A DNA stretch of 35,908 nt. Source: Deltaproteobacteria bacterium. Lineage in GTDB: Bacteria > Myxococcota_A > Polyangia > HGW-17. The notes beneath the pieces are model-generated. The model did no database searches. It worked only from the letters and a program-made list of their open reading frames with translations, and was not told the DNA's origin. Of this stretch, positions 1 through 35,908 are shown piece after piece; position 1 is the first letter of the stretch, and every line of letters starts with the position of its first letter. The DNA lies in contig JAFGWM010000058.1 in NCBI GenBank assembly GCA_016937155.1, positions 1 to 35,908 of the forward strand, given 5' to 3'. The position numbers were made by a program, and so were the translations under genes.

Positions 1-86
1 AAAGCCAAATATGTGTTTTTCAGATTTTTAACCAGGGAGCACTGAAATGTTTTGGGATTGGAAAATTCCTACCATGGTGAGTAAAA

Positions 87-620
87 TCATTTAAACAAAA
101 CTATTCGCTGAACGAAATTAATGAAATTCTTTTTGGATTTTTCACAGGCTGCCTTCATTGCTGTATTATCAATATTCTTTGAGGTGGTATCACATACAAA
201 CATAAAAATATACGCAAATTTACTATTGATAAAATTAATAGAAGTAAGATTTTTTTTCTTATAATTATAGTTAGTTACTGTGGCATTAATAGTCCCGGTA
301 AGTTTAATTGAAGTTTTAGATATTTTTCTAAATTTTCTTTTAATAATATTTTTATTTAATTTGTTTTGCCAAACGGAATAATTGAAATCTGATTTTTTTT
401 CATCGACTGTAAGTGTCGCTACTGCACCAACCCCGTTTCGAATGGTAAGAGCTGTTCTGGAGAATTTATTTGGGGTAGATTTCAGCCAGTTTCCAGGAAT
501 CATGAAACGAATTCCATATTTTCTTGAAACATACCAGTCAACTCTGTAGGCACTGGCCACTTTAGGAAAACAAAATATAAGTGGAAAAGAAATCAGAATT
601 ACTGAATAAATTTTAACCAT
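87..620 (-). CDS. Small exported protein, PsbP/DUF1795-like fold suspected
   Basis: 177 residues. The N-terminus has a hydrophobic run ending in Val-Ala-Ser-Ala at about residues 21-24, which fits a signal peptidase I site, so the mature protein is probably periplasmic or secreted. After it comes 'KYGIRFMIPGNW', the kind of motif that opens small PsbP/DUF1795-type beta-sandwich proteins, followed by alternating beta-like segments and many Lys and Asn. I do not recognise a specific function. The ATG at 620 has no clear Shine-Dalgarno sequence, so the start is uncertain. The gene is more A+T-rich and Asn/Lys-rich than most neighbours. It lies 43 bases downstream of the aminotransferase gene and could be read through from it. 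Confidence 0.6.
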   Translation of the reverse strand: MVKIYSVILISFPLIFCFPKVASAYRVDWYVSRKYGIRFMIPGNWLKSTPNKFSRTALTIRNGVGAVATLTVDEKKSDFNYSVWQNKLNKNIIKRKFRKISKTSIKLTGTINATVTNYNYKKKNLTSINFINSKFAYIFMFVCDTTSKNIDNTAMKAACEKSKKNFINFVQRIVLFK

Positions 621-663
621 GGTGGGATATTAACAAAGAAAAGAAAGTGAATCCAGTTGTAAA

Positions 664-1884
664 TCAGGCGATATGAGTTTTAATGATAACAGGGGAGAGA
701 CCGGAAATATTTGCAGGCATTTCACCTCTAGCTTTAAAAAGAACAAATCTGAGTGTATCAAGAAAACTCGTTAGAATCTCTTCATTGAGAGCACCCATGT
801 TCGAAATCTGAAAATACTTATCCTCCAGTTCATCCTTAGCCCCATAAAGAATGTATCCATATGACTTCATAGTATTGTACAAATCCTGATACTTAATGTA
901 GTCGGGAACCTCAACTACAGTTATTGTATGACTTTCATTGCCTGTTTCAGTTAAAAATCTCAGGCCCATTTCCTTAAGTCTGGTTCGTATAAACTGGTTT
1001 CTTTCCTGATATATATCCCAGCGTCTCTCTACGCCATCTTCCAGAAGTTCATCAATAGCCGCATCCAGAGCAAAGAAACTGGAAACAGCTGGAGTAAACG
1101 GGGTTTGCTCAATGTCAACTGCGTATTTTCTGTATCGTTTAAGATCAAGATAGTAAACTCTTGGCCTGATGTCCCGCATCGTATTCCAAGCCTTATCAGA
1201 AATACACACGAATGCAACACCGGCGATAGCATGAATAGCCTTGTTGGCACTTGAAAGACATATATCAATATTGTCCTCAACAACATCAATCTTTTCTGCA
1301 CCCAGGGAACTTACAGCATCAACAATAAAAAGTTTGTTGTGTTTTCTGCAGAGCTCACCAACTTCATTCACCGGATTTAAAATACCAGTGGAAGTCTCGT
1401 GATGGGCCATCATTACCACTGCAATGTCCTCGTCTTCAACTAGATGGCGTTCGATTTCCTTTGTGTCAACCTCATTTCTCCATCCGAAATTGACTTCAAC
1501 CAGCCCCAGTCTGTGAACTTTGGACACTTCAACATATCTTTCTCCAAATGCACCGTTGACGACAACCAGTATTTTCTTGTCCTCAGGAACACTTGATGAT
1601 ATCGCAGCCTCAATACCACTCGTCCCGCTACCGGTAATCATCACTACTTCATGATCATCACCGCCTTTGAAGACCTTTTTCAGTTTTTTTCGCAGATTCT
1701 GAACCAGAGCACTGAAATCATCATCCCTGTGGCACATATCATGATGTACAAGTGCGGCTTTAACTTTTGGAGTAGTAAGTACTGGACCAGGATTCAGAAG
1801 AACATAACTGGGGGTATTTTTATAATTCAAAATTCCTTCAATATAACCAAGAACTCTTGTGGATTCCTCATGTAGTCTCTGCAT
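664..1884 (-). CDS. Class V PLP aminotransferase, 2-aminoethylphosphonate transaminase (PhnW)-like
   Basis: 406 residues, cytosolic. PhnW and alanine-glyoxylate/serine-pyruvate transaminases move an amino group to pyruvate or glyoxylate using PLP. Visible landmarks are the substrate loop 'LLNPGPV' (about 29-35), the PhnW-style 'CHRDDDF' (51-57), the cofactor loop 'GSGTSG' (85-90), 'VDAVSSLG' with the PLP-ring Asp189, and the Schiff-base lysine in 'SSANK' (Lys215). The first two and the 'SSANK' context favour the PhnW branch over serine-glyoxylate enzymes. There is an N-terminal extension of about 27 residues before the NPGP loop. The start is supported by GGGAG about 6 bases upstream. No phosphonate transport or C-P hydrolase gene is nearby, so the true substrate is open. 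The family call is firm; the substrate is inferred. Confidence 0.85.
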   Translation of the reverse strand: MQRLHEESTRVLGYIEGILNYKNTPSYVLLNPGPVLTTPKVKAALVHHDMCHRDDDFSALVQNLRKKLKKVFKGGDDHEVVMITGSGTSGIEAAISSSVPEDKKILVVVNGAFGERYVEVSKVHRLGLVEVNFGWRNEVDTKEIERHLVEDEDIAVVMMAHHETSTGILNPVNEVGELCRKHNKLFIVDAVSSLGAEKIDVVEDNIDICLSSANKAIHAIAGVAFVCISDKAWNTMRDIRPRVYYLDLKRYRKYAVDIEQTPFTPAVSSFFALDAAIDELLEDGVERRWDIYQERNQFIRTRLKEMGLRFLTETGNESHTITVVEVPDYIKYQDLYNTMKSYGYILYGAKDELEDKYFQISNMGALNEEILTSFLDTLRFVLFKARGEMPANISGLSPVIIKTHIA

Positions 1885-2109
1885 ATTTTATCTCCCGACG
1901 GTGTGCATGCAATGTATCTATCCGAACACATTTTGAACCTTAAGGCTCGCAAGAAACGATCCCAGATACCTAAAAATTAGTTTTTTGTTAAGAAAAAAAT
2001 AAAGAAATGTGAAAAATAGTTTTGATTCCAATTAGTTCGCTTGATATAAAAAAAATGTCGGATATTATTTTTTCCCTGCAATTCTGACGCGTTGCTCCAT
2101 TTTGAACAC

Positions 2110-3048
2110 TTATGTGTTAGTTTTTAAACACTTCTGACGGAGCCGCCTTATTATTTTAACACTTAGCCACCTGCCACCATCAATAATGCCTGGAGCCATA
2201 CCAAGTCTTATCATCCAGGACCATCTCTGGGTAGTTTCTATGTCCCTTTCAATGAATCTCGAAATAATTCGGGCGAAAAAAATCTGGCGAACACTATAGC
2301 CTTTTTGAAATTCCGGAAAACCCTCAATATATCTGGAGCACAGGAAAATCCCAGTCTTAACTATATCTCCCATTCCATATTTATCGCCCAATTCTGCCAG
2401 AAAGTCACTTGTCATCCCAGCCTTATTCATAACCAGCAAAAGGTCGTACATCCATGAGACATCCAGAAGAAAACTATGATTGAAAGCATGAAGCACAATG
2501 TACAATGCATGCATTTCCATTGGTGGAACGCAAAAATGAATCTTACCATATTGCATTAGCAATACATTTTTTAGCATATCTTTGTAGAGTTTTTCTCCAT
2601 ACCAGTGTTCTCTGGACAGGTGGTGATGCAACTCAACCGTCAATCCCGATGGCATTCTGAAAACCCCGTGAATATCTTTCTCACGGTTTTTTTGATCAAC
2701 ACCACCAACTGCTTCAAGTAAATCTGCTGCTTTGGAATAATTATCTTCTGCTACAAAGATATCCAAATCAGAAAAAGGCCTCCTGAAAACATCATCGTAA
2801 GCGGTAACACCAAGGGAAAAACCTTTTGCCGTAAACCACACGATTTTGCTTTTCATGAATATTTCAAATACCCTGGAAAGGTCGTCACTTCTCTCAATTA
2901 ACCGCAGTTTCCATTGATTTCTTTTTTCATGATTTTCAGGAGATAAAAATTCCGCACTGTATCCAGTTTTATCATCATAAAGAAATGGCCTGATTCTGGA
3001 GTTATTTCCAATTTCCCTTTTAAAAACTGAAAAGTTCATGAGTGTCAC
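2110..3048 (-). CDS. Nucleotidyltransferase-fold protein (NTP_transf_5-like)
   Basis: 312 residues, no signal peptide. The segment 'KGFSLGVTAYDD' followed by 'RRPFSDLDIFV' (about 89-99, with Asp94 and Asp96) matches the catalytic Asp-x-Asp of the uncharacterised nucleotidyltransferase family PF14907. Downstream 'GLTVELHHHLSREHWY' and 'HALYIVLHAFNHSFLLDVSWMYDL' fit the helical C-terminal part of that family. The reaction is unknown. Homologues often sit in polysaccharide or peptide-modification loci. It lies 33 bases after the GT4 gene, so it probably shares the mscS-GT4 transcript. The start is ambiguous between GTG at 3048 (AGG about 5 bases upstream) and ATG at 3039 (Met4). Confidence 0.75.
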   Translation of the reverse strand: MTLMNFSVFKREIGNNSRIRPFLYDDKTGYSAEFLSPENHEKRNQWKLRLIERSDDLSRVFEIFMKSKIVWFTAKGFSLGVTAYDDVFRRPFSDLDIFVAEDNYSKAADLLEAVGGVDQKNREKDIHGVFRMPSGLTVELHHHLSREHWYGEKLYKDMLKNVLLMQYGKIHFCVPPMEMHALYIVLHAFNHSFLLDVSWMYDLLLVMNKAGMTSDFLAELGDKYGMGDIVKTGIFLCSRYIEGFPEFQKGYSVRQIFFARIISRFIERDIETTQRWSWMIRLGMAPGIIDGGRWLSVKIIRRLRQKCLKTNT

Positions 3049-3081
3049 TGAAACCTGTTATAAGGAGGATATGATTTTTAT

Positions 3082-4242
3082 TTATAATTTCCCCATGAGG
3101 ATACTTTCGTACAGGGCAAGAAATCTCGCTGCAACATTTGATACCCCATATTTTTCCTCAATGGACTTTCGTATGACGTCATGATCACGAATTATTTCAA
3201 ACTCACTGACGATTGCGTTTCTCAGAGCATCAGGATCCCCAAAGACACTCATTGAACCATATTTACCGTTTTCAAGAAGATCCGGGATACCACCAACTAT
3301 TGTACCTACAACTCTACATCCTGCAGCTAATGCCTGAATCATCGCTCCAGGTGTACCTTCAGACTTGCTGCCCATAAGAAAAAGATCCGTTGAAGACAGT
3401 ATGTCAGGTATATCATTTCTGAATCCAAGAAGATGAACCCTATTGCCAAGTTTCATTTCTTTAATATTTTCTTCTATCAGCCCTCTCAGTGGCCCCTCGC
3501 CCACCAGAACCAGATGAGCATCTTCAAAACCCTTTTCCTTCAGCACAAGATTGAAGGATTTTAAAATTGTCACATGCTCTTTCGGCGGTTGAAAATTTGC
3601 AACCACGGTTATAATTCTGGCTCCATCCCTTATATTAAGTTCTTTGTTTAAAAAGGATGATTTGTTGAGTTTTATAAAGTTATCCAGTTTGTAATAATTT
3701 GGGATAACGGTAATCTTCGTTCGGGGACATAATGCGAATTCATCAACGATTTCATCGGTGAGAGAATCTGAAAGAGAGATAACCCTGTCAGTCAAAATAT
3801 TCAAAACTTTTTCAATCCCGATAATAGCAGGCTTTACCACACTGGTTTTTTTCCCGAAATAGTTATCGTAATAAACCAGACCATGATAGCTTCTTAAAAC
3901 CACCGGAACTCTGCATAGTTTAGCCGCTACCCTTGCAAGGGTCCCGTCCTTTGACTCATGAGTATGAACAACGTCCGGCCTCTCCTTCAGAAAAACTCTA
4001 ACAATTTCAATTAGTGCCCGGGTGTCCTTTTTTAATGAAATGTTCCTCTTCATGGCAGGAATAAAAAAGGATTTCAAATCCATGGATTTTTTATGGTCAC
4101 TTCTTCCTGAAGGATCATAAATGTCTGACGAACCATAAAGCAACGAAACATCATGACCCAGTCTGGACATTTCTTCCACCAGAACCGGTGTTGTAACTCC
4201 GGGACCACCTTCCAGTCGTGTTATTGTATGTATAATTTTCAT
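3082..4242 (-). CDS. Family 4 glycosyltransferase (GT-B fold)
   Basis: 386 residues. The N-terminal domain has the GT4 opening 'TRLEGGPGVTTPVLVEEMSR' and 'PDVVHTHESKDGTLAR'. The C-terminal domain has 'VVANFQPPKEH', 'LVGEGPLRGLIEE', 'VHLLGFRNDIPDILSSTDLF' and the sugar-nucleotide site 'SEGTPGAMIQALAAG'. In most GT4 retaining enzymes this last motif reads E-x7-E; here the second Glu position is Gln, so activity may be altered. It is probably cytosolic or peripheral to the inner membrane and transfers a sugar from a nucleotide donor to an envelope glycan or lipid; the acceptor is not predictable. Its ATG overlaps the mscS stop codon by one base (TAATG), indicating translational coupling. Confidence 0.85.
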   Translation of the reverse strand: MKIIHTITRLEGGPGVTTPVLVEEMSRLGHDVSLLYGSSDIYDPSGRSDHKKSMDLKSFFIPAMKRNISLKKDTRALIEIVRVFLKERPDVVHTHESKDGTLARVAAKLCRVPVVLRSYHGLVYYDNYFGKKTSVVKPAIIGIEKVLNILTDRVISLSDSLTDEIVDEFALCPRTKITVIPNYYKLDNFIKLNKSSFLNKELNIRDGARIITVVANFQPPKEHVTILKSFNLVLKEKGFEDAHLVLVGEGPLRGLIEENIKEMKLGNRVHLLGFRNDIPDILSSTDLFLMGSKSEGTPGAMIQALAAGCRVVGTIVGGIPDLLENGKYGSMSVFGDPDALRNAIVSEFEIIRDHDVIRKSIEEKYGVSNVAARFLALYESILMGKL

Positions 4243-5066
4243 TATTTTTCTCCAGAAACCGGATCAGCATCCTTGTGTACATCAAGTTGAGGGAATGGAA
4301 TTGTAATATCAAGTTCATCAAACTTCTTTTTTATCGCTTCCCTTATTTCAAGATCAGCTTTCCAGTAGTTATTCCATGAGACCCAGGGTCTGACAGCAAA
4401 ATCCACACTTGAGTTTGATAGAGCAAGAACCCCCACCATCGCCTCTGGCTCGTTTAGTATATAATCAAAACTGTTTAATACTTCAAAAATTGCGGATTTG
4501 ACTCTGTCTATGTCATCCCCATAACTCACTCCGAAAACCATATCAAGCCTTCTCTTACCAAGAGAACTGTGATTTACAATATTTCCGGACATGATTTTCC
4601 CGTTAGGAATCAGAACCTCCCTGGAATCCAATGTTCGCAGATGAGTCATGAATATGTTCACATGCTCAACAAATCCTTCAGCTCCACCGGCTTCAATAAA
4701 GTCCCCCACTCTTACAGGTCTAAGAAGAATCATCATAAATCCGGCGGCAAAATTTGAAAGAGCCCCCTGAAGAGCAAGTCCCACAGCGAGTGAAGCGGCA
4801 CCCAAAATAGCAACAAAACTGGTTGTCTGAATACCAAGTTGACTCATGGAAGCAAGAATAACCACCAAAACAAGAGCAGCATAAACCAGTGATCCTGTAA
4901 ACTTAACAACTGTCAGATCCATCTTTCTTCTTGCAAGTATTTTTTCGATGACTTTTGCCAAATATCTTGCGATCAGTCTTCCGATAAAAAATATCAGAAC
5001 AGCTGAGAGTATTCTGATTCCAAATGTGACAATATAGGGCTGCAGCTTGAAATAAATTTCCTTCAT
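4242..5066 (-). CDS. mscS: Small-conductance mechanosensitive channel (MscS family)
   Basis: 274 residues, close to the 286 of E. coli MscS. Three hydrophobic helices lie at the N-terminus. The third carries the pore-lining Gly/Ala pattern in 'GAASLAVGLALQGALSNFAAG' (about residues 89-109). It is followed by the beta domain 'LLRPVRVGDFIEAGG' and 'VLIPNGKIMSGNIVNHS', the classic MscS signature. It opens under membrane tension to release solutes on hypo-osmotic shock. It is the first gene of a minus-strand unit with the GT4 and nucleotidyltransferase genes and is divergent from the SLC12-like transporter gene across about 110 bases. The family call is certain; coupling to osmotic control with the transporter is inferred. 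Confidence 0.93.
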   Translation of the reverse strand: MKEIYFKLQPYIVTFGIRILSAVLIFFIGRLIARYLAKVIEKILARRKMDLTVVKFTGSLVYAALVLVVILASMSQLGIQTTSFVAILGAASLAVGLALQGALSNFAAGFMMILLRPVRVGDFIEAGGAEGFVEHVNIFMTHLRTLDSREVLIPNGKIMSGNIVNHSSLGKRRLDMVFGVSYGDDIDRVKSAIFEVLNSFDYILNEPEAMVGVLALSNSSVDFAVRPWVSWNNYWKADLEIREAIKKKFDELDITIPFPQLDVHKDADPVSGEK

Positions 5067-5176
5067 ATATTTCTCCGGGTTTTAATGATAATGTTCATGC
5101 CGTTATACGCAACCTGTTTTTGGTTGAAAAAAATCCTGAACAAAACAATATGTTCACCGCGAAAGCAGGAGGAAAT

Positions 5177-7549
5177 ATGTCAGAACAAACTATGGATAAT
5201 ATTCAGGGAAAAGGACATGGTTTTGGAACTATGCCTGTTTTCCTTGCCGCAATAAGCACTATTTTAGGTGCAATCATGTTTCTCCGTTTTGGCTGGGCTG
5301 TAGGAAATCAGGGAGTATGGGGTGCTTTAATAATTGTGCTAGTTGGACACGCTATAACAATTCCGACTGCACTGGCAATCAGTGAAATCGCAACAAACAG
5401 AAAAGTAGAAGGTGGCGGTGAATACTTTATAATATCCCGTTCCTTTGGCACTAACATCGGTGCTTCAATTGGTATTGCCCTTTATCTATCACAGGCAATC
5501 AGCGTGGCATTTTATCTGATAGCCTTTGCCCAGGCCTTCGCCCCACTGTTTGCCCCAATAAAATCGACTTTCGGCTTTACACCTGATCCCAGAATGTTCT
5601 CACTCCCCATGGGCATTTTACTCCTTTGGCTGGTTCTAAAAAAGGGGGCAAGCATTGGTGTTATAATGCTTTACAGTGTGGTTGCCATCCTTGTCCTCTC
5701 ACTAATTCTTTTCTTCGTGGGAGGTCACTGGGATTTTTCCAATTTAAAACAGTCTTCGTCAGGTATCAAAGGTGGCCATTCCTGGGCCTTCGTCTTTTCA
5801 GTGTGTTTCCCTGCCTTTACAGGTATGACTGCCGGAGTGGGGCTAAGCGGAGATTTAAAAAATCCAAGACGCTCCATCCCTTTGGGAACAATGCTGGCAA
5901 CAATCACCGGAGCAATTGTATATGTTCTTATCATTCTTAAACTTGCTTCCAACTCATCCAGTGCTGATCTTGCTTCCAACGAACTGATTATGGGTGAAAT
6001 TGCTCTCTGGGGACCAATTATTCCCATCGGTCTGGCTGCAGCAACACTTTCCTCAGCTATTGGCTCTTTACTTATTGCACCAAGAACACTACAGGCACTG
6101 ACTATAGACAGAGTATTTCCCGGTGACAGGGTTAATAATTACTTAAGCAAGGGGGAAGGGAAAGAAAACGAACCGAAAAATGCCACATATATCACGGCCA
6201 TAATCACAGTAATAATTATTATGCTCGGGGATGTAAACCTCGTTGCAGGTATAGTCTCCCAGTTTTTCATGGTAACTTACGGAGCAATATGTCTTATAAG
6301 CGTTCTTGAACATTTTGCGGCAAGTCCATCCTATCGTCCTTCGTTCAGGAGCAGATGGTGGATCAGTCTGATTGGCGCTATCGGTTGTGCGATACTTATG
6401 GTTATGATGGAAATTATTACCGCCATTGTGGCAATAACCATGATGATACTTATTTATCTGAGTGTAAGACGCACCAATCGTGAAGCTCGTGGCATAGCAG
6501 TGATTTTCAAGGGAGCTCTTTATCAGGCCATAAGAAGACTGCAGGTATGGCTTCAGAAAAACCGCAGTAAAATAAGCGGGACCGACTGGAGACCTTCATT
6601 TATTGCCATAAGTGGTGATACTTTTTCAAGAATTGCTGCCTTCGATATGCTGAAATGGATAGCGCACAGATACGGATTTGGAACTTACTTCCATTATGTT
6701 AAGGGACATCTTGACAGAGATCTTTATGACCAGAGTGTAAAAGAACTCGAAAAAGTTATTAAACTTTCCGATGCATCTCACGCCGGAGTATATGGGGGTA
6801 CCATTATTTCCCCGTCTTTTATTACAGCAGTGGCTCAGATAATTCAGGTTCCGGGTGTAGCCGGAATGGAGAATAACGGCCTGATTCTTGAGTTCCCAAA
6901 AGAAAAAATTGATGATCAGGAAGTACTTAAAAATATTCAGGCAGGTGTAAATCTTGCCTTAAGTGCCCATTTCAATGTTTGTGTATTGAGATCAAGCGAA
7001 TACAGATGCGGCTACAAAACCAGTATACACCTCTGGATAACTCGAAATCAGATTACAAATGCTAATCTTATGATTCTTATGGCATACATTATTATGGGAC
7101 ATCCCGACTGGGAAAACAGTGAAATTTTCGTTTTTGCACTTATGCCAAAGGAAGAACTTGATGCTCAGCAGAAATTTCTTGGGGAACTTGTAAACAGGGG
7201 AAGAATCCCTATTTCTATTCAAAACATAAAAGTTCTTCCGTACACCGTAGGAAAATCATTTGAAGACATTGTCTATAAATACAGCAGTGAAGCTGATCTT
7301 GTTATTCTGGGATTCACTCCCTCTCAGATTGAAAAGTATCAGTATGCAACATTCACAAGACTTCCGGAGTTGAAGGATGTTGTGTTTGTAAGAGCTGAGG
7401 CTGATGACATAGCCCTTTTGGATGCTGAAAATCAGGAAGAGATTGAGGAACATAAAGTTGCCTTTGAAGATCAGTGCATGAACAGAGAATGCAGTGAAGA
7501 AATCAGTGCAATAAGTTCTATAAATCCAGATGACGGGAAAAAACCTTAG
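5177..7549 (+). CDS. Cation-chloride cotransporter homologue (SLC12 family, APC superfamily)
   Basis: 790 residues from the chosen start. About twelve membrane helices lie in the first 450 residues, beginning with 'GTMPVFLAAISTILGAIMFL', the conserved TM1 of SLC12/CCC transporters, and including 'VEGGGEYFIISRSFG'. A large soluble C-terminal half follows. 'DWRPSFIAISGD', a repeated alpha/beta pattern and 'SSEADLVILGFTPSQIE' near the end match the SLC12 C-terminal domain. The family couples Na+, K+ and Cl- or amino acids/polyamines; the ion set cannot be read here. ATG 5177 has AGGAGG 6 bases upstream; an in-frame TTG at 5120 would add 19 non-conserved residues and lacks a site. Divergent from mscS, which suggests a shared ion/volume role. 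Confidence 0.88.
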   Translation: MSEQTMDNIQGKGHGFGTMPVFLAAISTILGAIMFLRFGWAVGNQGVWGALIIVLVGHAITIPTALAISEIATNRKVEGGGEYFIISRSFGTNIGASIGIALYLSQAISVAFYLIAFAQAFAPLFAPIKSTFGFTPDPRMFSLPMGILLLWLVLKKGASIGVIMLYSVVAILVLSLILFFVGGHWDFSNLKQSSSGIKGGHSWAFVFSVCFPAFTGMTAGVGLSGDLKNPRRSIPLGTMLATITGAIVYVLIILKLASNSSSADLASNELIMGEIALWGPIIPIGLAAATLSSAIGSLLIAPRTLQALTIDRVFPGDRVNNYLSKGEGKENEPKNATYITAIITVIIIMLGDVNLVAGIVSQFFMVTYGAICLISVLEHFAASPSYRPSFRSRWWISLIGAIGCAILMVMMEIITAIVAITMMILIYLSVRRTNREARGIAVIFKGALYQAIRRLQVWLQKNRSKISGTDWRPSFIAISGDTFSRIAAFDMLKWIAHRYGFGTYFHYVKGHLDRDLYDQSVKELEKVIKLSDASHAGVYGGTIISPSFITAVAQIIQVPGVAGMENNGLILEFPKEKIDDQEVLKNIQAGVNLALSAHFNVCVLRSSEYRCGYKTSIHLWITRNQITNANLMILMAYIIMGHPDWENSEIFVFALMPKEELDAQQKFLGELVNRGRIPISIQNIKVLPYTVGKSFEDIVYKYSSEADLVILGFTPSQIEKYQYATFTRLPELKDVVFVRAEADDIALLDAENQEEIEEHKVAFEDQCMNRECSEEISAISSINPDDGKKP

Positions 7550-7719
7550 TTTTAATCTGGATAAGCATGACATTAAACTGTTCAACTGCACTTCGTTATT
7601 ATCAACCATATTCATGATACAGGGGAATTAATTTCACACAGTTTGAAATATTCCATATATGTGGTATTTTCATTCAGTGATCTTGCATCATCGTTTCTGT
7701 ATCATCCGGAGGATTAAAA

Positions 7720-9633
7720 ATGAAAAAAATACTACTTTTTTTAGCCATATTGCAGATGACTTTGTACTCCTGTTCATTTGACACCTCAGGTACCGGAGAT
7801 CCCTCTGTTCCCCATTGCGCTGATAACGGGCTTTCCGGAGATGAATCCGATGTGGATTGCGGTGGTTCAGATTGCGAACCATGCGCTGCCGATATGAACT
7901 GCAACGTGAATTCCGACTGCTTATCAGGATACTGCAATGATGACGGAAAGTGTTCATCAAGCCCAACATGTGATGATAATATCCTAAACAGTGATGAAAC
8001 TGACGTGGACTGTGGTGGTTCAAACTGTGAGCCATGTGGAGCAGGTCTACACTGTATTACTAATGAAGATTGCATAACATCCAACTGTGGAGATGGAGGA
8101 ATCTGTATATTTGATCCTCAGTGTACTGATCATGAGAAAAACGGTGACGAAACTGATGTGGACTGTGGTGGTTCACTTTGCTCACCATGTGAAGATACAA
8201 AAAACTGTCTGGAGGCATCTGACTGTTTAAGCGGTGTTTGTGGCACTGATGGAACCTGCGCTGCACCAAGCTGCAATGACACCGTAACAAATGGTAATGA
8301 AACCGATACTGACTGTGGGGGAGATGACTGTCCCAAATGTGAACCAGGTTATGACTGTATCGAAAATTCTGATTGCACCAGTGATGTTTGCGATGACAAT
8401 GTTTGTGCTGAGCCCAGTTGCAATGACACCGTAACAAATGGTAATGAAACTGATATTGACTGTGGGGGAAATGACTGCCCCAAATGTGAACCAGGTTATG
8501 ATTGCATCGAAAATTCAGACTGCACCAGTGATGTTTGCGATGACAATGTTTGTGCCGAACCCAGTTGCACTGACACCGTTTTAAATGGTACTGAAACCGA
8601 TATAGATTGCGGTGGAAATGACTGCCCCAAATGTGCTGTGGGTGATATTTGTATCTCAGGAAATGACTGTGAAGAAGGTGTTTGCGATGACACCTTACTC
8701 ACATGCAGTGAGCCTTTATGTACTGATTCAGTGGAAAATGGAATTGAAACTGATGAGGACTGTGGTGGAACTGAGTGCCCTCAGTGTGCCGTAGGGAAAA
8801 AATGTCTGGTAGATTCCGATTGTATCTCTCTTGTATGTGATCCTTCATCACATCTCTGTCTTAACAGCACCTGCACTGATTCAGTCATGAACGGCTATGA
8901 ATCAGATATCGACTGTGGTGGTATTTACTGCGAAGGCTGCCTGGAAGGTCAGAACTGTAATCTGGATATTGACTGTGCAAGTGGATACTGCAATTCAAAT
9001 GTCTGTGAGAACACAACAAGCTGCAAGGAACTGAAATCTCTTGTCCCTGCAACTACCAGTGGATTTTACCACATTCTCACCGAATCCGGCAGTCTGTTGA
9101 ATGTATACTGCCATATTGAAACTTCCGGCACATACACGCTTTATTACATAACAAGTGGAGCCACCACTTATAAAACATCAGATACAAACAGCTGCAATGC
9201 CATAGGACTTGAGCTTTTTACCCCTACACAGCGATTCCACTATAGCGCTGGTAGAGACTTCGCTCTTTCCCAGGGAATTTCAACCAGCGGTGATTTCATG
9301 GGTCCCCTTGGTATTTATAATCCAAATAATGGAGACGACCTTGGTATAAATCAGTGGTGTGAAGGCTCAAATAAATGCTGTCATAAAAAAATGATGGGTG
9401 GACTGGATGATGATACTGTAAGTGATGATGTATGCGGGTTTACTTCTCTGGCTGGAAACGAATTCTGGGCAAGTGATCTAACTTCTATTTCTGAGCCTAA
9501 TGGTGATTACGATGCCAACTGCTGGTTGAATTTCGACTGGGACAGCTCAGGAAATCTGAATCACTGGAATGATCAGGACTGTGATTATGGATATTCCAGT
9601 TATCTTTGTATGGCATATGATGATATTCCTTAA
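7720..9633 (+). CDS. Cys-rich repeat lipoprotein with C-terminal fibrinogen/lectin-like domain
   Basis: 637 residues. The signal peptide ends in lipobox LYSC (Cys18). Residues about 30-425 are eight tandem units of 48-50 residues with consensus C-x-D-x3-NG-x-ETD-x-DCGG-x2-C-x2-C...C...DC-x4-C...C, a repeat common in myxobacterial-type surface proteins and probably held by disulfides. Units 4 and 5 are nearly identical in DNA. The C-terminal ~200 residues open like a fibrinogen-related domain ('CKELKSLVPATTSGFYHI', 'VYCHIETSG'). They end in a Cys/Trp-rich segment resembling a C-type-lectin-like tail ('HWNDQDCDYGYSSYLC'). A surface adhesin or glycan-binding role is likely but unproven. GGAGG lies 7 bases before the ATG. 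Confidence 0.85.
   Translation: MKKILLFLAILQMTLYSCSFDTSGTGDPSVPHCADNGLSGDESDVDCGGSDCEPCAADMNCNVNSDCLSGYCNDDGKCSSSPTCDDNILNSDETDVDCGGSNCEPCGAGLHCITNEDCITSNCGDGGICIFDPQCTDHEKNGDETDVDCGGSLCSPCEDTKNCLEASDCLSGVCGTDGTCAAPSCNDTVTNGNETDTDCGGDDCPKCEPGYDCIENSDCTSDVCDDNVCAEPSCNDTVTNGNETDIDCGGNDCPKCEPGYDCIENSDCTSDVCDDNVCAEPSCTDTVLNGTETDIDCGGNDCPKCAVGDICISGNDCEEGVCDDTLLTCSEPLCTDSVENGIETDEDCGGTECPQCAVGKKCLVDSDCISLVCDPSSHLCLNSTCTDSVMNGYESDIDCGGIYCEGCLEGQNCNLDIDCASGYCNSNVCENTTSCKELKSLVPATTSGFYHILTESGSLLNVYCHIETSGTYTLYYITSGATTYKTSDTNSCNAIGLELFTPTQRFHYSAGRDFALSQGISTSGDFMGPLGIYNPNNGDDLGINQWCEGSNKCCHKKMMGGLDDDTVSDDVCGFTSLAGNEFWASDLTSISEPNGDYDANCWLNFDWDSSGNLNHWNDQDCDYGYSSYLCMAYDDIP
8272..8565 (+). repeat. Near-identical tandem 147-bp duplication inside the Cys-rich repeat gene
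   Basis: Copies 8272-8418 and 8419-8565 encode repeat units 4 and 5 of the lipoprotein. Both start TGCAATGACACCGTAACAAA and differ at only a handful of bases, mostly synonymous. The other six units are far more diverged. Unit 6 starts exactly one period later (8566). This indicates a recent in-frame duplication and possible copy-number variation between strains. Confidence 0.85.
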
Positions 9634-9645
9634 AATTGTTTAAAC

Positions 9646-10248
9646 TCAGTAGGGCTTCTGATACATATAATTTCCAGGGGGATCATAATTACATACAACT
9701 ATCATTTTCCCTTTGCAGATAGACTTCGCGCATCCTACTTTTGTTGTTTTTCTCCATACAACCTGGGTATAATGTCCTGATTTATACCAGTTTTTTGGAG
9801 TTAACTTTCCCCCTGTATAATATTTTTTTTCGCGTTCCCAGCTTTGAACAGCATCCTTGACAGTATACGCTCTTGCTGTTCCTGAAAATAAATTTTCACC
9901 ATATGGAGATTTCTTGCGATGCTGCAGTCGGCAAATCCCTTTAAGATTATCAGCCCACTTTTGAGCGTAGGCACTTAGTTTTGTTGACCATTTCATGGGA
10001 GGGATTTTAAGGGATTTCCTGATTCTATTATGTTCTGCAAGGATTGATGTGGCCTCAAGTGATGAGAGGCTTGAACCTGATTTAATAACAGCCTGAGGTT
10101 TCATCACCTTTTTTTCGGCTGTTCCCCTGGCATCAAAATCTCCCGAAGAAATAATGATCGGGTCAAATTGTTTCTTAATAACCGTATCACCGTGTTCAGA
10201 TGCGCATGCACCAAGAGTGATAAAGGACAAAATAATTATTTTTTTCAT
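9646..10248 (-). CDS. CAP/SCP (PR-1-like) domain lipoprotein
   Basis: 200 residues from the chosen start. Lipobox LGAC (Cys15) follows a short signal peptide, then a linker of about 50 residues. The CAP domain follows: 'LAEHNRIRKSL', 'MKWSTKLSAYAQKWADNL', 'YGENLFSG', 'SGHYTQVVWRKTTKVGCA' and 'VVCNYDPPGNYM'. The two His and two Glu positions that line the CAP cavity are present (HN.., GEN, WERE.., GHYTQ). Four Cys in the C-terminal half fit disulfides. Bacterial CAP proteins are secreted, with poorly defined roles in envelope, lipid or metal binding. The GTG/ATG-rich leader is resolved by GGAGG 6 bases before ATG 10248; an ATG four codons earlier lies across that site. Convergent with the Cys-rich lipoprotein gene, only 12 bases apart. 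Confidence 0.9.
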   Translation of the reverse strand: MKKIIILSFITLGACASEHGDTVIKKQFDPIIISSGDFDARGTAEKKVMKPQAVIKSGSSLSSLEATSILAEHNRIRKSLKIPPMKWSTKLSAYAQKWADNLKGICRLQHRKKSPYGENLFSGTARAYTVKDAVQSWEREKKYYTGGKLTPKNWYKSGHYTQVVWRKTTKVGCAKSICKGKMIVVCNYDPPGNYMYQKPY

Positions 10249-10358
10249 AGCTGCCTCCATTTCTGAATCGATAAAATATTCAGTCGTAATAGATCATACG
10301 AAATCCAGTTGCCAGGATTCAAAATGTACACCCCCTTTTTTCAAATTTGAATTATAAA

Positions 10359-11291
10359 TCAGTTCCTGTTGAGATCCATGATATATTTTGTAGCACTTAA
10401 TGCGGCAACGGTTCCATCACTTACAGCTGTTGTAATCTGCCTGTAGCGCTTTGCCCGGCAATCACCCGCTGCATAGACACCATCAACACTTGTTTTCAGG
10501 CTCTCATCAGTGACAATTTCACCGTAATCATTTAATTCCACAATGTTTTTCAGGAATTCCGTATTGGGGACATACCCGATAAAAAGAAAAACTCCACTCA
10601 CATCAAGTACAGTTTCCTCTCCGGTTCGTTTATTTGAACTTACAACTGAATTTAGTGATTCATCTCCCCTGAATTCCCTAATGGTCTGTTCCATAAGAAA
10701 TGAAATCCGTGGATTTTTCTTTGCTTCTTCAACAGCCCAGGGAAAAGCCTGAAAATGATCAAACTCGTGAATAACAGTAACTTTTGATGCATATCTGGTT
10801 AATTCTACAGCTTCCTCAAGAGCGCTGTTTCCTCCACCGATCACTGCGATTTCTTTATCGGTGAAGAAATCGCCATCACATGTTGCGCAGTATGAGATCC
10901 CCAGGCCCTTGAATCTTGTTTCAGATTCAAGACCCAGAGTACGTGGTTTCCCACCGGTGGCTATAATCACAGCATCGGATGTAAATGTTCCTTCGTCATC
11001 AACTTCAAAGGTTTTAAGGGATGAATCAATATCCATGGAATGAATGTCAGCTTGTGTAATTATGTCACAACCGAAACTTTTCGCCTGGTTCCTCATTGCC
11101 ATTCCAAGATCATGACCGGAGATTTCAGGGAAACCTGGATAATTCGCAATCATATGGCTGAGATTCATCTGACCTCCTGAAGTCCCATTATCCAGAATCA
11201 GTGTCTTTACCCGCGATCTAGCCAGATAAATTCCTGCTGTTAAACCTGCAGGTCCTGCACCGAGTATTATCACATCATATTTATTTTCCAT
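10359..11291 (-). CDS. trxB: Thioredoxin reductase (FAD, CATC active site)
   Basis: 310 residues. The FAD site 'GAGPAGLTAG' (11-20), redox dithiol CATC (135-138), second Rossmann 'GGGNSA' (152-157) and C-terminal FAD motif 'GVYAAGDCR' are all in place, at the usual length for low-molecular-weight TrxB. It reduces thioredoxin-type proteins. The pyridine-nucleotide domain reads 'VIHEFDHFQA' where NADPH-dependent enzymes have HRR-x3-R. The arginines that hold the NADPH 2'-phosphate are therefore missing, suggesting NADH or another donor. It is the last gene of the ArsR-led redox operon, 38 bases after the divergent thioredoxin gene. Function is confident; cofactor preference is inferred. Confidence 0.93.
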   Translation of the reverse strand: MENKYDVIILGAGPAGLTAGIYLARSRVKTLILDNGTSGGQMNLSHMIANYPGFPEISGHDLGMAMRNQAKSFGCDIITQADIHSMDIDSSLKTFEVDDEGTFTSDAVIIATGGKPRTLGLESETRFKGLGISYCATCDGDFFTDKEIAVIGGGNSALEEAVELTRYASKVTVIHEFDHFQAFPWAVEEAKKNPRISFLMEQTIREFRGDESLNSVVSSNKRTGEETVLDVSGVFLFIGYVPNTEFLKNIVELNDYGEIVTDESLKTSVDGVYAAGDCRAKRYRQITTAVSDGTVAALSATKYIMDLNRN

Positions 11292-11329
11292 GGAGATTCG
11301 CCTTTCAGTTTAAACTTTATTCAGTAAGT

Positions 11330-11674
11330 TCAGGCAAGTTTACTGTTAAGTATTTCCTTGATTTGTGCCTTTGTCTGAATACTTGTGGTGGCGGCAACAA
11401 CTTTTCCTTCATTGAAGTAAACGGTGAACGGGAGGCCGTTGAAACTTCTAACCTCAGGAAGGCTTCGGATGGTTTTCATAGCAGTTGGTGTATCGAAATC
11501 CATATCCATGAATTTAACATCACTGTATTTTGATGACAGATTATCCATGGCATCATAAACCGGAATACACATAGGACCCATTCTTCCGCAGGCCACAACA
11601 AATTTACCCTTTTCATCAATCAGTTTATTATATTCGTCCAATGATTCCAGATGAGGAAGATTCGTATTTAACAT
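11330..11674 (-). CDS. Divergent thioredoxin-fold protein (no CGPC motif)
   Basis: 114 residues. The fold is supported by 'KFVVAC' (strand), 'IPVYDAMDNLSSKY' (helix 2), 'VKFMDMDFD' (strand 3), the cis-Pro loop 'NGLPFTVYFNEGKVV' and a C-terminal helix. Where thioredoxin has W-CGPC-K the sequence reads 'CGRMGPMCIP'. By my alignment both catalytic Cys are Met (MGPM), with Cys29 three residues before and Cys36 just after. It could use this C-x6-C pair, or act as a non-catalytic partner. AGGAGA lies 6 bases before the ATG. Placed between groES and trxB, so it is a candidate substrate of the reductase. Confidence 0.85.
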   Translation of the reverse strand: MLNTNLPHLESLDEYNKLIDEKGKFVVACGRMGPMCIPVYDAMDNLSSKYSDVKFMDMDFDTPTAMKTIRSLPEVRSFNGLPFTVYFNEGKVVAATTSIQTKAQIKEILNSKLA

Positions 11675-11734
11675 TTTATTTCTCCTAAGTTTTTTGTTTA
11701 TTGTTTATAAATTTTTTTGCTGTTACATATTATT

Positions 11735-12022
11735 TCAATCAGGAATCGCATCTGTTTCAACAATTTTCCCCAGTATCTCACTCCAGGAAATAAGTCTCAC
11801 TTTTTCACCTTCGACTTCAAATTCATTTCCTGCATATTTTTTTACAATCACCAGATCTCCAACAGCAATTCCTCTATCCTTCAGTTCATCGCTCACAGCA
11901 GTCACTATTCCCTGCTCAGGTTTTTCCTGCATGTTCTCGGGTAGATAAATTCCAGCTTCGTTTTTCGGTGATACTTCCACAGATTTTAAAACAACATAGT
12001 CATTTAAAGGTGTGATTGTCAT
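11735..12022 (-). CDS. groES: Co-chaperonin GroES
   Basis: 95 residues, the normal GroES length. It starts 'ITPLNDYVVLK', has the mobile GroEL-binding loop 'NEAGIYLPENMQEKPEQG' with the hydrophobic Ile-Tyr-Leu tripeptide, then 'VGDLVIVKKYAGNEFEVEG' and 'RLISWSEILGKI'. It should cap a GroEL ring to close the folding chamber. No groEL follows; flanking genes are thiol-redox proteins in the same orientation, 16 bases after the Trx/Grx gene and about 60 before the next. A second, stress-specific GroES beside the main groESL locus is the likely explanation. A GGAAAGG site precedes the ATG. Confidence 0.92.
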   Translation of the reverse strand: MTITPLNDYVVLKSVEVSPKNEAGIYLPENMQEKPEQGIVTAVSDELKDRGIAVGDLVIVKKYAGNEFEVEGEKVRLISWSEILGKIVETDAIPD

Positions 12023-12038
12023 AAAATTTCCCTTTCCT

Positions 12039-12632
12039 TCAGTTACCTGAAATTCCTAATAATGCGTTAATTTTTGGTTTATCAAATCCCACAACCCATG
12101 CACCGTTTATACTTATCTGAGGAACCCCTCTCTGTCCAGTTTTCCTCACCATAAGTTGTGCTGCATCAGGATTGTTCTCTACATTTATTTCTTTGAATCT
12201 TACGCCCTGTTTATTGAAATAATCCTTTACCCTGACGCACCAGGAACATGAAGAAGTTGTATAAACATCAACCTGTTTTGGCTTTTCTTTTTTCCCGTCC
12301 TTCGGTTCTGATGCAGATTCAGGATGATTAATCATACCCTGGTAGGCACTGACTGTCTGAAGACCCGGAAGCATGTGACGAACGTTGTTATCTTCAACAC
12401 TGATAACCATAGGAACATCATAAACTCCATATTTTTTATGAATATCTTTTGTCTGGGCCACATCAACCTGAAAAACTCTAACTTCAGGATTCTTATCACA
12501 GAATGATTCAAACACGGGAAGTGCTTCTCTGGAAATTCTGGAAAACTCACCAAAAAAACCAATCAGAAACAATCCTTTAAACCCATCAGTCAGTAATTCC
12601 AGTTGTTCAAGACTTTCTACTGTAGAAACCAT
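12039..12632 (-). CDS. Thioredoxin-fold / glutaredoxin-domain fusion
   Basis: 197 residues from ATG 12632. The N-terminal domain (about 1-105) has thioredoxin architecture: 'LFLIGFFGEF', helix 'REALPVFESF', 'EVRVFQVDVAQ' and cis-Pro in 'YDVPMVI'. The CGPC position reads Ser-Arg-Ile-Ser, so it is probably redox-dead. After a Lys/Glu-rich linker comes a glutaredoxin/NrdH-like domain: 'VDVYTTSSCSWCVRVKDYF' with CSWC, 'INVENNP', 'RGVPQISING' and 'VGFDKPKINALL'. This domain can form and reduce disulfides. ATG 12632 is preferred over the ATG two codons earlier because AAGGAG lies 6 bases upstream of it. The ArsR stop is 2 bases before it, so translation is coupled. Confidence 0.87.
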   Translation of the reverse strand: MVSTVESLEQLELLTDGFKGLFLIGFFGEFSRISREALPVFESFCDKNPEVRVFQVDVAQTKDIHKKYGVYDVPMVISVEDNNVRHMLPGLQTVSAYQGMINHPESASEPKDGKKEKPKQVDVYTTSSCSWCVRVKDYFNKQGVRFKEINVENNPDAAQLMVRKTGQRGVPQISINGAWVVGFDKPKINALLGISGN

Positions 12633-12634
12633 AC

Positions 12635-12970
12635 TCATCTCCTTGATTTTTTATCATCTTCCGGGCAGATTCCTTCGGAAGAATTCATAGAAAGATTATT
12701 TAAACTATCCAAAACCATTTTAACCAGACCGGGATTCGCAAGAGAGTATTCCCTGCAGCGCCCACTACTGGAACATTTAAGTAGACCGTGCTTTTTAATT
12801 ATCGACAGTTGTTTTGAGACAACTGCTTGAGCACCACCCAGTTCAGACACAAGATCACTGACTATGGAACTTTTATTTAGCAACTGAACTATAATACCCA
12901 GTCTCTGACTGTTTGATAAAACAAATGCCATCTCAGATATTTGTTCCAGATTATAACTACAGGATTCCAT
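12635..12970 (-). CDS. ArsR/SmtB-family transcriptional regulator, Cys-rich
   Basis: 111 residues. The winged helix-turn-helix is clear: 'LSNSQRLGIIVQLL', 'VSDLVSELGGAQAVVSKQLSIIKKHGLL', then the wing hairpin up to 'REYSLANPGL'. ArsR proteins are dimeric repressors released by metals or thiol oxidation. Four Cys are present, at 4, 66, 72 and 102; the pair 66/72 lies in the wing ('LLKCSSSGRC'), a possible metal or redox switch. The textbook ELCVC arsenic site is absent. It is the first gene of the redox operon; AGAGG sits about 8 bases upstream of the ATG, and a promoter with operator-like symmetry lies just before it, so autoregulation is likely. Confidence 0.88.
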   Translation of the reverse strand: MESCSYNLEQISEMAFVLSNSQRLGIIVQLLNKSSIVSDLVSELGGAQAVVSKQLSIIKKHGLLKCSSSGRCREYSLANPGLVKMVLDSLNNLSMNSSEGICPEDDKKSRR

Positions 12971-12997
12971 ATCACAGACCTCTCACATACCGAAATT

Positions 12998-13032
12998 GAT
13001 ATATATACGATTCGATATATGTCAATACATCG
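12998..13032 (-). promoter_or_regulatory. Promoter and operator-like inverted repeat of the redox operon
   Basis: On the minus strand TTGACA (13025-13020) is followed after 16 bases by TATATC (13003-12998), a near-ideal sigma-70 promoter whose start would fall about 20 bases before the regulator ATG. An inverted repeat, CGATATAT-N4-ATACATCG (13013-13032, arms matching 7 of 8), covers the -35 box, and CGA-T-TCG (13008-13014) sits in the spacer. This fits repression by the ArsR product. No binding data; inferred from position and symmetry. Confidence 0.65.
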
Positions 13033-13089
13033 CATGCTCTTTTTATCTATTTTTTTTAATTTTCAGAATTGTCAGATTTAAGGTGTTTT

Positions 13090-14232
13090 TTATCGCCATT
13101 TAAGGAAGAAGCTGGTTCCGGCTTTTGAACTGTATTTCCATTTAGGAACTTTGACGCCTCTGACCCAGATATATTTTTCAATCCAGGGGTATATATATTC
13201 AACCTGAACTCTCGCCCATTTTCCAGGATATGTAAATTTCGTCGCACTGGCCTTTTTCCTGATTGCATTTCCAAGATCTGAGGCATTCCATTTCCAATGA
13301 GCCAGAGAGTTTCCATATGGACGTGAAATTTCATAGGTTCTTATGGTTTCCCACCTTCCGTACCACATTAATGAAACCTTCCAATAGGGTTTTTTTGCGT
13401 ATTTTTTCCATTTTTTAGGAGCCTTCAGAAATTCACAACGAATAGTTACCTTATCCTTGTGATTAAAAAGAAATTTCAGAAGAGAATTATTGAGTCTGGA
13501 ACCACTGGTTTTTTTAACTGGAACACACTTTACTTCATCCTCTGATTTTGCAAATTTCTTCAATCCACCTTTTTTAGTCAGGAAATTTTTCCAGTAAATT
13601 GTTTTTTCCTTTGCGAGCTGTGGTACCCATTTATCAAGTTTAACGTGTGAAGAATATAGTTTTTCTCTTTCTCCCCCGATAACGACATCCTGGAGTGCGT
13701 CAAATTCCACCCCTGGTGTGTTCATTCCATGGTTCCATGCCTTTACAACCATGGATACGGCCCCTTTCTGTATAGATAAAGCTGCCGCACATGTTTTGTC
13801 AGTTTTCCCGGTACAGTAAGTTTTAATATGATAGCTCGCATCTCCTTCAAGACGTCTCCACTGCAATTCATATTTCTTAAACGCAGATGTTTCAGAAGGC
13901 AGAGAAAGACGACTGACAGATGCAAGTTTTGCCTGGAGTTCTTTCAGATGCTTCATTGAAGGCGTATCCTCCCATCCGAGAATTTTATCCCAGGTTCCCT
14001 TGTATCCCATATACATACCCCTTGCAGCTTTAGGATGTGTTTTAAGATATTTAATAATACGCCCGGCATTAAACACATGAACGTTTTTGCCTTTTTCCTT
14101 GAGGGCTTTCATATATTTCAATGTATTTACTCTGATTTCTTCATCAGTCATACCACCCTGGGCAAATAAATTTCCCTGATAAGAAAAAAAGAGAGCCAAG
14201 CCAAAGAACAATGTAATTAACGTTCTGTACAT
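13090..14232 (-). CDS. Exported protein of unknown function, Lys/Trp-rich
   Basis: 380 residues from the chosen start. 'MYRTLITLFFGLALFFSYQG' then 'NLFAQGG' is a signal peptide, probably cut after Phe-Ala-Gln or nearby, so the protein is periplasmic or secreted. The mature chain is basic and rich in Lys and aromatic residues, with helical first half ('EEIRVNTLKYMKALKEKG', 'PSMKHLKELQAKL') and a beta-like, Trp-rich second half ('WKVSLMWYGRWETIRTYE', 'WARVQVEYIYPWIEKYIWV'). Two Cys pairs are possible. I recognise no family. ATG 14232 is preceded by AGGAGGAG; an upstream ATG (14283) has no such site. It stands alone, 75 bases beyond the metallopeptidase gene end. Confidence 0.7.
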   Translation of the reverse strand: MYRTLITLFFGLALFFSYQGNLFAQGGMTDEEIRVNTLKYMKALKEKGKNVHVFNAGRIIKYLKTHPKAARGMYMGYKGTWDKILGWEDTPSMKHLKELQAKLASVSRLSLPSETSAFKKYELQWRRLEGDASYHIKTYCTGKTDKTCAAALSIQKGAVSMVVKAWNHGMNTPGVEFDALQDVVIGGEREKLYSSHVKLDKWVPQLAKEKTIYWKNFLTKKGGLKKFAKSEDEVKCVPVKKTSGSRLNNSLLKFLFNHKDKVTIRCEFLKAPKKWKKYAKKPYWKVSLMWYGRWETIRTYEISRPYGNSLAHWKWNASDLGNAIRKKASATKFTYPGKWARVQVEYIYPWIEKYIWVRGVKVPKWKYSSKAGTSFFLKWR

Positions 14233-14358
14233 ATTTACTCCTCCTGCTATAAATGCGACGTTCACGATTGTGCACAAAAGCACTAACGATTTTGATATTT
14301 CAGATTCAAAGTGTCAAGTATTTTCTATAAAGCGCAAAAAATTTTTAAGAAGAGAGAT

Positions 14359-15921
14359 TTACTTAAATAACAAAGAAACGAAGGATATATCTTCTTTTTG
14401 GAGCCATGGAGGAAGTGATACCGGAAGTGTAACCAAGGAAGAATGGGACTGAGTAATACCAAACACTTTTTCGTGGAAAATTTCTTTTCCTCTACTGTCT
14501 GTTAAAGTAAGAGTACATTCAGTTCCATTTTTTAACAATGGTGATGAATTTTTAGCCCATTTGTAACTCATGTCCTTGAGATTCACCAGTAGAACATTTT
14601 CAGTCTTTTGAGACAGACTTTTTCCAAGACTCCGCACTGCAATTACTCTTGTAAATATTGCATCATAATTATAATCACTTACCCACTGGTCATCACAATA
14701 TCCCATATAATCATTTGTTACATTTGGATCCAGGAAAGTATCATCGTTAATGTTATATCCCCACACACCAGTTTTTCCACCACTGTATGGATATGACCAG
14801 TCAACACCTATTAAAGTACCGCAGTTTGTATGCCCACGACCATGCATGTGCCCCATTTCATGGAGTAAAGTCCACACCCACCTTTCACCACTGAATCCCA
14901 CTCCTGTGCCAACACGATATGAACCATTTTCAGGACTTGTCACTTTGTAGCTTTGACCTGTTGTACATGTACCTGAACAGTAATCCTCAAAAGTTTCATC
15001 AGGGTTCACCATTGCATAGTAGTAAACATCCTGTGCTGCATTATCCTCTTCTTTAAGAATCCGGAGATATTCATTCATATCACCAAAATCAAAGGATGAA
15101 GGGTTCTCACCTGGCAGGGGCCAGGAAATATAGTCACGAACAGTGAGATTAAGATTTGCAACAGGATAAAGCATAAGAAACATTTCTTCAATTAACTGAA
15201 GCTGCTCGGCACTTACATCCGGCATTCTACCACTGCCGTCTATATTGTATTCCACCGGAACAATTACAAGATTAACTCCACCGCCATCATAGAGTGCCCC
15301 AAGTTCGAATGGAACACCATCTGAAGGGAAACGCCCTTCATGAGAGACCCCGGGATCAATTTCAGGCATTTCAGGTGAGGTAAATCTGAGATACCAGGTT
15401 GTATCAGGAGTTATGTTAGTTCCATCAACTGAAAAACTGAATGACGGATCATCAGTTTCAGAAGGTGTCTCGGTGCTTAAAAACTTTGAAACCGTATAAT
15501 TCTTTTCAATCCCTGATGACCTTAATGTGAGAACTGCAGTAACTGTCTGTGGCTGCCACTGCTCATCAAGACTCACATTTACAGTAAAAAGTGCATCCCT
15601 CTCGGTTATAATCGGAGCATTCAATTCAGAAACTTCTAATCCTTCAAGTATCAGAGGAATCTCAACAGCCTGAAATACACTCACACCATCAACTTTTATA
15701 CCACTCAAAAGCCTGTTATAACTTTCAGTGGTGTTGTTGGTTTGTACATCCTCCTCAACATCACCATCTGATATAAGAGTATCACCTGAAGAATCCATAA
15801 AGTCTGTGGCAGCATCATTTTCATTATTGTTTGTAGTGGTGTTATTGGTTTGTGATGAAGAATCATCACTGCAACCGAATAAGACTAAAACAGCTGCAAA
15901 TATGATTAGAGATTTTTTCAT
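14359..15921 (-). CDS. Metzincin-type zinc metallopeptidase lipoprotein (M66-like)
   Basis: 520 residues. Lipobox LFGC (Cys17), then Asp/Ser and an Asn/Thr-rich linker. A beta-rich domain ('LLSGIKVDGVSVFQAVEIPL') follows, of a kind often found before M66-like catalytic domains. The catalytic motif HEMGHMHGRGH (about 354-364) is a full HExxHxxGxxH zinc site with Glu as base, continuing TNCG as in M66 (StcE) enzymes. A Met about 40 residues later in 'NDYMGYCDD' fits the Met-turn. It probably cleaves proteins or glycoproteins at the cell surface. ATG 15921 has AGGTG 8 bases upstream and directly starts the signal peptide; an ATG seven codons earlier is possible. Family call firm, substrate unknown. 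Confidence 0.87.
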   Translation of the reverse strand: MKKSLIIFAAVLVLFGCSDDSSSQTNNTTTNNNENDAATDFMDSSGDTLISDGDVEEDVQTNNTTESYNRLLSGIKVDGVSVFQAVEIPLILEGLEVSELNAPIITERDALFTVNVSLDEQWQPQTVTAVLTLRSSGIEKNYTVSKFLSTETPSETDDPSFSFSVDGTNITPDTTWYLRFTSPEMPEIDPGVSHEGRFPSDGVPFELGALYDGGGVNLVIVPVEYNIDGSGRMPDVSAEQLQLIEEMFLMLYPVANLNLTVRDYISWPLPGENPSSFDFGDMNEYLRILKEEDNAAQDVYYYAMVNPDETFEDYCSGTCTTGQSYKVTSPENGSYRVGTGVGFSGERWVWTLLHEMGHMHGRGHTNCGTLIGVDWSYPYSGGKTGVWGYNINDDTFLDPNVTNDYMGYCDDQWVSDYNYDAIFTRVIAVRSLGKSLSQKTENVLLVNLKDMSYKWAKNSSPLLKNGTECTLTLTDSRGKEIFHEKVFGITQSHSSLVTLPVSLPPWLQKEDISFVSLLFK

Positions 15922-16098
15922 TTTCAACACCTGTGGTTTCATTATCTTTATCTTTCAGGTTGATTAACCGTCCTGAATTTATCCTTATAACACAAATTTT
16001 GATACTCAGCAAGTTGAGCATAAATGACCGGTAACCCACAGGAAACTGATTTGTTTTCAAAATATTTATCTTAATATATCAGCTGGAATTGTGAAATA

Positions 16099-17424
16099 TT
16101 ACTGAACTTCTCTGGGTTCGTAAGCAGCAGAGGTTGTGCCTATTCCCAGCTGTCCGAAATCATTATTTCCCCAGCACCATGCACCGTTGTTCTCAGATAT
16201 TCCACAGACATGATAACCGCCTACGGTAATTGCAGTAAACAGAACAGAATCAGGCATTGCAACACCGACAGGACTGTTTACTTCCGTTGTCCCGTGAAGT
16301 TCGCCTACACCCATCTGGTCAAAGTAATTATAACCCCAGCACCAACCGAAACCAGTCGTATCTACAGCACAACTTGTATCCTTATCAGCAGAAAGGGATT
16401 CTATAAGTGCTCCATCAAATTCAACAAAAGCAGGAGTTGAGTGATCCACTGAGTCTCCTGTTCCGGTCTGTCCTGAGCTGTTGGAACCCCAGCAGTAAAC
16501 CTCTGATGATGCATTTATTCCACAGACATGGGAATCACCGGCAGCAAGATTTGTAAGTTTACCGGACTCACTGGTATCCACAAGAACAGGAGTTCGGCTG
16601 TCGTTTACAGTTCCATTTCCCATTTCACCATTAGATCCATGTCCCCAGCAGTAATTTCCTGAAGTGGAAACCGCACATGTAAAATATCCTCCTACTACGA
16701 TCTCTGTTACTTCGGTTATTGACTGAACTTCAACAGGAGTATCACTGTCCATAGTTGAGTCGTTACCCAACTGCCCATCAGCGTTGTTTCCCCAGCACCA
16801 TACACCTGATGCTGTTGCCATACAGGCATGAGCAGCACCAACATCCCAGGAAACAATAGCTGATTCATCCGGCGAAGTGATCTCAAATGGAATCTCATCA
16901 TCGCCCCAACAAACAATTGAATTTGATGAAGCTGATCCGCAATTTCTCACACCACCGGATTTAACATCATAAAGATCATAAATAAGGTTTGTTGCAACAA
17001 TAGGCTCTTTGCTTTCAGATATATCACTGGTTGTTGCCAGTTCTTCATCCATGTTGCTCCCCCAGCACATAACCTCTTCAGTGGAAGTCGTCCCGCAGGT
17101 ATGATTTTCACCGGCTGCGATAGTGGTAAACCCTGGAACACACGAGTCAGTGTTATATGACTGACAATCAAAACCACAGACGAGCTCTCCTCCCCTGAAC
17201 CCCAAACTCTCACAGGTTACCTCACCAGTATCAAACCCATCGCAGAGTTCCCCTTCTTCAAGGGTGAAATTTCCACAGTCTGAATTATTTGTAGTATTGT
17301 TTAATGTAGTATTGTTATATACATTATTTATGGTGTTGGTTGAATTGTTACTGTTTGAGCTGTCGTCATCACAACTTACAACTAAAAATGACAATGACAT
17401 AAGAAAAATAATAATAACACGCAT
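16099..17424 (-). CDS. RCC1-repeat (beta-propeller) lipoprotein
   Basis: 441 residues. Lipobox VVSC (Cys18), followed by Asp-Asp-Asp and about 25 Asn/Thr/Ser residues. A short Cys module then matches the delta-proteobacterial pattern ('CGNFTLEEGELCDG', 'TCESLGFRGGELVC'). From about residue 105 six to seven RCC1-type repeats follow, each with H-x-C-(G/A) ... CWG-x-N-x3-(Q/E)-(L/M)-G, predicting a seven-bladed propeller. In bacteria these are surface proteins of unknown partner, probably binding other proteins. GGAGG lies 7 bases before the ATG. The Asn/Thr linker matches those of the neighbouring metallopeptidase and the distant CotH-like protein. Confidence 0.9.
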   Translation of the reverse strand: MRVIIIFLMSLSFLVVSCDDDSSNSNNSTNTINNVYNNTTLNNTTNNSDCGNFTLEEGELCDGFDTGEVTCESLGFRGGELVCGFDCQSYNTDSCVPGFTTIAAGENHTCGTTSTEEVMCWGSNMDEELATTSDISESKEPIVATNLIYDLYDVKSGGVRNCGSASSNSIVCWGDDEIPFEITSPDESAIVSWDVGAAHACMATASGVWCWGNNADGQLGNDSTMDSDTPVEVQSITEVTEIVVGGYFTCAVSTSGNYCWGHGSNGEMGNGTVNDSRTPVLVDTSESGKLTNLAAGDSHVCGINASSEVYCWGSNSSGQTGTGDSVDHSTPAFVEFDGALIESLSADKDTSCAVDTTGFGWCWGYNYFDQMGVGELHGTTEVNSPVGVAMPDSVLFTAITVGGYHVCGISENNGAWCWGNNDFGQLGIGTTSAAYEPREVQ

Positions 17425-17508
17425 TTACATACCTCCAGTAATATTTATGCAGTTGACTTTTATAGCACAGACATTTTTTTTGTCCAATGTTGACGAATGC
17501 CTGTTAAT

Positions 17509-19179
17509 CTACTTACTGTATACCCCGGTGAAATCAAATATCACATTCCACGCATTGTCTCCTGTGGAAACTGTTTTTATCTCAGGAGTGAATGTGAATA
17601 TTCCATCCTCACTGTACCGGTTTATTTCAACCTCATTTATTCCGATAAGTGGAAGACTGCCAAAAACATCATCTATAATCCCGGGAATCGCACTTCGCAT
17701 GATTTTACGAACCTTATCATGATCAACCAGAGTTGACATTTTGTTAAACCCTGCATCATGAATTATATACTCTCTGGAATCATCAACATTCATAATGTAT
17801 CCCCCATCAGATTCCTCAAGCTTTACAGGAATTTCCGCTGCTGTCCAAGCTGTTGCGTTGTCTGTTCCAGAAACCCTCAGATAGATTTCAATTCCGCCGA
17901 CCATCAGGTAGGGCCCATCAGACTTCCATTCGAGAAGAGGCGGTAGAAGAAGCGATATATCAACACCGTCGAGGTTAGAATACGGGAAATCCAATTCAGA
18001 CATACCCATATTTTCAAGTTGTCCCTGAGAATAACTTCGGTCAAGGTTGTTTCCAGCCCAGGCTGCAAATGAAATCTGGTTGAAAAATCTGCTTCCAATT
18101 GCTGTACTTATGTTGGTGCTGCCTTCAGGAGAAACGGCTGCTCTTTCCAGTATTCCACTCCCAGCTATATATTCCACAGCTGTTTCAGGTCTAAAAACAG
18201 TTCCATATGTAATCGAAATACCATCTGCTGTTACAGCAACATTTTCAGTGGTACTGGTCTGTACAACAGGATTGTTTTCAAATTCCAGAGCCAGTTCAGG
18301 GGAAACACTTGAAATCAGTGTGTTAAATATTGATTCAGTTGCATTTGCAGCGGCATCAGCAATCGCAGTTGGAACCTCATCATCGAATAACCCTCCAAGA
18401 GTTGCAAGATATGAATCCAGTGGTCCGGAATCTTCAAGAACAACTTCAGAAGTTTCAACTTCTGTGTTTACAAGCTCTATTTCCATCTGTGAGTTAATCT
18501 GTAAATCACCGGTTATATTTATATAATCGTAGTGGAAAGTTCCTGTAGAGTTAATGGTGGCTGCAGTCCCTGTATATGTACCTTCAACATTGAGAAGACT
18601 TGCAGTCATTTGCAGAGCCCCCTGATCATTGGTAATGGAAACAGTAACATCATCACTGATCGCTTCATTTATGTTGATATCAACAGTAACAGTGGTCATC
18701 ATAACCTGAACATCCATCTGAAGTGGATTATTAATCCATGGTTCAAGATTTTCGTTTTCAAGCAACCACTTAACCAGATAAGCAACCGTATTGCCCTCAC
18801 CACCATCAATTGTGTCGTTTCCAAGTGTTATAGTTATGGAATCCTGAATTTGTGTTTCCGGTTCAATAATTGAACCCTGAATGAATGAACGGAAGGCAAA
18901 CAGTGAATCCCCAGGAATTTCAGCTTTAATCGTGCCAAGGCCATCAGCAGTACCAACATTTACCTCTATGTTTTTACCACCATCAACTTCATTTCCATTC
19001 ACAATGATTGTTTTGGATGGGGAATTAATGATTGCCACAACATCCTGAGTATTGTTAATAAAAGTTCCGCTTTCAGGTGAAATTATTTTAATCTCCGATT
19101 TATCGGTCAGTTCACAACCTGAAAAAGCCATGAACATTAATGCAAAAACTGATGTCATCAAAATAAAACGCTTCATCAT
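17509..19179 (-). CDS. Large exported lipoprotein, beta-rich, function unknown
   Basis: 556 residues. Lipobox FSGC (Cys22) after a hydrophobic signal. The first module ('ISPESGTFINNTQDVVAIIN', then 'SPSKTIIVNGNEV') looks like a bacterial Ig-like/glucodextranase-B-type fold. The rest alternates short strands rich in Thr, Val, Ile and Asp, ending in 'NAWNVIFDFTGVYSK'. No catalytic motif is visible, and the mature protein has no Cys beyond the lipid anchor. It may bind the envelope or an extracellular ligand. Two adjacent ATG codons (19179, 19176) share one AAAGGG site; the second has better spacing. It follows the Ig-like lipoprotein gene by 55 bases and may belong to the same transcript. Confidence 0.75.
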   Translation of the reverse strand: MMKRFILMTSVFALMFMAFSGCELTDKSEIKIISPESGTFINNTQDVVAIINSPSKTIIVNGNEVDGGKNIEVNVGTADGLGTIKAEIPGDSLFAFRSFIQGSIIEPETQIQDSITITLGNDTIDGGEGNTVAYLVKWLLENENLEPWINNPLQMDVQVMMTTVTVDININEAISDDVTVSITNDQGALQMTASLLNVEGTYTGTAATINSTGTFHYDYINITGDLQINSQMEIELVNTEVETSEVVLEDSGPLDSYLATLGGLFDDEVPTAIADAAANATESIFNTLISSVSPELALEFENNPVVQTSTTENVAVTADGISITYGTVFRPETAVEYIAGSGILERAAVSPEGSTNISTAIGSRFFNQISFAAWAGNNLDRSYSQGQLENMGMSELDFPYSNLDGVDISLLLPPLLEWKSDGPYLMVGGIEIYLRVSGTDNATAWTAAEIPVKLEESDGGYIMNVDDSREYIIHDAGFNKMSTLVDHDKVRKIMRSAIPGIIDDVFGSLPLIGINEVEINRYSEDGIFTFTPEIKTVSTGDNAWNVIFDFTGVYSK

Positions 19180-19234
19180 AATACCCTTTCGATTATGAAT
19201 CTAATATCATAAAATCTGATTTTTGCCAGGGGGG

Positions 19235-19678
19235 TTATTTCTTAGGCTTACCAGTAGTGAATACAAGTTTATATGGAGGAAGAACTTTTCCAGTCTTACT
19301 TTTAAAATTCTTGAACTTGTCACTATTGATCCATATAGTGTACTTTTTGGAAGGTTTAATTTTTACTGGAAGAGTTATTGTTTTAAAAGATTTATCGAAT
19401 GACGGTGTTCCTATTTCATGAGGGAAATTATCATCACTTTCCTTTACAAAAGACCAGCTTTTGTCCATCATTGGAACAGAAAATGAGACCATCACTGAAG
19501 TAATCGCAGGATTGACACTAATCGCCCCATTTGCTGGAAATGTACTTACAACCACAGGATTATCATTCATTTTTTCGGGAGATTTGTCTTTACCGACGTC
19601 TGCTTCTGATTTTCCACAGGAACCCAGAAGTAATAACGAGGAAATCACCAGAGCAAATTTTTTAGCAGATACCTTCAT
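19235..19678 (-). CDS. Small lipoprotein with Big_5-like Ig domain
   Basis: 147 residues. Lipobox LGSC (Cys21). The mature part is one Ig-like domain of the Big_5 (PF13205) type: 'VVVSTFPANGAISVNPAITS', 'VSFSVPMMDKSWSF', 'KKYTIWINSDKFKN' and the closing strand 'YKLVFTTG'. These domains usually mediate adhesion or act as spacers in surface proteins. Here the domain stands alone on a lipid anchor. The start ATG overlaps the stop of the DUF6485-like gene by 4 bases (ATGA), so the two are translationally coupled. Confidence 0.87.
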   Translation of the reverse strand: MKVSAKKFALVISSLLLLGSCGKSEADVGKDKSPEKMNDNPVVVSTFPANGAISVNPAITSVMVSFSVPMMDKSWSFVKESDDNFPHEIGTPSFDKSFKTITLPVKIKPSKKYTIWINSDKFKNFKSKTGKVLPPYKLVFTTGKPKK

Positions 19679-19878
19679 TTCTTTCCATTCCTTTCAGATA
19701 TAAAATAGTCAATACTGCGGTTCCAGGTTGCCTCCTGCTCTTTACTGAAATAACAGGCGGGCAACTGATCCTTTTTCATGTGATAGGTGATACATTCACA
19801 ACATACACCATGTCTGGGACAACCAGGATAAGTGCAGTTGCAGTGTCTCTCGTTGACTGCTTTTCCTGTACAGTTCAT
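19675..19878 (-). CDS. DUF6485-like Cys-rich small protein
   Basis: 67 residues with eight Cys (3, 13, 15, 20, 26, 27, 29, 42) and His at 12, 23 and 33. The core 'HCNCTYPGCPRHGVCCEC' and 'LPACYF' match the small conserved family DUF6485. The spacing suggests a metal-binding knuckle (Zn or Fe-S), but no function is established. No signal peptide, so cytosolic. A strong GGGAGGAGGG site precedes the ATG. It sits between a diguanylate cyclase gene (16 bases upstream) and an exported Ig-like lipoprotein (4-base overlap). Confidence 0.85.
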   Translation of the reverse strand: MNCTGKAVNERHCNCTYPGCPRHGVCCECITYHMKKDQLPACYFSKEQEATWNRSIDYFISERNGKK

Positions 19879-19894
19879 GACACCCTCCTCCCTC

Positions 19895-20836
19895 TCATAT
19901 ATTTTTCAACTCATCAGTTTTTATCTGTAGAGTAACTCTGTTTCTTCCGGATGTTTTGCTTCTGTACATAAGAGAATCAACCCTTTTTACAATTGATTCA
20001 ACAGTATCTTCAACAATAACAGAAGTCACACCAACTGAGACGGTTACTTTAATCTCTTCACCATCCAGTTTCATAATATTTGATCCCACCAGTTTTCTGC
20101 CCCTCTCAGCTATAACACCAAGTTCGCTATCGTCAACATTGCAGATTACAGCCAGAAACTCCTCACCACCCCATCTGGCAATAGTATCAAAACTTCGCAG
20201 GGAATACTTCAGGAGAGTGGAAACCGTCTTCAGGACTTTATCACCAAAAACATGACCATATCTGTCGTTTATATCCTTAAAATGATCAATGTCAAAAAAC
20301 AGCAGCCCAAAATTCCACCCATATCTGCGGTATTTCTCCATAGCTGATGTGAGGTTCATTTCAGCATACCGCCTGTTTCCCAGACCGGTGAGTGGATCTG
20401 CCAGTGCCATTGATTCAAGATTCTCAATGTCACTTCTCATCTCAATCATTCTGGTATTATCCCACAGTACAGTTATAAAACCCTCCAGAGAGTTACTATC
20501 ACTGTAGACCGGTGTGCAGTTACTCACCACTGGGATTAAAGTGCCACTCTTTTTCCGTATGAAAAACTCTTCCTTAAAAGCCTCGCCTGATCTCAAAGCA
20601 TTTACAAGAGGACAGGCATCAGTCTCACATAAAAGTTCGACAGTACCAACACTGTGATGACATAAAATGCGGTTTGCACAGGTAGTGTTCTCCACTTCAG
20701 AGAAAGTGTACCCTGTAAGTCTTTCAGCAGCAGCATTCCAGAAAACAATTTTTCTGTCTTTATCCCTGCAGTAGATTGCTGTAGTGACAGCTTCAAGAGC
20801 TGTTTTAAAAGGAAAACTGTCTTTCAACCGATTCAC
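19895..20836 (-). CDS. PAS-GGDEF diguanylate cyclase
   Basis: 313 residues, no membrane segment, so cytosolic. The PAS domain (about 10-130) starts 'AVTTAIYCRDKDRKIVFWN' and carries the Cys/His cluster C53, C59, H60-61, C70, C75 with 'ACPL', a pattern of a PAS subfamily often fused to GGDEF. The GGDEF domain (about 145-310) has 'DPLTGLGNRRY', 'FFDIDHFKDINDRYGH' and active-site GGEEF (223-227). The RxxD inhibitory site (214-217) lies five residues before it, so it should make c-di-GMP with product inhibition. GTG start overlaps the inositol monophosphatase stop by 4 bases. The sensed signal is unknown. Confidence 0.93.
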   Translation of the reverse strand: MNRLKDSFPFKTALEAVTTAIYCRDKDRKIVFWNAAAERLTGYTFSEVENTTCANRILCHHSVGTVELLCETDACPLVNALRSGEAFKEEFFIRKKSGTLIPVVSNCTPVYSDSNSLEGFITVLWDNTRMIEMRSDIENLESMALADPLTGLGNRRYAEMNLTSAMEKYRRYGWNFGLLFFDIDHFKDINDRYGHVFGDKVLKTVSTLLKYSLRSFDTIARWGGEEFLAVICNVDDSELGVIAERGRKLVGSNIMKLDGEEIKVTVSVGVTSVIVEDTVESIVKRVDSLMYRSKTSGRNRVTLQIKTDELKNI

Positions 20837-21681
20837 ATCCTGTCAAAGTTGCGACCAGTGTCCCATTTTCCTGAAAGCTCTTCAATGAAAAGTTTTTCTT
20901 TTTTTGAAATTTCCAGAATATCCGAATGGACACCGGGCCTGCCAACCATGATTCTGCCACTGAAAGCATCAAATTTTTCACCATTAACATCAGTAACTAT
21001 AGCTCCCGCAGCTTCTGCCAATAATGCTCCTGCTGCCAGATCCCACGGAAACAGATTAACCTCAACATAAGCATCAGCCTTTCCCCAGGCAACAAGACAG
21101 CAATCAAGACTGGCACTGCCGGTTCTTCTAATTCCCTGACTTGCAACCATATATGTTTCCATCATCCTTATGTATCGCTCGGGATTAAGTCTTCTGTCAT
21201 ATCCGCAACCATAAAGAACCAGAGCCCTTTCCAGAGTTCCATTTTCCAGTTTCCCAAGGACACTGCCGTTGAGTGTACCGCGTACTCCTTTTTCCACCGA
21301 AAACATCCAGTCGAATACCGGATTATATACAACACCTGAGTGCGGTACCGAATCAATAAGCAATGCAATACTCACAGTAAAAAATGGCAGGCCATGAGCA
21401 AAATTCGTGGTTCCGTCAAGGGGATCAATACACCATACTCTTCCGGTTCTATCCCCGTGCAGACCGGACTCCTCAGCTAAAATACTGTCATTGGGATAAA
21501 GTTCCTGCAGTTTTGATACAATATACTGCTCACTTTTCCTGTCAAAATCAGTTACCAGATTAATTGCACCCTTGTACTCAATATTAAGAGATGATGTCAC
21601 ACTCTCATAGCCAGCCATCAGAATTTTTCCTGCGTGACGGGCAATCATTTCAGCATTCTTCAAGTCATTGCATTCACTCAT
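20833..21681 (-). CDS. Inositol monophosphatase family protein (SuhB/IMPase)
   Basis: 282 residues. Metal-binding motifs are intact: 'ILAEESG' (Glu70/71), 'IDPLDGTTNFAHGLPFF' (Asp86, Asp89, Gly-Thr), and 'PWDLAAGALLAEAAGA' near the C-terminus. These Mg2+-dependent, Li+-sensitive enzymes hydrolyse inositol phosphates, and relatives act on fructose-1,6-bisphosphate, PAP or histidinol phosphate. The substrate here cannot be told from sequence alone. Its start overlaps the mpl stop and its stop overlaps the cyclase start, each by 4 bases, so all three are translationally coupled. Confidence 0.93.
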   Translation of the reverse strand: MSECNDLKNAEMIARHAGKILMAGYESVTSSLNIEYKGAINLVTDFDRKSEQYIVSKLQELYPNDSILAEESGLHGDRTGRVWCIDPLDGTTNFAHGLPFFTVSIALLIDSVPHSGVVYNPVFDWMFSVEKGVRGTLNGSVLGKLENGTLERALVLYGCGYDRRLNPERYIRMMETYMVASQGIRRTGSASLDCCLVAWGKADAYVEVNLFPWDLAAGALLAEAAGAIVTDVNGEKFDAFSGRIMVGRPGVHSDILEISKKEKLFIEELSGKWDTGRNFDRM

Positions 21682-23069
21682 TTAAATTTCCTTTCCAGAC
21701 TGGCCAGCACACCTTCCCTGAGCCCACCAAATGATCCGGAACTGAAAAATATTATCCAGTCTCCAGGCTCAGCCCAGTTTGCTATTGCCTTTTTGAGTTC
21801 TTCCGGATCAGATGAATAAAATGTGGTTACACCGCTGTTTTTGAGATCCGAAGTCAGGAGTTCACTACTAAACCTTTCCTTTTCATCAATTCTACTCTGA
21901 TCATAGGGTGAACTTAAGAAAACAGCATCCGAGACCTTAAGCGAATCTGCATAATCCTTTTGAAAAACACTTCTTCGTGAGGTGGCACTTCTTGGCTCGA
22001 AAACACTTGCAATTCTACCACTGATATTTTTTTTAAGTCCCTCCAGAGTAAGTCTTACTGCAGTGGGATGATGTCCAAAGTCATCTACCACAGTAACATT
22101 TCCCGGATTACCCAGAACTTCCTGACGTCGTCTTACGCCATTAAATTCAGAAATTGCCTCAAGTGCTACTTCCGGATTTACACCAAGACAAAGTGCCATG
22201 GCAACAGCCCCCGTTGCGTTCCTGAGATTATGTTCACCTGAAAGCTTCAACTGATATTCTCCAAGCTTTTTCATTCCGGAATAAAAATTACATTTCCTGA
22301 AAGTCCCTTCTGAAAAAACTTCAGAGTAAAAGTCAGATTCCTCACCCTTGAGACCATATGAATTACCTCCTTCGTCCTCAATAAGTTTCATTGCAGCCCT
22401 GTTATCTGCGCTGACCAGAAAATCACCATTAGGAGGGGTTATTGCTCTCAGTCTTCTGAACTGATCATTAACGTGTTTAAAATCCCTGTATATATCCGCA
22501 TGATCAAATTCAATACCTGTTAGAATCACACATTTTGGCCGATAGTGGATAAATTTAGGATTTTTATCAAAGAATGCAGTATCATACTCGTCACCTTCTA
22601 TAACAAATTCCTTACCTTCACCGAGATGATAACTCCCAGGTAAATCATGAGGTACTCCACCTATAAGATATCCCGGATCCCTCCCTGCAAAATTGAGAAT
22701 GTGGGCAACCATGGATGAGGTGGTGGTTTTTCCATGTGTTCCAGCAACAACTACGGTTTTTCTGGAATTCAGTATTGTGTTTCCTATAAGGGCCGGAAAA
22801 CTTGTAAGTTTAAGATTACAGTTCGTTCCCTTAAGCACCTCCACATGATTATATCGGCAGATATTTCCCACCACTAAAAGACCACTGTCTGAATTAATAT
22901 TATCCCCGGAGAAAGGAGTTTTTACTTCAACTTCCATTTTATCAAGTACTTCAGACATTGGAGGATAAACAGCTTCATCACTTCCCGTCACCATCCACCC
23001 CTTTTCCTTCATGAGACCAGCTGCATTGCCCATACCAGTCCCAGCTATACCAATGAAATGACACTTCAT
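21678..23069 (-). CDS. mpl: UDP-MurNAc:L-Ala-gamma-D-Glu-meso-DAP ligase (murein tripeptide recycling)
   Basis: 463 residues (E. coli Mpl has 457). It opens 'KCHFIGIAGTGMGNAAGLMK', has the Mur-ligase ATP loop 'GTHGKTTTSSMV', the Mpl-like 'VIEGDEYDTAFFDK' and 'HADIYRD', and the C-terminal 'VDDFGHHPTAVR' and 'FEPRSATSRR' blocks that distinguish Mpl from MurC. It rejoins recovered tripeptide to UDP-MurNAc in the cytosol using ATP. A GGAGG/AAGGAA site precedes the ATG. It follows the M15-like peptidase gene by 12 bases. No ampG, ampD or nagZ is in the window. Confidence 0.94.
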   Translation of the reverse strand: MKCHFIGIAGTGMGNAAGLMKEKGWMVTGSDEAVYPPMSEVLDKMEVEVKTPFSGDNINSDSGLLVVGNICRYNHVEVLKGTNCNLKLTSFPALIGNTILNSRKTVVVAGTHGKTTTSSMVAHILNFAGRDPGYLIGGVPHDLPGSYHLGEGKEFVIEGDEYDTAFFDKNPKFIHYRPKCVILTGIEFDHADIYRDFKHVNDQFRRLRAITPPNGDFLVSADNRAAMKLIEDEGGNSYGLKGEESDFYSEVFSEGTFRKCNFYSGMKKLGEYQLKLSGEHNLRNATGAVAMALCLGVNPEVALEAISEFNGVRRRQEVLGNPGNVTVVDDFGHHPTAVRLTLEGLKKNISGRIASVFEPRSATSRRSVFQKDYADSLKVSDAVFLSSPYDQSRIDEKERFSSELLTSDLKNSGVTTFYSSDPEELKKAIANWAEPGDWIIFFSSGSFGGLREGVLASLERKFK

Positions 23070-23081
23070 TTCCTTCCTCCA

Positions 23082-24278
23082 TTATTTTTTGGCAGTTTTG
23101 TTATTTTGCTTTTTAGAAAAACTGGTTCGTCGATAAAAATACCCTGCCGGATTTTCAGCATATCTGCTTTCACCGTCGATATGACCCAGTTGAACCCAGA
23201 ATCCCGGGTTCTTCCGTATATCAACATGAATGTGGTAACCATTGGGATAATATCCAATCCCAAGTTTATAGGATTTTTTCACATCACGTCTCTTTAGAAA
23301 ATATCTGGCAAGAGTTTTTCTGTTAACACCATCAAATGTAAAATCAAGGGCATCACCTAAAACATGTCTTGAAGTTCTTGAAGCATGAGGTGGCTGTCTG
23401 CAACCGGAGAAAATACTTACCTGGGGCATTCCAAAATGTATCCATGCTTCGTACACTTCAACCAGTAGCCTGTAATTGAGAGACATGGTTTTTCCGGTGC
23501 GGAAACATCTGGCAACATGATTGAATTCCTTAAGAGCCTTTTTCCTGAGCACACCTCTGGAATCGTACAGACGTATTTTCACCAGTTCGCCAGTATGCAG
23601 ATGATATACAGGCATTGAGGGATACTTTGACAGCCTTTTTGAACGACTTACCTTTATCTTCCTTTTATCATTTTTTTTAAGAACAATTTTTTGTTCCTTG
23701 TGACTTCTTTTTGCCATAAGTCTGATTCCACTTACTGATTTACTCTGACTTATTTTAAGATGTCTGACATGTAATCGCTTTCCTGAAACCTGGTTTTTAC
23801 CGGTAGCCACTTTGTTGTGGTTCTGTCTTTGACTTTTTCTATTTTTACTCAGATAAGCAGTATTTCTCTTTCTGTATTTCCTCAATCTCGAGTTTTTAGA
23901 AAGTTTCTTTCCATGCGCCACAGATCTGTTGAATTTTGGTGTGCGAACTGTCTTTCTACTTACAACTTTTTTCAGGCCTTTATTCAAATCTGACCTTTTA
24001 CTTTTCCGTTTTAAAATTCTGCGTTTTCTGGATTTCATCCCTGTTTTTTTTGCAAAACTCTTTTTACCTCTCGTTTTATTGGATACTTTTGCTTTTACTT
24101 TAAGGGGTGATTTTCTAATTCGGTTTCTTTGGACAGTTTTTCTTCGACTTTTTCTCAAACGAAGATTCCTCTTAGCTCTTAAACTTCGTTTGGTTTTTAC
24201 AGCGGATGTCAAAACATTTCCGTTTGTTACAGGAAAACTGATACTTAAAAATATTGATATAATCAAAGTGGCGAACAT
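23082..24278 (-). CDS. M15/DUF882-like peptidase with a long polycationic N-terminal linker
   Basis: 398 residues from ATG 24278, which has AGGAGG 9 bases upstream; the ATG eight codons earlier precedes that site. A short signal peptide ('MFATLIISIFLSISFPV') is followed by about 180 residues almost saturated with Lys and Arg and lacking predicted folded segments. The C-terminal ~150 residues resemble YcbK/DUF882 (peptidase M15-like): 'VSIFSGCRQPPHAS', then 'SRHVLGDALDFTF' and 'NGYHIHVDIR'. These supply the His, Asp and His-x-His zinc ligands of D,D/L,D-type endopeptidases. It is probably periplasmic and acts on peptidoglycan cross-links. The basic linker could tether it to anionic envelope polymers. 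First gene of the mpl operon. Confidence 0.83.
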   Translation of the reverse strand: MFATLIISIFLSISFPVTNGNVLTSAVKTKRSLRAKRNLRLRKSRRKTVQRNRIRKSPLKVKAKVSNKTRGKKSFAKKTGMKSRKRRILKRKSKRSDLNKGLKKVVSRKTVRTPKFNRSVAHGKKLSKNSRLRKYRKRNTAYLSKNRKSQRQNHNKVATGKNQVSGKRLHVRHLKISQSKSVSGIRLMAKRSHKEQKIVLKKNDKRKIKVSRSKRLSKYPSMPVYHLHTGELVKIRLYDSRGVLRKKALKEFNHVARCFRTGKTMSLNYRLLVEVYEAWIHFGMPQVSIFSGCRQPPHASRTSRHVLGDALDFTFDGVNRKTLARYFLKRRDVKKSYKLGIGYYPNGYHIHVDIRKNPGFWVQLGHIDGESRYAENPAGYFYRRTSFSKKQNNKTAKK

Positions 24279-24427
24279 GTCGTTATGCCTCCTACATGTC
24301 ATACATTAAACCACTCTGACTACAAGTCAAAATTTTGAGCAAAATTTCAAACTTGATATTTTCCGGTATAAGTAGTATTGCTTCAATGTGTATTTTTTGA
24401 ATAATATTTAACGGTATAGGTTTACAA

Positions 24428-25609
24428 ATGAGAATCAGCCGCACTTTAATTCTGTTTTTATTTTTTAGTTTGTTTTCATTCAGCAGCTCAGCTAACGACA
24501 ATGTTCTCAAACGCAGCAGCACTATGACTTTTACTGAGGGTTACATTGACAGTCATTTTGCAGTAAGCCCGGCAGGCACTCACCTTGCATATATTGCTGT
24601 ATCCAGTAACGGGAAAGCCGCTTTGAAAATACATCCTCTGGCAGGAGGAAAAACAGTTTCGGTTGATATAACAAAATTTACCAACGAACCAATGGAGATA
24701 CGTTTTTCTTCCGATTCCAGACTCCTTTTTGTTTCAAGGATTGCCAAATCCTCAAAAGACTGGGCTGTTTTTACAACTGCCGGTATCGAAAAAGGACAGA
24801 TTAAGGGTTCCGACGACACTGTCTCCTCTTCATTTGGTGGTAAGCCAACAATTACTGCTTATTCGCTCAGAAAGTCCACATCCAGCCAGGTTCATACTGT
24901 TGATATTTATGATGTGGATAAAATGAAAAAACCAGTAAAGACTTTCAAAATATCAGCTGATGTCCGTGGGCGTATGAAAAAACCCGAACTCATGGATATT
25001 GCATATTTTTCCCCTGATTACATGAAAGTCTACGTTAAAATCATCGGTAAATATGATAAAAAATCCGACTCCAAACTTCCTGATGTAAACGGGATATTTG
25101 ATGTTGAAACATCAAAACTTACCCGTGGTAAATCCATATCAAATAATTCACTCTGGGATAAGGATTCCATTACGTTTTCAAAATATCAGGGACTTACTCA
25201 CATTCTAAATCTCACTGGAGTACCAAAAACAAGCGGAACCAGTGGTTCCTTCAAATACGGACTGGGAATCAGAAACTGGAAACCGGTGAAGCCCTCCTAT
25301 AAGCTGGGAAGATACGAATTCAGCACTCTCAAAGCCCAGAGGACACATTCCCTCAAGGGAGATCTGATATATTCCATGTTTATAGATCCTCAGAACCCCA
25401 TTGTTCTGAAACAGATGAAGTCTGAAGAGCGTTTTATCCACTTTTTCACCCTGAATATCAAAAGTGGTGACTCTAAACGAATTGGTGCAGTAAAAGCAAA
25501 GGATGGCCTCATCAGATGGAGTCTGGGTGGAAAATACGTTGCAGTTATGAGACTTCACAAGAACTGGATAATCGGAAATACTTCTCTTGAAATTTATCGA
25601 ATCGACTGA
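24428..25609 (+). CDS. Exported beta-propeller-like (TolB/WD-like) protein
   Basis: 393 residues. 'MRISRTLILFLFFSLFSF' then 'SSSAND' is a signal peptide cut near Ser-Ser-Ala, so it is periplasmic. The mature chain is built of repeated beta units of the form 'HFAVSPAGTHLAYIAV', 'RFSSDSRLLFVSR', 'YFSPDYMKVYVKI', 'RWSLGGKYVAVMRL', as in TolB-type or DPP-IV-type propellers. No hydrolase domain follows. A binding or scaffolding role is likely; nothing more specific can be read. The ATG has only a weak AGG 7 bases upstream. Divergent from the M15-like peptidase gene across about 150 bases, which must hold both promoters. Confidence 0.75.
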   Translation: MRISRTLILFLFFSLFSFSSSANDNVLKRSSTMTFTEGYIDSHFAVSPAGTHLAYIAVSSNGKAALKIHPLAGGKTVSVDITKFTNEPMEIRFSSDSRLLFVSRIAKSSKDWAVFTTAGIEKGQIKGSDDTVSSSFGGKPTITAYSLRKSTSSQVHTVDIYDVDKMKKPVKTFKISADVRGRMKKPELMDIAYFSPDYMKVYVKIIGKYDKKSDSKLPDVNGIFDVETSKLTRGKSISNNSLWDKDSITFSKYQGLTHILNLTGVPKTSGTSGSFKYGLGIRNWKPVKPSYKLGRYEFSTLKAQRTHSLKGDLIYSMFIDPQNPIVLKQMKSEERFIHFFTLNIKSGDSKRIGAVKAKDGLIRWSLGGKYVAVMRLHKNWIIGNTSLEIYRID

Positions 25610-25671
25610 CGAGCCTTTTCCCCAAAATAAATATTCAATGATAAACAATCATAACAGAAGGATTTCTCGTA

Positions 25672-25863
25672 ATGAATGTGACCATTAACGGTGAAAAAAA
25701 GATTATTAATCAGGGCACAAAAATCAGAGACCTTGTGATTGATCTTCTGGATGCCAGACGGGCACTGGTGATTGAAATCAATGGAATGATTACTTCCGAT
25801 TTTGATACTGCACTTTCAGATGGAGACACCGTTGAAATTGTAACCTTTGTGGGAGGCGGATGA
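25672..25863 (+). CDS. thiS: ThiS-like sulfur carrier protein
   Basis: 63 residues. It starts 'MNVTINGEKKIINQGTKIRD' and ends 'GDTVEIVTFVGGG', the ubiquitin-like fold with the C-terminal Gly-Gly needed for adenylation and thiocarboxylate formation. ThiS supplies sulfur for the thiazole half of thiamine; MoaD-type carriers serve molybdopterin, and others cysteine or tungsten cofactors. Length and the 'EIV..VGGG' end favour ThiS. No thiF, thiG or thiE is beside it, so the pathway is unconfirmed. AAGGA lies 9 bases before the ATG, and the stop overlaps the following lipoprotein start by 4 bases. Confidence 0.85.
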   Translation: MNVTINGEKKIINQGTKIRDLVIDLLDARRALVIEINGMITSDFDTALSDGDTVEIVTFVGGG

Positions 25864-26258
25864 TGAAAGTCATAATTTCTTATTTTCTGTTTTTTTCAAC
25901 TATTCTCCTTTTTTCCTGCCAGACACCGTCACAGGGGCCTAAAGAAACAGCTGTTGCTTTCGCTTCGTATATTTTAAGTGACCTTACTCAGGAAGCATGG
26001 AAACTTCTTGACAGTGAAACACAGAATAAAATCCTTCTGAAGTTGAATAAATCCACTGTACCAGGACTCAAACCGCACAGACTTCTGGTAACCGTTCCCC
26101 AATCAAGAGATAAGTGGTCAGGGGAGAAAAAAATCGAACTTATAGAAGAAAATGACAATACCGCCAGAGTCAGAATTTCCGTCGGGAAAAAAATGTCTGT
26201 TATTCTGAATCTCCTGAAGGAAAAAGGGGAATGGAAGGTATCTCTCAACATTGGATGA
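25860..26258 (+). CDS. Small lipoprotein, DUF4878-like
   Basis: 132 residues. Lipobox LFSC (Cys20). The mature part runs 'PKETAVAFASYILSDLTQEA', a helix pair, then 'ARVRISVGKKMSVILNLLKE' and closes 'KGEWKVSLNIG'. This layout, with a final '(E)W K V' strand, is typical of small NTF2-like/DUF4878 lipoproteins. Function unknown. It overlaps the thiS-like stop by 4 bases (ATGA), and GGGAGG in the thiS tail serves as its ribosome site. asnS starts 49 bases further on with its own site. Confidence 0.75.
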   Translation: MMKVIISYFLFFSTILLFSCQTPSQGPKETAVAFASYILSDLTQEAWKLLDSETQNKILLKLNKSTVPGLKPHRLLVTVPQSRDKWSGEKKIELIEENDNTARVRISVGKKMSVILNLLKEKGEWKVSLNIG

Positions 26259-26307
26259 ATTCTAAAATGTTAAAATAACTAATTTATAACCGAGGAGTAT
26301 TCTGGTT

Positions 26308-27681
26308 ATGAGAATCAAAGAAATACTGGGAAAAAAATTAATCACTGATTCCATTACTGTATCAGGATGGGTAAGAACCAAAAGAACCAGCAAAAGTGTA
26401 ACATTCATTGAATTGAATGATGGAAGCTGCTTTTCCAATCTTCAGGCTACTGTTGACAATACTGAATTTGAAGAAACTGTTTCAGGTATTTCCACTGGAA
26501 CAAGTGTTGAGATGAGTGGTGCACTTATCCCCTCCCCTGCATCCGGACAGGACATTGAACTTCAGGTGAAAAACATAAAAATTCTTGGGGGAGTATCTCC
26601 TGATTATCCGCTGCAGAAAAAGCGTCACAGCTTTGAATTCCTCAGGGACATAGCCCATCTCAGACCCAGAGCAAATACTTTTGGTGCAGTTTTCAGAATC
26701 CGTAATATCCTGGCATATTCGGTTCATGAGTTTTTTCAGGAAAGAGGTTATGTTTACCTTAACTCCCCCATCGTTACCACCAGTGATTGTGAAGGTGCCG
26801 GAGAAATGTTCAATGTAAGTACATTCAACATGGAAAATCCACCCCGCACAGATAAAAACGAGATTGACTGGACTAAAGATTTCTTTGGGAAAAAAGCATC
26901 ACTTACCGTCAGCGGTCAACTTGAAGCTGAAATTTTCGCCACAAGCATCGGTAACTGCTATACATTTGGTCCAACCTTCAGAGCTGAAAATTCAAATACC
27001 TCCAGACATCTAGCTGAGTTTTGGATGATTGAGCCCGAAATCGCTTTTGCAAACCTGAAGGAAGACATGGACGTAGCTGAGGCCTTTGTAAGACACCTTT
27101 TCAAAAAGGTAATTGAAAAGGGTGGGGATGATCTTGATTTCATAAACAAAAGAATAAGCCAGGGAATTACCGACCTTCTGGAAAAACTCTCCAAAGCTGA
27201 TTTTACCAGAATCACATATACTGAGGCTATTGAAATTTTAGAGAAATCCGGGGAGAAATTCGAGTATCCACCATCATGGGGTATTGATCTTCAGTCAGAG
27301 CATGAACGTTATCTGACTGAAAAAGCCTTCGATGGACCAGTGTTCGTAACTGATTACCCCAAGGACATCAAAGCATTTTATATGAGAATGAACGATGATG
27401 GGAAAACAGTGGCAGCAATGGATCTTCTTCTTCCCCGTGTTGGAGAAATAATCGGGGGCAGTCAAAGAGAGGAACGATATGATATTCTCCTTGACAGAAT
27501 TAAACAACTGGGACTGAATCCTGAAGATTATTGGTGGTATATGGATCTCCGCAAATATGGAACCGTAGAACACAGCGGATTCGGACTGGGATTTGAGCGG
27601 ATTGTTCAGTTTGTTACCGGAATGTCCAACATCAGAGATGTAATCCCATTCCCGAGGGCTCCAGGCTTAGCTGAGTTTTAG
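26308..27681 (+). CDS. asnS: Asparaginyl-tRNA synthetase
   Basis: 457 residues, the usual bacterial length. The N-terminal OB-fold binds the anticodon ('[20 protein letters not shown]'). The class II catalytic core has motif 2 '[21 protein letters not shown]' split over about 225-246 and motif 3 '[12 protein letters not shown]' near the C-terminus; '[10 protein letters not shown]' is the Asn/Asp-binding strand. The AsnS-specific '[10 protein letters not shown]' ending excludes AspS. It charges tRNA-Asn directly. GAGGAG lies 10 bases before the ATG. Head of an asnS-nadK-recN run. Confidence 0.97.
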
Positions 27682-27694
27682 TGGAAAATCCATA

Positions 27695-28549
27695 ATGAAA
27701 AAAATCGCTCTGGTCGTAAAATGGCATGACGAAAACGCTCATGAATTTGCAACAGTACTGGCTTCATGGCTCAGTACCATGGGCTATATGGTACTTTGTG
27801 AATCTCCAAGCTCAATTCCTTACGCTCAGGGTGTCGATTCAGATGAACTTGTATCAACATCAGAGGTTATGATCGTTCTTGGGGGAGATGGAACTTTACT
27901 GCATGCAGCCTCCCTGATGCAGAAAACCGTTATTCCGGTGATTGGCATCAACATGGGTTCACTTGGATTCCTGACACCATTTACCAGCAGAAACTGCAGA
28001 ACAGGAATTGAAGCTGCTCTTCAGGGAAAGCTGAAAAAAGCTCCCAGAGCGCGTCTGGACACTCGTCTTCTAAGAAACAACAACGAAATATTCCGTACAC
28101 TTGCATCCAATGATGTTGTTATCAATCATGATAAAATGGCCCGCCTGATGGAAATACACTGTCATGTTGATGATGCTTTTGTTGCATCCTATAAAAGCGA
28201 TGGTCTGATTGTATCAACACCGATGGGCTCAACAGCGTATGCACTTGCAGCCGGTGGCCCGGTACTTTCTCCTGAAATGGATGCCGTCAGCATTGTTCCC
28301 ATCTGTCCACATCAACTTACTCAAAGGCCAATGGTTATTCCATCCAGCTCATGCCTTAGCGTAAAAGTCCATCAGAAAGCATTCCTGACAGTTGATGGAC
28401 AAAGGGGATGCGTGGTACAGCCGGATGACCTGATACTTATATCCGAAAGTCTCAAACCTCTGATGGTATTTTTACCTGATGATTATTCCATATTCAATGT
28501 TCTCCGGCATAAACTCAGCTGGGGAGTTCGGGAATCTTCCGATGCTTGA
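27695..28549 (+). CDS. nadK: NAD kinase
   Basis: 284 residues. The kinase motif GGDGT is at 63-67, followed by 'GINMGSLGFLTPF', 'NDVVINHD' and the C-terminal 'SDGLIVSTPMGSTAYALAAG', which bind NAD and ATP. It makes NADP+ from NAD+ in the cytosol. It begins 13 bases after asnS with a weak site, and its last codons overlap the recN start by 8 bases. nadK-recN adjacency is common in bacteria. Confidence 0.97.
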   Translation: MKKIALVVKWHDENAHEFATVLASWLSTMGYMVLCESPSSIPYAQGVDSDELVSTSEVMIVLGGDGTLLHAASLMQKTVIPVIGINMGSLGFLTPFTSRNCRTGIEAALQGKLKKAPRARLDTRLLRNNNEIFRTLASNDVVINHDKMARLMEIHCHVDDAFVASYKSDGLIVSTPMGSTAYALAAGGPVLSPEMDAVSIVPICPHQLTQRPMVIPSSSCLSVKVHQKAFLTVDGQRGCVVQPDDLILISESLKPLMVFLPDDYSIFNVLRHKLSWGVRESSDA

Positions 28550-30257
28550 ATTTCTGACGATTAAAAATCTTGCTGTAATAAGTGATGCTGAAATCGAGTT
28601 TTTTCCAGGTCTTAATGTGATTACCGGAGAGACCGGAGCAGGAAAATCAATGGTTGTGCAGGCTCTTGGAATGCTGAGAGGTGACAGAGCTGATTCAGGA
28701 TGGATTCGAGCAGGAGAAGAAAATGCAGTGGTGGGAGCCACAATTGACTGCGGTGAAAGTATTTCAGTTGAACTTTCACAGTATCTGCCTGAAGAATCCT
28801 TTGATGATGATCCTCAACTTGTCCTGGAAAGAATAATCTCAAATCAGGGAAAAAACAGAGTCCGAATTAATGGTTCACTTTCAAAACTCAGAACTCTTTC
28901 TCTGTTAAGCAGTGAAATTATTGAACTTACAAGTCAGCATGATCAGGTAAAACTTCTATCTCCTTCAAATTACAGCGCCATTGTTGATACTTATCTCGAT
29001 GATAAGGATCTTCCGGCCAAACTCAGGAATAAACTAGCTGAACTGGACACCATTGACAGCCGCCTGAATGAATTAAAGACCGGAAGTATAGAAAATCAAA
29101 GACGTATGGAAATACTGGAGTTTCATATAAAGGAACTTAAAAACGCTGATATTGAAGAGGGAGAGTATGCTTCTCTTTTGCAGTTGTCGAAAAAAATCTC
29201 CTCTCTGTCTGAGATTGTATCCTCTGCACAATGGGCTGAATTTTCCATCTCCGGTGACGAGAGCAGCATCCTTAATATGCTCGGTGAAATTATACGAAAA
29301 ATTTCACTTTATCATGATATTGAGCCCGAATTTGCTGAGGCAATAGAGAATCTGGAAAAAGCCAGAGAATTATTGCTGGATGCATCATCCATTTTCAGAC
29401 ACAGCGGTGACAGAGAACTCCCTGATTTTAATCCTGATGACATTCAGAACAAGCTTCATATTATGGAGAAACTTTCAAAAAAACACGGAGTTGGAAGCCC
29501 TGATGAACTCATCGCTGTACTTGAGAATCTGGAGTCTGAATTTAATTCATTTTCCAATGACGAAAGCTCTATTCCAGAGCTTGAAAATACTTTAAACACT
29601 TTAAGAACTGAAGCACTGAAGCTTGCAGGGGTACTTACTGCTGAAAGAAAAAAATGTGCACGAAAGCTGTCTAACCAGGTAAAAACAGAACTCATGGATC
29701 TGGGCTTTACAAACGCTGATTTCATTGTAGAAATTGAGCCCAGAACACCTTCAAAAAACTCAAAAACATGTCGTATTTATGATGACTTATACATCTCTGA
29801 TGAAGGAGCTGATAAAGTTTCGTTTCTGTTTTCAGCTAACCCCGGTCTTCCACCAAAACCACTTTCAGAAACTGCAAGCGGTGGTGAAATAAGCCGCATC
29901 CATCTGGCCATGAAATGCGCTGCCAGCGGGTTTCAGAATACTCTAACAACTATCTATGATGAAGTTGATACAGGCATCGGGGGTGAAACTGCAAATATGG
30001 TGGGGAAAAAACTGAAAAAGATATCGTTGAACCGTCAGGTGATATGTATTACCCATCTGCCTCAGATAGCAGCTTTTGCGGATCACCATTATACAGTGCA
30101 TAAGGAAATAAAAGATAACCAGACTTGGACAAAGGTAAAAAAACTGAGTAATGATGAACGAATAACAGAAGTAGCCAGAATGATGGGAACCATTTCTGAC
30201 GATGCCGTCAAATTGAGCAAAGCCCTCATAGAAAATGGGAAATCTACTGATTTGTAA
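28542..30257 (+). CDS. recN: DNA repair ATPase RecN
   Basis: 571 residues, the normal size. The SMC-like N-terminus 'MLEFLTIKNLAVISDAEIEF' leads into the Walker A 'GETGAGKS' (about 29-36). A coiled-coil middle follows, then the ABC signature 'SETASGGEISRIHLAMK' and Walker B 'TIYDEVDTGIGGETA'. RecN works in double-strand break repair on DNA. ATG 28542 begins exactly at the conserved 'MLEFL' and overlaps nadK; the longer in-frame start at 28479 would add 21 unconserved residues inside nadK. Last gene of the plus-strand run. Confidence 0.97.
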   Translation: MLEFLTIKNLAVISDAEIEFFPGLNVITGETGAGKSMVVQALGMLRGDRADSGWIRAGEENAVVGATIDCGESISVELSQYLPEESFDDDPQLVLERIISNQGKNRVRINGSLSKLRTLSLLSSEIIELTSQHDQVKLLSPSNYSAIVDTYLDDKDLPAKLRNKLAELDTIDSRLNELKTGSIENQRRMEILEFHIKELKNADIEEGEYASLLQLSKKISSLSEIVSSAQWAEFSISGDESSILNMLGEIIRKISLYHDIEPEFAEAIENLEKARELLLDASSIFRHSGDRELPDFNPDDIQNKLHIMEKLSKKHGVGSPDELIAVLENLESEFNSFSNDESSIPELENTLNTLRTEALKLAGVLTAERKKCARKLSNQVKTELMDLGFTNADFIVEIEPRTPSKNSKTCRIYDDLYISDEGADKVSFLFSANPGLPPKPLSETASGGEISRIHLAMKCAASGFQNTLTTIYDEVDTGIGGETANMVGKKLKKISLNRQVICITHLPQIAAFADHHYTVHKEIKDNQTWTKVKKLSNDERITEVARMMGTISDDAVKLSKALIENGKSTDL

Positions 30258-30294
30258 TTTAGCTCTGAAGAACAGCCAATATCCGGTTTCCTGC

Positions 30295-30951
30295 CTATTT
30301 ACCGCATGAAATTGTCACATACTGAGATACATACTCTTCACATAACATACCATTGTCAGTCGTGGGCACAATACATCCTCCACTGACAGATGAATAACCC
30401 ATTTCACGCATACATTCAGTTAATGTAGACAAAGAAGAAGAATCCAGTGTTGATGAAACATCCACAAGTTCATCATAGCATTCAGGTACAGCATCACATA
30501 TCAGTGAGTCAGTATCCGCACAGTGATACTCAACAAAGTATGAATCAACATAGTTACAGTATTTCGTTGCACAGTCGGAAGGACAGGAATCTAGACTTTC
30601 CTCAGTAAAGAACTCAGTTGAATAAAGTGGACACAAACCATCCCCACAATAGTAATTGCATTCAACTCCCATTGATTCATTCAATTTTTCCAGATACAAA
30701 TCTCCGAGACCGGTAACAGGACATGTATTGTCCTCCCTAAGTAAAACTACACCATATAATTGCCAGAAATCCACTTCATCGGGATCTTCAAGCGCATTGA
30801 ATTTCTCAACACAGTTATCAATCTTGCATTGTCCTCCGCACTGTTCCAGCCATCTGTTGAGCCTTGAACAGGTGTTTTCAGCACTCCAGTATGATTCATT
30901 TTCACACCCAACAAGAAAAACAAGACCCATCAATATTATGATTTTTTTCAT
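30295..30951 (-). CDS. Cys-rich lipoprotein, function unknown
   Basis: 218 residues. Lipobox LVGC (Cys16). The mature part holds about twenty Cys, in pairs such as 'CGGQCKIDNC', 'CGDGLCPLYS' and 'LDSCPSDC'. The second and third fit a 'CGDG-C...C..DC' module common in delta-proteobacterial surface proteins. It should be folded by disulfides in the periplasm or at the surface. I do not recognise an enzymatic domain. GGAGA lies 6 bases before the ATG. Convergent with recN, 37 bases apart, and its upstream region carries a direct repeat. Confidence 0.75.
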   Translation of the reverse strand: MKKIIILMGLVFLVGCENESYWSAENTCSRLNRWLEQCGGQCKIDNCVEKFNALEDPDEVDFWQLYGVVLLREDNTCPVTGLGDLYLEKLNESMGVECNYYCGDGLCPLYSTEFFTEESLDSCPSDCATKYCNYVDSYFVEYHCADTDSLICDAVPECYDELVDVSSTLDSSSLSTLTECMREMGYSSVSGGCIVPTTDNGMLCEEYVSQYVTISCGK

Positions 30952-30971
30952 ATATATTCTCCATAAAGCTT

Positions 30972-31129
30972 AAAACCGGTTACAGAATAATCATTGCATC
31001 ACTTCGATTAAATAATTCTAAGGAGAGCATAAACTCTCAGTATTTTCTTTCCTTGTCAATGATGATTTTTAGCCTGACCATGGTCCATAAAATATATGGA
31101 AAAAATAATTAAAAAACCGGTTACAGAAT
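30972..31129. repeat. 17-bp perfect direct repeat, 141 bp apart
   Basis: AAAACCGGTTACAGAAT occurs at 30972-30988 and again at 31113-31129, in the gap between two minus-strand lipoprotein genes. A tandem 10-mer (AGACAATCGA twice, 31135-31154) lies just beyond the second copy. The repeat contains the palindrome AACCGGTT. It could be a paired binding site upstream of the Cys-rich lipoprotein gene or the scar of a small element. No gene lies between the copies. Confidence 0.75.
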
Positions 31130-31195
31130 TAGAAAGACAATCGAAGACAATCGATACCAGAGTTTTAAAAAAAGACCTGATAAACGTCAATCCAT

Positions 31196-32644
31196 TTACT
31201 CAATGGCCTGGACGAGATCGTATCTCGTCTGAATATCCTGCTTAAGCGCCTCCACAGCTGAGTAAAAATCACTGTCTGTCTGAGTAAAACTATATGGCAA
31301 CTGTTCCATTACTGCATATTCTTCAATTAGAGTTTGATATTGCTCATATTTTTCAGTCATAATCAAAGGATTATATAAGTTCTGAGAAAATTCGTCCATA
31401 TAACTGAAGTACAAACTCGAATATACACCATCGTCAAGCAGATACCTGATAAGTGGCCACCGAGAATCAACTTCATCCAAACCCAGTGTTAAAACCCCAT
31501 CCTGCTTCCCACTGGTAAACGCCTCATTGTGATCCCATGGTATCCAGGTGAGTTTTTCCGTTTCAGGATCATTATACAAATAATAATTATGAGGAGCCAG
31601 TCCATAGCTGTCCCAGTTTCTGATTACAGTATTTGCCGCAAGCCACATTAGAAAAACATCAATGTCAAATATACTTTCCATTTGACTACGCCAGGATTCC
31701 TGATCACTAGTACGCAATTCACTGTTCACAATATTGTAAAGAGCCTCTACATCAGAATAATCTGCCTCATCTTCGTTGGTTTTCTTTTCAAAATTAGCAA
31801 TATTGAATGTACCGTCCCCAAATGTTGCACCGGCATCCTCAGGCTTATAAAGATTCCCACCATCTACAAATTTTGTTTCAATAACTGTATCATCCACTTC
31901 TTCAATAAGTGTGTAAAGTCCAAAATAGACCGGTCCCTCTCCATAATCCACATACACAGCAGCAAATGCAGTTGATGCCATTCTGATGCCAAAGAGCGAG
32001 AACAGATCAGCAGCAGCTTTCTCGTGCATCATACTTTTGTCCTCGAAACCGTTTCCCAGATTCAATTGTTTGAATCCATAAAATCTCTGATTTTTAATCA
32101 CGGGATAGTCATCCTCAAATTCATCAAAGTCCAGCTTGAAGGAAAGCTTTTTAATACCCATGTTATACGACATAACCAGACTTGAATTTCCCTTGAAACG
32201 GATACCAACTTTATACCAGTCTTTATCCTCATAAGTCAGAGTACATGGAACCCATACCGGCTCATAGTCACCTAGATCTATTCCCGGACCAGGATTAAAC
32301 TCTCCAATGTTTTCTTCAAGATCATCCTCCATTACCTGCCAGAATTCAGGCTCAATGGAAATATTAAACACATGAACCTTATTTTGCGGAAAAACAACTG
32401 AATAGTTCGGTTCCACATCGTTGGAATGGGTTTCTTCAGTCCAGTCAGGAATCTCAAGCGCGGTGGAAGTATTGTTGTTTGTATTATTATTAGTATAACT
32501 TGTATTATTCGAATTACTGGTATTATTCTGGCTGGATGTATTATTCGTTGTATTATTCGTGTTGCTGGAATTTCTAATGTCATCATCACAGGAAGTTAAA
32601 ACTATAAAAATAAAAAATGAATAATAAAATAAGTATCTGCTCAC
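31196..32644 (-). CDS. CotH-like kinase-fold lipoprotein
   Basis: 482 residues. Lipobox LTSC (Cys19), Asp-Asp-Asp, then about 40 Asn/Thr/Ser residues. The rest matches CotH (PF08757): 'HVFNISIEPEFWQVMEDD', 'YKVGIRFKGNSSL', 'KLSFKLDFDEF', 'YFGLYTLIEEVDDTVI', 'GGNLYKPEDAGATFG' and 'LTWIPWDHNEAFT'. CotH proteins are atypical secreted protein kinases, first known from Bacillus spore coats. The lysine/aspartate residues that line the ATP site appear kept ('FKLDFDEF', 'WDHNEAF'). Starts at GTG with GGAGG 6 bases upstream. The target is unknown; the protein may phosphorylate other exported proteins. Confidence 0.88.
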   Translation of the reverse strand: MSRYLFYYSFFIFIVLTSCDDDIRNSSNTNNTTNNTSSQNNTSNSNNTSYTNNNTNNNTSTALEIPDWTEETHSNDVEPNYSVVFPQNKVHVFNISIEPEFWQVMEDDLEENIGEFNPGPGIDLGDYEPVWVPCTLTYEDKDWYKVGIRFKGNSSLVMSYNMGIKKLSFKLDFDEFEDDYPVIKNQRFYGFKQLNLGNGFEDKSMMHEKAAADLFSLFGIRMASTAFAAVYVDYGEGPVYFGLYTLIEEVDDTVIETKFVDGGNLYKPEDAGATFGDGTFNIANFEKKTNEDEADYSDVEALYNIVNSELRTSDQESWRSQMESIFDIDVFLMWLAANTVIRNWDSYGLAPHNYYLYNDPETEKLTWIPWDHNEAFTSGKQDGVLTLGLDEVDSRWPLIRYLLDDGVYSSLYFSYMDEFSQNLYNPLIMTEKYEQYQTLIEEYAVMEQLPYSFTQTDSDFYSAVEALKQDIQTRYDLVQAIE

Positions 32645-32864
32645 ACTACACCTCCGTAAAAAATATAATCAACATATTTTCCATGAGTAATCACAGCAAC
32701 AAAACGTTAGAAGTTTTTCTGATAATTTATTTCAGAGAAAAAACAACTCATAGTCAACTTCACAACATACCGTATTTTCCAGATTTCTCCTAGTTTGTCC
32801 TCATGCCCGCTTTTTAAAATCCAAAATTATAAACAGCGACAACTATCCTGACACAGAAAATACT

Positions 32865-33439
32865 ATGTTAAACCCGGTGAAAGCAGGCCTTGTCCACCTT
32901 CCATCTTTGTGGCCGGAGCAAAACTCCTTCCATCAGATATCGGAAAAGAGATTAAGATTAAACGTCCAAAGAAGTTTTTCAGATCCATGGGTAACAATCT
33001 GCTTCCCGCTGAAGTTACCATCAAACTTCATATACCCAGAGAATACGACCAGACTGAAGAAGGAAAACAGCTGTACTTGCAGCACCTCAATCAACTGCTT
33101 CAGGATGAGCTAGCTGATATCATGGCAAAACATAAACCCACTGATAAGTGGCTTGGAGTAGAGAGTATCAAACGAGTTGATCCTTTCACCGCTCCAAAAA
33201 CAGAAAGCCCGCTGTGGATACTCAAACCCAACTTCATTTCTGCGGACAGAGACAAGAGATACTCCATGTGGTTACAGTGGAAATCGTTTCAAATCGCATA
33301 CAAACTTGCCTGGAATAAATGCATCGATGGAGACCATGAAGTTGAATTCCCTCTTGGAACCTACAAGATGCGTCTCCACCATAATGTAAAAATCCTGGCA
33401 GAATACGTTATCTTCGAAATGCCCTCACCATACGAGTAG
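32865..33439 (+). pseudogene. REP-associated tyrosine transposase remnant (frameshifted, 5'-truncated)
   Basis: Only the C-terminal part survives. The first frame (from 32865) reads 'MLNPVKAGLVHLPSLWP', the 'NPV-AGLV' hallmark of Y1 transposases related to IS200/IS605. At about 32914 the reading continues in a second frame (from 32909): 'GAKLLPSDIG', 'RPKKFFRSM', 'WLGVESIKRVDPFTAP' and the closing 'VEFPLGTYKMRLHHNVK', the usual tail of the long Y1 proteins. A single missing base at TGGCC/GGAGC explains the shift. The catalytic HUH and Tyr region lies upstream and is absent, so it is inactive. No ends or target duplications were found. Confidence 0.8.
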
Positions 33440-33834
33440 AGAATTCTACAAGTAAACCACACAATCAACCACGATAATTACCCACCGTTGTACCAGTGTA
33501 TCTATCACTCGGTTATTCAGGTATTTTTCAGTGATTTTCGATAACGATTTTTAAGGAATTTTCAGATAAAAGTTTGATGTGATGTTTTAAGTTAATTATG
33601 TGATTAAAGTATTAAAATATCATCCCGGGAGGGGATTCTCAAAATCCTTCCTTGAAATGCCTTATCATTTCTCATTCTATAATTTTAACTCTCTATTGGG
33701 CGCAATTCATTGGATCGGCTGATTTTTTTATGGAATAACGCCCGCATAACCTGTTTTCCGTACATGGCGGAAATCCTGCCTGCGAAGCAGAAAAGCAGGA
33801 TTTGTGCCATAGGAAAATCTGGTTCATTTGATTG
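33440..33834. other. 395-base gene-free stretch with one nested hairpin
   Basis: No convincing reading frame on either strand. The only structure I see is the hairpin annotated separately at 33771-33803. The rest is A+T-rich, unremarkable sequence between the transposase remnant and the tail of the large right-edge gene. Confidence 0.6.
33771..33803. repeat. Nested inverted repeat, possible REP-like element
   Basis: AAATCCTGC (33771-33779) pairs perfectly with GCAGGATTT (33795-33803), and inside it CTGC-GAA-GCAG forms a second small stem. No T-run follows on either strand, so it is not a classic terminator. It lies about 330 bases from a REP-associated transposase remnant, which makes a REP-type palindrome a reasonable guess. 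Only one copy is seen in the window. Confidence 0.5.
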
Positions 33835-35908
33835 TTATATTGTTTTGTCTCCATTTCTTGAAGTATTATGATTCTGTTTCCAATTTGATAATACAACCCG
33901 ATACGCTTCTTCTGTTGTAAAAACAATTTCTTTTAATCTTTGAACATTCTCGTCATCGTTTAATTTCACATTACAATTTTCATTTGCAATTGCAAGGAAT
34001 CCATTATATGAAATAGGTGATTTGGAAAGTAAACCATAGGATTTGTAGATTTTTAATTCCTCAGAAAAATAATTTACTAGGCTACTATAGAGAATCTTAG
34101 AATAACTCTTACATAATAATCTATTTGCAATCATTCTTAAATAATCGACCTCAATTATTTCATATTTTTCAAATGGTAGTCTTTTGATTATGCGTAGAAT
34201 TTCATTTTTATTTATTTCATTTTTAAATATATACTTAGGGGAACAGAAAGCCTTTTCTTTAAACTGTATTATTTTTCTATCTTCTATTAATTCGGTCAAA
34301 TAATGATATGCATGTCCATATGATTTTGATCTTATCTTGAATACAATATCATCAACGAATGTTAATCCAATATTTTGTTCTATAAGATTTAGAACTGACT
34401 GTTTTTGATTATACTTATTATTCGAGTCTATTTCATTAAGGCTGATAATATCAGAGCCTGACTTACCATTAAAATAAATCCCATAATTAATACCTTTTTC
34501 TCTAACCCAATGTCTGAAATCATAATAGGTTATACCTTGTTTTAAAATATCATCTGTCTCAATAAATTCTCCAAAAGTATATTCACTTCTATTATTCAAG
34601 TCTAAAAACATTCTAAGCCTTTTCAGACCTTCATTATACAGATCTTTATCACCAGGAAGAAATTTTGTATGTCGATACTCACTTATTTTTGATCTATTCG
34701 AGAAGTAAACATATCCAGACTGGAGAAAACGGTCCCCGATCAATCTACTAAGATCAAAATCGTTATCCCTTAATTTTCTATTATTAGATATTTCTAAAAC
34801 GGTATTCCATTTCAAACCATTTGGCCAATTTGTTAATACATGTGTTATAGCATAATGTTGACTTAATTTTTTTGGGGTATATCCATCATCATCAATTGTA
34901 AATATTTTAATGACCTCATTATTAAAAACTCTTTTTAATTGGAATCCTTCATAGCCATAATAATTTTTAATTGTCTCTGATATAGTCTCATAACTATATG
35001 GTGAAGGATATGTTAGAATTAAATCATCAAATATTTCTTTATCAAAGATTGGAAAAAATTGATCTTTCCAAAAGCCATCATCATTATTGCTTAAGGCATC
35101 CAAATATAAACAAAAAGAATTTTCATCAGAAAAATATTGTGCGAACTCATCAATTCTATCTTCATCGTCTTCAAGCGCTTTTAAAAGTAATAAAGATAAA
35201 TCTTGAGGGGATACGGGTAAGCAATTTTGTATCCTTATAAATATCTTAACCTGGATTTGTCTGATTCTTTCTCTTTCAACACCGAATATTGATCCAACTT
35301 CACCTAATGTTTTTACTTCTTCTGTGAAACCAGTTCTATATTTAAAAATCTCAAATGAACGATTATCCATTATTTCAGAAAAAGTATAATGTAAAGAAAT
35401 TAAATCTTCGATTATATCAAAATCTTGATTAAGATATTCTTCATAAGACCAATAAAAACTGGAATCATGGCCTGAGATTTTACCTTCTCTAAATAATATA
35501 CTTTCATTAAATATTTTATCTCTGAATTGTACTACTTTATTAAGATCGGTTCTCTTTATTTTTCCAATAATAGTCTTAAAATCAATTAATAGTATTTTTT
35601 TTAAAATAGAATCATCTCTATCATTTGCATATTCACTTAAGTACCTTTTTAAAACAATCGAAAGGCAATCTTCTTTTATCGATAGTGAATCTATATCGTT
35701 AATAAGTAATTTTTTTCTCTTATACTCTTCATTCTTTTCGACTAAACTATATAGGAAATTATTAATGTTATTGACATTAGAAGTTCCGAGCCCTTGGATA
35801 GTATTAAAATCTAATGAATTTATATATTCAAAATTGCAGAATTGATCCTGAAATAATACAAATAACTTCTCTAGGACAGGTACATCACTAATTTTGATCC
35901 ATATTTGG
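33835..35908 (-). CDS. Large protein with sigma-70 region 4-like HTH, 5' end beyond the window
   Basis: At least 690 residues. The frame is open from the right edge to the stop at 33835 with no stop codon, and no ATG, GTG or TTG exists in it before ATG 35370; that ATG has no ribosome site, so the true start is off the window. At 35830-35760 'LDFNTIQGLGTSNVNNI' resembles a helix-hairpin-helix or alpha-CTD-like DNA-binding unit. At 35310-35233 'TLGEVGSIFGVERERIRQI' is an almost exact sigma-70 region 4.2 helix-turn-helix, preceded by 'FKYRTGF', as in sigma factors. The remaining ~460 residues look helical with winged-helix-like pieces and are unrecognised. Strongly A+T-rich, unlike the core genes. 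It could be a regulator or part of a defence or mobile locus. Confidence 0.75.
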   Translation of the reverse strand, partial: QIWIKISDVPVLEKLFVLFQDQFCNFEYINSLDFNTIQGLGTSNVNNINNFLYSLVEKNEEYKRKKLLINDIDSLSIKEDCLSIVLKRYLSEYANDRDDSILKKILLIDFKTIIGKIKRTDLNKVVQFRDKIFNESILFREGKISGHDSSFYWSYEEYLNQDFDIIEDLISLHYTFSEIMDNRSFEIFKYRTGFTEEVKTLGEVGSIFGVERERIRQIQVKIFIRIQNCLPVSPQDLSLLLLKALEDDEDRIDEFAQYFSDENSFCLYLDALSNNDDGFWKDQFFPIFDKEIFDDLILTYPSPYSYETISETIKNYYGYEGFQLKRVFNNEVIKIFTIDDDGYTPKKLSQHYAITHVLTNWPNGLKWNTVLEISNNRKLRDNDFDLSRLIGDRFLQSGYVYFSNRSKISEYRHTKFLPGDKDLYNEGLKRLRMFLDLNNRSEYTFGEFIETDDILKQGITYYDFRHWVREKGINYGIYFNGKSGSDIISLNEIDSNNKYNQKQSVLNLIEQNIGLTFVDDIVFKIRSKSYGHAYHYLTELIEDRKIIQFKEKAFCSPKYIFKNEINKNEILRIIKRLPFEKYEIIEVDYLRMIANRLLCKSYSKILYSSLVNYFSEELKIYKSYGLLSKSPISYNGFLAIANENCNVKLNDDENVQRLKEIVFTTEEAYRVVLSNWKQNHNTSRNGDKTI

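Follow-up and report, generated by a model that had tools for sequence, protein, structure and literature searches.

What does a groES gene do among genes for thiol redox proteins? To our knowledge, extra GroES genes usually go without explanation. An earlier note on the DNA analyzed here, a window of 35,908 nucleotides, had described five minus-strand genes that combine redox proteins with GroES. All five open reading frames are present, and in the order from arsR to trxB they are spaced by a 4-base overlap and by 16, 60 and 38 bases. Literature searches with the gene set, the CGRMGPMC motif and the YruB-type glutaredoxin (Grx) returned no description of such a module.

Genes and products of the locus

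The genes and their sequence features, all on the minus strand, are the following.

12998..13023 (-): operator-like inverted repeat GACATATATC-GAATC-GTATATATATC; the same repeat lies upstream of arsR in loci L058, L060, L062 and L064
12635..12970 (-): arsR, ArsR/SmtB-type regulator (HTH_5 28.3 bits, cut-off 22)
12039..12638 (-): Trx*-Grx fusion (pseudo-thioredoxin/glutaredoxin), 199 aa (TIGR02196 96.0 bits, cut-off 88.55)
12531..12542 (-): SRIS (residues 33-36 of the fusion), SxxS where thioredoxins have CxxC (fusion alignment)
12237..12248 (-): CSWC, Grx-domain active site (CxxC in 71/71 fusions)
11735..12022 (-): second, divergent groES, 95 aa (Cpn10, PF00166, 69.8 bits, cut-off 21.1)
11909..11974 (-): GroES mobile loop with hydrophobic tripeptide (GIYLP; G-hydrophobic3-P pattern)
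11738..11767 (-): C-terminal GroES tail KIVETDAIPD (comparison of module and canonical GroES)
11330..11674 (-): trxL, thioredoxin-fold protein without CxxC (CX6C; AF2 pLDDT 90.6)
11567..11590 (-): CGRMGPMC motif of TrxL (residues 29-36; invariant in 17/17)
10359..11291 (-): trxB, thioredoxin-reductase-type flavoprotein (TIGR01292, TRX_reduct, 361 bits, cut-off 343)
10878..10889 (-): CATC, redox-active site of TrxB (sequence motif)
10746..10769 (-): HEFDHFQA, replacing the NADPH 2'-phosphate motif HRRDxFRA (TrxB comparison)

The CSWC and CATC motifs pointed out earlier thus belong to the Grx domain and to TrxB, respectively. The AF2 model of the fusion (pLDDT 91) contains two Trx-fold domains with a low-confidence linker at residues 110-116, and the protein reaches the cut-off of the Thioredoxin profile (24.6 versus 23.5 bits). 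The description as a Trx/Grx fusion therefore holds for the two domains, but the Trx domain is without CxxC and carries SRIS instead. Among 72 sequences covering this site, serine stands at the place of Cys32 in 60 and of Cys35 in 67, cysteine occurs at neither (0/72), and cis-Pro76 is kept in all 72. Judged by its sequence, the Trx* domain is a pseudo-thioredoxin and predicted to be catalytically dead. The Grx domain passes the cut-off for YruB-type glutaredoxins.

TrxL had been called a divergent thioredoxin. Its thioredoxin fold was borne out by the AF2 model and by Foldseek (TM ~0.75 to thioredoxins); the protein, however, stays under every Pfam and NCBIfam cut-off (PF00085 14.3 versus 23.5 bits; TIGR01068 20 versus 96.8 bits) and has CGRMGPMC rather than CGPC. 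Further members of the family carry CGR[MN]GPMC. TrxL is an undescribed thioredoxin-fold family characterized by this motif.

The module TrxB reaches the TIGR01292 cut-off and contains CxxC, but not HRRDxFRA. All module TrxB proteins with a readable region show H[EQ]F[DE]xFQ[AG] at this place, and the other TrxB of the source genome reads HRRNEFRA. On this comparison, the module TrxB has lost the NADPH 2'-phosphate motif.

Synteny, operator and regulon

The order arsR, Trx*-Grx, groES, trxL and trxB is repeated in three more members of the host's family, and a genome of the same genus has the operon split into three and two genes. The earlier note had allowed for groES adjoining redox genes in this one genome only. 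Instead, the arrangement is found in dozens of genomes: groES lies directly downstream in 68 of 71 full-length Trx*-Grx loci from about six phyla, with a median gap of 26 bp. This recurrence across genomes and phyla rejects a one-genome coincidence. The trxL-trxB pair is part of the Trx*-Grx/groES cluster at many loci of Bacteroidota and Myxococcota. As ArsR and TrxL/TrxB are absent nearby at many fusion loci, including most of those in Bacteroidota, the common core is confined to Grx and GroES. An independent search starting from TrxL found trxB adjoining in 29 of 31 loci and, at five loci of Bacteroidota beyond those obtained with the fusion, a Grx-groES pair beside TrxL. In the neighborhoods of the module loci no further gene recurs widely, nor does a peroxidase or other oxidant-stress gene. 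A phage or plasmid origin was rejected, TrxL being absent from viral contigs and plasmids; viral contigs gave one Grx-only match, and phages gave weak matches over the Grx part only, NrdH-like where annotated.

The left arm of the inverted repeat overlaps a TTGACA sequence (13025-13020). Within the window the repeat matches once, against an expectation of 0. It occurs at one place in the source genome, with 0 matches for the reversed-pattern control, and it precedes arsR in five genomes. In the same-genus genome with the split operon, it lies before the arsR half and before the trxL half, and nowhere else. This shared operator upstream of both halves supports a dedicated regulon, in line with the dedicated module proposed earlier; taken as a whole, the earlier interpretation is supported in part. 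Cross-phylum synteny and the operator together indicate more than chance, and we regard module and regulon as well supported. RNA elements were not found at the locus, and a generic scan for promoters and terminators gave signals not above those of shuffled sequences. The ArsR wing carries a cysteine pair, C-x5-C (KCSSSGRCREY), which is present in all 15 homologous entries. Assignment to a selenoprotein/TsoR operon was rejected, as ArsR scores far below the TsoR cut-off and no paper was found.

An additional GroES

In a tree of 134 rows and 87 columns, the module GroES proteins form one side of one branch (SH-aLRT 94). Of the 50 host genomes, 46 hold at least two Cpn10 genes and most have one groEL. 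Since a separate canonical groES is normally kept, usually alongside one groEL, the module GroES represents an extra lid. The same applies to the source genome, where a housekeeping groES elsewhere settles the earlier question of a sole groES, and identity with the housekeeping groES was rejected for the window and for these 46 genomes. In genomes G010 and G106 (locus L131), the only GroES found adjoins a Grx gene, and here this GroES may be the housekeeping protein. The observation that no groEL lies beside groES is true but not special, as the housekeeping groES (contig C66) and groEL (C14) are unlinked as well.

The mobile loop, described earlier as intact, is indeed kept with its hydrophobic tripeptide: the G-hydrophobic3-P pattern occurs in 67 of 70 module GroES sequences, the remaining three being rows shortened by start-codon choice. 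Such a loop would be compatible with GroEL binding. The C-terminal tail is found in every complete fusion-linked GroES, in contrast to 0/60 canonical and 0/8 Grx-only-linked proteins. It thus co-occurs with the Trx* domain only, and Grx-only partners have a tail-less GroES. This co-occurrence may also reflect shared descent, with the Grx-only cases perhaps coming from few lineages.

Possible working and known systems

We assign a probability of about one half to the reading that the locus is one ArsR-repressed transcriptional unit encoding a complete alternative thiol-repair system together with a dedicated co-chaperonin. Joint inheritance in very different bacteria suggests that the cell handles the chemical repair of damaged proteins and their refolding as a single unit. 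For the scheme that follows, we infer the part of ArsR as repressor and sensor, the electron donor, the docking of GroES to Trx*, the use of GroEL and the inducing stress. ArsR would repress its own unit through the palindrome over the -35 region and leave the operator once a thiol oxidant or thiophile attacks its wing cysteine pair. TrxB, with FAD and CATC, would draw electrons from NADH or some other donor that is not NADPH, and reduce TrxL and/or the Grx domain; as TrxL is without CxxC, its reduction by TrxB is not certain. TrxL and/or the Grx domain could then act on damaged proteins of the cytosol, reducing their disulphides or mixed disulphides. The Trx* domain, having lost redox chemistry and kept the Trx fold and cis-Pro, would serve in binding, and the additional GroES may dock to it through its C-terminal tails. 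The GroES heptamer would form an alternative lid on the housekeeping GroEL and bring the reductase up to the folding chamber, where clients could be refolded once reduced. That GroES tails in this way bring Trx*-Grx onto GroEL, joining repair and refolding physically in mostly uncultured bacteria from several phyla, is a possibility we put forward tentatively.

The same genes could also be co-regulated without physical coupling, the unit pairing a system that reduces thiols with an additional GroES whose part is to supply more co-chaperonin during that stress. Every part is an ordinary stress protein, the operator shows a regulon and the mobile loop is normal, all of which fit this account. 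Trx*-Grx and groES are, however, the tightest and most constant pair in distant phyla, even without ArsR, TrxL and TrxB, and a separate GroES clade whose tail tracks the Trx* domain would not be needed for simple dosage; we consider the account somewhat unlikely. A response to thiophilic metals or metalloids (As, Sb, Cd, Hg), bound by the ArsR cysteine pair and the Cys/Met-rich CGRMGPMC loop of TrxL, would agree with an ArsR/SmtB regulator with conserved cysteines and with an almost invariant CX6C motif that holds two methionines. It is unlikely, given that genes for efflux pumps, arsenate reductase or metal binding do not recur in the neighborhoods and that ArsR does not reach the cut-offs of the known metal-sensor subfamilies CmtR, TsoR and HTH_metalloreg; similarly unlikely is the attached proposal that poisoned thiols are released by the redox proteins and misfolded proteins rescued by GroES. 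Finally, the Grx-GroES pair might act in the chemistry of Fe-S clusters or of persulphide/selenium, with Grx handing clusters or sulphur to chaperonin-held apoproteins. Immediately downstream of the pair, Caldanaerobacter subterraneus (L067) has sufC, SufB/D-like genes and a cysteine-desulphurase-like gene, and a search of 26 host genomes gave no glutathione synthase for the majority. Yet Suf genes do not recur at other loci, and the Grx site is a dithiol CxWC linked to a flavin disulphide reductase, which makes this function improbable.

The module GroES comes with a regulon, a tail of its own and a partner that stays constant, which renders the purpose of an extra GroES testable. Should a thiol reductase dock to the lid, bacteria that have no oxidising compartment for folding would couple disulphide repair to folding by the chaperonin. 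The analysis also brought to light the TrxL family, a cross-phylum pseudo-thioredoxin and a class of reductases that lack the NADPH motif.

With TrxA-TrxB systems (low-Mr TrxB, TIGR01292), the module shares a FAD/CxxC reductase adjoining a thioredoxin-fold protein; it differs in H[EQ]FDxFQA instead of HRRDxFRA in TrxB, in CGRMGPMC instead of WCGPC in TrxL, and in a unit that also holds groES and ArsR. PDI-type proteins (e.g., their b domains) likewise combine a CxxC-less Trx fold with a neighboring catalytic domain of the same fold, whereas the fusion is bacterial, without evident signal peptide, has Grx as its catalytic domain and carries SxxS, a likeness for which no homology is claimed. In Clostridium pasteurianum, Cp34/Cp9 comprises a YruB-type Grx with an NADH-dependent TrxB-like enzyme. 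The likeness lies in a YruB-family Grx beside a TrxB-like flavoprotein; the module Grx, in contrast, forms a fusion with a pseudo-Trx and has groES as its partner, with no peroxiredoxin nearby. Desulfovibrio vulgaris TR3/Trx3, a second system beside the canonical TR1/Trx1, consists of a reductase without the HRR motif that is reported to prefer NADH and an atypical Trx (PMC5627308). It is a precedent for a dedicated pair of TrxB and odd Trx, Trx3 being likened here by description; the Trx-binding site is CxQ in TR3 and GLG in the module TrxB, and that paper does not mention GroES, which the module has (PMC5627308). With canonical GroES (Cpn10, PF00166) the module protein has the fold family and the mobile loop in common, and it is set apart as a separate, redox-linked clade with a C-terminal tail that does not adjoin groEL.

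Composition and conservation of the module

The window is a complete contig (C21) of a 4.1 Mb draft genome and carries five genes arranged head to tail, with a 4-base overlap followed by gaps of 16, 60 and 38 bases:

12970-12635, minus strand: arsR
12638-12039, minus strand: thioredoxin-like/glutaredoxin fusion, 199 aa
12022-11735, minus strand: groES
11674-11330, minus strand: TrxL, thioredoxin-fold protein, 114 aa
11291-10359, minus strand: trxB

All module proteins except TrxL passed curated family cut-offs. The same genome encodes a TrxB with canonical HRRNEFRA (C45), several ordinary thioredoxins, one groEL (C14) and, as the earlier note had proposed to check, a second, housekeeping groES (C66). 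The absence of groEL beside the module groES, also pointed out there, holds; by itself it is no mark of a special GroES, because the housekeeping groES and groEL are likewise unlinked here.

Directly 3' of the module, both same-genus genomes encode a secreted CAP-family protein (window 9646-10260; L036:3301-3987), which keeps its place though trxL-trxB sit elsewhere in one of them. The window also encodes a secreted Cys-rich protein with NGxETDxDCGGxxCPxC-type repeats and no Pfam match (7720-9633) and a putative secreted metalloprotease with HEMGHMHGRGH (14359-15942; weak Peptidase_M66 match, 21.9 vs 20.6 bits).

Within the family, the five genes occur in identical order in G004, G006 and G007; in the same-genus genome G001, arsR-fusion-groES and trxL-trxB lie on separate contigs. 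Using the fusion as query against 84,980 genomes, we obtained 80 loci, from Myxococcota, Bacteroidota, Caldanaerobacter subterraneus (a named strain), Fermentibacteraceae/Sabulitectum, Neomarinimicrobiota and genomes labelled Chlorobiota and Delongbacteria. groES follows on the same strand in 68 of 71 full-length fusions (median gap 26 bp), so the co-occurrence extends beyond one genome to several phyla. The exceptions are L059, without groES, L063, which ends 989 bases downstream, and L119, whose groES is disrupted. In L119 (2200-2560), a stop and a frame change interrupt the gene, reflecting a pseudogene or an assembly error. As background, single-domain Grx matches in a 59-genome set of relatives, compared by eye, do not adjoin a Cpn10 match, except for one pair in G010. 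Since the only GroES found in G010, a same-order genome, is the Grx-linked one (L041; C95:24575-25132), this pair may supply the housekeeping copy there.

The order is arsR-fusion-groES-trxL-trxB in Myxococcota and trxL-trxB-fusion-groES in Bacteroidota. Extra thioredoxin genes (WCxPC or CKPC) are frequent at Bacteroidota loci (L085, L092, L096, L098, L104, L108), before, after or between fusion and groES, some with an N-terminal hydrophobic stretch.

TrxL provided an independent entry. It is rare: in a set centred on a Bacteroidota genome, 16 of 296 genomes carry it, and in the window's phylum 13 of 282 do, with E < 1e-47 for nearly all matches. trxB adjoins trxL in 29 of 31 loci, a count in which some Myxococcota loci are identical to those from the fusion scan. 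At five loci of the Bacteroidota-genome set a Grx-groES pair lies beside trxL-trxB; this Grx is stand-alone, without the pseudo-thioredoxin domain (Trx*) of the fusion.

A shared operator in the split operon

Upstream of arsR, five genomes share the repeat GACATATATC-N-GTATATATATC, whose left arm overlaps TTGACA. The pattern GACATATATCN{4,9}TATATR maps to a single place in four of these genomes and to two in G001; its reversed control occurs in none of the five. The second G001 site ends 63 bases before trxL. The two parts of the split operon are therefore preceded by the same operator, strong evidence for a five-gene regulon. The repeat was not seen at the Fermentibacteraceae/Sabulitectum loci or the other Myxococcota loci examined. 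Every ArsR homologue read has a C-x5-C pair in its wing.

Module GroES and redox proteins

In the GroES tree, the module proteins (70 rows) form one side of one branch (SH-aLRT 94), a split of moderate weight given only 87 columns; the other side holds 60 canonical GroES, the genome's own housekeeping copy and three GroES linked to Grx without Trx*. Module GroES retains the mobile loop (G-hydrophobic3-P) and extends about 8-10 residues past the canonical end (DILAxxE), e.g., KVVETEEI or KIVETDAIPD. The tail pattern matches 63/70 module GroES versus 0/60 canonical ones, the remaining module rows being cut short or near-misses with the tail visible by eye. It is missing from eight GroES beside Grx without Trx* (L041, L131, L135, L209, L211, L216, L218, L220). 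This co-occurrence suggests that the tail may contact Trx*. At least two Cpn10 genes are present in 46 of 50 host genomes; in most hosts, groEL occurs once and is immediately preceded by a canonical groES. Many module-bearing genomes also encode a third, longer Cpn10-like protein away from groEL (frame about 130-170 aa, about 40 bits; e.g., G069:C58, G073:C53).

Trx* carries Ser at the Cys32 position in 60 and at the Cys35 position in 67 of 72 sequences; no sequence has Cys at either, and all 72 keep cis-Pro76. The Grx domain has CxxC in 71/71 fusions. AF2 predicts two confident Trx-fold domains joined by an uncertain linker for the fusion, and a confident Trx fold for TrxL (pLDDT 90.6), with C29 of the nearly invariant CGR[MN]GPMC within a strand end and C36 just ahead of the next helix. 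Of 26 host genomes, 7 had a match to the glutathione synthase family above cut-off, only two of these being strong; thus, glutathione is probably not the reductant of Grx in most of the 26.

Proposed working and known systems

We infer a working in four steps, and likewise repression by ArsR and the signal it would answer to. Modification of the wing dithiol would probably free the operator, and TrxB is likely to feed TrxL and Grx. Module GroES capping GroEL stands at about even odds, and docking of Trx* on the GroES tail is put forward tentatively.

Three alternatives overlap in part with this reading. Co-regulation of the parts without any physical contact is rather unlikely, and a response to metal or metalloid is less likely still. 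A role in Fe-S or sulphur chemistry, for which the Suf genes after the fusion-groES pair in Caldanaerobacter would speak, appears improbable. At that locus (L067:6607-11552), sufC, SufB/D-like genes and a cysteine-desulphurase-like gene lie 3' of the pair on the same strand.

Full-text searching of 5.4 million open papers, subscription papers lying outside this set, found the gene set, motif and pairing nowhere described. The individual parts are all of known kinds; what appears to be undescribed is the gene combination, together with TrxL, the GroES tail and the SxxS pseudo-domain. Module TrxB keeps CATC, with H[EQ]F[DE]xFQ[AG] replacing HRRDxFRA. By the criteria of PMC5627308 and PMC10880999, it does not qualify as a standard NADPH enzyme. 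By analogy, NADH would be its donor, for which D. vulgaris TR3 (PMC5627308) provides the precedent.
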